DNA from: Mumia flava
GTDB taxonomy: Bacteria > Actinomycetota > Actinomycetes > Propionibacteriales > Nocardioidaceae
Length of the DNA stretch: 64,000 nucleotides
Direction of reading: 5' to 3'
Assembly (NCBI RefSeq): GCF_002797495.1
Contig: NZ_PGEZ01000001.1
Location: 496,001 to 560,000 of the forward strand
Part shown: positions 1 through 64,000 of the stretch, one piece after another
Numbering within the stretch: position 1 is the stretch's first letter
How the letters are laid out: each line of letters starts with the position of its first letter
Translations under genes and position numbers: made by a program
Notes under the pieces: model-generated
Database searches by the model: none
What the model was told of the DNA's origin: nothing
The model's input: only the letters and a program-made list of their open reading frames with translations

Positions 1-1750
1 TGATGATCCGCGGCGCGAACAGCGACATCTCGTCCGGCTCGGCGATCGCCTCGCCCATCACGTCGAGGATCGCGAACCGGGCGTCGCGCGCCTGGGTCAG
101 CGCCCCCGCGAGCACCGAGGCCGGGATGCCGTCGAGCTTGGTGTCGAGCTGCAGCGCGGTGACGAACTCGCGCGTGCCGGCGACCTTGAAGTCCATGTCG
201 CCGTACGCGTCCTCGGCCCCGAGGATGTCGGTGAGCGTCACGTACTCGTCCTTGCCGTCGACCTCACCGGAGATGAGGCCCATCGCGATGCCTGCGACCG
301 GAGCGCGCAGCGGCACGCCGGCGTTCAGCATGGCCATCGTCGAGGCGCAGACCGAGCCCATCGAGGTCGAGCCGTTCGAGCTCAGCGCCTCGGAGACCTG
401 GCGGATCGCGTACGGGAACTCCTCGCGCGTCGGCAGCACCGGCATCAGCGCGCGCCCGGCGAGGGCGCCGTGGCCGATCTCGCGACGCTTCGGCGAGCCG
501 ACCCGGCCGGTCTCACCGGTCGAGTACGGCGGGAAGTTGTAGTTGTGCAGGTAGCGACGCGTCTTCTCCGGGGAGAGCGTGTCGAGCTTCTGCTCCATCG
601 TCAGCATGTTGAGCGTGGTGATGCCCAGGATCTGGGTCTCGCCGCGCTCGAACAGCGCCGATCCGTGCACGCGCGGGACGGTGCCGACCTCGGCGTGCAG
701 GGTCCGGATGTCGGCCAGGCCGCGGCCGTCGATGCGGACCTTGTCGGTCAGCACGCGCTGGCGGACGAGCTTCTTGGTGACCGCGCGGACCGCGGCGCCG
801 AGCTCCTTCTCGCGACCGGCGAACTGCTCGCCGAGCCGGTCGAGGACGTCGGCCTTGATCTCGTCCAGACGGGCCTCGCGCTCGGACTTGCTCACGATCG
901 TGAGCGCCTCGCGCAGCGGCTCGGTCGCGACACCCTCGACGGCGTCGAGCGCGTCGTCGGCGTAGTCGGGGAAGACCGGGAACTCCTCGACCGGCTTCGC
1001 GGCCGACGCCGCCAGCGCCCCCTGCGCCTCGCACAGGGTGCGGATGAACGGCTTCGCGGCCTCGAGGCCCTCGGCGACGATCTCCTCGGTCGGGGCGGTC
1101 GCGCCGCCGCGGACCAGCTCCCAGGTCGACTCGGTCGACTCGGCCTCGACCATCATGATCGCGACGTCGTCGTCAGCGATCCGGCCGGCGACGACCATGT
1201 CGAAGACGGCGTTCTCGAGCTGGCTGTGGGTCGGGAACCCGACCCACTGGCCGTCGATCAGAGCGACGCGGACGCCGCCGATCGGGCCGGAGAACGGCAG
1301 CCCGGAGATCTGCGTCGACGCCGACGCGGCATTGATCGCCAGCACGTCGTACGCGACGTCGGGGTTGAGCGCCATCACGGTGATGACGACCTGGACCTCG
1401 TTGCGCAGGCCCTTGGTGAAGGACGGGCGCAGCGGACGGTCGATGAGGCGGCAGGTGAGGATCGCGTCCTCGCTCGGCCGGCCCTCGCGGCGGAAGAACG
1501 AGCCGGGGATGCGGCCCGCGGCGTACATCCGCTCCTCGACGTCGACGGTCAGGGGGAAGAAGTCGAAGTGCTCCTTCGGGTGCTTGCCGGCGCTGGTGGC
1601 CGACAGCAGCATCGTGTCGTCGTCGAGGTAGGCGACGACGGCGCCGGCAGCCTGGCGAGCCAGGACTCCGGTCTCGAAGCGGATCTCACGCTTGCCGAAC
1701 GACCCGTTGTCGATGACGGCAGTCGTGGAGTGGATCTCGGGTCCCGTCAC
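1..1750 (-). CDS. pnp: Polyribonucleotide nucleotidyltransferase (PNPase), 3' end outside window
   Basis: PNPase degrades RNA 3' to 5' phosphorolytically in the cytoplasm. The reading frame is open from a GTG at 1750 (protein begins [16 protein letters not shown]) to the window edge, giving 583 residues. Both RNase PH-like domains are visible: the first contains RPLRPSF and the second starts near [15 protein letters not shown]. The active-site segment [13 protein letters not shown] carries the two aspartates matching the catalytic pair of the E. coli enzyme. The KH and S1 domains expected at the C-terminus lie beyond base 1. AAAGGGG sits a few bases upstream of the GTG. It lies downstream of rpsO, the usual order, but a terminator-like hairpin stands between them. 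Confidence 0.97.
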
Positions 1751-2029
1751 GGGATACCCCTTTCTCACGCGCATCTGTGCACGTGGTCCTCGCGGAGCAG
1801 TCACGCGAGCGGTCGCACCCGGGGTGCGAGGAGTTGCCTCGGTGGGCGTCGGTCTTCGATCGAGGTCCGCGCAGTGCGATCCGGCCTGAGCCGGGTCACC
1901 ATCCGCGGACCACTACCGAGGACCGAACATCGACCGTGCGCTGCTCCGTCTGCTGGATGGTCGTGCGATCTGTTCAGTTGTTGTCGCGGGTCGACTTCAG
2001 TGTGCCCGAAGGACGACCCGCCCTGCATG
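1751..2029 (-). promoter_or_regulatory. pnp upstream region / structured leader
   Basis: The rpsO-pnp gap has no convincing gene. Inverted repeats are visible: GGTCCGCG at 1864-1871 pairs with CGCGGACC at 1904-1911, enclosing CCGGC/GCCGG at 1881-1894. A shorter hairpin CGCACCC/GGGTGCG lies at 1814-1828. PNPase mRNAs in other bacteria have folded leaders that PNPase and RNase III act on, so a regulatory leader is plausible, but this is inference. I could not place a convincing -10/-35 pair. Confidence 0.35.
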
Positions 2030-2068
2030 CGACGAGCGGCCCGTCCGTGGCGGAGGGGCCGCTCGTCG
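2030..2068 (-). terminator. Terminator hairpin after rpsO
   Basis: A perfect 13-bp stem (CGACGAGCGGCCC at 2030-2042 with its complement at 2056-2068) encloses a 13-base loop. It begins 6 bases past the rpsO stop codon. There is no long T tract, as is usual in actinobacterial terminators. Confidence 0.75.
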
Positions 2069-2074
2069 TCGAGG

Positions 2075-2371
2075 TCATCGCCGCAGGCCGAGGCGCTCGA
2101 TCAGGCTGCGGTAACGATCGATGTCGTTGTCCTGCAGGTAGTTCAGCAGGCGCCGACGACGACCGACCATGAGCAGCAGCCCACGGCGGCTGTGGTGGTC
2201 GTGCTTGTGCGACTTGAGGTGCTCGGTGAGGTGCGCGATCCGCGCGGTCAGCAGGGCGACCTGGACCTCCGGGGAGCCGGTGTCGCCCTCGGCGGTCGCG
2301 AACTCGGTGACGATCTCGGACTTCGGAAGGTCCTTGATCTCAGCAGGGGTGAACGTCTTCGTGGCAGGCAC
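2075..2371 (-). CDS. rpsO: 30S ribosomal protein S15
   Basis: S15 binds 16S rRNA and nucleates the platform of the small subunit. The core is fully recognisable: [34 protein letters not shown] and the C-terminal [11 protein letters not shown]. The start is GTG at 2371 with GAGGAGA directly upstream. This makes the protein 98 residues, about 9 longer than the usual 89, owing to an N-terminal [19 protein letters not shown] segment. No alternative ATG or GTG was found nearer the conserved core, so the extension appears real. It is followed by a strong hairpin and then pnp. Confidence 0.97.
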
Positions 2372-2559
2372 GCAGTCTCCTCGTGATGGTCGTTGCACGG
2401 CGCGCCGGGGCCTGTTCACCCGGGCACTCTGAATCCGTGGCCGTTCTGACGGCGTCTCCCAGAGTATCAGGGCGCTCCAGACGCTCGGGACCCTGTCGGT
2501 TGCCCCGACGCGCACGGCGCAGCACCATCGGAAGGACCGACGAGATCCGAGGGGGTCGC

Positions 2560-2751
2560 ATGAGCGAGAACGAGATCGAGGAGACCTTCGAGACCGGGCC
2601 CGACGACCGCGCGACCGGCGACCCGGAGGTGGCGCCGCCGCCGCACGGCGTGGAGGTCGACGACCTGGATCCGGACGCCGAGGCGGACGAGGCCGACCGG
2701 ATCGACCAGGCGTGGGAGGTCGCGCTCGACGACGACTTCGACCGCGAGTGA
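2560..2751 (+). CDS. Small acidic protein, unknown function
   Basis: A 63-residue protein beginning [16 protein letters not shown]. It is very rich in Asp and Glu, with no Cys, no membrane segment and no motif I recognise. The ATG at 2560 is preceded by GAGGGGG at good spacing, which is the main evidence for a real gene; the frame is also open further upstream but lacks such a site. It diverges from rpsO and converges on ribF. Codon third positions are G/C rich like the neighbours. It could be a small conserved actinobacterial protein, but I cannot name a family. Confidence 0.6.
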
Positions 2752-2805
2752 CTCGCGACCACACCCGGCGTGACTCGCGACCCCGCCATGAACGACTCGC
2801 GAGGG

Positions 2806-3768
2806 TCAGGGCTGGGGTGCCAGGACCTCGCGCACCTCGGCGACGTCGAGGTGCATCCTCGCGACGAGCTCGTCCATCGAGTCGAAGCGCACCTGGCCGC
2901 GGACACGATGGGAGAACGCGATCTCGACCTCCACGCCGTACAGGTCGAGGTCGTCGCGATCGAGGACGTACGACTCGACCCGGCGCGAGACGCCGTCGAA
3001 CGTCGGATTCGTCCCGACGCTGATCGCCGCCGGGTAGCGCGTACCGTCGTCGAGTCGCGTCAGCCAGCCGGCGTACACGCCGTCGGCCGGCACCGCGAAC
3101 CCGGTCGGGGGTGCGACGTTCGCCGTCGGGAAGCCCATCGCGCGTCCGCGCTTGTCCCCCTCGACCACCACGCCGCAGAGGCTGTGGGGGCGACCCAGCG
3201 CCCGTCTCGCGGCCTCGACGTCGCCCGCGGCCAGCATCGCCCGGATGTAGGTCGAGGACGAGACGGTCCCGCTCGCCGCCTCCTCGAGCGGCAGCACGTC
3301 GACGGTGAAGCCGTGCTCGCGTCCGGAGGCCGCCAGCGTGTCGACGTTCCCGCCGGCCTTGGTGCCGTAGGTGAAGTTCGAGCCCACCACGACGCCCGCT
3401 GCCTTGAGCTCGCCGAGCAGCACGCGCTCGACGAACTCCTCGGGGCTCCACGAGGCCATCGCACGATCGAACGCCAGCGCACGCACCTCGGCCGCGCCGG
3501 CGTCGCGCAGCAGCGTCGCTCGCTGGTGCACGGTGGTCAGCGCCAGCGGCGCGCGATCCGGTGCGAACACGGCGGTCGGATGGGGGTCGAAGGTCACCGC
3601 CACGACCGGGAGCGGCTCGGTGCCCCCTGCCGCCGCCGCGACCTCGCAGGCGCGGTCCACGACCCGGCGGTGTCCCACGTGCACGCCGTCGAAGACCCCC
3701 AGGGTCGCCACGCACGGTCCGGTCCGGGGGCCGCCGGCCAGGTATCCGTTCGCTCGCCACACGGTCAC
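2806..3768 (-). CDS. ribF: Bifunctional riboflavin kinase / FAD synthetase
   Basis: Converts riboflavin to FMN and then FAD. The N-terminal FAD synthetase domain shows [14 protein letters not shown] (HxGH nucleotidyl-transfer motif), [10 protein letters not shown] and [10 protein letters not shown]. The C-terminal riboflavin kinase domain shows GFPTANV and [10 protein letters not shown]. Starting at GTG 3768 ([12 protein letters not shown]) gives 320 residues, normal for the family; a second GTG lies at 3762. The frame stays open to an ATG at 3837, but that would add a poor sequence running through the regulatory palindrome at 3820-3852. The ribosome-binding site is weak. In many actinobacteria ribF is directly next to truB; here about 6 kb of other genes separate them. 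Confidence 0.95.
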
Positions 3769-3819
3769 AGGGCAACTGTGCCATGCCCGCCGCGGACCGC
3801 GCCGACCGCGCCCGGCCGT

Positions 3820-3852
3820 CGATGAGAGATCTCTCATCGACGTCTCATCGCC
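3820..3852. promoter_or_regulatory. Composite operator, site 1 (before Asp-rich protein/HK/RR operon)
   Basis: CGATGAGAGATCTCTCATCG at 3820-3839 is a perfect 20-bp palindrome. It runs into a direct repeat in which CTCATCGACG is followed 11 bp later by CTCATCGCCG. Half sites spaced 11 bp are typical of OmpR/PhoB-family binding. The site ends 29 bp before the ATG at 3882. The same arrangement recurs at 7817-7867 and 8447-8487, and the operon it precedes encodes an OmpR-type regulator, so autoregulation is likely. Confidence 0.7.
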
Positions 3853-3881
3853 GTGGCATGGTGGACCGCCAGGCTGGTCGC

Positions 3882-4265
3882 ATGACGTGGACGACCAAGC
3901 TCGCGCTCGGGCTGCTCGCCACGCTGGCCGTGGTGGTCGGCGGTGCGGCCCTCGCCGCGGCGCTCACCTCCCCCGCCCCCGATCCCGGGGTGACGACGCC
4001 GGTGCGGATCGACCCGCCGGCCACCGCGCCCGACAGCACCGCACGACCCGGCTCGACGGCCGCCCCGCAGGACGACGACGCCGATGACGACGACGATGAC
4101 GACGACAGGCTCGAGCACCGGGCGCCGAAGCCTCGTACGCTCCACGGTGAGGGCGGCGTCGGTCAGGCTCCTCGACTGGACTCCGGAGGCGGAGGCGGGG
4201 GCGGTGACGACGACGATGACGACGGCGACGACGGGGACGACGACGATGAAGGGGACGACGACTAG
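3882..4265 (+). CDS. Small Asp/Gly-rich membrane-anchored or exported protein
   Basis: A 127-residue protein of unknown function. It starts MTWTTKLALGLLATLAVVVG, a single hydrophobic segment (about residues 5-28) that could be an anchor or signal peptide. The rest is Pro/Thr-rich, then holds a run of consecutive Asp residues (about 67-75), a short basic stretch, seven Gly, and an Asp-rich C-terminal tail. Clustered acidic residues outside the membrane suggest divalent-cation binding, which is inference. It is the first gene after the operator at 3820-3852, and its 3' end overlaps the sensor kinase gene by 20 bases, so the two are probably co-translated. The Asp runs are encoded by GAC/GAT trinucleotide repeats that could vary in length. 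Confidence 0.7.
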   Translation: MTWTTKLALGLLATLAVVVGGAALAAALTSPAPDPGVTTPVRIDPPATAPDSTARPGSTAAPQDDDADDDDDDDDRLEHRAPKPRTLHGEGGVGQAPRLDSGGGGGGGDDDDDDGDDGDDDDEGDDD

Positions 4266-5730
4266 TCGCGCCGACCTGCGCGCCGACCCTCGCCCACCGC
4301 TGCGCCGCCTGAGCACCTTGACGGTCCGGACCCGGATCGTCGTCGCGGTCGCCGTCCTCACGCTCCTGGCCCTGGTGCTCGCCGGCGCTGCCGCGTACCT
4401 GGTCGAGTTCCGACGGATCGAGGGGGACGTCCGCGACCAGGTGGCACAGGAGATGCGTGAGTTCGAGACGCTCCAGGGTGAGGGCATCGACCCGCAGACC
4501 GGAGAGCCCTTCGCGACCGCCGACCGTCTGCTCGACCTGTTCCTCAGTCGCAACCAGCCCGACGACAACGAACGGCTCCTCGTGGTGAACACGAACGGCT
4601 CCCGGGCGTACGTCGGCCGCTCCGCCGGGGCCCCGTTCGGCGACCCGGCCTTCGAGCAGGCGCTCGGGGACCTCGAGGAGTCCGGCGGGAGCCAGGTGAT
4701 CGAGACCGTCGACGGCGACAGCCAGCTCGTCGCCGTGCGCCCCGTCAGCGACCCGTCGGGGAGCGGCGCCTTCGTGGTCACCTGGAACCTGACCGACGAG
4801 CGCGCGACGCTGCGCAGCCTGATCCTCACCTACGCCGCCGTCGCCGCGATCTCGTGGCTGGCGATCACGCTGGTGGCGTGGCTGACGGCAGGCCGCCTCC
4901 TGCGGCCGGTTCGTGACCTCAGTGACGCCACCCGCGCGATCGCGGACAGCGCCGACCTGTCCCAGCGGATCGGGGTCGAGGGCCGCGACGACCTGTCCGA
5001 GCTGAGCCGCACGTTCAACGCGATGCTGGAGCGGCTCGAGCAGGCGTTCGCGTCCCAGCGCGACCTGCTGGACGACGCGGGTCACGAGCTGCGCACCCCG
5101 TTGACGGTGCTGCGCGGCCACCTCGAGCTGGTCGACGTCGCCGACCCGGCCGAGGTCAGCGCGACCCGGGCGCTCCTGCTCGACGAGATCGACCGCATGA
5201 GCCTGCTGGTGGAGGACCTGCTCGTCCTCGCGAAGGCCCGCAGGCCCGACTTCGTCGTCCCGGCGCCGGTCGTCGTCGCCGACCTGATCGACGACCTCGT
5301 CGAGAAGAGCCGCGCGCTCGGTCCGCGCAGGTGGGTCCGCGCGGACGCCCCGGAACCGTCGGTCGTCGCGTCGATCGACCCGCAGCGGGTCACGCAGGCG
5401 ATCCTCCAGCTCGCCGAGAACGCGGTCCGCCACACCTCCGACGGCGACGAGATCGCCATCGGCGCCGCGATCGACGGGCCGCAGCTGACGCTGTGGGTGC
5501 GCGACTCCGGACGCGGCGTCGCACCGCAGGACCGCGAGCGCCTGTTCGACAGGTTCCAGCGCGGCGCCGCGGAGGCCGGCGACGGCTTCGGTCTCGGCCT
5601 CGCGATCGCGACCGCCATCGCGCGCGCCCACGACGGCTACCTTGCTCTCGACCCCGACGATCCTGACCGGCCCGGAGCGACCTTCCGCCTGGTGCTGCCG
5701 AGCCGCCCGGTGACGAGAGGAGAACCATGA
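4246..5730 (+). CDS. Two-component sensor histidine kinase
   Basis: Membrane histidine kinase, 494 residues from the ATG at 4246. Order: TM1 (about 31-53), extracytoplasmic sensor of about 135 residues, TM2 (about 192-215), HAMP, HisKA with DDAGHELRTPL (phospho-accepting His near 280), and HATPase with ENAVRHT (Asn 392), DSGRGV and GFGLGLAI. The frame is open back to 4084, but that portion is only the out-of-frame reading of the Asp codons of the preceding gene (Thr/Met repeats), so a start at 4246 is preferred. It overlaps the regulator gene by 4 bases. The sensor domain matches nothing I can name. The upstream Asp-rich protein may be its partner. Confidence 0.93.
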   Translation: MKGTTTSRADLRADPRPPLRRLSTLTVRTRIVVAVAVLTLLALVLAGAAAYLVEFRRIEGDVRDQVAQEMREFETLQGEGIDPQTGEPFATADRLLDLFLSRNQPDDNERLLVVNTNGSRAYVGRSAGAPFGDPAFEQALGDLEESGGSQVIETVDGDSQLVAVRPVSDPSGSGAFVVTWNLTDERATLRSLILTYAAVAAISWLAITLVAWLTAGRLLRPVRDLSDATRAIADSADLSQRIGVEGRDDLSELSRTFNAMLERLEQAFASQRDLLDDAGHELRTPLTVLRGHLELVDVADPAEVSATRALLLDEIDRMSLLVEDLLVLAKARRPDFVVPAPVVVADLIDDLVEKSRALGPRRWVRADAPEPSVVASIDPQRVTQAILQLAENAVRHTSDGDEIAIGAAIDGPQLTLWVRDSGRGVAPQDRERLFDRFQRGAAEAGDGFGLGLAIATAIARAHDGYLALDPDDPDRPGATFRLVLPSRPVTRGEP

Positions 5731-6395
5731 GCAGCATCCTGGTGGTCGAGGACGAGGACCGGATCGCCTCGTTCCTCGCGAAGGGCCTGACCGCGCACGG
5801 CTACACCGTGACGCGGGTCGCGGACGGCCACACAGGGATCGACTACGCCCTCACGGGCGACTTCGACCTGGTCGTGCTCGACATCGGCCTGCCGGGGATC
5901 GACGGGTTCGGCGTGCTCGAGCAGGTCGGCGCGCAGCAACCGAGCCTCCCCGTGATCGTGCTGACCGCGCGCGACTCCGTCACCGACACCGTGGCGGCGC
6001 TCGAGGGCGGCGCGGTGGACTACATGAGCAAGCCCTTCCGGTTCGACGAGCTTCTGGCCCGGGTCCGCCTGCGGCTGCGTACGGCGGCGAACGTCGGATC
6101 GTCCGGTGACGACGTGCTCACCGCCGGCCGGCTGCGGCTCGACCTGCGCACGCGCGAGCTGGCCGTCGACGGCCGGCAGATCGAGCTGTCGGCCCGGGAG
6201 TTCCGGTTGGCGGAGGTGTTCCTGCGGCACCCGAAGCAGGTGCTCACCCGGGAGCAGCTGCTCTCCCAGGTCTGGGGGTACGACTTCGACCCGGGCTCGA
6301 ACGTGGTCGACGTCTACGTCGGCTACCTGCGCAAGAAGCTGGGTGCGTCGGCCATCACGACGGTGCGCGGGATGGGCTACCGGTTCGACGGCTGA
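5727..6395 (+). CDS. OmpR/PhoB-family response regulator
   Basis: A 222-residue regulator. The receiver domain has the acidic pair near residues 8-10, the phospho-acceptor Asp52 in VVLDIGLPG, Thr80 and Lys102. The C-terminal winged helix includes ELSAREFRLAEVF, RHPKQVLTREQLL and the closing VRGMGYRF. It is translationally coupled to the kinase by ATGA. This class binds tandem half sites about 11 bp apart, which is what the three operators at 3820-3852, 7817-7867 and 8447-8487 show. It is therefore the likely regulator of its own operon and of the two exported-protein genes downstream. Confidence 0.95.
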   Translation: MSSILVVEDEDRIASFLAKGLTAHGYTVTRVADGHTGIDYALTGDFDLVVLDIGLPGIDGFGVLEQVGAQQPSLPVIVLTARDSVTDTVAALEGGAVDYMSKPFRFDELLARVRLRLRTAANVGSSGDDVLTAGRLRLDLRTRELAVDGRQIELSAREFRLAEVFLRHPKQVLTREQLLSQVWGYDFDPGSNVVDVYVGYLRKKLGASAITTVRGMGYRFDG

Positions 6396-6416
6396 CCGGC
6401 CGCACGTCGTGCGTGC

Positions 6417-7304
6417 TCACCGGGCGCTGATCTTGAAGCCCGCGAGGCGTGCCTTCGGCATCGCTTCCATCAGCGGCTGCACCATCTCCGCGACCTCGGC
6501 CGGCTCCGGCCGGTCCTCGGGCCTCGGCGCCATGCACCGGTAGACGAGCTCGGCGACCGGAACCTCCACGAACTCGGGCATGGGCCGGGGCCTGGACACG
6601 AGCTGGGGGTACTGGACGTCCAGCGGGTCGCCCTCGTCGCCGACGTCGAACGGGCGCTGCGCTGTCGCCGCGTGGTAGAGGGTCGCGCCGAGCCCCCACA
6701 CGTCCGAGGCGTAGCCCGGGGTCCCCCGGTCCGAGGTCGGGTCCGCCTGCTCCGGCGCCAGGTAGTCGTCGGTGCCGATCACGTCGCGCAGGCGGGCCGC
6801 CGCGGCCGCGGAGCGGGCGATGCTGAGGTCGATGACGCGCGCGGGCGCGCCCATGATGACGTTGCTCGGCTTGATGTCGAGGTGGCACACGTCGCGCAGC
6901 CGCATGTAGTGCAGCGCCGAGGCGATCTCGAGCGCGAGCGGGAGGAGCTGCTGGACCGGGAGGGGTCCGTGACGACGGATCAGCGACGACAGGCGGGGTC
7001 CGTCGATGTTCTCGAGGATGACGTACGGTCGGTCGCCGTCGAGGTCGGCCCCGAACCGCCGGACGATCGCGGGGTGCTCGAGAGCGTCGATCATGTCGAT
7101 CTCGCGCTCCAGCCCGCGCAGCGTGTCCGGATCGTCGACCTGGTCCGGGCGTACGACCTTGACCACCACGGGCGCGTAGAGGATCTCGTCGAACGCGAGG
7201 TAGGCCTCGAACGCGTTCCCGCCTCCGAGCAGCTTCATCGCGATCAGTCCGTCGGCGATCTCGTCACCGCGGGCGAAGTCCCAGGCAGCCTGCTCGTCGC
7301 TCAT
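6417..7304 (-). CDS. Soluble Ser/Thr protein kinase (Hanks type)
   Basis: A 295-residue kinase with no membrane segment or extracellular sensor. Kinase features in order: glycine loop LGGGNAFEAY (26-35), VVVKV with Lys49, catalytic loop HLDIKPSN (141-148; HLD replaces HRD but Asp143 is kept), DLS at 159-161 in place of DFG with the metal-binding Asp kept, LAPEQ (182-186) and DVWGLGATLYH. All essential residues seem present, so activity is likely. The start lies 3 bases after the stop of the exported-protein gene at 7308-7757, so the two probably share a transcript and the operator at 7817-7867. Substrates are unknown. It converges on the two-component operon. Confidence 0.9.
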   Translation of the reverse strand: MSDEQAAWDFARGDEIADGLIAMKLLGGGNAFEAYLAFDEILYAPVVVKVVRPDQVDDPDTLRGLEREIDMIDALEHPAIVRRFGADLDGDRPYVILENIDGPRLSSLIRRHGPLPVQQLLPLALEIASALHYMRLRDVCHLDIKPSNVIMGAPARVIDLSIARSAAAAARLRDVIGTDDYLAPEQADPTSDRGTPGYASDVWGLGATLYHAATAQRPFDVGDEGDPLDVQYPQLVSRPRPMPEFVEVPVAELVYRCMAPRPEDRPEPAEVAEMVQPLMEAMPKARLAGFKISAR

Positions 7305-7307
7305 CGC

Positions 7308-7757
7308 TCAGCCCCGGCGGATCTTCCGGGTGTCGTTCTTGCTGCGGTCGTTGGTGTGGTTCGCGCTGCGGTCGAGCTTCTTCTTGCCCTTGCCGTCACG
7401 CGTCCAGTCTCGCGTGAGGTCGCTGCGGCTGCGATCCTTGTCGCGGCTCACCTTGGTGCGGCGGCTGTTCGTCCGGTCCCGGCTCTTGCCGCGGCTGCGG
7501 GTCAGCCGGCTCGCCTTGCTCCGGGTGGCCTTGCTCCGCGTCGCCTTGCTCCGGGTGGCCTGCGTACGCGTGTCGTCGTCGTCATCGTCGTCGTCGGCGA
7601 CCAGCACCACGTCGTCGACCGCGTCGACCCGCTTCGTGACCGCGACCTCGCCGTTGCCGGCGGCGGCCGTGGTCGACTGCGCCGTCAGGGCCAGGCCCCC
7701 GAGACCGACCGTCGCGGCGAGAGCCATGACTCCGGAACGAACGAGCTGCTGCTTCAT
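7308..7757 (-). CDS. Exported low-complexity polyampholyte protein A
   Basis: A 149-residue protein starting MKQQLVRSGVMALAATVGLG, with a signal peptide ending near the Ala-rich segment around 25-32. The mature part has DDVVLVA followed by eight consecutive Asp, then repeated T(R)SKA units and a very basic tail rich in Arg, Ser, Lys, Asp and Thr (for example SRSDLTRDWTRDGKG). It is a clear paralogue of the protein at 7928-8374. No enzymatic motif is visible. AAGGGA precedes the ATG. It is preceded by operator site 2 and followed after 3 bases by the Ser/Thr kinase gene. Its many Ser/Thr could in principle be phosphorylated, but the kinase is cytoplasmic and this protein looks exported. Function unknown. 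Confidence 0.75.
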   Translation of the reverse strand: MKQQLVRSGVMALAATVGLGGLALTAQSTTAAAGNGEVAVTKRVDAVDDVVLVADDDDDDDDTRTQATRSKATRSKATRSKASRLTRSRGKSRDRTNSRRTKVSRDKDRSRSDLTRDWTRDGKGKKKLDRSANHTNDRSKNDTRKIRRG

Positions 7758-7816
7758 GGGTGATCCCTTCTCCGTGGGGCCCGGCCCCTGTCGATGTCTC
7801 CATCGTGGTCCGCGGC

Positions 7817-7867
7817 GGTGAGACGGCCGTGAGCCGTCGATGAGGGTTCTCTCATCGACGGCTCACG
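7817..7867. promoter_or_regulatory. Composite operator, site 2 (before exported protein A / Ser/Thr kinase)
   Basis: A perfect 17-bp inverted repeat (CGTGAGCCGTCGATGAG at 7828-7844 with its complement at 7851-7867) has a 6-base centre. On the minus strand it reads GATGAGAGAACCCTCATC, followed by half sites CTCATC, CTCACG and CTCACC each 11 bp apart, ending CTCACCGCCG. It ends 59 bp before the ATG at 7757. It may also act as a hairpin behind the gene at 7928-8374, but the phased half sites match operators 1 and 3. Confidence 0.7.
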
Positions 7868-7927
7868 CGCCCGAGCCCGCGGACGGTTCGGGCGTACGCA
7901 CGCCCGGCCCGCGGCACCACCCGCTCG

Positions 7928-8374
7928 TCAGCGGCGTCGGCGGGTGTCGTTGCGACTGCGGTCGTTGGTCTTGTTCGCGCTCCAGTCGCGCTTCTTCCCA
8001 CCCTTGCCGTCCCGGGTCCAGTCGCGGGTCAGGTCGGAGCGGCTGCGGTCCCGGTCGCGGCTCACCCGGGTCTTGCGGCTGTTGGTCGCGTCGCGGCTGC
8101 GACCCCGGCTGCGGGTCAGACGGCTCGCCCTGCTCCGGCTCGCCTTCGACCGAGAGTCGCGCGAACGGGTGTTGTCGCGCGCGCCGGCGCGGCCGTCGTC
8201 GTCATCGTCGTCGGCGACGAGGACCACGTCGTCGATCCCGTCGGTCCGCTTCGTGACGCCGGCAGGCGGCTCCTTGCCGGCCGTACTCGTCACCTGGGCA
8301 CCCACGGCGACGGTGCCCAGTGCCACGGCGGCGCCGAGAGCGACGACGCCTGCTCGGATCATGTGCTTGACCAT
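7928..8374 (-). CDS. Exported low-complexity polyampholyte protein B
   Basis: A 148-residue paralogue of the protein at 7308-7757. The start chosen is ATG at 8374 (MVKHMIRAGVVALGAAVALG) because GGGGAG lies 7-8 bases upstream; the frame is open further but reads through the promoter. Signal peptide about 1-30; then GIDDVVLVADDDDDDG, followed by an Arg/Ser/Asp/Lys-rich repetitive region (SRDSRSKASRSRASR) and the tail SRSDLTRDWTRDGKGGKK shared with protein A. The conserved DDVVLVA-Asp run and tail define the pair; the central repeats diverge. Not recognised as a named family. Operator site 3 lies 72 bp upstream. Confidence 0.75.
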   Translation of the reverse strand: MVKHMIRAGVVALGAAVALGTVAVGAQVTSTAGKEPPAGVTKRTDGIDDVVLVADDDDDDGRAGARDNTRSRDSRSKASRSRASRLTRSRGRSRDATNSRKTRVSRDRDRSRSDLTRDWTRDGKGGKKRDWSANKTNDRSRNDTRRRR

Positions 8375-8446
8375 GATGATCTCCCCTCGGTGGCCGCGTT
8401 GCGGCCTCGGTGTCCTGCTCTTGACACCTCGAGGTTCGTCATCGGC

Positions 8447-8487
8447 GGTGAGGGGTGGATGAAGTCGGTGTGAGAGCCCTCTCATCC
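8447..8487. promoter_or_regulatory. Composite operator, site 3 (before exported protein B)
   Basis: On the minus strand: GATGAGAGGGCTCTCACA, then half sites CTCACA, TTCATC and CTCACC at 11-bp steps, ending CTCACCGCCG exactly as in site 2. It shares GATGAGAG-NN-CYCTCAYM with the other two sites. It lies 72 bp before the ATG at 8374. Confidence 0.68.
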
Positions 8488-8499
8488 GCCCGGAGGGCC

Positions 8500-8524
8500 G
8501 CGCGGGCCGCCACTCGGCCCGCGC
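8500..8524 (-). terminator. Hairpin after the PLD-family gene
   Basis: A GC-only 9-bp stem GCGCGGGCC (8500-8508) / GGCCCGCGC (8516-8524) with a 7-base loop starts 7 bases past the stop codon at 8532. It separates this gene from operator site 3. Confidence 0.55.
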
Positions 8525-8531
8525 GCCGCTC

Positions 8532-9767
8532 TCACATGATCGGGCGGAGCGGGATCAGCACGACCTCACCGAAGCGTGCCATCCGGCCGCGCTGCGACCA
8601 CTCGTCGAGCGTCAGCTCCCGGGTCGCCGTGCAGTCGTTCTCGAAGATCCGGTCCATCATCGCCGCGACGGACTCCTCGACCACCTCGACGTTGATCTCG
8701 TAGTTGCCGGTCAGGCTGAGCCGGTCGATGTTCGCGGTGCCGACCGTGGCCCACCGGCCGTCGATCGTCGCGGTCTTCGCGTGCACCATCGTCGGCTGGT
8801 AGAAGAGGATCCGGATCCCGCCCTCGAGCATCCGGCTGTAGAACGCCTTCGACAGCCAGTCGGCCATCACGTGGTTGGAGTTCTCCGGGACGAGGACGCG
8901 GACGTCGACGCCCCGCCCGGCTGCGCGCAGCAGAGCATCGAGGATGTCGCTGTCGGGGATGAAGTACGCCTGGGTGATCGAGATCCGCACCTTCGCGCGA
9001 TCGATCGCGTCGAGGTACATGTTGCGGATCGGGAACGACATCTGGATCGGCGCGTTGCGCCGCGCGCGCAGACGCGGCTCCCAGTGGTCGGCGCCCGGGT
9101 CGTCCAGCGGCTCGACCTTCCGCTTCTTCGCGTGCGCGTTCCAGAAGTCGACGAAGGCGTTCTGGAGCTCCCAGGTCAGCGGTCCCTGGATCCGCATGTG
9201 GGTGTCGCGCCACTTCGTGGCGTAGTCGGCGCCGATGTTGTAGCCGCCGACGAAGCCCACGCGACCGTCCACGACCAGGATCTTGCGGTGGTCGCGGCCG
9301 AGCTTGCGGATCCGGAGCACGAGGATCCACAGCGAGAACCACCCGTGCCGCATCACCTGGATCTTCGGGCCGAACTGCTTGAACGCGCGGGGCACCACGG
9401 CGTTCGCGAAGCTGTCGTAGACGAGACGGACATCGACCCCGCGATCGGCGGCCGCGATCACCTCGCGCTTGAACTCTTCGCCGAGCTCGTCGTTCTTCCA
9501 GATGTACGACTCGAGGTAGACGTGGTCCTGTGCACCGCGGATCTCCGCGAGCATCGCGTCGTAGACGTCCTGGCCGTAGGTGTAGAGCGTGATCGTCGAG
9601 TCCCCGACCTGCTCCGAGATCGGCTCCAGCGTCGGGAAGCTGACCTCGGCCGACTCGTCCTTCTTGGTGTGCCGCGCGACCACGGTCATCAGCACCGTCG
9701 TCACGATGACGATCAGCACGAACCAGATCACCACGACCCACAGGGCCACCGTCAGCAGCGTCGACAT
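8532..9767 (-). CDS. Phospholipase D family protein, cardiolipin-synthase-like
   Basis: Probable membrane-bound phosphatidyltransferase making cardiolipin or a related phospholipid. One N-terminal transmembrane segment (about 5-32) is followed by two HKD motifs: HRKILVVDG (near residue 160, then FVGGYNIG) and HAKTATIDG (near 335, then VGTANID). Both His/Lys/Asp sets are intact, giving about 411 residues. ATG at 9767 is chosen because AGGGTG precedes it; GTG at 9773 is possible. The gene lies alone between the charged-protein island and truB. Cardiolipin synthases of this type usually have two N-terminal helices, so another PLD transferase activity cannot be excluded. Confidence 0.88.
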   Translation of the reverse strand: MSTLLTVALWVVVIWFVLIVIVTTVLMTVVARHTKKDESAEVSFPTLEPISEQVGDSTITLYTYGQDVYDAMLAEIRGAQDHVYLESYIWKNDELGEEFKREVIAAADRGVDVRLVYDSFANAVVPRAFKQFGPKIQVMRHGWFSLWILVLRIRKLGRDHRKILVVDGRVGFVGGYNIGADYATKWRDTHMRIQGPLTWELQNAFVDFWNAHAKKRKVEPLDDPGADHWEPRLRARRNAPIQMSFPIRNMYLDAIDRAKVRISITQAYFIPDSDILDALLRAAGRGVDVRVLVPENSNHVMADWLSKAFYSRMLEGGIRILFYQPTMVHAKTATIDGRWATVGTANIDRLSLTGNYEINVEVVEESVAAMMDRIFENDCTATRELTLDEWSQRGRMARFGEVVLIPLRPIM

Positions 9768-9808
9768 GGCCACACCCTAGGGCAGCCGGCCCTCGCCGTG
9801 GTGCGTGT

Positions 9809-10711
9809 TCACCCGATGAACACAGCGATCGGCCGAGCGCCGCCTCCGCTGCGCTCGTACAGCGCCAGGAAGCGCCCGTCGGGGTCGAAGAGGGCCACGG
9901 GACCGTGCGCCGGGAGCTCGAGCTGCGGCAGCGGTCTCCCGTGGCCGACGAGCCGGGCCGGCTCCGCGTCGAGGTCGACGCTCGGGAACGCGGCGCGGGC
10001 GGCCTCGGCGAGCGGGACGAGCGTGAAGTCCTCGGCGAGCGCGTCGAGCGTGCGCGCCTGCTCGAGCGTGAACCCACCCACACGCGTCCGGCGCAGGGCC
10101 GTGAGGTGCCCGCCGACTCCGAGCGCGGCGCCGAGATCACGTACGAGCGCGCGGACGTACGTGCCGCTCGAGCACGTCACGACGGCGTCGACGTCGACAC
10201 AGCCGTCAGGGGCGGACCGCAGCTCGGACAGGTCGAAGCGCTCGACGTGGACCCGGCGCGCAGGGATCTCGACCTGCTCGCCGGAGCGCACCCGGGCGTA
10301 CGACCGCTGACCGTCGATCTTGATCGCCGACACCGACGACGGGACCTGGTCGACGTCCCCGGTCAGCGCGGCCGCCGCCTCCGCGACGGCCGATCGTGCG
10401 AGGCCCCCGGCGTCGGCCGTCGCGACGACCTCGCCCTCGGCGTCGTCGGTCGTCGTCGACGCGCCCAGGCGGATCGTGGCGGTGTAGTCCTTGTCGTGGC
10501 CGGCGACGTGCCCGAGCAGGCGGGTCGCCCGGCCGACGCCGAGCACCAGCACGCCCGTCGCCATCGGGTCGAGCGTGCCGGCGTGGCCGACCTTGCGCGT
10601 CCCGGCGAGCCGACGGGTCCGCGCGACCACGTCGTGCGACGTCCACCCGGCCGGCTTGTCGACGACGACGATGCCGGGGGTCGGCTCGCCGGCGCGCGAC
10701 GACCCGCTCAC
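9809..10711 (-). CDS. truB: tRNA pseudouridine-55 synthase
   Basis: Makes pseudouridine 55 in the T loop of tRNA. 300 residues starting at GTG 10711. Visible motifs: [35 protein letters not shown] with the catalytic Asp, [11 protein letters not shown] and [14 protein letters not shown]. The C-terminal part ([11 protein letters not shown] onwards) resembles the short C-terminal domain of actinobacterial TruB. It overlaps the end of rbfA by 4 bases (GTGA), indicating translational coupling. Confidence 0.97.
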
Positions 10712-11148
10712 GCCTCGTCGGCGTCGTCGGGCTCGTCCTTGACGCGGTACGGGTCGGCGTCGCCGGCGTACTGCGCCCCGGCCGCCCGGGCGGCGACCTC
10801 GGCATCGCTCTCGCGCGCCTTCGCCAGCAGGTCCTCGATCTGCCGGGCGTTCTCCGGCACGGCGTCGCGGACGAACTCCAGCGTCGGCGTGTGCCGCATG
10901 CCCAGCTGCTTGCCGACCTCGGACCGGATCAGCCCCGTGGCGCTCGCCAGGGCCGCCTCGGTGCCCGCGTGGGCCTCGGCGTCACCCATCACCGTGTAGA
11001 ACACGGTGGCGTGCTGGGTGTCGCCGCTCACCCGGACATCGGTGACGGTGACGAAACCGAGCCGCGGATCCTTGATCCGTCGGTCGAGCATCCCGGCGAC
11101 GACGACCTTGATCCGGTCGGCGACCTTGTTGACGCGCACGCTTCCCAT
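10708..11148 (-). CDS. rbfA: Ribosome-binding factor A
   Basis: Cold-shock-associated maturation factor that binds the 30S subunit near the 5' helix of 16S rRNA. 146 residues. The start at ATG 11148 ([17 protein letters not shown]) has AAGGAGA 6-8 bases upstream; a longer frame to 11184 lacks this. Typical segments are [27 protein letters not shown] and [14 protein letters not shown]. An acidic tail closes the protein. It is coupled to truB and lies behind a terminator-like hairpin downstream of infB. Confidence 0.96.
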
Positions 11149-11169
11149 CGTTGTCTCCTTCGTGACGGC

Positions 11170-11206
11170 GAGAGGGTGCCGCACCTCGACGGTACGGCAC
11201 CCTCTC
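11170..11206 (-). terminator. Terminator or attenuator between infB and rbfA
   Basis: A perfect 12-bp stem GAGAGGGTGCCG (11170-11181) / CGGCACCCTCTC (11195-11206) with a 13-base loop lies between the infB stop and the rbfA ribosome-binding site. There is no T tract. It either ends most nusA-infB transcripts or attenuates rbfA-truB expression. Confidence 0.6.
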
Positions 11207-11260
11207 CTGGTCGTACCCGCTCTGCTCAGGTCGGCGACCTCGACCAGAGCGGGCCCGGCC

Positions 11261-14200
11261 TCAATCCCGTGGGATCTCTCGCATCTCGAACGTCTCGACG
11301 ACGTCGCCGATCTTGATGTCGTTGTACCCCTTGAGCGTCAGACCGCACTCGAAGCCCTCACGGACCTCGGTGACGTCGTCCTTCTCACGCCGCAGGCTGC
11401 TGATGTCGAGGTTGTCGGCCACGACCGACCCGTCCCGCAGCAGCCGGGCCTTGGAGTTCCGCTTGATCGACCCGGAGGTGACCATGCAGCCGGCGATGTT
11501 GCCGATCTTGGAGGACCGGAAGATCGCTCGGATCTCCGCCTGCCCGAGCTGGGCCTCGGTGTACTCCGGCTTCAGCATGCCCTTGAGCGCAGCCTCGATC
11601 TCGTCGATCGCGGAGTAGATCACCGAGTAGTACCGGATCTCCACGCCCTCGCGCTCGGCGAGCTCGGTGGCCTTGCCCTGCGGACGGACGTTGAAGCCGA
11701 TGATGACCGCGTCGGAGGCGGCCGCGAGCATCACGTTGGTCTCGGTGATCGCACCGACACCGCGGTCGATGACCCGCAGCGAGACGTCGTCGCCGACGTC
11801 GATCTTGCTGAGCGCCTCCTCCAGCGCCTCCACCGAGCCGGACCCGTCACCCTTGAGGATGAGCAGCAGCTCGTCGGTCTCGCCCTTCTCCATGTGCTGC
11901 ATGAAGTCCTCGAGCGTACGGCGGGCCGTGCGCTGGGCCAGGGCGGCGTTGCGCTCGCGCGCCTCGCGCTTCTCGGCGATCTGGCGAGCCACCCGGTCGT
12001 CCGCGACGACCATGAAGGTGTCGCCGGCGCCGGGGACCGCGGTCAGGCCCAGGACGAGGACCGGACGCGACGGATCGGCCACGTCGACCGGGTCACCGTG
12101 CTCGTCGAGCATGGCCCGGACCCGGCCGTACGCCGGTCCGGCGACCATCGAGTCCCCGACCCGCAGCGTGCCGCGCTGGACCAGCACGGTCGCCACCGGG
12201 CCGCGGCCGCGGTCGAGGTGCGCCTCGATCGCGACGCCCTCGGCGGACTGCTCCGGGTTCGCGCGCAGGTCGAGCGAGGCATCGGCGGTCAGCACGATGG
12301 ACTCGAGCAGGCCCTCGATGTTGAGCTGCGACTTCGCCGAGACGTCGACGAACATCGTGTCGCCGCCGTACTCCTCGGGCACCAGGCCGTACTCGGTGAG
12401 CTGACCACGCACCTTCGACGGGTCGGCGTCGGGCTTGTCGACCTTGTTGACGGCGACCACGATCGGCACGTCGGCGGCCTTCGCGTGGTTGAGCGCCTCG
12501 ACCGTCTGCGGCATCACGCCGTCGTCGGCCGCGACCACGAGCACCGCGATGTCCGTCGACTGCGCACCGCGGGCACGCATGGCGGTGAACGCCTCGTGAC
12601 CCGGGGTGTCGATGAAGGTGATCCGACGCTCCTGCTCGTCGACCACGGTCGCGACCTGGTAGGCGCCGATGTGCTGGGTGATGCCACCGGCCTCCTTGTC
12701 GACGACGTTCGCGCTGCGGATCGCGTCCAGCAGCTTCGTCTTGCCGTGGTCGACGTGACCCATCACGGTCACGACCGGCGGACGCGGCGCGAGGTCCTCC
12801 TCGCTGCCCTCGTCCTCGCCGAACTCGATGGAGAACGACTCGAGCAGCTCGCGGTCCTCGTCCTCCGGCGAGACGACCTGGACGTCGTAGTTGAGCTCCT
12901 CGCCGAGGATCTGCAGCGTCTCGTCGTTGACCGACTGCGTCGCCGTGACCATCTCGCCGAGCGCGAACAGCACCTGCACGAGCGACGCCGCGTCGGCGCC
13001 GATCTTCTCGGCGAAGTCGGTCAGCGTCGCGCCACGGGCGAGACGGATCGTCTGCCCGTCGCCCTTGCGGACGCGCACGCCGCCGATCGACGGCGCCTGC
13101 ATCTGATCGAACTCCTGGCGCTTCGCACGCTTCGACTTGCGGCTGCGACGCGCCGGACCTCCGGGCCGGCCGAACGCGCCCTGCGTGCCGCCGCGGCCAC
13201 CGCGGCCCGGCCCCGGACGGCCGAAGCCGCCAGGACGAGGACCGCCGCCACCACCGGGACCGCCGCCGGGCGCACCGCCACGACCGCGGCCTCCGCCGCC
13301 ACCGGGACCACCGGCGCGACCGCGTCCGCCGCCGCCCGAACGCGTCGGACCGACGGCGCTCTGCTTGGGCATCATCGCGGGGTTGGGGCGCGGCATGCCC
13401 GGACGCGGCGACGAACCACCGTCGCGCGCTGCGGGCGGACGCGGCGCTGCGGGACGTGCGCCGTCACGGGTGCCGCCGTCACGAGGCGCACCGTCACGAC
13501 CGCCGTCCCGGCCGCCGTCGCGACCAGGACGCTGCATGCCCTGGGTCGAGGAGAACGGGTTGTTGCCCGGACGCGGACCACCCGGACGCGGACCACCCGG
13601 TCGGGGTGCACCACCCGGACGCGGAGCGCCGGGGCGGGGGGCGCCAGGACGTGCACCACCCTCGCCGGAGCGGGGAGCCTGGCCGGGGCGCGGCGCGGGC
13701 CGACCGCCGGGGCGGGGGGCGTCGCTGCGCGCAGCCGGCTGCTCCGGACGCGGGCGAGGGGTCGCCTTCGGGCCCGGCTTCGGGCCGCCCGGCTTGGGAG
13801 CCGGGGTCGGCTCGGCGGGCTCCGCCGGTGCAGCCGGTGCGGCCGCGGCGGGTTCCTCGACGGCAGGTGTCGGCTCGTCCGGAGCCGGGGTCGGCTCGGC
13901 CGGGGCTGCTGCCTTCTTGCGCGGCGCCGGGGTCGGCGCCGCGGGGGTCTCGGTGGCCGGCGTCTCATCGGACGCCGGCGCGGCAGCCGCCTTCTTGGCA
14001 GGTGCCTTGCGCGACTTCTTCGCCGCACCCTTGGTGCGGAACTCGTCGCCGTACTTCTCCGTGAGTCGGCGGACCACCGGCGCTTCGACGGTCGACGAGG
14101 CCGACCGGACGTACTCGCCCATGTCGGTCAGCGCCGACAGGACGTCCTTGCTGGTGACTCCGAACTCCTTGGCGAGTTCATGGACTCGGACCTTTGCCAC
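11261..14200 (-). CDS. infB: Translation initiation factor IF-2
   Basis: GTPase that places initiator tRNA on the 30S subunit. 979 residues. N-terminal IF2N segment [19 protein letters not shown] (1-50), then about 290 residues of low-complexity Ala/Pro and Arg/Gly/Pro sequence containing repeated PRPG units, a second IF2N-like region (about 385-430), and the G domain: GHVDHGKT (about 478-485), DTPGHEA (near 530), NKVDK (near 585) and SAK. The C-terminal domains II-IV follow. Long disordered N-termini of this kind are common in actinobacterial IF-2. Start has CTGAAGGAGAG upstream. It is the third gene of the rimP-nusA-ylxR-infB series. Confidence 0.98.
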
Positions 14201-14312
14201 TGCTCTCCTTCAGGGGCGGTCCGAGTCCGGGTGTGGACGCAGACCGCTAGACGATGTGCATGCTCATTGCGCGGAACTCATCGAGTGCTCATGAGCGCGT
14301 GCTCCACTTCTG

Positions 14313-14663
14313 TCAAGCCCCGCTTCTCGGCGGGGCCGCGTGCATCTGGCTGGTCGCTCCGGTGAGGAGGTCGACCAGCGGTGTCGGATCGACCGGCTCC
14401 GCGACTCGCAGTGCCCGCCCGAACGCCTTGCGCCGGACGGCCAGCTGGAGACACGCCTGGTCGCGGTGCAGGTGAGCCCCGCGGCCGGGTGCCGAGCCGG
14501 AGAGGTCGGGCGTCACGACGACTGTCGTGCCACCTCGGACCGCCACGACCCGCAGCAGGTCGGATCTGTCCGCCCGAACCCGACAACCGACGCACGTCCG
14601 GACAGGCCGTCGGAGCATCGGAGCCTCCGACGCCGAGGCGCCGGGCAGGTTCGAGTGTTTCAC
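14313..14663 (-). CDS. ylxR: YlxR family RNA-binding protein (DUF448)
   Basis: Small basic protein encoded between nusA and infB. 116 residues from GTG 14663; an internal ATG (MLRRPVRTCVGCR) would give about 101. Family hallmarks are RTCVGCR near the start and GRGAHLHRDQACLQLAVRRKA followed by FGRAL. Members bind RNA, and a role with RNase P has been reported in Firmicutes; the actinobacterial role is less clear. The ribosome-binding site is weak, consistent with read-through translation from nusA 26 bases upstream. Confidence 0.9.
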   Translation of the reverse strand: MKHSNLPGASASEAPMLRRPVRTCVGCRVRADRSDLLRVVAVRGGTTVVVTPDLSGSAPGRGAHLHRDQACLQLAVRRKAFGRALRVAEPVDPTPLVDLLTGATSQMHAAPPRSGA

Positions 14664-14689
14664 CGTCGTTCAGTCTAGCGCGGCGGTCC

Positions 14690-15778
14690 TCACGGTGTCG
14701 CGCCCCCCGCCACGCCGTCACCTGCGGCGCCGTCGGCGCCCGGCGCTGCGGGCTCGGCCGCCGCCCCCGTCGGCGCCGGATCGACATCCGGCCGGATGTC
14801 GATCCGCCACCCCGTCAGACGGGCCGCGAGACGGGCGTTCTGGCCCTCCTTGCCGATGGCGAGCGACAGCTGGAAGTCCGGCACGATCACGCGCGCCGCG
14901 CGCCCGTCGGCATCCACGACTGTGACGCTCGACACCTGCGCGGGTGAGAGCGCGTGCGCGATGTACTCGGCCGGGTCCTCGGAGAAGTCGACGATGTCGA
15001 TCTTCTCGCCGTGCAGCTCGGCCATCACGTTGCGGACCCGCTGGCCCATCGGCCCGATCGAGGCGCCCTTGGCGTTCACGCCCGCCACGCGCGACCGTAC
15101 GGCGATCTTCGTGCGGTGGCCGGCCTCGCGTGCGATCCCGGCGATCTCGACCGTGCCGTCGGCGATCTCGGGAACCTCGAGGGCGAACAGCTTCTTCACC
15201 AGGTTGGGGTGCGTCCGCGAGACCTGGACCTGAGGTCCACGGGTGCCGCGACGCACGCTGGTGACCAGCGCCTTGATCCGCTCGCCGTGGTCGTAGGACT
15301 CCCCCGGCACCCGCTCGGCGACGGGCAGCAGCGCCTCGATCCTGCCGAGGTCGACCATCACGTCGCCCGGGTCCCGACCCTGCTGGATGATCCCGGAGAC
15401 CACGTCGCCCTCGCGGGCGGAGAACTCGCCGAACTTCTGCTCGTCCTCGGCGTCGCGCAGGCGCTGCAGGATGATCTGCTTCGCGGTCGTCGCGGCGATC
15501 CGGCCGAAGTTGTCCGGGGTGTCGTCGAACTCCTCGGTGAACGTCGGCGCGCCCTCGTCGTCGACGACCGGCGCACCGTCGTCGTCGAGCACCCGCTCGC
15601 GCGCCCAGACCACGACGTGCCCCGACGAGCGGTCGAGCTCGACCCGTGCGCGCTGCCGGCTGTCCGGTGTGCGGTGGTAGGCCACCAGGAGCGCCTGCTC
15701 GATCGCGGTCACCACGACGTCGAACGACAGGTCCTTCTCACGCTCGAGGGAACGCAGCACTGCCATGTCGATGTCCAT
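14690..15778 (-). CDS. nusA: Transcription termination/antitermination factor NusA
   Basis: RNA polymerase-binding factor controlling pausing, termination and antitermination. 362 residues. Order: N-terminal polymerase-binding domain ([19 protein letters not shown] to about 130), S1 domain starting near [12 protein letters not shown], then KH1 and KH2 ([39 protein letters not shown]). It lacks the two acidic C-terminal repeats of the E. coli protein, as expected in this phylum, and ends in a short Ala/Gly/Pro tail. Start ATG 15778 overlaps the rimP stop by one base (TGATG). Confidence 0.97.
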
Positions 15779-16236
15779 CAGGTGTCCTTCCGCTTCAGCT
15801 CAGGCTCGATCTTGGCCTTCTTGACGTCGTCGTACGCGATCCGTCGCTGTCCATCCTCGGTGGCGATCTGCGCTCCCGCATCGTCGGAGCCGTCGATCCG
15901 GCCGCTGACCTCGGTGCCGTCGGTCAGACGCACCTTGACCAGGCGGCCCGCGTTGCGGCTCCAGTGACGCGGGAGCGTGAGCGGACGGGAGACTCCGCGG
16001 GAGGTGACCTCGAGGGTGTAGCGGCTCTCCCCCATGACGTCGGTCTCGTCGAGCTTCGCCGAGACCGCGCGGGTCACCTCGGCGAGGTCGTCGAGCGACA
16101 CGCCGCCGTCGGCGTCGACCACCACGCGCAGCACACGGGACGCGGAGAGCTCGACCGCGTCGAGGTCCAGTCCGAACGAGCCGACGACGCCGTCCAGCAC
16201 CGCCTGGAGGTCGTCGGGAAGGGGGGTCGAAGCCAT
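15778..16236 (-). CDS. rimP: Ribosome maturation factor RimP
   Basis: Required for 30S subunit maturation. 152 residues starting ATG 16236 ([18 protein letters not shown]), with GGAGG 9-10 bases upstream; a longer open frame to 16488 would run through the divergent gene. Recognisable segments: [24 protein letters not shown] and [20 protein letters not shown]. The C-terminal Sm-like domain ends with a Lys-rich tail. It is first in the rimP-nusA-ylxR-infB operon and diverges from the DUF4439 pair; TATAGG on the minus strand at 16320-16325 could be its -10. Confidence 0.95.
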
Positions 16237-16350
16237 CTCGGGAGCCTCCGTGTTCGGTTGTCGGCGGGCGAGGCCGTCGTTCAGTGGCGCGGTCGGTCGC
16301 GTGGTCGTGCCGAGGCCCAGCCTATACGGCGCGGGCGATAGGTTCGCCCT

Positions 16351-16905
16351 GTGACCTCGCGCCCCCACGCACCGTACGGCGTCGGTCGGCGTCGGCTGCT
16401 GCTCGGCGCCGCCGCGTCCGCGACCCTGGTCGCCACCGCCGCGTGCGACTGGGCGCTGCCGCCGAAGGATCCCGAGCGCGACGACCACCCCGACGCCGAC
16501 CTGCTCGCCTCGGCGCTCGCCGACGAGGAGCAGGTGCTCGCGACCGCGACCGCGGTGCGCACCGCCGACGGCGCCCAGGCACAGGCGGCGGCCGGGGTCG
16601 CCCAGCGGTGCCAGGAGCGGGTCGACGTCCTGGCGGCGGCGGTCGGGACGGGTGCGTCACCCTCGGCGAGCGCGAGCGCGCCGACGGTGACGCAGTCCAG
16701 CGGGTCCGAGCCGAGCGCGAGCCGGACGACCGGCGCCGCACCGACGCTGCGGCGCCTGGCCCGCGAGAGCCGACGGACCCGGGACGCCCGCAGCGCGGCC
16801 GCGCTCGAGGCCGCCGACGGCCAGGTCGCCCGGCTCCTGGCCTGCGTCGCCGCCGGGCACGCGCAGGACGCCCTCGTGCTCCGCGACACGCTGGGGGCGC
16901 GATGA
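16351..16905 (+). CDS. Probable Tat-exported lipoprotein, unknown function
   Basis: 184 residues from GTG 16351. The N-terminus has an Arg-Arg-Arg cluster before a hydrophobic stretch, RRRLLLGAAASATLVATAAC, which fits a twin-arginine lipoprotein signal with the Cys at about 32 as the lipidation site. The mature part is Ala-rich and mostly helical, with ADEEQVLATATAVRTADG reminiscent of ferritin-like helices and a low-complexity Ser/Ala/Thr stretch in the middle. It is coupled by ATGA to a DUF4439 protein gene, a pair often seen beside rimP in actinobacteria. Function unknown. Confidence 0.75.
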   Translation: MTSRPHAPYGVGRRRLLLGAAASATLVATAACDWALPPKDPERDDHPDADLLASALADEEQVLATATAVRTADGAQAQAAAGVAQRCQERVDVLAAAVGTGASPSASASAPTVTQSSGSEPSASRTTGAAPTLRRLARESRRTRDARSAAALEAADGQVARLLACVAAGHAQDALVLRDTLGAR

Positions 16906-17351
16906 GCACGGCGACGCCCGGCACGCCCACGCTCGGCAGCGAGGCGGTCGACGCGCTGCAGACCGCCCTCGCGGGCGAGCACGCGGCCGTGTACGCCTAC
17001 GGCCTGCTCGCGGGCCGGCTCGACGCGGGGACGGCGCTGCAGGCGCAGAGCGCCGGCGCGTTCGCGTCCCACCGCGACCGCCGCGACCGGCTCGAGCAGA
17101 CCCTCACGGCCGACGGCCAGGTTCCCGTGCCGAGCGAGCCTGCCTACGACGTCGGGCGCACCGACCGGCCACGCGACGTCCGGCGCGTCGCGCGCACGAT
17201 CGAGTCGCGCCTGGCCGTGACCTGGGGGGCCGTCGTGGCGGCGACCGACGGCCCGACGCGGGCTGCGGCCGTCGAGGCGCTCACGGAGTCCTCGGCGGCG
17301 ATCCTGGCGTGGGGCGGGCGGCCCTCGGCGCTGCCCGGCCTCGGCGTGTAG
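16902..17351 (+). CDS. DUF4439 ferritin-like domain protein
   Basis: 149 residues starting ATG 16902, overlapping the preceding stop by 4 bases. The helix segment LQTALAGEHAAVYAYGLLAGRL carries the Glu-His pair typical of ferritin-like folds. HRDRRDRLEQTL and the C-terminal ESRLAVTWGAVVAAT segment complete a four-helix pattern. No signal peptide. Family members are annotated as DUF4439 without a known activity. It probably works with the lipoprotein encoded just upstream. Confidence 0.8.
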   Translation: MSTATPGTPTLGSEAVDALQTALAGEHAAVYAYGLLAGRLDAGTALQAQSAGAFASHRDRRDRLEQTLTADGQVPVPSEPAYDVGRTDRPRDVRRVARTIESRLAVTWGAVVAATDGPTRAAAVEALTESSAAILAWGGRPSALPGLGV

Positions 17352-17374
17352 CCGACCTGTGCGAGGCTCGCCGC

Positions 17375-18532
17375 ATGGCGATGCCCACCCACCGCTTCCC
17401 CGACGACGTGCCGGTCCTGTCCGACGGCCCGGTGACCCTGCGAGCCCTGGCGGAGCCCGACCTCGAGTCCGTCGTCGAGCAGTCGGTCGACCCCCTCACC
17501 TTGCGCTGGACGACGATCCCGGAGGGGTACGACCGGGAGCAGGCCCGAGCGTGGCTGCGGTTCAACGAGACCGCGTGGTCCAGCGGGACCGAGCACGTCT
17601 TCGCCGTCGATGCCCCGCGCTCCGGCGGCCCGCGGCACGGCGCTCGCGCGTACGCCGGCACGGTGACGCTGCGCGACGCCGGCCCGGGGCGCGCGATCGT
17701 CGGGTACGTCGCGCACCCGGCCGCACGCGGCACCGGCGCGATGCACACCGCGCTCGGGCTGCTGCTGCGGTACGGGTTCGAGCGGCTCGACCTCCAGACC
17801 GTGCTGTGGCAGTCCGAGCGCGGCAACTGGCCGTCGCGCAAGCTCGCGTGGAGGCACGGGTTCAGCTTCGACGGGGTGGTCCGCGGCTGGCTCGGTGCCC
17901 ACGACGGCACGATCACCGACGCCTGGACCGGCACGCTGCGCCGCGACGATCCGCCGGGTCCCCGGGGACCCTGGTGGTCGTTGGAGACGCTGCGCGCCGA
18001 GCGCGTGGTGCTGCGGGCCCTGCAGGAGCGTGACGACCCGCGGATCGTCGAGGGCTGCAGCGACCCGACGACGGTGCGGTGGCTGCCGATGCTGCCCGTC
18101 CCGTACCGCCCCACCGACGCGGCGGCGTTCCGCGCGGCCGTGCTCGACGGCGTCGCGGCGGCACGCAGCGCGTCGTGGGCGATCGCCGACGCGTCGAGCG
18201 ACGCGCTCCTCGGCACGATCGGCATCCCCCGGCAGAGCGAGGCGGGCGTCGAGATCGGCTACTGGCTGCATCCCGAGGCCCGCGGTCGCGGGATCGCGGT
18301 CGAGGCGGTCGAGCGGCTCGTCGGGCACGCCTTCGCGCCGCGTGAGCGCGGCGGGCTCGGCGTCGTCCGTGCCTTCGTGAGGATCCAGGAGGGCAACGCG
18401 GCGTCGCTGCGGGTCGCGCAGGCCGCCGGGTTCGCGATGGCCGGCTCGGAACGGGCGTCGATGCTGGGCCGTGACGGTCGGATCGCCGACGCGCTGCTGC
18501 TCGACCGGGTCAATCCGCTGCTCGGAGTCTGA
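17375..18532 (+). CDS. Double GNAT-family N-acetyltransferase (RimJ/RimL type)
   Basis: 385 residues holding two complete RimJ/RimL-like acetyltransferase domains in tandem. Domain 1 (about 1-185): VTLRALAEPDLESV, then IVGYVAHPAARGTGAMHTAL, the acetyl-CoA loop. Domain 2 (about 195-385): VVLRALQERDDPRIV, then IGYWLHPEARGRGIAVEAV. Each keeps its own acetyl-CoA binding loop, so both may be active. The ATG at 17375 follows the DUF4439 stop by 23 bases; a longer frame from 17309 overlaps that gene. It converges on proS. The acceptor (N-terminal amine, antibiotic or other) cannot be told from sequence. Confidence 0.88.
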   Translation: MAMPTHRFPDDVPVLSDGPVTLRALAEPDLESVVEQSVDPLTLRWTTIPEGYDREQARAWLRFNETAWSSGTEHVFAVDAPRSGGPRHGARAYAGTVTLRDAGPGRAIVGYVAHPAARGTGAMHTALGLLLRYGFERLDLQTVLWQSERGNWPSRKLAWRHGFSFDGVVRGWLGAHDGTITDAWTGTLRRDDPPGPRGPWWSLETLRAERVVLRALQERDDPRIVEGCSDPTTVRWLPMLPVPYRPTDAAAFRAAVLDGVAAARSASWAIADASSDALLGTIGIPRQSEAGVEIGYWLHPEARGRGIAVEAVERLVGHAFAPRERGGLGVVRAFVRIQEGNAASLRVAQAAGFAMAGSERASMLGRDGRIADALLLDRVNPLLGV

Positions 18533-18533
18533 G

Positions 18534-18555
18534 CAGCGGCCCGGTCGAGCCGCTG
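18534..18555. terminator. Short hairpin between convergent GNAT gene and proS
   Basis: CAGCGGC (18534-18540) pairs with GCCGCTG (18549-18555) around an 8-base loop. It sits in the 24-base gap between the converging stops, so it can end transcription from either side. Confidence 0.45.
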
Positions 18556-18556
18556 G

Positions 18557-20329
18557 TCAGCCCCGGGCCGTGCGGACCTTCACGGTCGCGACCGCGTCGT
18601 CGAGCGCGATGTTCTCGCGGGTCCCGCTGCGCCGGTCCTTGACCTCGACCACGCCCTCGGCGAGACCGCGCCCGACCACGACGATCGTCGGGACCCCGAT
18701 CAGCTCGGCGTCCTTGAACTTCACGCCGGGCGAGACCTTCGGGCGGTCGTCGTACAGCACCTCGAGCCCGGCCGCCGCCAGGTCGTCGGCGAGGCTCGCC
18801 GCGGCGTCGAAGATCGCCGGGTCCTTACCCGTCGCGACGAGGTGGACGTCGAACGGCGCCACCTCGGCCGGCCAGACGATCCCGGCCTCGTCGTGGGAGT
18901 TCTCGACGATCGCGGCGACCGCGCGGGACACGCCCACGCCGTACGAGCCCATCGTCACGGTGACGAGCTTGCCGTTCTCGTCGAGCACCTCCAGCCCGAG
19001 CGCGTCGGCGTACTTGCGGCCGAGCTGGAAGATGTGGCCCATCTCGATGCCCCGGGCCAGCTCGAGCGGGCCCGAGCCGTCGGGCGCCGGGTCGCCGGCG
19101 CGCACCTCGGCCGCCTCGATCGTGCCGTCCGCGGTGAAGTCGCGGCCGAAGACGAGGTCGAAGACGTGCTTGCCGGGCTCGTTGGCGCCGGTGATCCACG
19201 CGGTCCCGGCGGCGATGCGCGGGTCGACGAGGTAGCGGATGCCGGACTCCGAGTCCTCCCCCAGCACCTGCGGGCCGATGTAGCCGCGCACGAGCGCGGG
19301 GTGACTCGCGAAGTCGCCGTCCTCGAACGCCTCGATCTCGCCGGGAGCCAGCTGCGCCTCGAGCCGCTTGAGGTCGACCTCGCGGTCACCGGGCAGGCCG
19401 ACGACGAGGATCTCGCGCGACCCGTCGGGCTGGCGGACCCACATCACGACGTTCTTCAGCGTGTCGTGGGCGCCCCACGGCCGGTCGTCGCGGGCGAACC
19501 GCTCGTTGGCGGCCGCGACCAGCGTCTCGATCGTGGGGGTGTCCGGGGTGTCCTCGACGTGCGCGGCGGGCAGCGCGGCGATCGCGTCGTCGCTCAGGGG
19601 CGCCGGCGCCACGGTCGTGACGGCCTCGACGTTGGCGGCGTACCCGCCGGGCGAGCGGACGTACGTGTCCTCGCCGTTGTCCGCGGTCGCGAGGAACTCC
19701 TCGCTGGCCGAGCCGCCCATCGCACCCGAGACCGCCTGCACGATCACGTAGTCGAGCCCGAGCCGGTCGAAGATCCGGATGTACGCCTCGCGGTGCGCCT
19801 CGTACGCGCGCTTCAGGCCGTCGTCGTCGACGTCGAAGGAGTAGGAGTCCTTCATCACGAACTCGCGCCCACGCAGCAGGCCCGCACGCGGCCGCGCCTC
19901 GTCGCGGTACTTCGTCTGGATCTGGTAGATCGACAGCGGCAGGTCCTTGTACGAGGAGTACAGGTCCTTGACCAGGAGCGTGAACATCTCCTCGTGCGTC
20001 GGACCGAGGAGCATGTCGGCGCCCTTGCGGTCGGCCAGCCGGAAGATGTTGTCGCCGTACTCCTCCCACCGACCGCTCGCCTCGTACGGCTCCTTCGGGA
20101 GCAGCGCGGGGAACGACACCTCCTGGCTGCCGATCCGCTCCATCTCCTCGCGGACGATCGTCTCGATCCGTCGGAGCACCCGCAGACCGAGCGGCAGCCA
20201 CGAGTAGATCCCCGGCCCGGCGCGACGGACGTAGCCGGCGCGCACGAGCAGGCGGTGCGACGGCACCTCCGCGTCCGCCGGGTCCTCACGCAGGGTGCGC
20301 ACGAAGAATCGGGACATGCGGGTGACCAC
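18557..20329 (-). CDS. proS: Prolyl-tRNA synthetase (bacterial type)
   Basis: Charges tRNA-Pro with proline. 590 residues. Class II motifs are visible: motif 1 region [21 protein letters not shown], motif 2 [23 protein letters not shown] (quoted in part), and motif 3 [16 protein letters not shown]. The INS editing domain between motifs 2 and 3 is present (about 225-400), marking the bacterial form. The anticodon-binding domain ends with [16 protein letters not shown] at 20329 has GGAG 6 bases upstream and is preferred over ATG at 20317. Confidence 0.97.
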
Positions 20330-20396
20330 GGTTGCTCCTGGAGGTCGTACGGGGCCGCGAGCCGCGGCAGGGCAGCGCCCAGCCTAGCGCCCGGTC

Positions 20397-20795
20397 TCAG
20401 CCGGACCGGGCGGCCTTCCACGCCGTGCGCACCAGCGGCCACTGCAGCGGCAGCCGGGCGATCGTCGCGGCGCGGTAGCCGGTGGAGGCGCGCGGGCTGC
20501 GCAGCGCGGTGACGGTCATCTGCACGTTCGCCGGGAAGACCGCGACCATCAGCGCCGCCGTCGCGTACCCGGCCGCGCGGCGGGTCCGTGGCGCGACCAG
20601 TCCGGCGGCGCAGGCCAGCTCGGCGACACCGCTCGCGTGCACGAGGGCACGCCGCGCCGGCAGGGCGCGCGGCACGATCGACTCGAACGGCTTCGGTGCC
20701 ACGAAGTGCGCCACGCCCGCGACCGCGAGCAGGCCGGCCAGAGCGGTGACGTCGCGGGGCGGGCGACCCGACGGGCGTACGGAGGAGCCCGGCAT
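20397..20795 (-). CDS. DoxX-like small membrane protein
   Basis: 132 residues with about four hydrophobic segments (ALAGLLAVAGVAHFV, ASGVAELACAAGLVA, AAGYATAALMVAVFPANVQM). The spacing and the GVAHF and ELACAAGL elements resemble the DoxX/MauE-like family. The start ATG at 20795 overlaps the stop of the upstream exported-protein gene by one base (TGATG), so it is coupled to the secreted paralogue cluster. Substrate and function are unknown; relatives act in redox balance at the membrane. Confidence 0.75.
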   Translation of the reverse strand: MPGSSVRPSGRPPRDVTALAGLLAVAGVAHFVAPKPFESIVPRALPARRALVHASGVAELACAAGLVAPRTRRAAGYATAALMVAVFPANVQMTVTALRSPRASTGYRAATIARLPLQWPLVRTAWKAARSG

Positions 20796-21379
20796 CAGCG
20801 GTACCGGACGGCCGGGCTGAGCTTCGGCCGGACGCGCTCGAGGCTCTGCTGGGGGAAGACGTCGATGTCGGCGTCGGGCCCGCTCAGCACCAGGTCGTCC
20901 TCGTCGCTGTCGAACGAGAAGGCGTCGCGCGTGATCGTGTACGCGGCGGCGCGGATGCGGCCGGGCTTGCCCGGCAGGCATCGCTGCGGGATCCGGATCG
21001 CGAATCCGCGGTCGGTGAAGCGGACTCGGTCGCCCTTGCAGCGGATCGGCTCGCCCGTCCGTTCGTTCAGGAGCTCGCCGCGTGACCACCCGAAGCCCGC
21101 GAGGTGGAAGCGGGACACCGCGACGCGCGTGCGAGGCTTGCGCAGCCGCTTGACCGTGACCGCGGCAGCGGCGGTCCCCGAGCGACGGAACTGCGGGATG
21201 ACCACCTTGACGCGGATCGCGCCCTTGGCGTTCTTGACCTTCACACGCGTGATGTCGATCGCCTCGTCGGCGTCGCCGCGGCGGTCCTCGAACCGCTTGG
21301 TCTGGGCCGACGCGGGCGAGGCGACGGCGGTGATCGCGAGTCCTGCGGCGGCCAGGACGAGGGAGATCCGACGGATCAT
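20795..21379 (-). CDS. Exported protein, tandem paralogue 1 of 3
   Basis: 194 residues. Signal peptide MIRRISLVLAAAGLAITAVA cut near ASA-Q (about 25). The mature protein is probably beta-rich: RGDADEAIDITRVKVKNAKG, VKVVIPQFRRSG, RCKGDRVRFTDRGFAIRIPQ and a second Cys in QRC. Two conserved Cys (in RCKGDRV and PQRCL) may form a disulfide. It has an acidic C-terminal insertion (FDSDEDDLVLSGPDADID) not seen in its two paralogues upstream. It belongs to no family I can name. Co-transcribed with the DoxX-like gene. Confidence 0.8.
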   Translation of the reverse strand: MIRRISLVLAAAGLAITAVASPASAQTKRFEDRRGDADEAIDITRVKVKNAKGAIRVKVVIPQFRRSGTAAAAVTVKRLRKPRTRVAVSRFHLAGFGWSRGELLNERTGEPIRCKGDRVRFTDRGFAIRIPQRCLPGKPGRIRAAAYTITRDAFSFDSDEDDLVLSGPDADIDVFPQQSLERVRPKLSPAVRYR

Positions 21380-21446
21380 GGAGGCTCCTGGGGTTCGGAG
21401 TCGGGGGCGTCCGCACGAAGCGGACGAACGGACGAGGATGTGGGGG

Positions 21447-21977
21447 CTAGCGGTAGGCGACCCAACGGCCGTATCGGTCGTTGGAGTCGAAGTCAGGCGG
21501 GGTCAGGCTCGACGACCAGATCGCGTTCCGGACGGCGGTCGTGGGCTCGACGTGCACTGCGGCACCGCGTTTGCGGAGGCACCGCTGCGGAACTCGGATG
21601 ACGTAGCCGTTGCTGCGGAACCGCACCCGGTCACCGGCACAGCGCACGCGCTTGCCGGTCTCGTTGTTGAGCATGCGCGGCTTCGTCCAGCGCTCGTCCG
21701 ACGCCCGACGGGTCCGCCCCACGTACAGGAACGACGCACGGCCATCCACCGCGATCGAAGCGCCGACGGTACCGGCCTTCGCACGCCGGAACCGTGGGAT
21801 GGTCACCCGCACCCGGAGGTAGTTCTTGCTGTTGGCGACCTTCACCTTCGTGAAGTCGATCGACCTGACCGCATCGCCGCGCTCGTCGCGGACGGTGCGC
21901 TTCGCCGCGGAGGCGGGTGACGCGAGGGACAGAGCGAGGGCGACGGCGCAGGCCAGGACACAGATCCGGCGGATCAT
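21447..21977 (-). CDS. Exported protein, tandem paralogue 2 of 3
   Basis: 176 residues with signal peptide MIRRICVLACAVALALSLAS and likely cleavage after ASA (about 24). Shares the family signature RGDAVRSIDFTKVKVANSK, VRVTIPRFRRAK, RCAGDRVRFRSNGYVIRIP-like segment and PQRCL. It ends in an aromatic/Arg motif YGRWVAYR also found in paralogue 3. The short gap to the next gene (67 bases) holds no obvious terminator, so the three probably form one transcript. Confidence 0.8.
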   Translation of the reverse strand: MIRRICVLACAVALALSLASPASAAKRTVRDERGDAVRSIDFTKVKVANSKNYLRVRVTIPRFRRAKAGTVGASIAVDGRASFLYVGRTRRASDERWTKPRMLNNETGKRVRCAGDRVRFRSNGYVIRVPQRCLRKRGAAVHVEPTTAVRNAIWSSSLTPPDFDSNDRYGRWVAYR

Positions 21978-22025
21978 GGGGGCTCCTCGGGGTCGGAGTC
22001 GTGATGGATACGGCGGAGGTCCGGG

Positions 22026-22556
22026 TCAGCGGTACCGGACCCAGCGACCGCGGCGGTCGGGGACGTCGTACGGGTACGGCTCGGCGTCGAAGTCGGTCTC
22101 GACGTCGAAGTCCCGGGCGAAGGTCGTCGGAAGGGCGACCACCTTCTTCCGGTTGTCGTCGATGCAGCGCTGCGGGATGCGCGCCACGAACCCGTTGCTG
22201 CGGAATCGCACCCTGTCCCCCCGGCAGCGGATCGGCTTCGCCGCCTCATCGACCAGCCGAGGCTTCGTCCAGGCGTTCCGCCGGTGCTCCCGACTCAGCT
22301 GGTAGAAGGGGAGCCCCTTCGCCTTCCGACTCACCGTCACGCTCACGAAGCCGGCCTTCGAGCGCCGGAAGCGCGGGATCACGACACGGACACGCACGGC
22401 CTTCTTGCCGTTCGTGACCTTCACCTTCGTGAAGTCGACCGCTGCCACGGCGTCACCGCGCGGATCGGGCACGGAGCGCGTGCCGGCCGAGGCGGGCGAG
22501 GCGAGAGCGACGGCAGCGCCGACGGCGGCGAGCAGGACACAGATCCGGCGGACCAT
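22026..22556 (-). CDS. Exported protein, tandem paralogue 3 of 3 (first in operon)
   Basis: 176 residues; signal peptide MVRRICVLLAAVGAAVALAS. Mature core as in the neighbours: RGDAVAAVDFTKVKVTNGK, VRVVIPRFRRSK, RCRGDRVRFRSNGFVARIPQ, PQRCI, ending RRGRWVRYR. It is strongly basic. Being first in the series, its promoter region (22557-22679) likely drives all three paralogues and the DoxX-like gene. Function unknown; the small beta-rich fold, two cysteines and high charge would fit a wall-associated or ligand-binding protein, which is inference. Confidence 0.8.
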   Translation of the reverse strand: MVRRICVLLAAVGAAVALASPASAGTRSVPDPRGDAVAAVDFTKVKVTNGKKAVRVRVVIPRFRRSKAGFVSVTVSRKAKGLPFYQLSREHRRNAWTKPRLVDEAAKPIRCRGDRVRFRSNGFVARIPQRCIDDNRKKVVALPTTFARDFDVETDFDAEPYPYDVPDRRGRWVRYR

Positions 22557-22589
22557 GAGGGAACTCCTCAGCGGGGGAACGGATCTGCC

Positions 22590-22651
22590 ACTCTAGGTGA
22601 CACGGTCGGTCGGCGATCGAGGACCGCCCGGGTGTGACCGAACCGTGACCG
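22590..22651 (-). promoter_or_regulatory. Promoter and PHO-box-like direct repeat before the paralogue operon
   Basis: TAGAGT on the minus strand (22590-22595) is a plausible -10. Upstream, CGGTCAC occurs twice exactly 11 bp apart (22634-22651), resembling the direct-repeat units bound by actinobacterial PhoP-type regulators. I see no good -35. Assignment is tentative. Confidence 0.35.
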
Positions 22652-22679
22652 CGTCCCGGAGTCCGGGCGGCGAGCTCCG

Positions 22680-23522
22680 CTACATCAGCACCGAGGCGAA
22701 CGTCGAGGTCTGCACGAACCCCGCCCGCGCGTACGCCGCCCGCGCCGCGACGTTGTAGTCGTTCACGTACAGCGTCACCACGGGCGCGACCTCCCGCCGC
22801 GCCAGCTCCACCACGCCGGCCATCCCGCGCGCCGCGAGGCCCCGGCCCCGGTGCTCGGGCGCGACCCAGACCCCTTGGACCTGGCATCCGCGCGCGGTCG
22901 CCGACCCGACCTCGGCCTTGAACAGCACCTCGCCGTCCTCGATGATCGCGTACGACCAGCCACGCGTGACGAGCTGCGTCACCCGCGCACGGTAGCTGTG
23001 CCGACCCGGCAGCTCGGGACTCTCGCCGACCTCCTCGGTGAACATCGCCACGCACGCCGGGTACAGGACGTCGACCTCGTCCAGCAGCACCGGCCGTACG
23101 CGGGGGTCCGGCGCGATCCGCGGCGGACCGGCGATCTGGAGGAACGGCTGGTTCAGGCGCAGCGAACGGGCCGGACCCCAGTGCGGCTCCAGCCGCTCCC
23201 ACAGGGCACCGACCTCCGTCGCTGGGCCGACGATCGACGACGACAACCGACCCGTGCGGCGCGCCCGGCGCGTGAAGGCGTCGATCGCGTCCGGGGTCGC
23301 TTCGACCGGCACGAAGTTCGCGGCGACGTGGCACGCCGAGACGAGCTCGCCACCGTCGAAGTAGCCCCAGATCTCGCCGCCCAGCCAGCGCGGCTGCATC
23401 CGCGTGGTCGCGAGCCGGTGGTCGACGAAGAGGTTGACCAGCGGGTCACGGTCCACCAGGCGCTGGACGGCGGACAGGTCGTGCTCACCGAGCACCCGGA
23501 CCCCGGTCGTCGTGCCGAGCAT
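22680..23522 (-). CDS. GNAT-family acetyltransferase with DUF4081-like N-terminal half
   Basis: 280 residues in two halves. The N-terminal half (VRVLGEHDLSAVQRLVDRDPLVNLFVDHRL) matches the DUF4081 type found in actinobacteria near ispG. The C-terminal half is a canonical GNAT with QGVWVAPEHRGRGLAARGMAGVVE, the acetyl-CoA loop, and LYVNDYNVAARAAYARAGF. Acceptor unknown. It diverges from the DinB-like gene. GCGGGGAGG precedes the ATG at 23522. Confidence 0.85.
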   Translation of the reverse strand: MLGTTTGVRVLGEHDLSAVQRLVDRDPLVNLFVDHRLATTRMQPRWLGGEIWGYFDGGELVSACHVAANFVPVEATPDAIDAFTRRARRTGRLSSSIVGPATEVGALWERLEPHWGPARSLRLNQPFLQIAGPPRIAPDPRVRPVLLDEVDVLYPACVAMFTEEVGESPELPGRHSYRARVTQLVTRGWSYAIIEDGEVLFKAEVGSATARGCQVQGVWVAPEHRGRGLAARGMAGVVELARREVAPVVTLYVNDYNVAARAAYARAGFVQTSTFASVLM

Positions 23523-23566
23523 CCGACCACCTCCCCGCTGACCGTTCGCGCAGGTGAAAGCCTACA

Positions 23567-24088
23567 GTGAAGCGCATGGCCGCAGATCCGATCGGTGAAC
23601 CTGCCCGCTCCGTGACCGACCCGCTGGCCCTGCTCCGTGACCAGCTGGACCACTACCGTGACGCGCTCGAGCGCAAGCTGGACGGGATGAGCCTCGAGGA
23701 CCTGACGTCCAGCCGGGTGCCGTCGGGCTGGACGCCCCTGGGGCTGCTGGTCCACCTGACGTACGTGGAGCGGCGCTGGCTGGTCTGGGGGTTCCTCGGG
23801 GAGCCGGTGGTCGACCCGTGGGGCGACTCCGACCCGGCCGACGACGGCTGGGCCGTCGGGCCCGGGACGTACGAGGAGCTGCTCGCGGCGTTCCGCGAGC
23901 AGGTCGCGACGTCACGGTCGATCGTCGCCGAGGCGGACCTCCTGGACGTGGCCGCGACCGGGGGCCGGTTCGAGTCCGACCCGCCGAACCTCGCGTGGAT
24001 CCTCGTGCACCTGCTCCAGGAGTACGCGCGCCACCTCGGCCACCTCGACATCGTCCGCGAGCTGGTCGACGGCACGACCGGCGAGTAG
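23567..24088 (+). CDS. DinB-like protein (DUF664)
   Basis: 173 residues forming a DinB-like four-helix bundle: DPLALLRDQLDHYRDALERKL, GWTPLGLLVHLTYVERRW and the closing HLLQEYARHLGHLDIVREL. The metal-site residues are plausible: His in LLVHLTYVE and His-x3-His in ARHLGHLD. Relatives include mycothiol-dependent enzymes and many uncharacterised DUF664 proteins. GTG at 23567 follows AGGTGAAAG; ATG at 23576 is an alternative. Specific reaction unknown. Confidence 0.82.
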   Translation: MKRMAADPIGEPARSVTDPLALLRDQLDHYRDALERKLDGMSLEDLTSSRVPSGWTPLGLLVHLTYVERRWLVWGFLGEPVVDPWGDSDPADDGWAVGPGTYEELLAAFREQVATSRSIVAEADLLDVAATGGRFESDPPNLAWILVHLLQEYARHLGHLDIVRELVDGTTGE

Positions 24089-24114
24089 CGGCGAGCGGGA
24101 CCGGCGCGCCCGTC

Positions 24115-25263
24115 TCAGGAGACGGTGACCTCCGCGCCGCCGCCGTCGACGGGCTCCATGTCCTCGGCGATCCGCATCGCCTCCTCGATCAGGGTCTCGA
24201 CGATCTTCGCCTCCGGGACGGTCTTGATCACCTCGCCCTTGACGAAGATCTGGCCCTTCCCGTTGCCGGACGCGACGCCGAGATCGGCCTCCCGCGCCTC
24301 CCCCGGGCCGTTCACGACGCAGCCCATCACCGCGACCCGCAGCGGCACCTCCATGCCCTCGAGCCCGGCGGTGACCTCCTCGGCGAGCTTGTAGACGTCC
24401 ACCTGGGCGCGCCCGCACGACGGGCACGACACGATCTCGAGCTTGCGTGGACGGAGGTTGAGCGACTGGAGGATCTGGATCCCGACCTTGACCTCCTCGA
24501 CCGGCGGGGCGGACAGCGAGACCCGGATCGTGTCGCCGATCCCCTGGCTCAGCAGCGCGCCGAACGCGGTCGCGGACTTGATCGTGCCCTGGAACGCCGG
24601 ACCCGCCTCGGTCACGCCGAGGTGCAGCGGCCAGTCGCCGCGCTCCGCGAGCAGCTCGTACGCCTTGACCATCACGACCGGGTCGTTGTGCTTCACCGAG
24701 ATCTTGAAGTCGTGGAAGTCGTGCTCCTCGAACAGCGAGGCCTCCCACACCGCGGACTCGACCAACGCCTCCGGCGTCGGCTTGCCGTACTTCTCCAGCA
24801 GCCGCTTGTCCAGCGAGCCGGCGTTGACGCCGATCCGGATCGACGTGCCGTGGTCCTTCGCCTCCTGCGCGATCTGCTTGACCTGGTCGTCGAACCTGCG
24901 GATGTTGCCCGGGTTCACGCGGACCGCGGCGCACCCGGCCTCGATCGCCGCGTAGACGTACTTCGGCTGGAAGTGGATGTCGGCGATCACCGGGATCTGC
25001 GACTTGCGCGCGATGTCGGGCAGCGCCTCCGCGTCGTCCTGGCTCGGGCACGCCACCCGCACGATGTCGCAGCCGGCCGCCGTCAGCTCGGCGATCTGCT
25101 GCAGGGTGGAGTTGACGTCGACGGTCGGGGTCGTCGTCATCGACTGGACCGAGATCGGGGCGTCGCCGCCCACCTCGACCGCGCCGACCTTGATCTTGCG
25201 GCTGCGGCGACGCGGGGCGAGGGTCGGCGGCGGTGCCGCCGGCATTCCCAGGTTGACGTCCAT
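24115..25263 (-). CDS. ispG: 4-hydroxy-3-methylbut-2-enyl diphosphate synthase
   Basis: Penultimate enzyme of the MEP isoprenoid pathway, with a [4Fe-4S] cluster. 382 residues from ATG 25263 ([13 protein letters not shown]), with GAGGAGAG upstream. The TIM-barrel part contains [18 protein letters not shown] and [15 protein letters not shown]. Cluster ligands lie in [12 protein letters not shown] (two Cys) and [13 protein letters not shown] (third Cys). Two further steps of envelope and isoprenoid metabolism sit upstream on the same strand (site-2 protease, dxr), 38 bases away, suggesting one operon. Confidence 0.97.
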
Positions 25264-25301
25264 GCGGGTGCGGCTCTCCTCGAGTTCGGTCGGGCGTGCG
25301 G

Positions 25302-26603
25302 TCAGGTCAGGCGTACGGGATTGATGATGTCGGCCAGGATCAGGATGACACCCATCACCAGGAGCAGCGCACCCACGCCGTACGCGACCGGGAGCATCCG
25401 CCCGACGTCGACGGGGCCCGGCAGCGGCCGCCGGCGCAGCCGGGCGATCGCGTTGCGCAGACCCTCCCACAGCGCGCCGGCGATGTGGCCCCCGTCCAGC
25501 GGGAGCAACGGGATGAAGTTGAACAGCGCGACGAAGAGGTTCACGGCGGCGAGCAGCGTCGCGATCCGGTAGACGCGGTCGGTCCAGGTCGTCCCCTCGA
25601 TCGTCACCATCTCACCGGCGACCCGGCTTGCGCCGACCGGGCTCATCGGGGTGTCGTCGGCGCGCTCGGCGCCGAAGATCGACTGCGTGACCTCGACCAT
25701 CTTCTGCGGCAGCGACGCGATCGCCTCGACGGTGCCGACGGTCATGTCACCCATCGTGGTCACGACGTAGCCGAGGTCCTGCCGCTCGTAGCCGGCCGTC
25801 GGCGCGACACCGAGGAAGCCGACCTCCTCGGTCACGGCCGGATCGTCGCCCACCGGTCGCGGCTGCACCGAGGTGTTGACGGTGGTCTCGTACGTCTCGC
25901 CGTCGCGGACGTAGCCGATCGTGGCGGCGGAGTCGCCGTTGGATCGGATCGCGGTCTGCATCTGCGACCAGTCGTCGATCGGCTCGCCGTTGAACGACAC
26001 GATCTCGTCGCCAGCCTCCAGACCGGACTCCTTCGCCGGGGCGACCGGGTCGGTCGAGGTGCAGGTCCGCGGCGCCTCGGCGGCCGGGATCACGCAGTCC
26101 GAGACCGAGGAGATCGTCGTCGTGAGCGTCTGCGCGCCGATCGACAGGAAGATCGCCGCGAACAGCGCGAACGCGATCGCGAGATTGACGACCGGTCCCC
26201 CGGCCATCACGATCGCCTTCTTCCACCACGGCAGCTTGTAGAACAGCCGCGGCTCGTCGTCGGGCGTGACGTGCTCGTACTCGGCCGTGCGCGCGTCGGA
26301 GACCAGCTGGGTGAACAGGCCGGTGTTGGAGGTCCGGACCTGGCTCGGGTCGTCGCCGCGGTGCGGCGGGAGCATACCGACGATCTTCACGAAGCCGCCG
26401 AGCGGGATCGCCTTCAGGCCGTACTCCGTCTCGCCGCGCCGTCTCGACCAGACCGTGCGCCCGAAGCCGACGAAGTACTGGGTCACCTTCGCGCCGAAGG
26501 CCTTGGCCGGCACCATGTGCCCGACCTCGTGCAGGGCGATCGAGACGGCCAGGCCGACCAGGAAGACGACGACGCCGAGCGCGTAGAGCAACGGCTCGCT
26601 CAT
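25302..26603 (-). CDS. rseP: RseP-like site-2 intramembrane metalloprotease (M50)
   Basis: Cleaves membrane-spanning anti-sigma factors or signal peptides within the membrane. 433 residues with about four transmembrane segments. The zinc motif HEVGH lies in the first segment ([15 protein letters not shown]) and the third ligand in [16 protein letters not shown] near residue 370. A PDZ domain occupies the middle ([22 protein letters not shown]). In mycobacteria the homologue Rip1 sits between dxr and ispG as here, which supports orthology. The start overlaps the dxr stop by 4 bases. Confidence 0.94.
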
Positions 26604-27820
26604 CGACCAGCCTCCTCGATCAGGGCCCGGGCACGTTCACGGGCGGTGCGGTCGGCGGCGAGCACGTCGTCGACGGTCAGGCCGCCCGTGATCGAGCGTA
26701 CGCCCGGGTCGGTGACGTGCTCCTCGAGCACCTGCCCGACGGTGTCGACGATCCCGAGGAACCCGAGAGTGCCGTCGAGGAACGCGGCGACGCACTCCTC
26801 GTTGGCGGCGTTGTAGACCGCGGGCGCGGTCCGGCCGAAGTCGCCGGCGCGCCGAGCCAGCCGTACGGCGGGGAACGCGTCGTCGTCCAGCGGGGCGAAG
26901 TCCCAGGTCGACGCCGTCGTCCAGTCGCACCCGGGCCCGGCGTCCGGGACCCGGTCGGGCCAGCCCATCCCGAGCGCGATCGGGATCAGCATCGACGGCG
27001 GGGACGCCTGGGCGATCGTGGACCCGTCGACGAACTCGACCATCGAGTGGATCACCTGCTGCGGGTGCACCACCGCGTCGACCCGCTCCATCGGCACCCC
27101 GAACAGCAGGTGGGCCTCGATCACCTCGAGGCCCTTGTTGACCAGGGTCGCGGAGTTCACCGTGATGACCGGGCCCATCGCGAAGTTCGGGTGGTCCAGA
27201 GCCTGCTCGACCGTCACGTCGGCGAGCGCCGCGCGGTCGCGCCCGCGGAACGGGCCCCCGCTCGCGGTGAGCACGAGCCTGCGGACCTCGTCGGTACGTC
27301 CGCCGCGCAGCGCCTGCGCGATCGCGGAGTGCTCGGAGTCGACGGGCACGATCTGCCCGGGCTCCGCGAGCGCCGTGACGACGGGGCCGCCGATGATCAG
27401 CGACTCCTTGTTGGCGAGCGCCAGGGTCGTCCCGGCCCTGAGGGCCGCGATCGTCGGTCCCAGCCCGACCGCACCCGTGATGCCGTTGAGGACGACGTCG
27501 CAGCGCACCGCCGCCAGCTCGGTCGCGGCGTCCGGACCGGCGAGGAGCCGCGGAACCCGGTGGTCGCCCTCGGCGTACCCGCGGCGCTGCGCCTCCGCGT
27601 ACAGCGCGAGCTGCACGTCCTGGGCGGCACCGGCGCGGGCCACGGCCACGACCGCGACACCGTGCTCGATCGCCTGCGCCGCGAGCAGCGCCGGATCGGA
27701 GCCGGCGGCCGAGAGGCCCACCACGCGGAAGCGGTCGGGGTTGGCGGCGACGATCCGGAGCGCTTGGGTCCCGATCGATCCGGTCGACCCGAGGACGACG
27801 ACGTCGCGGCGTTCGTGCAT
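26600..27820 (-). CDS. dxr: 1-deoxy-D-xylulose 5-phosphate reductoisomerase
   Basis: Second enzyme of the MEP pathway, NADPH- and divalent-metal-dependent. 406 residues. NADPH site [17 protein letters not shown]; substrate and metal region [35 protein letters not shown] and [27 protein letters not shown] (quoted in part). The closing half includes [14 protein letters not shown]. It is first in the dxr-rseP-ispG run and is followed with ATGA overlap by the protease. Confidence 0.97.
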
Positions 27821-27900
27821 GAGGTCAGTCTCTCAGGGCCCTCCGGACACGACGAAGGCCCGGGCGGTCCCCCGACACGCCCGGACCTCGCCGGTCCTGC

Positions 27901-27920
27901 CACCCGGCCGGAGCCGGGTG
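27901..27920 (-). terminator. Hairpin after the ABC permease gene
   Basis: CACCCGGC/GCCGGGTG, an 8-bp stem with a 4-base loop, begins 2 bases past the permease stop at 27923. It separates the exporter operon from dxr. Confidence 0.5.
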
Positions 27921-27922
27921 CG

Positions 27923-28717
27923 CTACTTCACCTCGCTGCGCATCACGCGCATCGCGCCGAACACGAACGGGACGACCAGCCAGATCGTGCCGGACGTCGC
28001 GAGCTGGCCGATCTTCTCGCCGGTCCAACCGCCGTCGAAGAGCGGCTGCTGGGCGGTGTTGAAGTCGATCCACGGCTGGAGGTCGCCGAACCAGCTGATG
28101 AACACCGTCGCCACCCCGAAGATCGTCGGCAGCACGAACGCCCACGCGAAGTACGTGACGATCGCGGCCGGCGAGCTCAGGAGAAGGGCGCCGAACGTGA
28201 TGCCCATCAGCAGCCCGAGCGCCTGGAGCGCGAAGAACCCGAGCAGCTCGAGCGGGTTGACGTTCCAGGCGGTGTCGACCGCCATCCCGGCCAGGACCAT
28301 CCCGATGGCGGCAGCGAGCGCGGCCACGACGACCGCGAGAGCGGCGACGATCAGACCGACGACGACCTTCGCCGCCAGGACACGGCCCCGGTGCGGCACC
28401 AGGGTGAAGGTGACGAGCGCCGTGCGCTGCGACCACTCGCTGGTCACGGAGAGCACGCCGAGCACAGGGAGGAGAACCCCCATCGGCAGACTCATCGCGA
28501 TCAGGAAGTCCTTGAAGCCGACCGCCACGTCGTTCGCCACGATCACCCACAGCATGATCACCATGACGACGACGCTGATCACACCGACCGCCCCGAGCAG
28601 CCATCGTCCCGCGCGGGTGTCGGCGAGCTTGCGCAGCTCGACGCCCACGATGCGGCTGAACGGGATCGTGGGACGGTCGAGGTCGATCCCCACCGCGGGG
28701 GTGCTGGTCGCGGTCAT
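27923..28717 (-). CDS. ABC-2 type transporter permease
   Basis: 264 residues with about six hydrophobic segments, for example WLLGAVGVISVVVMVIMLWV and VVVGLIVAALAVVVAALAAA. The conserved SEWSQRTALVTFTLVPHRGRV segment after TM2 is typical of ABC-2 permeases adjacent to antibiotic- or lipid-export type ATPases. Overlaps the ATPase gene by 4 bases. It likely pairs with that ATPase as an exporter of unknown substrate. Confidence 0.88.
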   Translation of the reverse strand: MTATSTPAVGIDLDRPTIPFSRIVGVELRKLADTRAGRWLLGAVGVISVVVMVIMLWVIVANDVAVGFKDFLIAMSLPMGVLLPVLGVLSVTSEWSQRTALVTFTLVPHRGRVLAAKVVVGLIVAALAVVVAALAAAIGMVLAGMAVDTAWNVNPLELLGFFALQALGLLMGITFGALLLSSPAAIVTYFAWAFVLPTIFGVATVFISWFGDLQPWIDFNTAQQPLFDGGWTGEKIGQLATSGTIWLVVPFVFGAMRVMRSEVK

Positions 28718-29646
28718 GCCTGGACTCCCTTCGGAGCGTTCTGGACGCCGTGGACGAGGTCGTCGCGCTGGTCGTCGGACGTGAGCTGGAGGAACAGGTC
28801 CTCGAGACCGGCCCGGTCGCCCGGCCGGAGCTCGACCAGGGCGATCCCGGCCGCCGCCGCGGCCTTGCCGACGTCCGCCGGCTCGGCGTCGGTGTGGAAC
28901 CCGTCGGTGGTCGCCGGGGTGACGTGGATGCCGGAGCTGGCGAGCGCGCTGGCCAGCAGGTCGGGCTCGAGGGCCCGGACGAACGTCCCGGCGCCGGCCA
29001 GCAGGTCGTCCTTGGTGCCCTGCGCGACGATGCGGCCGCGTCCGATCACGATCAGCTCGTCGGCGATCACCTCGATCTCGTGCAGGAGGTGCGACGACAA
29101 CAGGACGGTGCCGCCGCGGTCGGCGTACATCCTCAGGAGCTGACGCATCCAGTGGATGCCGGCCGGGTCGAGGCCGTTCGCCGGCTCGTCGAGGATCAGC
29201 ACCTGCGGGTCGGACAGCAGCGACTGCGCCACGCCGAGACGCTGCCGCATGCCGAGCGAGTAGTTGCCGACCCGGCGGCGTGCCTCCTTCGGCGAGAGAC
29301 CGACGACCGCGAGCATCTCGTCGACCCGGGAGTCCGGCAGGCCCATCGTCTTCGCGGCGATCGTCAGCACCTCGCGGCCCGTGCGGCCCGAATGCTGGGC
29401 CGACGCGTCGAGCAGCACGCCGACCTGGGTGCCTGGGTTGGGGATCGCGCGGTACGCGTGCCCGCCGATCGTCGCGCGGCCGGACGTCGCCGGCGTGAGC
29501 CCGGTCAGCATCCGCAGGGTCGTCGACTTGCCCGCGCCGTTCGGCCCGAGGAACCCGGTCACCGACCCGGGCTTGCAGGTGAAGCTGATGTCATCGACGG
29601 CGAGGGTGTCGCCATACCTCTTCGTGAGGTTCTGGACTTCGATCAT
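28714..29646 (-). CDS. ABC transporter ATP-binding protein (export type)
   Basis: 310 residues from ATG 29646 (MIEVQNLTKRYGDTLAV), chosen because GGTGGAGG precedes it; the frame extends to 29682. Walker A GFLGPNGAGKSTT, Q-loop region, signature NYSLGMRQRLGVAQSLL, Walker B VLILDEPANGLDPAG and the H-loop His in LLSSHLLHE. A C-terminal part of about 90 residues follows the nucleotide-binding domain, as in DrrA/NatA-like ATPases. It lies divergent to a NarL-type two-component system that probably controls it. Confidence 0.93.
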   Translation of the reverse strand: MIEVQNLTKRYGDTLAVDDISFTCKPGSVTGFLGPNGAGKSTTLRMLTGLTPATSGRATIGGHAYRAIPNPGTQVGVLLDASAQHSGRTGREVLTIAAKTMGLPDSRVDEMLAVVGLSPKEARRRVGNYSLGMRQRLGVAQSLLSDPQVLILDEPANGLDPAGIHWMRQLLRMYADRGGTVLLSSHLLHEIEVIADELIVIGRGRIVAQGTKDDLLAGAGTFVRALEPDLLASALASSGIHVTPATTDGFHTDAEPADVGKAAAAAGIALVELRPGDRAGLEDLFLQLTSDDQRDDLVHGVQNAPKGVQA

Positions 29647-29707
29647 GCCTCCACCCTGGACCCCACGAGGGTCAGCGCACATCGGGCGATGGGCTGGACG
29701 TCGGGTG

Positions 29708-29749
29708 GCCGAAGGTCGTAGACCCCGCGGCCGACACCGGCCCTTCGGC
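29708..29749. promoter_or_regulatory. Inverted repeat in divergent exporter / two-component promoter region
   Basis: GCCGAAGG (29708-29715) and CCTTCGGC (29742-29749) form an 8-bp perfect inverted repeat with centres 34 bp apart, between the exporter operon and the HK/RR operon. This is a natural place for the NarL-type regulator to bind, but the palindrome is not diagnostic. Confidence 0.35.
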
Positions 29750-29808
29750 GCCGCGGATCAGCCCGAAGGAGGTGGGTCAGGGTCAGCGGCCCACCCTAGG
29801 CTGACGCC

Positions 29809-30978
29809 GTGGACTCGCCCGTCACGCCCGCTGCCTACCAACCGCCCCTGCGCTGGTGGAACAGCGGGTGGCGCTACGCCCTCGCCGCGATGACCAGCGG
29901 GGTCGCCTGGCTGTCGCTGGCTCCGTGGCAGTGGCGGAACAGCCCGCTGTGGGCCGTCGCCGACCTGGTCGCGGGACTCGCCTGCTTCGCGCTCCTGCCC
30001 CTGCGGCGGCGCTACCCGGTCACCGTGGCGCTGATCTGCTCGTTCGCCGTCGCGTTCTCCGCGCTGGCCGCCGGGCCCCACCTGCTGGCGATGGCGTCGC
30101 TGGCCACCCGCCGCCGCTGGCCGGAGATCGTCTCCGTCTCCGCGGTCGCGGTCGTCTCCGTCATCGTGTTCACGTTGGTCGACCCGTCGCTCACCGAGGA
30201 TCGGGGCTTCGTCTCCGTCCTGAGTGTCCTCGTCGTCGTGGTCGTCGTCGCGATCGGGCTGTACGTCGGGTCGCGCCGTGAGCTGCTGTACACGCTGCGC
30301 GAGCGCGCCCGTACGGCCGAGGAGCAGCAGGCCGAGCGGGTGGCGCAGGCCCGGGTCGCGGAACGGACCCGGCTCGCCCGCGAGATGCACGACGTGCTGG
30401 CCCACCGGATCTCGCTCGTCGCCATGCACGCCGGCGCGCTCGCCTACCGCGAGGACCTGCCGCCCGAGCAGGTGCGCGAGGCCAGCGGCGTGATCCGCGA
30501 CAACGCCCACCTCGCGCTCACCGAGCTGCGGGAGGTCCTCGGCATCCTGCGCGACGACACCCCGTCCGAAGCGCCCGAGCCTCCGCAGCCCTCGTGGGAC
30601 GACCTCCCCGACCTGATCGACGGCGCCCGGTCGGCCGGGATGCGGGTCCTGTTCGACGACGAGATCACCGCTCAGCGACCCCCGGAGCGGGCCGGGCGGA
30701 CCGCGTACCGCGTCGTGCAGGAGGCGCTGACGAACGCGCACAAGCACGCGCCCGGCACCACCGTACGGATCGCGCTGAACGGCAGTCCCGACGACGGCGT
30801 GGTCGTCGAGGCGCGCAACCCGTTGCGGGTCGGGACGCCACGCCCGCCTGCGCTGCCGGAGTCCGGGCTCGGTCTGGCCGGGATGAGCGAGCGCGCACAG
30901 CTCGCCGGCGGGAGGCTGTCGTACCGGATCGTCGAGCACGAGTTCGTCCTCGTGCTGGCGCTACCGTGGCCGACATGA
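29809..30978 (+). CDS. NarL-type sensor histidine kinase (HisKA_3)
   Basis: 389 residues from GTG 29809. The N-terminal half has five or six hydrophobic segments and no large extracytoplasmic domain (about 20-155), typical of membrane-sensing kinases next to ABC exporters. The dimerisation helix has ERTRLAREMHDVLAHRISLV with phospho-accepting His194. The ATPase domain shows VVQEALTNAHKHAPG and GLGLAGMSERAQLAGG. It overlaps the regulator gene by 4 bases. Confidence 0.93.
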   Translation: MDSPVTPAAYQPPLRWWNSGWRYALAAMTSGVAWLSLAPWQWRNSPLWAVADLVAGLACFALLPLRRRYPVTVALICSFAVAFSALAAGPHLLAMASLATRRRWPEIVSVSAVAVVSVIVFTLVDPSLTEDRGFVSVLSVLVVVVVVAIGLYVGSRRELLYTLRERARTAEEQQAERVAQARVAERTRLAREMHDVLAHRISLVAMHAGALAYREDLPPEQVREASGVIRDNAHLALTELREVLGILRDDTPSEAPEPPQPSWDDLPDLIDGARSAGMRVLFDDEITAQRPPERAGRTAYRVVQEALTNAHKHAPGTTVRIALNGSPDDGVVVEARNPLRVGTPRPPALPESGLGLAGMSERAQLAGGRLSYRIVEHEFVLVLALPWPT

Positions 30979-31619
30979 TCCGCATCGCGCTGGTCGACGA
31001 CGACCCGCTGGTCCGTGCCGGGCTCCGGCTGATCCTGGGCGGCGCCGACGACCTCGAGGTGATCGCGGAGGCCGCCGACGGTGACGAGGTCGCGAGCGCG
31101 GTGGGCACGGACGTCGACGTCGTCCTCATGGACATCCGGATGCCCCGCGTCGACGGCCTCGAGGCCACCGCCGCGCTGCTGCGGCGCACCGAGCCGCCGC
31201 AGGTGATCGTGCTGACGACCTTCGACGCCGACGACGACGTGCTGCGCGCCCTGCGCGCAGGCGCGAGCGGCTTCCTGCTGAAGGACACACCCCCCGACGC
31301 GCTCGTCGAAGCGGTCCGCAAGGTCGCCGCCGGCGAGCCGATGCTGTCCCCGAGCGTGACCGAGCAGCTGATCCGGCGGGTCACCGCGCAGGAGCAGGTG
31401 GTGCCGCCGAGCCGTACGGACCTGGTGGCAGCCCTGTCCGAACGCGAGCGGGAGGTCGCGGTCGCCGTCGGACAGGGCCTCTCGAACGCCGAGATCGCCG
31501 CCGAGCTGCACATGAGCCTGGCGACCGTGAAGGCCCACCTGACCCGCGTGTTCGGCAAGCTCGACGCGACGAACCGCGTCCAGGTCGCCCTGCTCGTCCA
31601 CGACGCCGGCCTGGTCTGA
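30975..31619 (+). CDS. NarL/FixJ-family response regulator
   Basis: 214 residues. Receiver domain with acidic residues near 8-10 and Asp53 in VVLMDIRMPRVDG; Lys in FLLKDTPPD. The C-terminal LuxR-type helix-turn-helix has LSEREREVAVAVGQGLSNAEIA and MSLATVKAHLTRVFGKL. Partner of the kinase upstream. It likely controls the divergent ABC exporter, as in many actinobacterial kinase-regulator-exporter modules. A large inverted repeat begins 13 bases after the stop. Confidence 0.94.
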   Translation: MIRIALVDDDPLVRAGLRLILGGADDLEVIAEAADGDEVASAVGTDVDVVLMDIRMPRVDGLEATAALLRRTEPPQVIVLTTFDADDDVLRALRAGASGFLLKDTPPDALVEAVRKVAAGEPMLSPSVTEQLIRRVTAQEQVVPPSRTDLVAALSEREREVAVAVGQGLSNAEIAAELHMSLATVKAHLTRVFGKLDATNRVQVALLVHDAGLV

Positions 31620-31631
31620 CTCTCCCCGTTC

Positions 31632-31698
31632 GTCGAGGCCGAGCGGAGCGAGGATCGAGACGGGGGGTCTCGATCGCTCGCTCCGCTCGCGCCTCGAC
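31632..31698. terminator. Large inverted repeat, likely bidirectional terminator
   Basis: GTCGAGGCCGAGCGGAGCGAG and nine further bases (31632-31661) are complementary to 31667-31698 apart from two single-base bulges: about 30 bp of stem closed by a 5-base G loop. It sits between the stops of converging genes. The GAGCGGAGCGAG / CTCGCTCCGCTC core looks like an interspersed actinobacterial repeat. The right arm overlaps the first copy of the 29-bp repeat array. Confidence 0.75.
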
Positions 31699-31830
31699 CA
31701 GCGGCAAGGGCAGGCTCGCGCCTCGACCAGCGGCAAGGGCGGGCTCGCGCCTCGACCAGCCGCAAGGGCGGGCTCGCGCCTCGACCAGCCGCAAGGGCGG
31801 GCTCGCGCCTCGACCAGCGGCAAGGGCGGG
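31686..31830. repeat. 29-bp tandem repeat array, five copies
   Basis: Five back-to-back copies of a 29-bp unit (CTCGCGCCTCGACCAGCSGC followed by AAGGGCRGG) run from 31686 to 31830 with only G/C or A/G differences at two or three positions. The last copy abuts the stop codon of the aldehyde dehydrogenase gene. There are no spacers, so this is not CRISPR. The first copy overlaps the right arm of the inverted repeat, so the array may have grown from that element. Confidence 0.95.
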
Positions 31831-33273
31831 TCAGGCCTCGATGTTCGTCATCACGTGCTTGATGCGCGTGTAGTCCTCGAGCCCGTACATCGACAGGTCC
31901 TTGCCGTAGCCCGAGTGCTTGAACCCGCCGTGCGGCATCTCGGCGACGAGCGGGATGTGGGTGTTGATCCACACGCAGCCGAAGTCGAGCCGCTTGGCCA
32001 TCCGCATCGCGCGGCCGTGGTCCTTGGTCCACACGCTCGACGCGAGGCCGTACTGGACGCCGTTGGCCCACGCCACCGCCTCGTCCTCGTCGGTGAACGG
32101 CTGGACCGTGATGACCGGGCCGAAGATCTCGTTCTGGATCGCCTCGTCGGTCTGCTTCAGATCGGCGAGCACGGTGGGCTCGAAGAAGTAGCCGTTCGCG
32201 AGGTCCCCGCCCGGGCGGTTGCCGCCGGCCGCGACCTTCGCGTGCGACGGGAGCCGGTCGACGAAGCCGCCGACGCGCTCGAGCTGATCGGCGTTGTTCA
32301 GCGCGCCGTACAGCGCGTCCTCGTCGTTCGGCAGCCCGGTCCTCGTGCCCTTGGCGACCTCGGCGATCGCGTCCACGAAGTCGCCGTAGACCTTCGGCGA
32401 GGCGAGCACGCGGGTGGCGGCGGTGCAGTCCTGCCCGGCGTTGAAGTAGCCGGCCTCGGCGATCGCGGCGGCCGCGGCCTCGATGTCGGCGTCGTCGAAC
32501 ACCACGACCGGGGCCTTGCCTCCGAGCTCGAGGTGGACACGCTTGACGTCGTCGGAGGCGGAGCGCGCGACCTCCATGCCCGCGCGGACCGAGCCGGTGA
32601 TCGCGGCCATCTGCGGGGTCGGGTGGCTGACCAGCAGCCGACCGGTGTCGCGGTCGCCGCACACGACGTTGAGCACGCCCGGCGGCAGGATGTCCGCGGC
32701 GATCTCGGCGAGCAGCGCCGTCGAGGCGGGGGTGGTGTCGCTGGGCTTGAGCACGATCGTGTTGCCGGCCGCGAGCGCGGGGCCGATCTTCCACATCGCC
32801 ATCAGCAGCGGGTAGTTCCACGGGGTCACCTGCGCGACGACGCCGATCGGCTCGCGACGGATCATCGAGGTGTGGCCCGCCATGTACTCGCCGGCCGCAC
32901 GTCCCTCGAGCACCCGTGCCGCGCCGGCGAAGAAGGTGAGCGCGTCGTCGGCCATCGGCATCTCCTCGCTGACCGTGAGGCCACGGGGCTTGCCGGTGTC
33001 CTTGACCTCGACGTCGACGATCTCGTCGAGCCGGTCGGCGATCGCAGCGTTGAGCTTGAGCAGGGCCGCCTGGCGCTCGCGGGGCGTGGTGTCGCGCCAT
33101 CCGCCGTCGAAGGCGGCCTGGGCCGCCTGCATGGCCGCGTCGACCTCGGCCTCGCGCGACAGCGGCGCGGTCGCGTACGCCTGGCCGGTCGTCGGGTCCA
33201 GGACCTCGTACGTGGCCCCGTCGGCCGCGGTCTGCTTCTCGCCGTTGACGACGTTGGCGATGCTCTCGGTCAT
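31831..33273 (-). CDS. Aldehyde dehydrogenase, probably gamma-aminobutyraldehyde dehydrogenase
   Basis: 480-residue NAD(P)-dependent aldehyde dehydrogenase. Active-site residues: Asn153 in TPWNYP, Glu249 in LELGGKAP, Cys283 in [12 protein letters not shown]. The QDCTAATRV context is typical of aminobutyraldehyde dehydrogenases (PatD/Prr-like), and the neighbours (polyamine importer, class III aminotransferase, Lrp regulator) agree with putrescine breakdown to GABA. It is divergent from the aminotransferase across a 154-bp promoter region. Confidence 0.9.
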
Positions 33274-33393
33274 CGTGATCCTGCCTTCCTCTGGGATGGT
33301 GCTCCCAATCTGTCACAGCACCACGGCGTCGGCAATGGATTGGTCGTGTCAACTCGCCGTGCTCAACGGAATCCGTAGTTGATGACGTCTCAA

Positions 33394-33410
33394 GCAACTG
33401 GATCGGTTGC
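33394..33410. promoter_or_regulatory. Possible Lrp operator in the ALDH/aminotransferase promoter region
   Basis: GCAACTGGATCGGTTGC is an inverted repeat (GCAAC-7-GTTGC). Its first 11 bases match 10 of 11 with GCAACTGAATC at 39085-39095, in front of the transporter operon and the lrp gene. Another inverted pair, TCAACT and AGTTGA, lies just upstream in the same 154-bp region. Confidence 0.45.
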
Positions 33411-33427
33411 ATCTGGAAGGTCGGTAG

Positions 33428-34819
33428 GTGATACTCGACAGCATGAGCCAACACGCCGACCCGGCGCACCTCCAGCGCGCCGCCAAGGACCACCTCTGGA
33501 TGCACTTCACCCGGCACTCCAGCTACGACAACGCCGACGTGCCGATCATCGTCTCCGGCGACGGCGCGTACGTGACCGACGTGAACGGCAAGCGCTACCT
33601 CGACGGCCTGGCCGGCCTGTTCGTGGTGCAGGCCGGGCACGGTCGTGAGGAGCTCGCGGAGGCCGCCGCCAAGCAGGCCCGCGACCTCGCGTTCTTCCCG
33701 CTCTGGTCGTACGCCCACCCGGGCGCGATCGAGCTCGCCGAGCGGGTCGCGAACTACGCGCCGGGCGACCTCAACCGGGTGTTCTTCACCACCGGCGGCG
33801 GCGAAGCCGTCGAGTCGGCCTGGAAGCTCGCGAAGCAGTACTTCAAGCTGCAGGGCAAGCCGACCAAGCACAAGGTCATCTCGCGCTCGATCGCCTACCA
33901 CGGCACGCCGCAGGGCGCCCTGTCGATCACCGGCATCCCGGAGATGAAGGCGCCGTTCGAGCCGCTGGTGCCGAGCACCTTCCGCGTCCCGAACACCAAC
34001 ATCTACCGCGCTCCCGAGCACGGCGAGGATCCCGAGGCCTTCGGCCGCTGGGCTGCCGACCGGATCGCCGAGGCGATCGAGTTCGAGGGCCCCGACACGG
34101 TCGCCGCGGTCTTCCTGGAGCCGGTCCAGAACGCCGGCGGCTGCTTCCCGCCGCCGCCCGGGTACTTCCAGCGGGTCCGCGAGATCTGCGACGAGTACGA
34201 CGTGCTGCTCGTCTCCGACGAGGTGATCTGCGCGTTCGGGCGACTCGGTGAGATGTTCGGCGCGACGCGGTACAGCTACCAGCCCGACATCATCACCTGC
34301 GCGAAGGGCCTGACCTCGGGCTACTCGCCGCTCGGCGCGATGATCGCCAGCGACCGCCTGATGGAGCCGTTCCTCAAGGGCCACGAGTCGTTCCTGCACG
34401 GCTACACCTTCGGCGGCCACCCGGTCTCGACCGCGGTCGCGATGGCGAACCTCGACATCTTCGAGCGCGAGGGCCTGAACGAGAACGTCCGCGCCAACGA
34501 GGACACGTTCCGCTCCACGCTCGAGAAGCTGCTCGACCTCGACATCGTCGGCGACGTGCGCGGTGACGGCTACTTCTACGGGATCGAGCTCGTCAAGGAC
34601 AAGGCCACCAAGGAGACGTTCGACGAGGACGAGTCCGAGCGGCTGCTGCGCGGCTTCCTCTCGAAGGCGCTGTTCGACGCGGGCCTCTACTGCCGCGCCG
34701 ACGACCGTGGCGACCCGGTCATCCAGCTCGCTCCGCCGCTGATCTGCGACTCCGAGCACTTCGACGAGATGGAGCGCATCCTGCGCGACGTGATCAGCGA
34801 GGGCCAGAACCTGATCTGA
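33428..34819 (+). CDS. Class III aminotransferase, probably polyamine or omega-amino acid aminotransferase
   Basis: 463 residues from GTG 33428 (GGAAGG 7 bases upstream); ATG 33443 (MSQHADPAHLQ) is an alternative. PLP-binding residues: VSDEVICAFGRLG with Asp264 and CAKGLTSGY with Lys293 forming the internal aldimine (numbering from GTG). TTGGGEAVESAWKLAKQYF binds the cofactor phosphate region. Resembles putrescine/omega-amino acid:pyruvate aminotransferases. With the divergent aldehyde dehydrogenase it would give putrescine to aminobutyraldehyde to GABA. Confidence 0.88.
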   Translation: MILDSMSQHADPAHLQRAAKDHLWMHFTRHSSYDNADVPIIVSGDGAYVTDVNGKRYLDGLAGLFVVQAGHGREELAEAAAKQARDLAFFPLWSYAHPGAIELAERVANYAPGDLNRVFFTTGGGEAVESAWKLAKQYFKLQGKPTKHKVISRSIAYHGTPQGALSITGIPEMKAPFEPLVPSTFRVPNTNIYRAPEHGEDPEAFGRWAADRIAEAIEFEGPDTVAAVFLEPVQNAGGCFPPPPGYFQRVREICDEYDVLLVSDEVICAFGRLGEMFGATRYSYQPDIITCAKGLTSGYSPLGAMIASDRLMEPFLKGHESFLHGYTFGGHPVSTAVAMANLDIFEREGLNENVRANEDTFRSTLEKLLDLDIVGDVRGDGYFYGIELVKDKATKETFDEDESERLLRGFLSKALFDAGLYCRADDRGDPVIQLAPPLICDSEHFDEMERILRDVISEGQNLI

Positions 34820-34843
34820 TCCGCCCCGCGGACCGCACGAACC

Positions 34844-34885
34844 AGCGGGCCGGAGACCGACAACGGCGTCGGGCTCCGGCCCGCT
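34844..34885. terminator. Bidirectional terminator between aminotransferase and transporter operon
   Basis: A perfect 12-bp stem AGCGGGCCGGAG (34844-34855) / CTCCGGCCCGCT (34874-34885), with further pairing inside the loop, lies between converging stops. Confidence 0.7.
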
Positions 34886-34924
34886 TCTCGTACGCGGTCA
34901 GGAGGGTCACGCCGTACGGCGCGG

Positions 34925-35749
34925 TCAGCGGGTGACGGCTCCCCCGCGCTCGCGCCGACGCGCCACCTCGCCGGCGAGCACGATCGCGACCGCGATCACG
35001 AACATCGCCGTGCCGACCACGTTGACCTGCATCGGCACGCCGCGCTGGGCCGAACCCCACACGAACATCGGGAACGTGACGGTCTGGCCGGCGTTCAGGT
35101 TCGTGATGATGAAGTCGTCGAACGACAGCGAGAAGCTGAGCAGGGCCGCGCCGAGGATGCCGGGGAAGACCAGCGGGAACGTGACCCGCCAGAACGTCTG
35201 GCTCTCGTTCGCGTACAGGTCCATCGCGGCCTGCTCGAGATGGGAGTCCAGGCCCGCCAGACGCGCCCGTACGGTGATGATCACGAACGACAGGCAGAAC
35301 GTCACGTGCGCGATCAGGATCGTCCAGAAGCCCAGCTGACCGCCGAGGCCCGCCGACACGAACAGCGCGAGCATCGAGGAGCCGAGCACGATCTCCGGCG
35401 CCGCCATCGGCAGCACGATGAACGTGTTCGCGATCCGGCGGCCCGCGAACTCGTGCCGGACCAGGGCGAAGGCCGCCAGCGTGCCGAGCACCGTCGCGAT
35501 CAGCGTGGCGAGCAGGCCGATCTCGATGCTGCGCGCCACCGCCGAGCACATCCCCTGCGGCGCGCAGGGGTTGAGCCAGTTGTCGAGCGTGAACGAGTCG
35601 AACCGGTACACGTTGCGCGACGCCGGGTCGTTGAAGCTCATCAGCACGATCACGGCGATCGGCACGAACATGTAGATCAGCACGAGCAGGCCACCGGCCA
35701 GCACGAGGTGCTCGCCGATCCAGCGGCCCGTGCGCTGCAGCGGACTCAT
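34925..35749 (-). CDS. potC: Polyamine ABC transporter permease (PotC-like)
   Basis: 274 residues with six hydrophobic segments. Signature EQAAMDLYANESQTFWRVTFPLVFPGI holds the permease EAA-type loop that contacts the ATPase. FDDFIITNLNAGQ near the end is typical of PotC/YdcV. Last gene of potD-potA-potB-potC; start overlaps potB by 4 bases. Followed by a strong terminator hairpin. Confidence 0.93.
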   Translation of the reverse strand: MSPLQRTGRWIGEHLVLAGGLLVLIYMFVPIAVIVLMSFNDPASRNVYRFDSFTLDNWLNPCAPQGMCSAVARSIEIGLLATLIATVLGTLAAFALVRHEFAGRRIANTFIVLPMAAPEIVLGSSMLALFVSAGLGGQLGFWTILIAHVTFCLSFVIITVRARLAGLDSHLEQAAMDLYANESQTFWRVTFPLVFPGILGAALLSFSLSFDDFIITNLNAGQTVTFPMFVWGSAQRGVPMQVNVVGTAMFVIAVAIVLAGEVARRRERGGAVTR

Positions 35750-36654
35750 ACGAGGTCCTCCGTCCCGGCCTTGCGGATGGAGACCACGACCGCGACGGTG
35801 ATGATGATCATGAGGATCATCGAGAGCGCACCGGCAGCGGCGTAGTCGCCCTGGTTCGTGAAGAGGTTCTGGATGACGTTGCCGACCATCCGCTGGTTCG
35901 GGCTGCCGAGCAGGTCCGCGTTGATGTAGTCGCCGGCGGCCGGGATGAAGGTGAGCAGCGTGCCCGCGACCACCCCCGGCAGGGACAACGGCCACGTGAC
36001 CTTGAAGAAGGCCCGCCCCGGCGAGGCGTACAGGTCGTTCGCCGCCTCGATCAGCCGCGGGTCGATCTTGTCCAGGCTGGCGAACAGCGGTAGGACCATG
36101 AACGGCAGGAAGTTGTACGTCAGGCCGGCGATCACCGCGAACGGGGTCGCGAGGAGGCGCCCGTCGGCACCGAGGATCCCGATGGTCTGGAGGGTGTCGA
36201 CGACGAAGCCCTCGTCGGCCAGGATCAGCTTCCACGACAGCGTCCGGACCAGGAAGCTCGCGAAGAACGGCGCGATCACGAGGACCAGCATCAGGTTCTT
36301 CCAGCGCCCGGCCTTGAACGCGATCGTGTATGCGAGCAGGTAGCCGAGAAGCAGGCACGCGACCGTGGCGATCGCGGCGTACCACAGCGAGCGGAGCAAC
36401 GGGCCGTAGAACTTCTGCAGGACGTCCACGTAGTTGCCGACGTGCCACGTCATCTCGTACCCGGTCAGCGCCGAGCCCTCGGGGTCGAACAGGCTCATCG
36501 CCACGAGCGAGTAGAACGGGACGACGAAGAACAGCAGGAGCCACCCCGCGGCCGGCAGAGCGAGCCAGTAGCCGGTGAGACGACCCCGCTCCTTCGGCGG
36601 CGGCGCGGCCGGCGCGTCGGGCGGCGCGCCGGGCGGCGCGGTCGGCGCGCTCAT
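35746..36654 (-). CDS. potB: Polyamine ABC transporter permease (PotB-like)
   Basis: 302 residues from ATG 36654, with a Pro/Ala-rich cytoplasmic start, then six transmembrane segments (first: YWLALPAAGWLLLFFVVPFY). EAA-type loop in LIEAANDLYASPGRAFFKVTWPLSLPG (quoted in part), with FIPAAGDYINADLLG typical of PotB/YdcU. Overlaps the end of potA by 4 bases. The frame extends to 36807 but that part runs inside potA. Confidence 0.93.
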   Translation of the reverse strand: MSAPTAPPGAPPDAPAAPPPKERGRLTGYWLALPAAGWLLLFFVVPFYSLVAMSLFDPEGSALTGYEMTWHVGNYVDVLQKFYGPLLRSLWYAAIATVACLLLGYLLAYTIAFKAGRWKNLMLVLVIAPFFASFLVRTLSWKLILADEGFVVDTLQTIGILGADGRLLATPFAVIAGLTYNFLPFMVLPLFASLDKIDPRLIEAANDLYASPGRAFFKVTWPLSLPGVVAGTLLTFIPAAGDYINADLLGSPNQRMVGNVIQNLFTNQGDYAAAGALSMILMIIITVAVVVSIRKAGTEDLV

Positions 36655-37820
36655 GCGTCGGGCTCGTCGGTGCCGGCGCTCGCGTCCTGGCTGGCGTCGA
36701 GCAGGAACGCGTACTCCGGCCGCCACGACAGGTCGACCGGCGTCCCGACCGCGAGGATCGGGCGGCGACCGGTGTTCTGCTCGAAGACCATCATCTCCTG
36801 ACCCCACGGCATCCGGACCAGGTACTGCGTCGAGACGCCGACGAAGCTCACGTCGCTGACCACCCCACCGGTGAACCGGTTGCCGGGCGCGTCGATCTCA
36901 CCGCCGACCTCGGCGATCATCACCTTCTCGGGCCGTACGCCGACCCACCCGTCGGCACCGTCGGCGTGCGCACGGTCGCCCGGGATCGAGACGGTGGTGC
37001 CGTGCACGTTGACCCGGACCACGTCGCCGTCCGGCCCCAGGATCTCTCCGGCGAGCAGGTTGGACTGACCGAGGAAGTTCGCGACGAACGTCGAGCGGGG
37101 GTTGTCGTACAGTGCCGCCGGCGCACCCATCTGCTCGATCACGCCCCCGTTCATCACCGCGACCGTGTCCGCCATCGTCATGGCCTCCTCCTGGTCGTGC
37201 GTGACGTGCACGAAGGTGAGGCCGACCTCGGTCTGGATCCGCTTGAGCTCGATCTGCATGCCGCGGCGCAGCTTGAGGTCGAGCGCGCCGAGCGGCTCGT
37301 CGAGCAGGAGCACCTCGGGGCGGTTGATCAGCGCCCGCGCCAGCGCGACGCGCTGCTGCTGGCCGCCCGAGAGCTGGCCGGGCTTCTTCTTCGCCTGGCC
37401 GGTCAGCTCCACGAGGTCGAGCATGTCGCTGACCTGCTTGTCGGTGTCCTTGACCCCTCGGCGCCGAAGGCCGAACGCGACGTTCTCGGCGATGTCGAGG
37501 TGCGGGAACAGCGCGTAGCTCTGGAAGACGGTGTTGACCGGACGCTTGTACGGCTTGTCCGCGGTGATCTCGCGATCGCCGAGCAGGATCCGGCCCGAGG
37601 TCGGCGTCTCCAGCCCCGCGACCATCCGCAGGGTCGTGGTCTTGCCGCACCCGGACGGGCCGAGCAGGGCGAAGAACGATCCCTGCGGGACCACGAGGTC
37701 GAGGGAGCGCACCGCCGTGAAAGACGCGAACTCCTTCGTCACGGCCTCCAGGCGCAGGTCGCCGGAGCGGCCGGCGTCACCGTCGCGGCCGGTCGCGGGC
37801 ACATCAGCCACCAGTGACAT
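36651..37820 (-). CDS. potA: Polyamine ABC transporter ATPase (PotA-like)
   Basis: 389 residues from ATG 37820 ([11 protein letters not shown]), with AAGGAGA upstream; GTG at 37844 is less well placed. Walker [11 protein letters not shown], signature [16 protein letters not shown], Walker [14 protein letters not shown]-loop VTHDQEEAM. The C-terminal TOBE-like region includes [10 protein letters not shown]. The gene overlaps the end of potD by 17 bases. Powers the importer formed by PotB and PotC. Confidence 0.95.
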
Positions 37821-38970
37821 CGGCAAAGTCTCCTTCGTACTCACGCATCTGGAACTCCTCGAGCGCCATGAACGAGTTGGTCAGGGCGAGGGTCTCGTCG
37901 TCGGGGAAGATCAGCGGGTCGGACGCGAGATCGGGGTCGATCTTCTCCATCTCCTCCTGGGCACCCTGGACGGGGCAGATGTAGTTCACCCAGGCGGCGA
38001 GCTTGGCGGCCACATCGGGCCGGAAGTAGAAGTCGATCCACTTCTCGGCGTTCGCGAGGTGCTCGGCCTTGTTCGGCACGAGCATGTTGTCGGCCCAGAT
38101 CATCAGGCCCTCCTCGGGGACCACGAACTCGATGTTCGGGTCACCGGCCGCGAGCACGTCGCCGGACCACGCCTCGCAGGCGGCGATGTTGCCGGCGGCG
38201 AGGTCCTGGACGTACTCGTTGCCGGTGAAGGCACGGACCTGGCGGGCGCTCTTGACCTCGCGGAGCCGCTCGATCGCGCTCTGCCACTGCGCGTCGGTGA
38301 AGTCCGCCGGGTCGGCGCCGTCCATCAGCAGGAAGAAGCCCATCGTGTCGCGCATCTCGGTCAGCAGCGTGATCCGGCCCTTGAGGTCGGGGCGGGTCAC
38401 GAGCTCCGAGAACGAGCCGACCGGCTTGTCGACCAGCTTCTTGTTGTAGGCGATCCCGGTCAGGCCGGCCTGCCACGGCGCGGAGAACTCGCGCTCGGGG
38501 TCCCAGGCCAGGCCGCTCAGCGAGTCGATCAGGTTGGCGTGCAGGTTCGGGACGTTCGCGGCGGCGATCGGCTGGACCCAGCCCATCTGGATGCACCGGG
38601 CGGCCGCCCAGTCCGTCAGCACGAACATGTCGCGGTCGACCGGCTGGCAGGCGCCGAGCTGGTTGATCACCTTGGCGAAGAACTCGTTGTTGTCGTTGAC
38701 GTCCGCGGTGTAGCGGACCGTGATCCCGGTCTCGGCCTCGAAGTCCTGCAGCGTCGAGACGTAGCCGTCCTCGGGCGGGTCGATGTACTCCGGCCAGTTC
38801 GACACGATCAGCCGACGATCGCTCTCGGAGAGGTCGGCTGTCGTGCACGTCGCCGGGTCCTGGCGGCGGTCCGGCGTCCCGAAGAGCGGGAGCACCGCGG
38901 CGCTCCCGAGCGCGAACGCACCGACCCCCGCACCCCGCAGCAGGGTCCGCCGGCTGATCTGTCGTGCCAA
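37804..38970 (-). CDS. potD: Polyamine-binding protein (PotD-like), Tat-type signal
   Basis: 388 residues starting at TTG 38970, with GAGGA about 9 bases upstream. The N-terminus [20 protein letters not shown] is a twin-arginine signal, so the protein is probably exported folded. The mature part matches PotD/PotF-like periplasmic binding proteins: VSNWPEYIDP, ETGITVRYTADVNDNNEFFAKV, AYNKKLVDKPVGSFSELV and GLMIWADNMLVP. Substrate is probably putrescine or spermidine given the genomic context. First gene of the importer operon. Confidence 0.92.
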   Translation of the reverse strand: MARQISRRTLLRGAGVGAFALGSAAVLPLFGTPDRRQDPATCTTADLSESDRRLIVSNWPEYIDPPEDGYVSTLQDFEAETGITVRYTADVNDNNEFFAKVINQLGACQPVDRDMFVLTDWAAARCIQMGWVQPIAAANVPNLHANLIDSLSGLAWDPEREFSAPWQAGLTGIAYNKKLVDKPVGSFSELVTRPDLKGRITLLTEMRDTMGFFLLMDGADPADFTDAQWQSAIERLREVKSARQVRAFTGNEYVQDLAAGNIAACEAWSGDVLAAGDPNIEFVVPEEGLMIWADNMLVPNKAEHLANAEKWIDFYFRPDVAAKLAAWVNYICPVQGAQEEMEKIDPDLASDPLIFPDDETLALTNSFMALEEFQMREYEGDFADVTGG

Positions 38971-39084
38971 GGCTGAGGTCCTCGTTCCGTGCGTCCCGCA
39001 GCCTGACGCCGCGAAGTGGTGCCCGGAATCGTCACACGGAGACGCGTGTCACCACAAGCGATTCCGCACAGGATTTACATCATT

Positions 39085-39095
39085 GCAACTGAATC
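39085..39095. promoter_or_regulatory. Possible Lrp operator in the potD/lrp promoter region
   Basis: GCAACTGAATC matches GCAACTGGATC at 33394-33404 in 10 of 11 positions. The 218-bp region 38971-39188 holds the divergent promoters of the importer operon and the lrp gene; GTTGAT at 39110-39115 could be a second half site. Confidence 0.4.
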
Positions 39096-39188
39096 ACTGC
39101 CGAGTTCCGGTTGATTTGGGTGATTCCTGAACGCGACGAATCTGCTCCCCGGGTATCGGTGACCCCGACGCTCCGGCAGGATGGCTCC

Positions 39189-39662
39189 ATGAACGAACGC
39201 AGACCCGTACCGACCACGGCGCTCGACGAGACCTCGAAGCGGATCATCGCCGAGCTCCAGGTCGACGGGCGCCGGTCGTACGCAGCGATCAGCAAGGCGG
39301 TCGGGCTCTCCGAGGCGGCCGTGCGCCAGCGCGTCCAGAGGCTGACCGACACCGGGGTGATCCAGATCGTCGCGGTCACCGACCCGCGCGAGGTCGGGTT
39401 CGCACGGCAGGCGATGGTCGGGATCACCGTCGACGGCGACCTCGAGGCGGCGGCCGAGCAGCTCGCGAAGATCGACGAGATCGACTACCTGGTGATCACC
39501 GCGGGGCGGTTCGACCTGCTCGCCGAGATCGTGTGCGAGAGCGACGACCAGCTGCTCGACCTGATCAGCGACCGGATCCGGTCCGTCCCGCAGGTGCGGA
39601 CCACCGAGTCGTTCGTCTACCTCAACCTGCGCAAGCAGACCTACGCCTGGGGCGTGCACTGA
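39189..39662 (+). CDS. Lrp/AsnC-family transcriptional regulator
   Basis: 157 residues from ATG 39189. N-terminal helix-turn-helix LDETSKRIIAELQVDGRRSYAAISKAVGLSEAAVRQRVQRL (quoted as a landmark, residues about 13-53), followed by the RAM ligand-binding domain (VGITVDGDLEAAAEQLAKID to TTESFVYLNLRKQTY). Placed divergent to the polyamine importer and between it and the catabolic genes, it is the likely local regulator of polyamine uptake and breakdown. Ligand unknown. Confidence 0.92.
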   Translation: MNERRPVPTTALDETSKRIIAELQVDGRRSYAAISKAVGLSEAAVRQRVQRLTDTGVIQIVAVTDPREVGFARQAMVGITVDGDLEAAAEQLAKIDEIDYLVITAGRFDLLAEIVCESDDQLLDLISDRIRSVPQVRTTESFVYLNLRKQTYAWGVH

Positions 39663-39675
39663 CCGTCCCGTCCCC

Positions 39676-39733
39676 GATTCGTCGAGTTCCGGACGGATCC
39701 GGACGTCTGATTCCGTCCGGAACTCGACGAATC
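39676..39733. terminator. Bidirectional terminator after lrp
   Basis: A perfect 22-bp inverted repeat (GATTCGTCGAGTTCCGGACG plus two bases at 39676-39697, complement at 39712-39733) with a 14-base loop lies between converging genes. It closes the polyamine island on this side. Confidence 0.8.
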
Positions 39734-39746
39734 GCGGACGCGGCGG

Positions 39747-40457
39747 TCAGGTGAGCGGGAGGGTGACCGACTCGCCCGCCACCAGGGTGGACCAGATGCG
39801 ACCGAGCCGGGCAGCGGACGGGACCGGATGCGCACTCAGCGAGCCGTCGACGGCGTGCACGTGCAGCACGACCTGCTCGGCACCTCCGTCGAGCGCCACC
39901 GCGAGCGGCTGGTCGCCCGCCACGGGGTCGATGCCGGCGGGATCGCTCGCCCCGGCGCGCAGTCCGACGGCCCAGCCGATGTCGAGCCGCTCGTCGAGGA
40001 CGGCCTCGTCGGGGTCGAGCACGAGCCGGGCCTGCTCGTCGTCGGGCACGTCCGCGAGCGCGGCGGCGACCTCGGCAAGGACCTCGGCGCTCGCCAGCGT
40101 CAGACGCGGCCGAGCCCGCCGTACGGCCTCGAGCGGCTCGTCCGCCGTCCACAGCACCGCACCGATCCGGGCCGCGGCGAGCGCGAGCAGCACCGTCTCC
40201 GCCCGCCAACCGGCCGCCGAGGCCACCGGGTCGCCGGCCCGGACGCCGAGCGCGCGCATCAGCCCCGCGAGCGATCCGACGTCCTCGACCAGCCGGGCGT
40301 ACGACCAGGCGCTCGCGCCGTCCCGGAGGGCGAGGTCGTCGGCGCGGCCGGCGACGACGTGCCGGTCCGCTGCGTCGTAGGCGGCGTTGAGGCGACCGGT
40401 GGCCAGGTCTGCGCCTGAGGGGCGCGTGAACCAGGTGGGCTCGGAAGGCGCCGGCAC
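39747..40457 (-). CDS. Short AMP-binding (acyl-CoA synthetase-like) N-terminal domain protein
   Basis: 236 residues from GTG 40457. Residues 30-110 (GRADDLALRDGASAWSYARLVEDVGSL; GVRAGDPVASAAGWRAETVLLALAAARIGAVL, quoted in part) match the start of acyl-CoA synthetases and related adenylating enzymes. The rest lacks the Ser/Thr/Gly-rich ATP loop and the later core motifs, so it cannot be a working ligase. It is 3 bases after a crotonase gene. The frame is intact with normal codon use, suggesting a stable shortened protein rather than fresh decay. Confidence 0.6.
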   Translation of the reverse strand: MPAPSEPTWFTRPSGADLATGRLNAAYDAADRHVVAGRADDLALRDGASAWSYARLVEDVGSLAGLMRALGVRAGDPVASAAGWRAETVLLALAAARIGAVLWTADEPLEAVRRARPRLTLASAEVLAEVAAALADVPDDEQARLVLDPDEAVLDERLDIGWAVGLRAGASDPAGIDPVAGDQPLAVALDGGAEQVVLHVHAVDGSLSAHPVPSAARLGRIWSTLVAGESVTLPLT

Positions 40458-40460
40458 CGC

Positions 40461-41195
40461 TCAGCGCCCCACGAAGACCGGTGGCCGCTTCTCGGTCCGC
40501 GCGATCGAGGCCTCCCGTACGTCCTCGCTGGACCAGCAGGCGTCCCACCCGGCCGCGATCCGCGCACCGGCATCGGCGTCGGCGTCGGCGGGCCGGCTGT
40601 TCAGGACGAGCTTGTTGTACGCGAGGGTGAGCGGCGCGAACCCGGCGATCTCCGTGGCCCACGCCAGCGCGGCGTCGAGGTCGCCGATCCGGTCGACCAG
40701 CCCGCGGACGTACGCCGTGTCCGCGTCGAGCATCTCGGCCCCCAGCATCATCGCCCGTGCGGTGCCCGTGCCGGCGACCGCGGCGAGCGTGCGGATCGTC
40801 CACGCGTCGACGGCCATGCCGTTGCGGGCGGTCGGGACGCCGAACCGCGCCGTCGGCGCCGCGACGCGCAGGTCGCAGGCCAGCGCGAGCTGCGTGCCGG
40901 CGCCGATCGCGGGGCCGTTCACCGCCGCGACCACGGGGATCCGCAGCTCGGTCAGGGTGCCCAGCATCCCGTACAGCGCCGCGATGAAGGTCTCGCCGTA
41001 CACGCCGTCGAGGTCGGCTCCGGCGCAGAAGCTCGTCCCGGCACCGGTGACCACCAGCGCGCGGGTGCCGTCGGCGTCCGCGGCGAGCGCGGCCTCGCGC
41101 AGCGCGTCGCAGGTCGCGGCGTCGAGCGCGTTGCGCCGCTCCGGGCGGCGCAGCTCCACCACCGTCACGTCGTCGGTGCGGGTCACGTCGATCAC
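40461..41195 (-). CDS. Enoyl-CoA hydratase/isomerase family protein (crotonase)
   Basis: 244 residues. Crotonase features: RRPERRNALDAATCDAL, SFCAGADLDG (first oxyanion-hole segment) and VVAAVNGPAIGAGTQLALACDLRVAAP (second; quoted in part). The catalytic Glu pair of classical hydratases is not obvious: position 2 has VPTARNGMAVDAW where Glu is often found, so the exact reaction is uncertain. Ends 3 bases before the short AMP-binding protein and starts right after the HAD gene stop. Confidence 0.85.
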   Translation of the reverse strand: MIDVTRTDDVTVVELRRPERRNALDAATCDALREAALAADADGTRALVVTGAGTSFCAGADLDGVYGETFIAALYGMLGTLTELRIPVVAAVNGPAIGAGTQLALACDLRVAAPTARFGVPTARNGMAVDAWTIRTLAAVAGTGTARAMMLGAEMLDADTAYVRGLVDRIGDLDAALAWATEIAGFAPLTLAYNKLVLNSRPADADADAGARIAAGWDACWSSEDVREASIARTEKRPPVFVGR

Positions 41196-42101
41196 TCAGG
41201 ACTCCTGTCTGCTCGCCGGCGCCACGGCGCGGTCGCCGGCCCTCCCGGCCCTGCCGGCGATCCGGTCGAGGGCGATCCGGTCCAGGATGTCAGCAACCCC
41301 GTCCTGCTCGTTCGCCGCCACCACCTCGTGGACGGCCGCACGGACGTCCGGATGGGCGTTCGCGACCGCGAACGACCGCCCGGACCACCGAAGCATGGGG
41401 AGATCGTTCGGCATGTCCCCGACCGCCCAGACCTCGTGACGGTCCACGCCGCGCGCCGCGCACCACCGGGCGAGACCAGACGCCTTCGTGACGCCACGGG
41501 CGGTGATCTCCGCCAGGCCCACGGCTCCGGAGAAGCCCAGCTCGCCCGTGTCGCCGAGTGCCGCGGCGACCGCGTCGTGGAACGCGGCGGGGGCCAGGTC
41601 GGGAGCGACCGCGAGCAGCTTGCCGGCCGCCACGGACGCGACCGCGTCCCAGGTCTCGACCCGGTCGTCGGTCGGCAGCCGGCGCCGCCGTACGAAGGTC
41701 TCCTCCCGCACGAAGCCGTCGGCCCGCTCCACGGCGAACGCGATCCCGGGCACCGCCGCCCGCAGCCTGGCGGCGATCGCCGCGAGGTCCGCCGGGGCGA
41801 TCGTGCCGACCTCGGTGACCGTACGGGACGCGACGTGGTACTCGAACGCACCGTTGGCACTCAGCGCGATCCCACCCGTCGCATCACCGACCACGTCGGC
41901 GAGGTGGTCGAGCCAGCGTGGTGGCCGGGCGGTCACGAAGACGGTCGGGACCCCGGCGCGCTGCGCCGCGGCGATCGCGTCACGAGTCCTCGGCGACAGC
42001 GTCCCGTCGGCGCGCAGCAGGGTCCCGTCCAGGTCGGTGGCGAGCACGGCGACCGGCGCCGCGGACTCAGCCCTCGACGGCGGCGAGCTGTCCGCAGGCA
42101 C
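41196..42101 (-). CDS. HAD-superfamily hydrolase (Cof-type)
   Basis: 301 residues from GTG 42101, which has AGGAGA 6 bases upstream; GTG 42128 is possible. Motif [10 protein letters not shown] with the nucleophilic Asp, motif [10 protein letters not shown], motif III Lys in GVTKASGL, motif [13 protein letters not shown]. The type IIB cap lies between II and III. Overlaps the 3' end of rlmN by 35 bases. Probably a sugar-phosphate or nucleotide phosphatase. Confidence 0.85.
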
Positions 42102-43197
42102 CGTCGATCTCCTGCCCACGGGTGTCACGCACGGTCGTCGGGATCCCCTTCGCCTCGAGCCTGCGCACGAACTCGCGCTCGTCGGCGGGGTCGGAGGCGG
42201 TCCAGATCGACCCCGGCGTCGGGTTCAGGGGGATCAGGTTGACGTGGACCCAGCCCCAGTCGCCGTACGAGCGCAGCAGGTCACCGAGCATGTCCGCGCG
42301 CCACGCCTGGTCGTTGATGTCGCGGATCATGGCGTACTCGATCGAGACCCGGCGCTTGGTCGTACGGGCGTACTCCCACGCCGCCTCGACCGCCTCGGCG
42401 ACCTTGAAGCGGGTGTTGATCGGCACGAGCTCGTCCCGCAGCTCGTCGTCCGGCGCGTGCAACGACAGCGCCAGCGTCACGGGGATGCCCTCGGACGCGA
42501 GCTGGTTGATCCGCGGCACGAGCCCCACGGTGCTGACGGTGATGTTGCGGGCGGACATGCCGAGGCCCGCAGGCGATTCGTCGACCATCCGACGCACCGC
42601 GCCGATCACGGCCGGGTAGTTCGCCATCGGCTCGCCCATCCCCATGAAGACGACGTTCGACAGCCGGCCCGGTCCGCCGGGGATCTCACCGCGGTGCATG
42701 GCCCGGGCGCCGTCGACGACCTGCTCGATGATCTCGGCGGTCGACATGTTGCGCTGCAGACCGCCCTGGCCGGTCGCGCAGAACGGGCACGCCATCCCGC
42801 AGCCGGCCTGGCTGGAGACGCAGATCGTCGCGCGGTCGGGATAGCGCATCAGCACCGACTCGACCAGCGCGCCGTCGAAGAGCTTCCACAGCGTCTTGCG
42901 GGTCGTGCCGCGGTCGGCCTCCATCGTGCGGACCGGCTCGATCAGTCGGGGCATCAGCCCGTCGACCATCGCGTCGCGCACGTCGGCGGGGAGGTCGGAC
43001 ATGTCCGCGGGGTCGTCGACCAGACGGGTGAAGTAGTGCCGAGAGAGCTGCTTGGCGCGGAACCCGGGCAGGCCGAGACCCTCGACGGCATCGACCCGCG
43101 CGGCGAGATCGAGGTCGGCGAGGTGGCGCGGCGGCTTGCCCCTCCCCTTGGGCTGCTCGAAGACCAGCGGGAGCGGGTTCGGGTTCACCTTCGACAT
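42067..43197 (-). CDS. rlmN: 23S rRNA (adenine2503-C2)/tRNA adenine37 methyltransferase
   Basis: Radical-SAM enzyme methylating C2 of A2503 in 23S rRNA and A37 in some tRNAs. 376 residues from ATG 43197 ([15 protein letters not shown]). Radical-SAM Cys cluster [23 protein letters not shown]; the C-terminal methyl-carrying Cys in [10 protein letters not shown]. Located between frr-cdsA and smaller hydrolase genes as in other actinobacteria. Confidence 0.97.
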
Positions 43198-43243
43198 AAC
43201 CGTCCCAGTGTCGCATCCGCGACCAACCGGCACCGCACAGCGC

Positions 43244-44242
43244 TCACGGCGTCCCGCGGAGGCGACCCACGCGGGACGCGGACCCGGTCGCGGCGACGAT
43301 CTCGCCGACGAGCGCGAGCTTGTCGAGCACCGTCGGCGCGAGCACGAACGGGTAGAGGTCCTGCTGACCCATGCTGCGGTTCACCTGGTTCAAGGCGTAC
43401 GACAGCGGGAGCCAGACCGCGCTGATCAGGCTGGCGAAGTCGAGCGTGGCCGCGTCGACCGACACCGCCAGGCCGAACGCGCCGGCGGTCTGGACCGTGT
43501 CGTGGACGTGCAGGACGTGCGCGAAGCACTCGGCGAAGTCCTCGTACGGGTGCATCGTGGCGTACTGGCTCACGTACGCGTCCTGCCAGCCCTGCGGAGC
43601 ACCCTCGGCGTAGTGCCGGTCGAGCGCCTCGGCGTACGAGGCGGTGTCGTCGCCGAACAGGTCGCGCACCCGCCCCCGCCAGCTGCTGTGCTCGTCGAGC
43701 ACGAGGACCATCTCGTAGTAGTGGCCGATCTCGTGACGCAGGTGCCCGAGCATCGTGCGGTACGGCTCGTCGAGCTCGATCCGCAGCCGCTCGCGGTACG
43801 CGTCGTCGGACTCGGCGAGGTCGATCGTCACGACACCGTCGGCGTGGCCCGTCGTCACCGGGGTGTCACGCGACGACAGCAGGTCGAAGGCTAGCCCGCG
43901 GTCGGGGTCCTGCTCGCGCGTGACGATCGGCAGCCCCAGCTCGTCGAGCTCGAAGACGAGACGCCGCTTCGCCTGCTCGGCGAGCGCGTACCGGCCGAGC
44001 CCGACGGCGTTGTCGTCGTCCGGGCGGGTCCGGGTCAGCGCGCAGCTGCCGCACTGCTCCCCCGGCGCCTCGACGATCCACGTGCAGCCGTTCAGCCGGG
44101 CGTTCACGCAGACGGCGTCGTCGCCGAGCACCCGGACCCGGCGCTCCGCACGGGAGAACCCGACCGGTGAGCCGCAGCCGAGGCACACCGAGTTCTCGAA
44201 GTACAGGGTGCTCGAGCACACCGTGCACCGGAACGACCGCAC
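43244..44242 (-). CDS. Putative zinc-binding metallopeptidase (COG4307-like)
   Basis: 332 residues. An N-terminal zinc-ribbon-like part has Cys at 6, 9, 20, 23 and further Cys at 45, 53, 64 and 67. The metallopeptidase motif HEIGHYYE (170-177) supplies two His ligands and the catalytic Glu, with a possible third ligand Glu/Asp in [18 protein letters not shown]. No signal peptide, so it is probably cytoplasmic. Substrate unknown. Proteins of this type are widespread but uncharacterised. Confidence 0.85.
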
Positions 44243-44253
44243 CGCCGCCGTCC

Positions 44254-45096
44254 TCAGGCGACCGGGACGAGGAAGTGCAGCACGAGCCAGCAGACCGGAG
44301 CGACCGCGAGCAGCGAGTCCAGGCGGTCCATCAGTCCGCCGTGGCCCGGGAGCAGGTCGCTCATGTCCTTGATGCCGACGTCACGCTTGACCATCGACTC
44401 CGACAGGTCGCCCAGCGTCGCCATCGCGACCGCCGCGAGCCCCAGCACCACGCCGGCCCACCACGGGCCGTCGAGCAGGAGCACCACGCAGGCGACACCC
44501 GCGAGCACACAGCCGACCACCGATCCGCCGAAGCCCTCCCAGGACTTCTTCGGGCTGATCGTCGGGGCCATCGGGTGCTTGCCGAGCTTGTAGCCGGCGG
44601 CGTAGCCGAAGATGTCGGACGCGATCGTCACGACCACGAAGGTGACGATCCGGGCCGGCCCGTCGTCCTCGGCCACCATCAGGACCACGAAGGATCCGAG
44701 GACCGGGATGTAGGCGAAGGTGAAGATCCCGGCGCTGACGTCGCGCACCCAGCCGTCGGCGCCGTCGGGCATGCGGTACACGAAGGTGCCGAGTACGGTC
44801 AGTGCGGCACCGACAGCGATCGCCTCCGGTCCTGCGACGTACGTCGCGGCGAGGGTCGCGAGGCCGCCGGCCATCACCGGCGGGAGCGGCACCCGCGCCC
44901 CGGCCTTGCGCAGGGCGCCCGACAGCTCCCAGACGGCCACGCCGCCGGCGACGAGCACGACGCCGACGAACAGCACCTTGACGAACAGGAGGGACGCGAC
45001 GACCGCGGCGCCGAGGGCGACGCCCACGCCGATCGCGGCAGGCAGGTTGCGCCCGCCGCGCTGTCGGGGCGCCGCGGGGACGTCGGGTGAGCTCAT
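44254..45096 (-). CDS. cdsA: Phosphatidate cytidylyltransferase
   Basis: Makes CDP-diacylglycerol, the branch-point precursor for cardiolipin, phosphatidylinositol and other phospholipids. 280 residues with about eight hydrophobic segments. The CDP-alcohol signature is at the C-terminal side: SMVKRDVGIKDMSDLLPGHGGLMDRLDS (quoted in part), preceded by SPKKSWEGFGGSV. Start overlaps the frr stop by one base. Confidence 0.96.
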   Translation of the reverse strand: MSSPDVPAAPRQRGGRNLPAAIGVGVALGAAVVASLLFVKVLFVGVVLVAGGVAVWELSGALRKAGARVPLPPVMAGGLATLAATYVAGPEAIAVGAALTVLGTFVYRMPDGADGWVRDVSAGIFTFAYIPVLGSFVVLMVAEDDGPARIVTFVVVTIASDIFGYAAGYKLGKHPMAPTISPKKSWEGFGGSVVGCVLAGVACVVLLLDGPWWAGVVLGLAAVAMATLGDLSESMVKRDVGIKDMSDLLPGHGGLMDRLDSLLAVAPVCWLVLHFLVPVA

Positions 45097-45653
45097 CAGA
45101 CCTCGATGAGCTCCTGCTCCTTGTTGCGCAGGAGCTCGTCGATGTGGTCGACGTGCTTCTTGGTGAGGCCGTCGAGGCGCTTCTCCCCACCGGTCACGTC
45201 GTCCTCGCTGATGTCGCCGTCCTTCTGGGCGGCCTCCATCGCCTGCTTGGCGCCGCGGCGGACGTTGCGGACCGCGACGCGGCCCTCCTCCGCCTTGGAC
45301 TTCGCCAGCTTGATGTACTCCTTGCGGCGCTCCTCGGTGAGCTGCGGGAGCGTGATCCGCAGGATCTTGCCGTCGTCGGTCGGGTTCACCCCGAGGTCGG
45401 ACTCGCGGATCGCCTTCTCGATCGCGCTCTTCGCGCCGAGGTCGTACGGGCTGACGATGACCACCCGCGGCTCGGGGATCTGGAACCCGGCGAGCTGCTG
45501 GATCGGCGTCGGCGTGCCGTAGTAGTCGGCCGTGATCTTGGCGAACATCGCCGGGTGCGCACGCCCGGTCCGGATCGCCGCGAACTCCTCGCGCGCGTGC
45601 TCGACGGCCTTGTTCATCTTGGCGTCGGCGTCGCGCAGTGTCTCGTCAATCAC
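45096..45653 (-). CDS. frr: Ribosome recycling factor
   Basis: Splits post-termination ribosomes with EF-G. 185 residues, GTG start at 45653 (VIDETLRDADAKMNKAVEHAREEF). Family landmarks RTGRAHPAMF, YYGTPTPIQQLA, LPQLTEERRKEYIKLAK and the C-terminal DGLTKKHVDHIDELLRNKEQELIEV (quoted in part). Third in the pyrH-frr-cdsA series. Confidence 0.97.
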   Translation of the reverse strand: MIDETLRDADAKMNKAVEHAREEFAAIRTGRAHPAMFAKITADYYGTPTPIQQLAGFQIPEPRVVIVSPYDLGAKSAIEKAIRESDLGVNPTDDGKILRITLPQLTEERRKEYIKLAKSKAEEGRVAVRNVRRGAKQAMEAAQKDGDISEDDVTGGEKRLDGLTKKHVDHIDELLRNKEQELIEV

Positions 45654-45698
45654 CCTCGGGGCTCCTTCGTGTGCTCGTACCGCGTCTGCGGCTCGGGG

Positions 45699-46406
45699 TC
45701 AGTCTGCGTGCACCAGCGTGCCGATCTTCTCACCCCGGAGCACCGCGGCGATGTTGCCCTCACCCTCGATGCCGAAGACGGTCATCGGGAGCTTGTTCTC
45801 CATCAGCAGGGCGAACGCGGTCGCGTCGGCGACCCGCAGGCCCTGGCGGAGCGCCTCGGCGTAGGTGATCGAGTCGATCTTGGTCGCGGTCGGGTCCTGG
45901 TGCGGGTCGGCGGTGTAGACCCCGTCGACGCCGTTCTTGCCCATCAGCACGGTGTCGGCCCGGATCTCCAGGGCGCGCTGCGCGGCGACGGTGTCGGTCG
46001 AGAAGTACGGCATCCCCGCGCCCGCACCGAAGATCACGACGCGGCCCTTCTCCAGGTGCCGGATCGCGCGCCGCGGGATGTACGGCTCGGCCACCTGACC
46101 CATCGTGATCGCGGTCTGGACCCTGGTCTCGATCTCGAGCTTCTCGAGGAAGTCCTGGAGCGCCAGGCAGTTCATCACGATGCCCAGCATGCCCATGTAG
46201 TCGGCGCGGGCGCGGTCCATGCCCCGCTGCTGGAGCTCGGCGCCGCGGAAGAAGTTGCCGCCGCCGATCACGATCGCCACCTCGACCCCGGCTCGGACGC
46301 CGTCGACGATCTGGTGGGCGATGGCGTTCACGACGTCGGGGTCGACGCCGAGATGGCCGCCGCCGAACGCCTCGCCCGAGATCTTGAGGAGGACCCGTCG
46401 TGACAT
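45699..46406 (-). CDS. pyrH: Uridylate kinase
   Basis: Phosphorylates UMP to UDP. 235 residues. Nucleotide-binding [23 protein letters not shown]; active-site region [27 protein letters not shown]. Usually tsf-pyrH-frr are contiguous; here a DASS transporter gene lies between tsf and pyrH. Confidence 0.97.
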
Positions 46407-46490
46407 GGGGACGAGCCTATCCGATCGCCCACCGGCCGCCGGACGGCGGGAGCACGGGCTCGGCTGCGGCGCGGCCCCGCCAGGACGGCG

Positions 46491-48026
46491 TCAGTACGCG
46501 ATCCCGAACACCCACACCGCGAGCGTCATCGTCACGGTCGTGATGAGCACGACCCCGATCAGGTTGAGCCAGATCCCGCCCCGGATCATCTGGCTGATCG
46601 TGACGTACCCCGAGCCGAACGCGATCGCGTTCGGAGGCGTCGCCACCGGCAGCATGAACGCGCACGTGGCCGCGAGCGCGACCGGGATCGCCAGCAGGAG
46701 CGGATCGAGGTCCAGGCCGAGCGCCACGCCGCCCGCGACCGGCAGGAAGGTCGCTGCGGTCGCCGTGTTGCTCGTGAGCTCGGTCAGCAGCAGGACCCCG
46801 GCGGCGACGATGACGACGAGCAGGACGACCGGGACGCCGTCGAGACCCCCGGCCTGCTCGCCGATCCACTCGGTGAGTCCGCTCGAGGTGAACTGCGCCG
46901 AGAGCGCCAGGCCGCCGCCGAAGAGCAGCAGGACGCCCCACGGGAGCTTGACCGCCGCGTCCCAGTCGAGCAGGCGTACGCCGCGGGCCGCTCCGGCGGG
47001 CAGGAGGAAGAGGAGGACGGCGATCCCGACCGCGATTCCCGCGTCGCTGATCGGAGGCTCGTCGAAGACGAGTGGAAGGGTCACCCAGCTCGCTGCGGCG
47101 AGCACGAAGACGGCGAGCACGCGCCACTCGCCCTGCGACGTGGGCCCGAGCTTGTCCAGCTCGGCACCGAGCATCTCGCGTCCGCCCGGGATGTCGTCGA
47201 TCTCCGGCTTGAAGAGGACCTTGACCAGCATCCACCAGCAGATGACCAGGAACACGACCGCGAGCGGCAGGCCGACCAGCATCCACTGCCCGAAGCCGAT
47301 CTCGACGTCGTACTCGCTGTCCATGTAGCCGACCAGGAGCGTGTTCGGCGGCGTCCCGATGATCGTCGCGAGCGATCCCACCGAGGCGGCGTAGGCGATG
47401 CCCAGCATGAGCGCGGTCCCGAAGTTGGAGCGGATCACCGCCTCCTTCACCTCGCCGTCGTCCTCCGCCCCGATGTCGGTGACCAGCACGAGGACGGAGA
47501 CACCGATCGGGAGCATCATCACGGCCGTCGCGGTGTTCGACACCCACATGCTGATGAAGCCGGTCGCGACCATGAACCCCGCGACCACCATCGGCGGGTT
47601 CGTCCCCATCGCCCGCACGGTGAGGAGGGCGATCCGGCGGTGGAGGTTCCAGCGCTGCATCGCCAGAGCGAGCATGAAGCCGCCCATGAACAGGAAGATG
47701 ATGTTGTTGCCGTACGACGCCCCGACGTCGTCGACCGTGACGTCGTCGACGAGGACGGGGAAGATCAGCAGCGGCAGGAGCGCCGTCGCCGGGATCGGGA
47801 TCGCCTCGGTCATCCACCAGGCCGCCATCAGCGTGGCGGTGGCCGCGGTGATCCTCGCCGCGACGGCGAGGTCTCCAGGGAGCACCGCGTACACCAGGAG
47901 CGCGAGCGCGACCCCTGCGACGACGCCGCCCCACCGGATCCGGTTCCTGCGCACCGGCACCTCCGCCGCCTGCGCTCCCGGCGACTCGTCCCGGCCGTGT
48001 CCCCGATCGAAGACGTCCGTGCTCAT
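46491..48026 (-). CDS. DASS-family sodium/anion symporter
   Basis: Membrane carrier for dicarboxylates or similar anions. 511 residues from ATG 48026 with AGGAGGGCAG upstream. About 11-13 hydrophobic segments. Both Ser-Asn-Thr motifs are intact: MWVSNTATAVMMLP (near 140) and ELTSNTATAATFLP (near 440), plus IGTPPN and VATPPNAIAFGSG. Substrate (succinate, citrate, sulfate or other) cannot be told. It interrupts the otherwise conserved tsf-pyrH junction and has its own good ribosome-binding site; there is a terminator on its upstream side. Confidence 0.92.
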   Translation of the reverse strand: MSTDVFDRGHGRDESPGAQAAEVPVRRNRIRWGGVVAGVALALLVYAVLPGDLAVAARITAATATLMAAWWMTEAIPIPATALLPLLIFPVLVDDVTVDDVGASYGNNIIFLFMGGFMLALAMQRWNLHRRIALLTVRAMGTNPPMVVAGFMVATGFISMWVSNTATAVMMLPIGVSVLVLVTDIGAEDDGEVKEAVIRSNFGTALMLGIAYAASVGSLATIIGTPPNTLLVGYMDSEYDVEIGFGQWMLVGLPLAVVFLVICWWMLVKVLFKPEIDDIPGGREMLGAELDKLGPTSQGEWRVLAVFVLAAASWVTLPLVFDEPPISDAGIAVGIAVLLFLLPAGAARGVRLLDWDAAVKLPWGVLLLFGGGLALSAQFTSSGLTEWIGEQAGGLDGVPVVLLVVIVAAGVLLLTELTSNTATAATFLPVAGGVALGLDLDPLLLAIPVALAATCAFMLPVATPPNAIAFGSGYVTISQMIRGGIWLNLIGVVLITTVTMTLAVWVFGIAY

Positions 48027-48097
48027 CTGCCCTCCTGTGACCGTGGTCACCCCACACCGTAGAGGCCGCCAGACGTGGGCACAGGTCGCCACGCACG

Positions 48098-48135
48098 CGA
48101 ACGGCCCCCGCAGGAATCCCTGCGGGGGCCGTTCG
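48098..48135 (-). terminator. Strong terminator after tsf
   Basis: A perfect 17-bp stem CGAACGGCCCCCGCAGG (48098-48114) with its complement at 48119-48135 and a 4-base loop AATC. It lies past the tsf stop at 48182 and before the DASS gene. Confidence 0.85.
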
Positions 48136-48181
48136 TCGGGCCATCGGCCCGGGCGACGACCGGATCGGCCGTCGCGTCGAC

Positions 48182-49006
48182 TCAGGCGCCGATCTCGATG
48201 TGCGCGAACCGCGTCACCTTGAGCCCGGCCTCGTCGAGAACCTGGCTGACCGACTTCTTCTGCTCGGTCACCGACGGCTGGTCGAGCAGCACGGTGTCCT
48301 TGAAGAAGGCGTTGACCTTGCCCTCGACGATCTTCGGGATCGCCTGCTCCGGCTTGCCGTCCTCGCGGGCGGCCGCCTCGGCGATCTCGCGCTCCTTGGC
48401 CACGACGTCGGCCGGGACCTCGTCGCGGGTGAGGTAGCGCGGGCGCATCGCGGCGACCTGCATGGCCACGCCGCGCGCGACCTCCTCGTCCTCGCCGTGG
48501 AACTCGATCAGCACGCCGACGGCCGGCGGCAGGTCGCTGGCCCGCCGGTGGAGGTAGGTGGCCGTGCGGCCCTCGCCGGACAGGACGGCCACCCGGCCGA
48601 GCTCGAGCTTCTCGCCGATGATCGCGGCGAGCGAGCCGATCTTGTCGGCCACGGTCGTGCCGTCGCCGCTGTCGGTGGCCGCGAACTCCTCGGCCGTCGC
48701 CGGCCTGGTGGAGTCGGCGAGCGCGGCGAGCTCCTCGGCCAGCGCGATGAACTGGTCGTTCTTCGCGACGAAGTCGGTCTCGGCGTTCAGCTCGATGATC
48801 GCGTCACCGGAGGCCGCCACCAGACCGGCGGTGGCCTCGCGCTCGGCGCCGCGCTTCTCGGCCTTCGCCGCACCGTGCACGCGCAGGATCTCGACGGCCT
48901 TGTCGTAGTCGCCCTCGGCCTCGGTGAGCGCCTTCTTCGCGTCCATCATCCCCGCGCCGGTCGCGTCGCGGAGCTTCTTCACCTCTGCTGCAGAGATGTT
49001 CGCCAT
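48182..49006 (-). CDS. tsf: Elongation factor Ts
   Basis: Nucleotide-exchange factor for EF-Tu. 274 residues. N-terminal [27 protein letters not shown] (quoted as landmark, residues 1-27), then [18 protein letters not shown], the core that contacts EF-Tu. Shares an operon with rpsB 85 bases upstream and is followed by a strong terminator, which cuts it off from pyrH. Confidence 0.97.
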
Positions 49007-49091
49007 CGTCTCGTCTCTTCTCGTCGTGTCGTTCGTGATCGCTCAGCGTTCGTGGCCGCGTCAGCGACCGTGCGGTGTTGACCGGTGACGC

Positions 49092-50006
49092 TCAGGCGTC
49101 AGCGGGCTTGCCCTCGGCGAGGTTCTCCTCGGCCTGGGCGGTCTCCTCGGCGACCTCGGCCGGGGTGTCGTCGGCCGACGCCGACTCCTGGACCTCGGCC
49201 TGCGCAGCCTCCGTGGTGACCGGGTCGGTGCCCTCGGCGAGCTCGCGCTCCCACTCGGCCAGCGGCTCGCCGGCGGCGACCTGGTCGGTCTGGGCCGCGG
49301 CGTCCTCCTTGCCGGCGCCGCGCTCGATCAGGCCCTCGCCCACGGCGTCGGCGACGACGCGGGTGAGCAGGGTGACGGAGCGGATCGCGTCGTCGTTGCC
49401 CGGGATCGGGTACTCGACGTCGTCGGGGTCGCAGTTGGTGTCGAGGATCGCGACGACCGGGATGCCCAGCTTCTTCGCCTCGTCGACGGCCAGGTGCTCC
49501 TTCTTGGTGTCGATCACCCACACCGCCGACGGGGTCCGGGTCATGCCGCGGATGCCGCCGAGCGAGCGCTCGAGCTTGTCGTGCTCGCGCTTGAGGCCGA
49601 GCAGCTCCTTCTTGGTGCGGCCCGAGCCGGCGACGTCGTCGAAGTCGACCTCGTCGAGCTCCTTGAGACGCTTGATCCGCTCGTTGACGGTCGAGAAGTT
49701 GGTGAGCATGCCGCCCAGCCAGCGGTGGTTCACGTACGGCATGCCGACGCGGGTCGCCTGCTCGGAGATGGCCTCCTGCGCCTGGCGCTTCGTGCCGACG
49801 AACAGGATCGTGCCGCCGCGGGCGACGGTGGTCTTCACGAAGTCGTACGCGCGGTCGATGTACGCGAGCGACTGCTGCAGGTCGATGATGTAGATGCCGT
49901 TGCGCTCGGTCAGGATGAAGCGCTTCATCTTCGGGTTCCAGCGGCGGGTCTGGTGTCCGAAGTGGACACCGCTCTCGAGCAGCTGGCGCATGGTCACGAC
50001 GGCCAT
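49092..50006 (-). CDS. rpsB: 30S ribosomal protein S2
   Basis: 304 residues from ATG 50006 ([20 protein letters not shown]), with AAGGAGGAA 6 bases upstream; a longer frame to 50159 lacks this. S2 signatures: [49 protein letters not shown] long acidic, Ala/Glu-rich tail (from about 245) extends beyond the conserved core, as in other actinobacteria. Confidence 0.97.
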
Positions 50007-50190
50007 GGCGTTCCTCCTTGTGCAGGGCGCGGACGCCCGTCCTGGTTGTCGTGCCGACACCGGTCGTCGGCACCCTGGCGCCCGTACGTGGCCCGCCCCG
50101 TCGAGACGGGGACCAGGACCGCGCATCCGGAGAACCGGCGGTCGGGCGCGCGAAGTCACCTCGGCGGACCGAGGTGCTCGGACCAGTCTA
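50007..50190 (-). promoter_or_regulatory. rpsB promoter and structured leader
   Basis: TAGACT on the minus strand (50185-50190) is a likely -10 with a poor -35. The transcript leader of about 170 bases would fold into two hairpins: CCCCGT/ACGGGG (50096-50111) and GTGCCGAC/GTCGGCAC (50051-50073), the latter about 45 bases before the start codon. S2 leaders are autoregulated in several phyla; whether this one is remains inference. Confidence 0.4.
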
Positions 50191-50285
50191 GGGCACGCCG
50201 TGAAACCAGCGAAATCCTCGTGGCCCGACGCCGCCGGCCGCCCGGTCCGGACCGGGCGAGCGACGGCCTCGAGCCCGCGGCGGCG

Positions 50286-50813
50286 TCAGCGCGGCTGGCC
50301 GAAGACCTGCGCGACCCAGACCGTTCCCGACGCGTCGCGGGCCATCCCGACGCCGATCCGGCGGTAGCGCCGCTGGAGGATGTTCGCGCGGTGGCCCGGC
50401 GACGCCATCCACGCGCGGACCACCCGGCGCGGCCAGACGTAGCCGTACGCGATGTTCTCGCCCACCATCCAGGCGTTGCAGCGGTCGAGGACCGGTCGGA
50501 GGTTCTGGTGGGTGAGCCGCCCGTTCCGTGCGATCCGGTTCGCCGAGCGCTGCGCGAACCGGTCCAGGCACGCCGACCGTCTCAGACCCCGCAGTCCTCG
50601 GTTCGTGCGCTTGCGGTTCGTGTGCCGGACCACACGACGTTCGTAGACCCCCGGTCTGAGTCCCCGGCGTGCGGCGGCCAGGGCGCCCGGCGTGCTGCCG
50701 GGCACGCCGGCGGAGGCCGCACGTCCGGCGGGCGACGCGGTGGTCGTCGCGGTCGCGGCCGGCGCGACCAGCAATGATGCCGCCAGGGCGGCGATGGTGA
50801 CGATGATGCGCAT
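50286..50813 (-). CDS. Secreted CAP-domain (SCP/PR1-like) protein
   Basis: 175 residues. Signal peptide MRIIVTIAALAASLLVAPAA (about 1-24). The CAP domain (about 60-175) shows HTNRKRTNRG, GLRGLRRSACLDRFAQRSANRIA, GENIAYGYVWPRRVVRAWMASPGHRANIL (quoted in part) and VGMARDASGTVWVAQVF. Resembles YkwD/CAP proteins of Gram-positive bacteria. Diverges from the M23 peptidase gene, another exported envelope protein. Biochemical role unknown. Confidence 0.88.
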   Translation of the reverse strand: MRIIVTIAALAASLLVAPAATATTTASPAGRAASAGVPGSTPGALAAARRGLRPGVYERRVVRHTNRKRTNRGLRGLRRSACLDRFAQRSANRIARNGRLTHQNLRPVLDRCNAWMVGENIAYGYVWPRRVVRAWMASPGHRANILQRRYRRIGVGMARDASGTVWVAQVFGQPR

Positions 50814-50929
50814 GGAGTTCCCCCGTTCAGCACGGGCGGAGGAAAGGTCCGGTCGTCGTCCCCAGGCCCCCCGACCCGGTCTGCTCGTCCCCAGATTCCC
50901 TTGTGCGGCCAGGCTAGCCGCGATCCACG

Positions 50930-51865
50930 ATGTTGCATGGCGAGGTGACCCGGACCCGCGCCCTGCTCCTCCTCGCCCTCGCTCTCACCGTCGCCGCGCT
51001 CCCCGCCTCCGGCTCCGCCGCGTACGCGGCGTGGGACTGGCCGGTCGACGGAGGCGAGGTCGCCGCCGGGTACCTCCCGCCGACGAGCCCGTACGGGCCG
51101 GGACACCGTGGCCTCGACGTCGCGGCACCGACCGGCTCCGTGGTCCGGGCGGTCGCGGCGGGCACGGTGACGTTCGCCGGGCGGGTGGCGGGGGTCGGGG
51201 CCGTCACGGTCGACCACGGTGGACGCCGGTCGACGTACCAGCCGGTCGTGGCGGTCGTCCGGTCCGGCGCGGAGGTCTCCCGAGGCGAGCCCCTCGGCCG
51301 GCTGAGCCCGGTCGGGAGCCACTGCGGCCCGAGGGCCTGCTTGCACCTCGGCCGGATCGAGGCGGACGGCTACGCCGATCCGCTGGCGCTGCTGTCCCCC
51401 CAGGCGCAGGTGCGGCTGTTCCCGCCGCACGGTCCCGCCCCGGTGCCGCCGGAGCCGGAGCGCGTCGTGCCCAGCGGCGATCTTCTGATGCCGGTCGACG
51501 CGCCGGTCACGTCCCGTTTCGGGATGCGGGTCCACCCGGTGACCGGGGTCCACAAGCTCCACGACGGGACGGACTTCGGGGCCTCCTGCGGTACGCCGGT
51601 GCGCGCCGCGGACGCCGGGACCGTGTCGTCCGTGGGGTCGGTGCCGGGCTACGGCAACCGCGTCCGCATCGAGCACGGTGGCGCGACGGCGACGACCTAC
51701 AACCACCTCGCCTCCTTCGCCGTGGGGGCCGGCGAGCCCGTCGCGCAGGGGCAGACGGTCGGTGCGGTCGGCTCGACCGGACTGTCGACGGGGTGCCACC
51801 TGCACCTCAGCGTGCTCCTCGGCGGGCAGCCGGTCGATCCCGAGCCGTTGCTGACCGCTCCCTGA
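50930..51865 (+). CDS. Exported M23 metallopeptidase with two LytM-like domains
   Basis: 311 residues from ATG 50930; GTG 50945 is an alternative that still leaves a complete signal peptide (ALLLLALALTVAALPASGSA). Two M23 domains follow. Domain 1 (about 35-150): HRGLDVAA keeps His and Asp, but the second site reads ACLHLGR instead of HxH, so catalysis is doubtful. Domain 2 (about 185-305): KLHDGTDFGA, TYNHLASF and GCHLHLSV keep all ligands. Probably a peptidoglycan endopeptidase or amidase activator at the cell wall. Confidence 0.9.
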   Translation: MLHGEVTRTRALLLLALALTVAALPASGSAAYAAWDWPVDGGEVAAGYLPPTSPYGPGHRGLDVAAPTGSVVRAVAAGTVTFAGRVAGVGAVTVDHGGRRSTYQPVVAVVRSGAEVSRGEPLGRLSPVGSHCGPRACLHLGRIEADGYADPLALLSPQAQVRLFPPHGPAPVPPEPERVVPSGDLLMPVDAPVTSRFGMRVHPVTGVHKLHDGTDFGASCGTPVRAADAGTVSSVGSVPGYGNRVRIEHGGATATTYNHLASFAVGAGEPVAQGQTVGAVGSTGLSTGCHLHLSVLLGGQPVDPEPLLTAP

Positions 51866-51897
51866 GCCGTCCGCGCCAGAACGCGTGCCGACCCGGC

Positions 51898-52839
51898 TCA
51901 GGCCCGTGGGTGAGCCAGGCGATAGGCAGCCCGGAGGCGCTCGGAGCTCACGTGGGTGTAGACCTGCGTGGTCGCCAGGGACGCGTGCCCGAGCAGCTCC
52001 TGGACCGAGCGCAGGTCCGCCCCGCCCTCGAGCAGGTGCGTCGCGGCGGTGTGACGCAGACCGTGGGGCCCCAGGTCGGGCGCACCGTCGACGTCTTCGA
52101 GCCGGGCGTGCACGGTCCGGCGGACGGTCCGCGGGTCGATCCGGCCACCGCGGCGGCCCACGAACACCGCGGGCCCGCCGTGGACGGCCAGGTCGGGACG
52201 GCACGCGAGCCACCGGTCCAGCGCGTGCGCAGCCGGAGCGCCGAACGGCACCGACCGCTCCTTGGCGCCCTTGCCGAGCACCCGGACGACCCCCCGCTGC
52301 CGGTCGAGGTCGTCGACGTCCAGCGAGCACAGCTCCGCGACGCGGATCCCGGTGGCGTACAGCAGCTCGAGGATCGCCAGGTCGCGCACCGCGACCGCGC
52401 GAGCAGCCGGGTCGCCACCGGTCTCCTCGTCCTCGCAGCGCCGGGCGGCCGCGTCGAGCAGGGCACGCACGTCACCGTCCTTGAGGACGCCCGGGAGCTC
52501 CCGATGGCGGCGTGGGCTCGCGAGGTGCGCGCCGGGATCCGCGTCCGCGCGGCCGGTGCGCACCATCCAGGCGGTGAACCGTCGTACGGCGGCCGCGCGC
52601 CGCGCCAGCGTGCTGCGGGACCGCCCGCGGACCTGCTGGGCGGCGAGGAAGCTGCGCAGATCCGCGAGCCCGAGCGCCCCCGGGTCGGTGACCCGGCGGG
52701 CGACGGCGTGCGCGGCCAGCTGGTCGAGATCACCGCGGTAGGCACGGACGGTGTGGTCGCTCAGCCCGCGCTCGGCCGCGAGGTGTCGTTCGTAGGCCTC
52801 GAGCGCATCGGCCCACGCGACCGGGTGGTCTCCGCTCAC
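51898..52839 (-). CDS. xerC: Tyrosine recombinase XerC
   Basis: Resolves chromosome dimers at dif. 313 residues from GTG 52839, overlapping dprA by 4 bases; the frame is open much further upstream but only as the reverse reading of dprA. N-terminal core-binding SAM-like domain (about 1-90). Catalytic residues: Arg in ATGIRVAELCSL, His-x-x-Arg in PHGLRHTAATHLL, His in LLGHASLATTQVYTH with the nucleophilic Tyr. Confidence 0.93.
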   Translation of the reverse strand: MSGDHPVAWADALEAYERHLAAERGLSDHTVRAYRGDLDQLAAHAVARRVTDPGALGLADLRSFLAAQQVRGRSRSTLARRAAAVRRFTAWMVRTGRADADPGAHLASPRRHRELPGVLKDGDVRALLDAAARRCEDEETGGDPAARAVAVRDLAILELLYATGIRVAELCSLDVDDLDRQRGVVRVLGKGAKERSVPFGAPAAHALDRWLACRPDLAVHGGPAVFVGRRGGRIDPRTVRRTVHARLEDVDGAPDLGPHGLRHTAATHLLEGGADLRSVQELLGHASLATTQVYTHVSSERLRAAYRLAHPRA

Positions 52840-54014
52840 TCCCTGAGTGTCGGGCGACCGTCCGCCGGCTCCAAGTCGGCGCGCCGGACCAGCCGCCACC
52901 CGCGCTCGGTGCGCGCGACCAGGCCCGCGGCGGCGAGGGACCGGAGCGTCGCCTCGACGTCGTCGGGGCGACGCCCGATCTCGTCGGCCAGCCGGGGGCC
53001 GCTGATCCCGCCCGCAGCCGGCACCTCCTCCAGGACCTGCCGGGCGCGCGGCGCCAGCGCATCCCACCAGGTCGACGCCGCGCGGCTGCCGGGCGTCCGC
53101 GCCAGCCCGTCCGCGAGCAGGCCGCCGTGGTCCTCCAGGACGTCGGCCGCGCTCGCGGCCAGCACCGCCCGGCCGTCGCGGATCGCCTGGTGGACCCCGC
53201 TCGACGAGCGGTTGGTCACGGGCCCGGGCACCGCGTGCACGAGACGGCCGAGCTCCGCGGCCCAGCCCAGGGTGTTGAGGGCGCCGCTGCGGACGGCGGC
53301 CTCCACGACGACCGTCCCGGCTCCGAGCGCGGCGATCAGCCGGTTGCGTGTCAGGAACCGTGCCCGGGTCGGGGCCGAGCCCGGCGGCTGCTCGCTCACG
53401 ACCGCCCCGACCTCCGAGAGGCGGGTGAGCAGACCGGCGTGCGCACGGGGGTAGTCGACGTCGGCGCCGCACGCGAGCACGGCCAGGGTCGGTCCGCCGA
53501 CCGCGAGCGCACCGCGGTGTGCCGCACCGTCGATCCCGAGCGCCGCTCCGCTGAGGACGCACCGACCCGACTCGGCGAGGTCGGCCGCGAGATCGGCGGC
53601 CACGTCGCAGCCGTAGGCGGTGGCGTCGCGGGACCCGACCACGGCGACCCCGCCGTCCGCGGCCAGGTCGCGGCGACCGCGCATCCACAGCCCGAGCGGG
53701 CGTCCCGCCACGCCCGCGTGGACTCCGACGTGATCGAGGTCGTCGAGCGGCGCCGGCCAGTCGGCGTCGCCCGGGCACACCCAGCGCAGGCGCGCGTCAC
53801 GCGCACGCGCCAGCGTGCTCGCGACCCGCGCCTCCAACGAGCGCGCTCGTGCTCGCCACGGCTCCGGGATGCCTGGGTCGCCGGCGCGGACGGCCTCGAG
53901 CACCGCGCCCGGCTCCCGGTCGACCAAGGCTGCCGCCAGTCGGGGATCTCCGGCCTCCACGACCAGCGAGAGCGCCATCCGGTCGCGGCGAGCCGACCGG
54001 TCGGCGCCGCTCAC
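52836..54014 (-). CDS. dprA: DNA-processing protein DprA/Smf
   Basis: Loads RecA on single-stranded DNA in natural transformation. 392 residues from GTG 54014, overlapping comM by 4 bases. Rossmann-fold core: VAVVGSRDATAYGCDVA, LSGAALGIDGAAHRGAL, LAVLACGADVDYPRAHA. A C-terminal winged-helix region (about 320-385) closes the protein. Whether the organism is naturally competent is not known from this window. Confidence 0.94.
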   Translation of the reverse strand: MSGADRSARRDRMALSLVVEAGDPRLAAALVDREPGAVLEAVRAGDPGIPEPWRARARSLEARVASTLARARDARLRWVCPGDADWPAPLDDLDHVGVHAGVAGRPLGLWMRGRRDLAADGGVAVVGSRDATAYGCDVAADLAADLAESGRCVLSGAALGIDGAAHRGALAVGGPTLAVLACGADVDYPRAHAGLLTRLSEVGAVVSEQPPGSAPTRARFLTRNRLIAALGAGTVVVEAAVRSGALNTLGWAAELGRLVHAVPGPVTNRSSSGVHQAIRDGRAVLAASAADVLEDHGGLLADGLARTPGSRAASTWWDALAPRARQVLEEVPAAGGISGPRLADEIGRRPDDVEATLRSLAAAGLVARTERGWRLVRRADLEPADGRPTLRE

Positions 54015-55588
54015 CGCAGCACCTCCGCGAGGAACGTCTCCGTCAGCCCGGCATCGTCGCGGAGCCGCCACGCGGCCTCGACGTCGTCGTCGCAGGGCCG
54101 GTCGTGGCCGAGCAGGTCCGCGACGGTCCAGGCCACCCGCACCACGCGATCGACGCTGCGCGCATTCGCCCGGCCCCTCCGGACCCGCGACGTCAGGGCC
54201 TCCTCCGCGTCGGGGACCAGCCCGTGCTCGCGAAGGACGGCTCCGGGGACCCCGGCGTTCGCACGCTGTCCGTGCTCGCCCCAGCGTCGGTGCTGGCGGG
54301 CCCGGGCCTCAGCGACCAACGCCTGAGCCCGCTCGGTCGTGCCCCGTTGCGTGACCCCGCCGCCCGGCCGGTGCTGGGCCGAGGGCGACCGGAGGGTCAA
54401 CCGCAGGTCGATCCGGTCGCGCACCGGGGCCGAGATCCGCTCCCCGTAGCGACGGCGCGCCACGGGGAGGCACGAGCACGCCTCGCCGACCTCGGCTCGT
54501 TCCCCGCAGCCGCAGGGGTTGGCGGCGAGCACGAGCTGGAACTGCGCCGGGAAGGTCGCGGTCTGGGCCGCACGCGAGATCGTCACGCGCCCGCTCTCCA
54601 GCGGCTGACGCAGCGCGTCGAGCACGTCGCGCCGGAACTCCGGCGCCTCGTCCATGAAGAGGACGCCGTGATGTGCCAGGCTCATCGCACCCGGTCGGAT
54701 GCCGCGGCTGCCCCCGCCGACGAGCGCGACCGCGGACGCGGTGTGGTGCGGGTCGACGAACGGCGGCCGCCGAAGCAGCGGCGCGTCGGCCGACACGAGG
54801 CCCGCGACCGAGTGGACGGCCGCTGTCTCCATCGCCTGCTGGTGGTCCAGGTCGGGCAGCAGCCCGGGCAGCCGGTGGGCGAGCATCGTCTTGCCGACGC
54901 CGGGCGGGCCGGTCAGCATCAGGTGGTGGCCCCCGGCGGCGGCGACCACCAGTGCGGCCCGACCGGGGTCCTGCCCGACGACGTCGGCGAGGTCCAGGGC
55001 TTCCAACCGGTCGGCGTCGCCGAACGGGACGGCGATCGCGGACATCTCGACGACGGGCGGCTCGGAAGGCTCCGGCTCGCCCCGCAGCAGTGCAGCGGCA
55101 TGGCACAACGACCGGACGCCGACCACCCTGGCACCCGGGACGAGGGCTGCCTCGGCGGCGTTCGCCTCGGGGACGAGCACGGCCTCGCAGCCCGCGGCGA
55201 CCGCGGCGACCGTCGCCGGGAGCACCCCGGCCACGGCGCGCAGCCGCCCGTCGAGGGCGAGCTCGCCCAGCACCGCGGCGCGCGCGAGCCGGTCCTGGGG
55301 CACGTACGCCTGGCTCGCCAGCACGGCCAGCGCGATCCCCAGGTCGAACGACGCGCCCGACTTCGGCAGGTCGGCCGGCGAGAGGTTGATGGTGACCTTG
55401 CGGTCGGGCCAGGGCAGCCGGCTGTTCGCGACCGCCGCCCGGCAGCGGTCACGGGACTCGGCCAGCGACGTGTCGGGCAGGCCGACGAGGACGGTGCGCG
55501 GCAGACCCGCGCTGACGTCGACCTCGATCTCGACCATCCGGCCCTGCATCCCGGACAGGGCCACCGACCGCGTCCTCCCGACGCCCAT
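54011..55588 (-). CDS. comM: Mg-chelatase-like AAA+ ATPase ComM/YifB
   Basis: 525 residues. N-terminal Lon-protease-like ChlI domain (VEIEVDVSAGLPRTVLVGLPDTS), then AAA+ module: Walker A LTGPPGVGKTMLA, Walker B VLFMDEAPEF, sensor ANPCGCG followed by a Cys cluster (CSCLP). ComM is a branch-migration helicase promoting recombination of transforming DNA. Coupled to yraN (one-base overlap) and dprA (4-base overlap). Confidence 0.95.
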   Translation of the reverse strand: MGVGRTRSVALSGMQGRMVEIEVDVSAGLPRTVLVGLPDTSLAESRDRCRAAVANSRLPWPDRKVTINLSPADLPKSGASFDLGIALAVLASQAYVPQDRLARAAVLGELALDGRLRAVAGVLPATVAAVAAGCEAVLVPEANAAEAALVPGARVVGVRSLCHAAALLRGEPEPSEPPVVEMSAIAVPFGDADRLEALDLADVVGQDPGRAALVVAAAGGHHLMLTGPPGVGKTMLAHRLPGLLPDLDHQQAMETAAVHSVAGLVSADAPLLRRPPFVDPHHTASAVALVGGGSRGIRPGAMSLAHHGVLFMDEAPEFRRDVLDALRQPLESGRVTISRAAQTATFPAQFQLVLAANPCGCGERAEVGEACSCLPVARRRYGERISAPVRDRIDLRLTLRSPSAQHRPGGGVTQRGTTERAQALVAEARARQHRRWGEHGQRANAGVPGAVLREHGLVPDAEEALTSRVRRGRANARSVDRVVRVAWTVADLLGHDRPCDDDVEAAWRLRDDAGLTETFLAEVLR

Positions 55589-55956
55589 CAGCCGACCCCC
55601 TCGAGGTGGGTCAGCGTCGGCGCCCCGCGGCGCGGCACCTGGACCGCGACCACGTCGATCCGGACCTCACCGGGGTGCCAGCCGGTCTCGTCGAGCAGGC
55701 GCCCGAGAAGCCGGCGCAGCCGTGCGGCCTTGTTGTCGGTGACCGCCTCGAGAGCCGACCCGTACGCCTCGCCGCGCCGGGTCTTGACCTCGCAGACCAC
55801 GAGCGTCGCCCCGTCCCGGGCGACCACGTCGACCTCTCCCTCGCGGACCCGCCAGTTGCGTAGCAGGATCTCCATCCCCTGACCCCGCAGGTACGCCACG
55901 GCGAGGTCCTCGCCGTACGTCCCCAGTGCGCGCCGCTGCTCGTACGTCGAACCCAT
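55588..55956 (-). CDS. yraN: YraN family endonuclease-like protein (UPF0102)
   Basis: 122 residues from ATG 55956 (MGSTYEQRRALGTYGEDLAVAYL), with GGAGG 8 bases upstream. Nuclease-fold motif: GEVDVVARDGATLVVCEVKTRRG, carrying the Asp and Glu-x-Lys expected for a Holliday-junction-resolvase-like active site. Function of the family is unproven. First gene of yraN-comM-dprA-xerC. Confidence 0.93.
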   Translation of the reverse strand: MGSTYEQRRALGTYGEDLAVAYLRGQGMEILLRNWRVREGEVDVVARDGATLVVCEVKTRRGEAYGSALEAVTDNKAARLRRLLGRLLDETGWHPGEVRIDVVAVQVPRRGAPTLTHLEGVG

Positions 55957-56055
55957 CCGCACCACCTCCACGCCCACCGTGGTGCGAGGAGCCGACCGGC
56001 CCCGTGCACGGCTGCCGGCTGGGGAGGACGGTGGGCTGGGGAGGCCGAACGGACG

Positions 56056-56364
56056 TCAGGCCTTGGGCGGCTCGAAGTCGCTGGTCGCCAGCTCCTCGAC
56101 GTTGACGTCCTTGAACGTCAGCACCTTGACGTTCTTCGCGAAGCGGGCGGGCCGGTAGACGTCCCAGACCCACGCGTCGGTCATCGTGACCTCGAAGTAG
56201 GCGTCGCCGGACTCGGAGCGGACCTTCACGTCGACGGAGTTGCACAGATAGAAGCGCCGGTCGGTCTCGACGACGTAGGTGAAGATGCCGACGACGTCGC
56301 GGTACTCGCGGTACAGCGCGAGCTCCATCTCCGCCTCGTAGCGCTCGAGGTCCTCCGCGCTCAT
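56056..56364 (-). CDS. DUF2469 family protein
   Basis: 102 residues, near-identical in layout to the conserved actinobacterial DUF2469: MSAEDLERYEAEMELALYRE, YVVETDRRFYLCNSVDV, DAYFEVTMTDAWVWDVYRPAR and VKVLTFKDVNVEEL. Very high conservation suggests an important role, but none is known. Located between rnhB and yraN as in other actinobacteria. Confidence 0.95.
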   Translation of the reverse strand: MSAEDLERYEAEMELALYREYRDVVGIFTYVVETDRRFYLCNSVDVKVRSESGDAYFEVTMTDAWVWDVYRPARFAKNVKVLTFKDVNVEELATSDFEPPKA

Positions 56365-56421
56365 CGCCCTCCCTCGTCGTTCTCGGCCCGGGTGTGGCGA
56401 TCGTACTCCCCGGGCGGGCCC

Positions 56422-57249
56422 TCAGCAGCGGTCGTCGACCAGGTCCTCGCCCGGCTCCGTCGACGGGTCGTACGCGGCCGTGCCGAGCCCGGGATCGAGC
56501 ACGACCCGGCTCTGGCCGGCCGCCTCCTCCGACGACACGGGCTCCCAGGCGGCATCCGGGCCCCCTCCGGTCCCGTCCTCCTCACCGCACCCCGGCAGCC
56601 GCCACGACCGACGGTGGTGCACCGTCGGCCCGGACGCCCGCAGGGCCGCGAGGTGCTCCGGGGCGGCGTAGCCCTTGTTCTCCGCCCAGCCGTACTCCGG
56701 GTGCTCGGAGGCCAGCTCGAGCATGATGGTGTCACGGGCCTGCTTCGCGAGGATGCTCGCCGCGGCCACGGCCGAGCACCGCAGGTCCGCCTTGATCATC
56801 GTCACGACCGGGGGGACCCGGTCGACCTCGGCCGGCGGCCCGAACAGCGCCGCCTGCTCGGGCACCGTCAGGTAGTCGTGGTTGCCGTCGAGCAGGACGG
56901 TGTCGGGCTCGACGCTGAGCCGCGCCAGCGCACGGTGACCGGCGAGGCGGAGCGCGGCGATGATGCCGTAGCGGTCGATCTCGTCGGGACCGGCGTGACC
57001 CACGCCCCACGAGGGGGCCCACCGCTGGATCCGCGGGACCAGCGCCTCGCGCGCCTGGGCGGTCAGCAGCTTGCTGTCGCGCACCCCTTGCGGCGCGGTC
57101 CGCGTCGTCTCGGTCACCAGCACCGCTCCGACCGTGACCGGACCGCAGAGCGCTCCCCGCCCTACCTCGTCGGTGCAGGCGAGCGCGCTGACGCCGCCGC
57201 GCAGCAGACTGCGCTCGATCCGCAGGGACGGTGCGGCAGCCGGGCTCAC
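56422..57249 (-). CDS. rnhB: Ribonuclease HII
   Basis: Removes ribonucleotides from DNA duplexes. 275 residues. Catalytic motif TDEVGRGALCGPV (Asp-Glu), GVRDSKLLTAQAR with a second Asp, and IKADLRCSAVAAASILAK with a third. The last about 65 residues (from PGCGEEDGTGGG) are an acidic, low-complexity tail beyond the usual length of about 210-230. Starts 7 bases after lepB. Confidence 0.95.
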   Translation of the reverse strand: MSPAAAPSLRIERSLLRGGVSALACTDEVGRGALCGPVTVGAVLVTETTRTAPQGVRDSKLLTAQAREALVPRIQRWAPSWGVGHAGPDEIDRYGIIAALRLAGHRALARLSVEPDTVLLDGNHDYLTVPEQAALFGPPAEVDRVPPVVTMIKADLRCSAVAAASILAKQARDTIMLELASEHPEYGWAENKGYAAPEHLAALRASGPTVHHRRSWRLPGCGEEDGTGGGPDAAWEPVSSEEAAGQSRVVLDPGLGTAAYDPSTEPGEDLVDDRC

Positions 57250-57256
57250 CGCGGCC

Positions 57257-57973
57257 TCACTCGGGCGTGCCGACGTCGGCGAACGGCTCGGAGTCGGAGC
57301 CCGCGGAGCCGGTCCGGTCCCACGGCCAGACGATCACCCACGCCTTGCCCAGCACGTCGTCGACCGGCACGAAGCCGCCCCCTGGCTCCCCCATGTGCGC
57401 ACGCGAGTCCTGGGAGTTGTTGCGGTTGTCGCCCATCAGCCAGACCCGGCCCTCGGGCACGCGGATGTCGAACGGCTGGGCTGCGGTCGCCGCGGGGTTC
57501 GCGACGTAGGGCTCGTCGATCGCGACGCCGTTGATCACCAGCTGCCCGTCGGTGTTGCAGCATCGCACGCGGTCGCCGCCGACGCCGATCACCCGCTTCA
57601 CCAGGTGCCCGCCGGTCGGGTACAGGCCGAAGACGGACAGCACCCTCTGCACGGGGCCCAGCGGCTCCTCGGCCCCCGGGCCGAGCCAGCCCCCCGGGTC
57701 GTCGAACACGACGACGTCGCCACGCTGCGGCTCGCCCGTCCAGTACGAGACCTTCTGGACCAGGATCCTGTCGTTGACCTGCAGCGTCTGCTCCATCGAG
57801 CCCGACGGGATGTAGAACGCCTGGACGAAGAACGTCTTGACGACGATCGCAAGGACCAGCGCGAGCACGGCGAGCAGGATCGTCTCCTGCCACAACGGCA
57901 GCGGTTTGCGTCCCCGACGGCCGCCGGACGACGGCTCGTGACGGGTCTCTGCCGAGGTGTCGTTGGCGTGCAC
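57257..57973 (-). CDS. lepB: Type I signal peptidase (LepB), copy 1
   Basis: Cleaves signal peptides of exported proteins. 238 residues from GTG 57973. One N-terminal transmembrane segment (about 29-49). Box B IPSGSMEQTL with catalytic Ser, box D LVKRVIGVGGDRV with catalytic Lys, box E GDNRNNSQDSR. A strongly basic N-terminus (GGRRGRKPLPLW) sits inside the cell. It is 49 bases downstream of a second lepB. Confidence 0.95.
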   Translation of the reverse strand: MHANDTSAETRHEPSSGGRRGRKPLPLWQETILLAVLALVLAIVVKTFFVQAFYIPSGSMEQTLQVNDRILVQKVSYWTGEPQRGDVVVFDDPGGWLGPGAEEPLGPVQRVLSVFGLYPTGGHLVKRVIGVGGDRVRCCNTDGQLVINGVAIDEPYVANPAATAAQPFDIRVPEGRVWLMGDNRNNSQDSRAHMGEPGGGFVPVDDVLGKAWVIVWPWDRTGSAGSDSEPFADVGTPE

Positions 57974-58022
57974 CCCGCCAGCCTAACCTGCCCACGCCTG
58001 CGCCCGGAGGCGGTCGAGCACC

Positions 58023-58790
58023 CTAGTCCAGGCTGTCGAAGACCTCGGGATCCTCCAGCACCGCGCGGTCGTCCCAGGGCCACACCACGAACGCCACCTT
58101 GCCCACCACCATGTCGACCGGGACGAAACCGTCGCCCGGCTCGGAGGCGTGGGCGCGCGAGTCCGCCGAGTTCGCGCGGTTGTCCCCCATCACCCACAGA
58201 TAGCCCTCGGGCACCGTGACGTCGAACGGGGAGCGTGCGGTCGCCTCGGGATCCAGGACGTAGTCCTCCTCGATCGGCAGCCCGTTGATCTCGATCCGGC
58301 CCTGGGTGTCGCAGCACTGGACGCGGTCGCCGCCGACCCCGATCACGCGCTTCACCAGGTGGCCGCCGGACGGATAGAGGCCAGCGGTGGCGAGGAGGCG
58401 CTGCGCGGTGTTGGGGCGGGCAGCCTCCTCGGTGCGCAGCCAGCCGCCGGGATCACGGAACACCACGACCTCGCCGCGGTGCGGGTCGCGTCCCCAGTAC
58501 GAGACCTTCTGGACGACGATCCGGTCCTGGATCCCGTCGTCGTGACCGGTCAGGGTCGGCTCCATCGACTCGGACGGGACGTAGAAGGTCTGGAGGAACA
58601 GCGCCTTCACCGCGACGGACAGGAGCACGGCCACCAGCACGAGGACTCCCGCCTCGACCCACAGCGGGGTCGGCCGCGAGCCCCACCACGGCCAGGGCCA
58701 GCGCACAGACGTACGCACCGGGCGGCCGTCACGGCCTGCCCGGTGCGTACCTGGTCGATCCTCGGCGCCGGCAGCGCCGTCGGTCTCCAT
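58023..58790 (-). CDS. lepB: Type I signal peptidase (LepB), copy 2
   Basis: 255 residues, with a long polar N-terminus before the transmembrane segment (about 45-65). Catalytic Ser in VPSESMEPTL, catalytic Lys in LVKRVIGVGGDRV, box E GDNRANSADSR. Close to the copy at 57257-57973 (same spacing of boxes), so it arose by tandem duplication. The two may differ in substrate preference, as with multiple SipX enzymes in streptomycetes. Follows rplS by 23 bases. Confidence 0.94.
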   Translation of the reverse strand: METDGAAGAEDRPGTHRAGRDGRPVRTSVRWPWPWWGSRPTPLWVEAGVLVLVAVLLSVAVKALFLQTFYVPSESMEPTLTGHDDGIQDRIVVQKVSYWGRDPHRGEVVVFRDPGGWLRTEEAARPNTAQRLLATAGLYPSGGHLVKRVIGVGGDRVQCCDTQGRIEINGLPIEEDYVLDPEATARSPFDVTVPEGYLWVMGDNRANSADSRAHASEPGDGFVPVDMVVGKVAFVVWPWDDRAVLEDPEVFDSLD

Positions 58791-58813
58791 GAGCGTTCCT
58801 CCAGACGAGGCGC

Positions 58814-59164
58814 TCAGACCTCGCGCTTCTCCTTGATCTTCGCGGCCTTGCCGCGGAGGTTGCGCAGGTAGTAGAGCTTGGCGCGCCGCACGTCACCGCG
58901 GGTCACGACCTCGATCTGCTCGACGACCGGGGTGTGCAGCGGGAACGTGCGCTCGACACCGACCCCGAAGCTCACCTTGCGGACGGTGAAGGTCCGCCCG
59001 ACGCCCGAGCCCTGCAGGCGCAGGCAGACGCCCTGGAACACCTGGACGCGGGAGCGGTTGCCCTCGACCACGCGCACGTGCACCTTCAGGGTGTCTCCGG
59101 CGCGGAACTCGGGGACGTCGTCACGCAGGGACTGGCTGGCGACGGCATCGACAACGTTGGTCAT
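58814..59164 (-). CDS. rplS: 50S ribosomal protein L19
   Basis: 116 residues from ATG 59164 ([20 protein letters not shown]), with GAGGAAG upstream; a longer frame to 59647 passes through the leader. L19 signatures: [22 protein letters not shown] (quoted in part), [32 protein letters not shown]. It is preceded by a 341-base region without genes. Confidence 0.97.
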
Positions 59165-59505
59165 CTCGACTTCTTCCTCGTCGGTGCCACAGGTCACCCA
59201 CGGACTCGTACGTCTGGTCTCGGTGTGCGGCGCCTGGCCCGGGACACGGGCGAACGAGGACTCCATCACCCCTGTGGCAGCTGAGTCCGGCACCGACCTC
59301 CCAGTCTGCCACATGCCTGGGAACGCAACGAAATCGAGGGGTCGCGACGGGGCACGCGCGCCGGGGCCGGGATCGACTCGGAGCCACCCCCGTCGGCCCC
59401 GAGCCGACCCCGGAACCGGCCCCTCGGTCCGCACAGGGTAGGCCATGCAGGCGTGGACGCGGCAAGCGTGATGCAGGAATGCGTCGTCAGCGCGGTGCGG
59501 CGAGG
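59165..59505 (-). promoter_or_regulatory. rplS upstream region / possible structured leader
   Basis: No convincing gene. TGCCACAGG (59185-59193) is complementary to CCTGTGGCA (59271-59279), so on the minus strand a 9-bp stem would enclose about 77 bases and end just before the rplS ribosome-binding site. L19 leaders are known in other phyla, but I cannot match this to one. CAGACT at 59302-59307 on the minus strand is a weak -10 candidate. Confidence 0.35.
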
Positions 59506-60225
59506 TCAGTCGCCGGAGCCCGGTTCGTCGGCGAGCAGGTCCGGGCGGCGCTCGGCGGTGCGACGCTCCGCCTGCTCGCGGCGCCAGGCAGCGATCCTGC
59601 CGTGGTCGCCCGACAGCAGGACGTCCGGCACGTCGTGCCCACGCCACGACGCCGGCTTGGTGTAGACGGGGTACTCGAGCAGGCCGTCGCCGCCGTGGGA
59701 CTCCTCGGCGAGCGACTCCGGATTGCCCATGAAGCCCGGGAGCAGACGGATCACGGCCTCGATCACGGCGAGCGCTGCGACCTCACCGCCGTTCAGGACG
59801 AAGTCGCCGAGCGAGATCTCCTCGACGGGCATGCGCTCGGCGGCCCAGTCGACGACGCGCTGGTCGATCCCCTCGTACCGGCCGCAGGCCATCACCAGCC
59901 ACGGCTCGGCGGCGAGCCGGTGCGCGTCGGCCTGGCGGAACGGGTGCCCCGACGGGGTCGGCACGATCAGACGCGGGCGTACGGCGGGCTCGGGCGGCGA
60001 CGCGAGGATCGCGTCCAGCGCCTCGCCCCACGGCTCCGGCCGCATCACCATCCCCGCTCCACCGCCGGAGGGTGTGTCGTCGACCGTGCGGTGGCGGTCG
60101 TGGGTGTGCTCGCGCAGGTCGTGCGTGCGGAGGTCGACCAGGCCGCGCTCCTGCGCCTTGCCCGGCAGCGAGAGCCCGAGCGGTGCGAGATAGTCGGGAA
60201 AGATGGTGACGACGTCGATCCGCAT
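59506..60225 (-). CDS. trmD: tRNA (guanine37-N1)-methyltransferase
   Basis: 239 residues. SPOUT-class knot motifs: [17 protein letters not shown] near the start, [18 protein letters not shown] and [17 protein letters not shown], the SAM-binding loop. Prevents +1 frameshifting by modifying G37. Start overlaps rimM stop by one base (TGATG). Confidence 0.97.
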
Positions 60226-60764
60226 CAGGACTCCGGCCCGGCGCTCTGAGCGGCATCGGGGTCCAGCAGACCGGGGACCTCGGCCACCTCGGCCGTGCCG
60301 GCGTCGAGGTCGACCTCGACGAGAGCGGCCACGAACGGGACGAGCACCTCGGTCTCCTCCGACGTCGTGACGGCCAGCATGTCCTGGGCCGGGAGGTGCA
60401 GCACCTGCCGGACGGTGCCGCGCTCGCGACCGCCGGAGACGACCGTGAGCCCGACCAGCTGGTGGTCGTAGAACTCCTCGGGGTCGTCGGGGCGCTCGCT
60501 CGCGTCGACCTCGGCGACCACCCGGCCACCGCGCAGCAGCTCCGCCGCCGTGCGGTCGGTGATCCCCTCGAAGGTGACGAGCAGGCGCCCGGCGTGGGCG
60601 CGCGACGCACCGACGACGAGCTCGCGCGGTGCGCCCTCGCGCGGACGCAGAACGACCGACGAGCCCGGGGCGAAGCGCCGCTCGGGCTCGTCGGTCGTCA
60701 GGTCGATGCTGACCTCGCCGCGGATGCCGTGCGCGCGGCCGATCCGGCCGACGACGACCTCCAC
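60225..60764 (-). CDS. rimM: Ribosome maturation factor RimM
   Basis: 179 residues, GTG start 60764 ([20 protein letters not shown]). Landmarks [44 protein letters not shown] and [17 protein letters not shown]. Binds S19 during 30S assembly. Sits between khpA and trmD in the standard order. Confidence 0.95.
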
Positions 60765-60765
60765 G

Positions 60766-61011
60766 TCAGCGCCGGCGGTCGACGTCGACGAAGTCGATCC
60801 GCGCGCCGCCCTTCCCGGCGACGGCCCCGGCGACGGTGCGGATCGCGGTGGCCGTGCGGCCGCCGCGACCGATCACCTTGCCGAGGTCCTCGGGGTTGAC
60901 GCGGACCTCGTACAGCAGCCCGCGCCGCAGCTGCTTGGCCCGGACGTCGACGTCGTCGGGGTGGTCGACGATGCCGCCGACGAGGTGCTCGATGACTTCG
61001 GCCACCATCAC
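60766..61011 (-). CDS. khpA: KH-domain RNA-binding protein KhpA
   Basis: 81 residues from GTG 61011 (GTG-ATG-GTG: VMVAEVIEHLVGG), with GGAGG 10 bases upstream; ATG 61008 is possible. Single KH domain with the loop GKVIGRGGRTATAIRT. Binds many RNAs, often with KhpB. One base from rimM and 5 bases past rpsP, so part of the rpsP-khpA-rimM-trmD operon. Too short to stand out on length alone but the KH motif is clear. Confidence 0.92.
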   Translation of the reverse strand: MMVAEVIEHLVGGIVDHPDDVDVRAKQLRRGLLYEVRVNPEDLGKVIGRGGRTATAIRTVAGAVAGKGGARIDFVDVDRRR

Positions 61012-61016
61012 GGCGC

Positions 61017-61481
61017 TCAGGCCTCCGCGGCCTCGGTCTCGGCCTCGTCGGCCTTGTCCGCCTTGGCCTCGGCCTTGTCGGCCTTCGCCTCGGCCTTGTC
61101 GGCCTTCTTCGACGAGGTCACGGCCTCGGCGACCGGCTCGGCGTGGACGGCCTTGAGGGCCTCGTTGAAGACCTCGGCCTTGTCGCGCTTGGCGGCCGGC
61201 GTCTTCAGCGTCGACTCGGCCTTCTCGCCACGAGCGGCCTGGAGGTCGCCGGTGAGCTTGAGCAGCGCGGTGACGGCCTCGCTCGGCTGCGCACCGACTC
61301 CGAGCCAGTACTGGGCGCGCTCGGAGTTGATGTTGACCGTCGACGGGTCGGTCTTGGGGTTGTACGTCCCGATCTCCTCGATCACGCGACCGTCGCGCTT
61401 GGTGCGCGAGTCGGCGACGACGACACGGTAGAACGGGGTGCGGATCTTGCCCATCCGCTTCAGGCGAATCTTGACTGCCAC
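61017..61481 (-). CDS. rpsP: 30S ribosomal protein S16 with extended Ala/Lys/Glu tail
   Basis: 154 residues from GTG 61481. The conserved core (about 1-85) is [22 protein letters not shown] (landmark) to [18 protein letters not shown]. About 70 further residues form a low-complexity tail with repeated [11 protein letters not shown] units and an acidic end. Many actinobacterial S16 proteins have such tails. First gene of the rpsP-khpA-rimM-trmD operon. Confidence 0.96.
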
Positions 61482-61612
61482 GGGTGTGGTGTCTCCTCAG
61501 AAAACGTGAGTGGGTGGTCCAGCGCACGGAGTGGGGTTTCGCGAGCACCTGACCGATGGATCCGGACGCGCGCGAATGAGAGGGTTCACGCGCGAGACGG
61601 AATCGACCATCC

Positions 61613-61642
61613 ATTCTGCCAGACGGTCCGAGGCGGCTCCAA
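61613..61642 (-). promoter_or_regulatory. Probable rpsP promoter
   Basis: On the minus strand TTGGAG (61637-61642) and CAGAAT (61613-61618) are 18 bp apart, a fair housekeeping-sigma promoter. A leader of about 125 bases would follow. The same 196-bp region also serves the divergent HIT gene. Confidence 0.5.
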
Positions 61643-61677
61643 CTCCGGCCCGTCCGACGTACGGCAGACTGAGCCGC

Positions 61678-62124
61678 ATGAGCACGCTCTTCACCAAGAT
61701 CATCGACGGCGAGATCCCCGGACGCTTCCTCTGGGCCGATGACCGGGCGGTCGCGTTCCTCACGATCGGCCCGATCCGACCGGGGCACGCACTGGTGGTC
61801 CCCCGCCAGGAGGTGGACCACTGGCTCGACGCCGACGACGACCTGCTCGCGCACCTGACGCAGGTGGCGAAGCGGATCGGCTCCGCGCAGCAGGCGGCCT
61901 TCGCCCCGCCGCGGATCGGGCTCATGGTGGCGGGGTTCGAGGTCCCGCACCTGCACGTGCACGTGTGGCCGGTCCACGACCTCGGCGACTTCAGCTTCGA
62001 GCGCGTGGAGCAGGATCCGGACCCCGCTCGTCTCGACGCCGACGCCGCGGCGATCCGCGAGGCTCTCGTGACCCAGGGGGACGGCGCGCACGTCCCTCCT
62101 GACGTGTCCAGCGCCGCGCGCTGA
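61678..62124 (+). CDS. HIT-family hydrolase
   Basis: 148 residues from ATG 61678 (MSTLFTKIIDGEIPGRFLW). Histidine triad HLHVHVWPV near residue 103, with IGPIRPGHALVVPRQEV upstream. Resembles Hint/YcfF-type nucleotide phosphoramidases. The frame opens at 61510 but only across the divergent promoter. Diverges from rpsP. Confidence 0.92.
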   Translation: MSTLFTKIIDGEIPGRFLWADDRAVAFLTIGPIRPGHALVVPRQEVDHWLDADDDLLAHLTQVAKRIGSAQQAAFAPPRIGLMVAGFEVPHLHVHVWPVHDLGDFSFERVEQDPDPARLDADAAAIREALVTQGDGAHVPPDVSSAAR

Positions 62125-62271
62125 GCCGCGCCCGACGGCTGGCGCGGACCGGCCGGCGTCGTCCTCGCGGATGACACCGGTCGTCCTCGCGAACGACGAC
62201 ACCGCCGTCGCCTCACGCCACGCTGGTGCGGCGAGCGTTCGTGCTCGCCGACACGGAGGTGGCACGGTTCC

Positions 62272-64000
62272 ATGACGCGCACGCACCGGCGCTCACGCGC
62301 GGCTACGACCTCGGCTCTCGTCCTCGCGCTGGCTGCGGCGCTGCTGCTGGGCTCGGCCGCCACAGCAGCACCTGCGCGGCCGGGCCCGGCGGACGCCGTC
62401 GCCGGTGCAGGGCCGACCACCGGCGGCGCCGAGGCCTGGTCGGCCGCACGCACCCGCGGGTCCCTGAGCATCCGGGCGAGCGACCGTACGCCGACCGTCG
62501 GCGTCGCGTTCACGCTCCGCTCGACCGTGACACCACGGGTCCGCGGACGGCGTGTGCTGGTCGACCGGCGGGTCGGAGAGCGCTGGGTCCGCGTCGGCCG
62601 CGCCCGCACGAACAGCCGTGGACTCGCGACGCTGCGCACGACACTGCGCTCGGTGGGGGCGACCCGGCTGCGGGCGACCGCTGTCGCGTACCGCGGCCAG
62701 CCCCGTCGCCGCGCCACCACGTCGGTCACCGTCGTGAGGGCCCGCAGCACGGTGGCGGCCACCGTCCCCGCCGGCCCGTGGACGGTCGGGCGCAGGATCA
62801 CCGTGGCCGCCACGGTCTCTCCGCGTACCGCGGGCCGCCGGGTCTGGCTCGAGCGCCGCTCCGGGACCCGGTGGTCGCGGGTCTCGCCCGTCGTCACCAC
62901 CGGGTCCACCGGGAAGGCGAGCATCGGGTGGACCCCGCCCGGCGCAGGCACCCACGCGTACCGGATCGGCCTGGCGGCCACGTCGACGCGCGCGGGTGGC
63001 ACCAGTGCAGCCCTCACCCGCCAGACCAAGGCGACCGGCGCTCCGCTGACCGTCGAGGCCCCACCGAGGGTGGTCACCGGGTCCGTCTTCGAGGTCGTGT
63101 TCGCGGTGGGCCGGGAAGGCTCCCCGACCTCCGGCACGCTCACCGTGCAGGTGCCGACCTCGGGCAGCGAGGTGACGCCTCCGCACGACCTGGACACCGA
63201 TCCGGACTCCGGGATCGCGAGCGCGCCGGTCCCGACGGTGGAGGCTGGGTCGACCCGCGCCTACCGGCTGCGGTGGCGCGCACCCTCCACGCCGACGACC
63301 CTGACCCTCGACGCCACGATCGCCGGCGTCACGGTGCCCGCTGCCGTGCAGGTGGTCGCCGAGCCCGCCGGCGGCGGACGGTTCGGCGACGGGCTGCACA
63401 TGGCCCGCGAGCTCCGCGGCGCTCCCACGGAGCCCGAGGCCGTGAGCCCGTACGGATGCACCATCCCCGGCAGCACCGCGAGCATCCCGTCCTTCGCCCA
63501 GGCGATCGACACCGCCCAGGCCTGGGTCGACGACGCGATCGTCTCCGAGCACGCCGAGGCCTGGGCCGACGAGCCCGCGCTCACCGAGCCCGAGCTGATC
63601 GACGAGGTCGTGCTGGCCGCGCTCGCCGACAAGCGCCCGGGTGCTGCGCTGGCGGCGTCGCTGCGCGGGCACGCGCTCGATCCGAGCGACCCGATCGCGC
63701 TGTCGAACGCCGCCGTGGCCGCGAACATGCTCAACCGCCCGGAGTGGGCGATCGCGTTCCTGCGGCACGCCGGGACGCTCGGTCCCGCACCGTCGGTCGG
63801 CGTCGACTCCGAGGCGGTCCGCCTGGTCAACCTCGGCCACGCCTACGGGCTGATGCAACGCTGGAACGACGCCGAAGCGACCGTGCGACAGGCGCTGCTC
63901 GTCGCCCCCGACAGCCCGCACGTCCACCAGCAGCTCGCCCGGATCCACCAGTGCCAGCGGGATCGCGAGGCGTCGCTGCCGCACGCCAAGCGCGCCCTGC
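62272..64000 (+). CDS. Exported protein with beta-rich N-terminal and TPR-like C-terminal half, cut by window end
   Basis: 576 residues visible from ATG 62272, with no stop before the edge. Signal peptide in ATTSALVLALAAALLLGSA (about 12-32). Residues about 60-260 hold at least two repeated beta-sandwich-like units (VGVAFTLRSTVTPRVRGRRV and VGRRITVAATVSPRTAGRRV), a pattern of bacterial Ig-like or carbohydrate-binding repeats. The last about 150 residues form TPR-like helices (LVNLGHAYGLMQRWNDAEAT; RQALLVAPDSPHVHQQLARI). Signal-bearing surface or envelope protein of unknown role. GGAGG precedes the start, 13 bases away. Confidence 0.75.
   Translation, partial: MTRTHRRSRAATTSALVLALAAALLLGSAATAAPARPGPADAVAGAGPTTGGAEAWSAARTRGSLSIRASDRTPTVGVAFTLRSTVTPRVRGRRVLVDRRVGERWVRVGRARTNSRGLATLRTTLRSVGATRLRATAVAYRGQPRRRATTSVTVVRARSTVAATVPAGPWTVGRRITVAATVSPRTAGRRVWLERRSGTRWSRVSPVVTTGSTGKASIGWTPPGAGTHAYRIGLAATSTRAGGTSAALTRQTKATGAPLTVEAPPRVVTGSVFEVVFAVGREGSPTSGTLTVQVPTSGSEVTPPHDLDTDPDSGIASAPVPTVEAGSTRAYRLRWRAPSTPTTLTLDATIAGVTVPAAVQVVAEPAGGGRFGDGLHMARELRGAPTEPEAVSPYGCTIPGSTASIPSFAQAIDTAQAWVDDAIVSEHAEAWADEPALTEPELIDEVVLAALADKRPGAALAASLRGHALDPSDPIALSNAAVAANMLNRPEWAIAFLRHAGTLGPAPSVGVDSEAVRLVNLGHAYGLMQRWNDAEATVRQALLVAPDSPHVHQQLARIHQCQRDREASLPHAKRAL

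Follow-up and report, generated by a model that had tools for sequence, protein, structure and literature searches.

Exported Ser/Thr-rich disordered proteins of Mumia flava are probable targets of an adjacent two-component system

Results

A and B belong to an undescribed family of predicted exported proteins

The window, by which we mean the whole 64-kb (64,000-nucleotide) stretch of Mumia flava DNA that was analysed, carries two paralogous genes, A and B, a Ser/Thr kinase gene and an operon for a D-rich protein, a histidine kinase (HK) and a response regulator (RR), together with the following predicted promoter elements.

3822..3859, plus strand: predicted operator of the D-rich/HK/RR operon, 2 mismatches
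3870..3875, plus strand: predicted -10 element of the D-rich/HK/RR operon, CAGGCT, at the spacing fixed in 116 sites
3882..4265, plus strand: D-rich protein, N-terminus with a membrane segment; start codon at +60 of the operator
4246..5730, plus strand: HK with extracytoplasmic sensor, HAMP, HisKA and HATPase (Pfam), predicted start
5727..6395, plus strand: RR of the OmpR/PhoB family (Pfam receiver and Trans_reg_C; co-inheritance)
6417..7304, minus strand: soluble Hanks-type Ser/Thr kinase, 295 aa (Pfam Pkinase 3.4e-32; synteny), start 3 bp past the stop of A
7308..7757, minus strand: A, predicted exported disordered protein, 149 aa, with signal peptide, KRVD...VVLVA, 8 Asp, TRSKA repeats and SRD/TRD tail
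7802..7807, minus strand: predicted -10 element of A, CACGAT, at the spacing fixed in 116 sites
7818..7855, minus strand: predicted operator of A, 0 mismatches
7928..8374, minus strand: B, paralogue of A, 148 aa, 6 Asp (ORF and match to A)
8432..8437, minus strand: predicted -10 element of B, GAACCT, at the spacing fixed in 116 sites
8448..8485, minus strand: predicted operator of B, 0 mismatches

A preliminary description had reported A and B as two proteins with a shared head and tail, and both ORFs were found at the coordinates given there, on the minus strand. The two proteins are 65% identical and have in common a signal-peptide-like N-terminus, DDVVLVA followed by an Asp run, a variable repetitive middle, which in A contains a 15-nt DNA repeat encoding a 5-residue unit, and a conserved tail (SRSDLTRDWTRDGKG) rich in SRD/TRD. 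Neither has a strong match in its own genome besides the other. Profile searches of Pfam and NCBIfam gave no match for B and nothing above the curated cutoffs for A, whose best hit was a 10.3-bit chance match, in agreement with the earlier view that the family is undescribed. In the first search for relatives, 15 of 57 other genomes matched at E < 1e-13, all of the same taxonomic family. Orthologues are present across Nocardioidaceae, and the 10 named relatives returned by a scan of genome contigs were all Mumia, Nocardioides or one Propionibacteriales MAG.

DNA of about 71% GC often contains antisense ORFs and ORFs of low complexity, and A and B might be chance or untranslated ORFs of this kind. 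The mutual match of A and B (E about 1e-48), the invariant tail positions and near-invariant acidic head (KR...V..DDDD) in an alignment of 18 members, and a dN/dS of 0.12-0.18 among close relatives all indicate real proteins, as had been proposed, and the dN/dS of close relatives indicates that the protein is maintained by selection. Between A and B themselves dN/dS was 0.48. With orthologues under purifying selection and with promoter, spacing and synteny conserved (see below), the probability of spurious ORFs is negligible, and this reading was rejected. The proposed export is also well founded in sequence, since a signal-peptide-like N-terminus is present in every family member. AlphaFold2 on B with 18 relatives gave a mean pLDDT of 49 and a single long helix, the signal peptide; it predicts intrinsic disorder, and the model was otherwise uninformative. 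A and B are thus, as judged from their sequences, exported proteins of an undescribed actinobacterial family.

Ser/Thr content rather than charge is the constant property of the tails

Tail composition was computed over 46 members of the A/B family. Ser/Thr accounts for 26 +/- 4% of tail residues, with a minimum of 18%, whereas net charge spans -12 to +18. The tail repeats vary with lineage (TRDx, TRSKA, NTAPTKN, SAPSRQTRA, SAPSAPS and VTND), NTAPTKN and SAPSRQTRA being near-neutral repeats of some lineages. Orthologues in the same cassette retain the acidic head (KRxD...VxV-Dn) and a tail of low complexity that is rich in Ser/Thr, but they do not retain the positive charge. Since Ser/Thr content is steady and charge is variable, what stays constant in the family is that the protein is exported, has an acidic head and carries a disordered tail rich in Ser/Thr. 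The spacing between Ser/Thr residues peaks mostly at 3, 4 or 5 residues, most strongly at 3 in the near-neutral lineages. The motifs [ST][RK] and [ST][RKN][DN] are strongly enriched in the tails (z about 27), and the basophilic motif RxxS/T shows no enrichment in the 46 members (z -0.6).

These data narrow two of the earlier claims. The conserved basic tail is a property of A and B but not of the whole family, and the description as a polyampholyte with adjacent opposite-charge blocks is accurate for the genus of A and B and some relatives, to which such blocks are limited, but not as a general one. It had been proposed that the blocks might give rise to an assembly that responds to metal or associates with itself, or might bind DNA or teichoic acid. 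Such a model is favoured by the RTX proteins among the co-targets (see below) and, within this genus, by the basic tail and the Asp run, but charge is not conserved at the same locus, with a net charge of 0 or below in 17 of the 46 tails, and we regard it as distinctly doubtful.

A conserved operator precedes A, B and the operon of the two-component system

A, B and the D-rich gene are each preceded by an operator with the consensus RTGAG-N5-YYTCAY-N6-YTCAY-N6-YTYAY. It is made of CTCAY repeats at intervals of 11 bp, the first of which forms an inverted repeat with TGAGA. The window holds three sites at <=3 mismatches versus 0.04 expected. The pattern search with <=2 mismatches that defined the regulon of the own genome returned four sites versus none for the reversed pattern, and 61 genomes of the taxonomic family contain 77 sites at <=1 mismatch versus none in the control. 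A -10 element follows the last operator repeat at a constant 10 bp in 116 distinct sites, with A at +49 in 87% of them and T at +53 in 97%. Pho-box-type activated promoters have the same geometry of repeats and -10 element. The D-rich gene has its ATG at +60 of the operator, and many relatives have it at about +60/61, a position which implies that the D-rich mRNA is probably leaderless.

The Streptomyces PhoP box, GtTCAccnnnn, is an 11-bp direct repeat (quoted in PMC6754071), and the operator has the same repeat period and TCA core, as would be expected if these promoters belonged to the PhoP phosphate regulon. However, GTTCAC pairs are not enriched in the window (four weak matches versus 2.9 expected) and none lies at the promoters of A, B or the D-rich gene, the operator precedes the two-component system's own operon, and within genera operators disappear with the cassette HK. 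Control by PhoP is therefore very unlikely and was rejected.

Operators are inherited together with the cassette HK

The cassette HK was scored with a profile of the HK sensor region in the 61 genomes. HK and operator were both present in 30 genomes and both absent from 24; two had the HK alone, as judged at <=1 mismatch of the operator, and five had the operator alone, four of these being draft assemblies and one a decayed cassette. The co-occurrence is highly significant (Fisher p 5e-10), and none of 20,000 trials with HK labels shuffled within genera reached the observed agreement. Based on this co-inheritance and on the operator in front of its own operon, we infer that the neighbouring RR is by far the likeliest operator-binding protein. 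Regulation of A and B by the adjacent two-component system is well supported by these sequence comparisons.

The RR and HK form an OmpR/PhoB-type pair (receiver and Trans_reg_C; HAMP-HisKA-HATPase). Their best NCBIfam scores, both below cutoff, were to the heavy-metal sensor cztS/silS/copS (171.4/292.55 bits) and the heavy-metal regulator cztR/silR/copR (196.1/279.2 bits). The MtrAB and CseB equivalogs were likewise below cutoff (MtrB 148.9/450, MtrA 169.9/300 and CseB 177.1/350 bits). The HK sensor model was confident, and its fold matches, among them WalK and CzcS sensors, were weak. CutR, MprA and PolR were rejected as regulators on account of their published motifs, which differ from the operator. 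Literature searches found nothing for an MprA box, nothing useful on MacR and nothing on point for a two-component system with an Asp-rich partner or a Nocardioides two-component system with a kinase.

The kinase gene tracks the exported gene

The strongest clue to the locus is the conserved context of operator, kinase and two-component system, which the preliminary description did not contain. It mentioned neither the kinase gene, which starts 3 bp past A, nor the D-rich/HK/RR operon, nor the operators that these genes share. In relatives, the exported gene is followed on the same strand by the kinase orthologue, which is convergent with RR and HK, and this arrangement holds inside and outside the truB/ribF neighbourhood. 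Among 47 loci with a kinase orthologue (46 genomes), an operator lies upstream in 46, an exported ORF was automatically detected between operator and kinase in 45, and a convergent HK/RR is present in 41; most exceptions lie at the end of a contig or region or fell below the identity threshold, and one, G003, is a decayed cassette. In one relative (G025) two cassette halves lie about 200 kb apart and each has kept an operator.

In the same-genus genome G003 (L119, 4005-4697) the operator is present, the kinase is broken and the exported gene and HK are absent; the cassette appears to decay as a unit. A GC-rich hairpin lies between exported gene and kinase in L039 (8409-8502) and at the matching place in L040, and could limit kinase expression there; in the window A and its kinase gene are separated by no more than 3 bp. 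The D-rich gene, which the HK start overlaps by 20 bp, precedes the HK in most cassettes and in many relatives outside the order too. Its product (3882-4265) is extremely Asp-rich and predicted to be membrane-anchored, and its position rather than its sequence is conserved across Actinomycetes.

Thirteen kinase orthologues retain the catalytic Lys, HxDxKxxN (HLDxKPxN) and the metal-binding Asp, and their DFG motif reads DLS or DFS. The NCBIfam equivalog for the Stk1/PknB PASTA kinase missed its cutoff (140.2/450 bits), with a match limited to the kinase domain.

Ser/Thr kinases that modify OmpR-family regulators are known, and the kinase and two-component genes are convergent neighbours with a common operator. 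The kinase might therefore be a feedback or tuning element that phosphorylates the RR or HK, with the exported protein unrelated to its activity. Against this, outside the taxonomic family the HK/RR persists without the kinase, and the kinase stays beside the exported gene even when the HK/RR is distant (G025). A tuning role is improbable, and tracking of the exported gene even where the HK/RR lies elsewhere mildly favours a link of the kinase to the exported protein.

Such a link could take the form of polyphosphorylation of the A tail in the cytoplasm before Sec export, which would yield a phosphate-dense, Ca-binding or self-assembling secreted polymer. A precedent is found in Bacillus subtilis, where CotH phosphorylates the Ser/Lys/Arg repeats of CotB and CotG (PMC7821199). 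The association of kinase and exported gene in 47 loci, the absence of the kinase from HK/RR loci of other families whose exported target differs in kind, the conserved Ser/Thr content and the enrichment of [ST][RK] (z 27) are consistent with this model. However, the RxxS/T motif is unenriched (z -0.6), the kinase matches only Pkinase and not CotH in Pfam, phosphorylation would have to come before export, and exported Ser/Thr repeat proteins without an adjoining kinase exist (L179, L191). We consider it improbable.

The operator marks a wider set of mainly exported proteins

The fourth operator of the own genome, on contig 5, stands before the gene of a small exported protein whose family is undescribed:

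L061 1141-1551 (G000:C5), plus strand: small predicted exported protein (DREFRVAGAEVDFSVEKDDGRFE)

At least six other genomes likewise have the operator in front of a member of the DREFRVAGAEVDFSVEKDDGRFE family. Within the taxonomic family, other operator-linked genes encode exported proteins of several kinds: RTX Ca-binding repeats, solenoid-like and Asp-rich lipoprotein-like proteins, a bactofilin, and an undescribed family with the motif DREFRxAGAxVDF, which the own genome has too. Targets further out include DUF4956-like and VTC-like genes (labels by eye), a transporter and exported SPK/SAN/SAP repeats. A few targets are not exported proteins, being glycosyltransferase-, ABC transporter- or glycerate kinase-like (by eye).

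Outside the order, an operator lies directly after the RR in L201 (6288), L202 (6759-8156) and L203 (4352-5758), and the genes behind it are, by eye, DUF4956-like and VTC-type polyphosphate polymerase-like. In one other family (L196 2891, L197 3612 and L198 8488) the operator drives an aminoglycoside-phosphotransferase-type kinase-like gene (by eye), and the adjoining gene, for an exported Ser/Ala/Asn repeat protein, is driven by an operator as well; the kinase-like product would be a second partner with a kinase fold.

Discussion

Our favoured explanation, which we hold to be probable, is that the adjacent two-component system, which probably responds to cations or the envelope, directly controls A and B, and that both are disordered proteins rich in Ser/Thr and exported to the envelope. 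Family, export signal, predicted disorder, operator, -10 element, synteny and co-inheritance are read from the DNA and its translations, and from these we infer the identity of the regulator, activation rather than repression, the stimulus, the wall location and the role of the kinase. A stimulus would act on the membrane HK together with its Asp-rich, membrane-anchored partner, and the triggered HK would lead the RR to bind the tandem 11-bp CTCAY repeats ending 10 bp upstream of the -10 element. The RR would then activate A, B and the kinase following A, the D-rich/HK/RR operon to which it belongs, and a few further genes for exported proteins. In the wall, A and B would act as flexible, charged, modifiable Ser/Thr-rich polymers. 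We tentatively propose that the stimulus is either a cation outside the cytoplasm, which could be Ca2+, Mg2+ or a transition metal, or an altered charge of the envelope, because of the RTX co-targets, the Asp-rich partner, the below-cutoff heavy-metal NCBIfam scores and the weak WalK/CzcS fold matches. A link to metal would also be in keeping with the Asp run and with the RTX calcium-binding proteins that appear to be co-regulated.

A bolder proposal, which we think doubtful, is that the two-component system launches both a secreted Ser/Thr-periodic disordered polymer and a dedicated Hanks-type kinase, which would polyphosphorylate the polymer in the cytoplasm ahead of Sec export and so set the divalent-cation binding of the actinobacterial wall. 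If true, this would be a vegetative-cell counterpart of CotG/CotH or of eukaryotic Fam20C/secreted phosphoprotein pairs.

An uncharacterised, widespread actinobacterial two-component system thus gains a precise predicted operator, promoter map and regulon. Its main targets are fast-evolving exported low-complexity proteins that similarity search alone fails to connect, and three questions are now testable: the signal of the sensor, the action of a Ser/Thr kinase on exported disordered proteins, and the role of these proteins in the wall. Our literature search, largely outside subscription journals, turned up neither a described family nor a publication that covers the exported proteins, their operator or the regulon.

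Several known systems resemble parts of this one. As in CotB/CotG-CotH (PMC7821199), disordered Ser-rich repeats with basic residues are encoded beside a kinase gene, and CotB and CotG are surface-layer proteins. Unlike here, CotH belongs to another kinase family, the spore coat is assembled within the mother cell, and neither a signal peptide route nor a two-component system is involved; phosphorylation in the present case is putative. With PhoB/PhoP-type Pho-box promoters the system shares an OmpR-family regulator and direct repeats of 11 bp, which stop about 10 bp short of the -10 element, but its operator core is CTCAY with a TGAGA inverted arm instead of GTTCACC, its targets are exported proteins and its inheritance follows another HK/RR. 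In HbpS-SenS-SenR of Streptomyces (PMC4991794), an exported accessory protein is likewise encoded with a two-component system; HbpS is folded and haem-binding, whereas here the partner is Asp-rich and tethered and the targets are disordered. CutRS and MprAB are also actinobacterial two-component systems controlling exported or envelope functions, but their published motifs, TAWATAAA and TKTTAAGAAM, differ from the operator (PMC12802291, PMC12113857). The components of the Mumia system are of known kinds, while their combination and the operator-defined regulon appear to be new.
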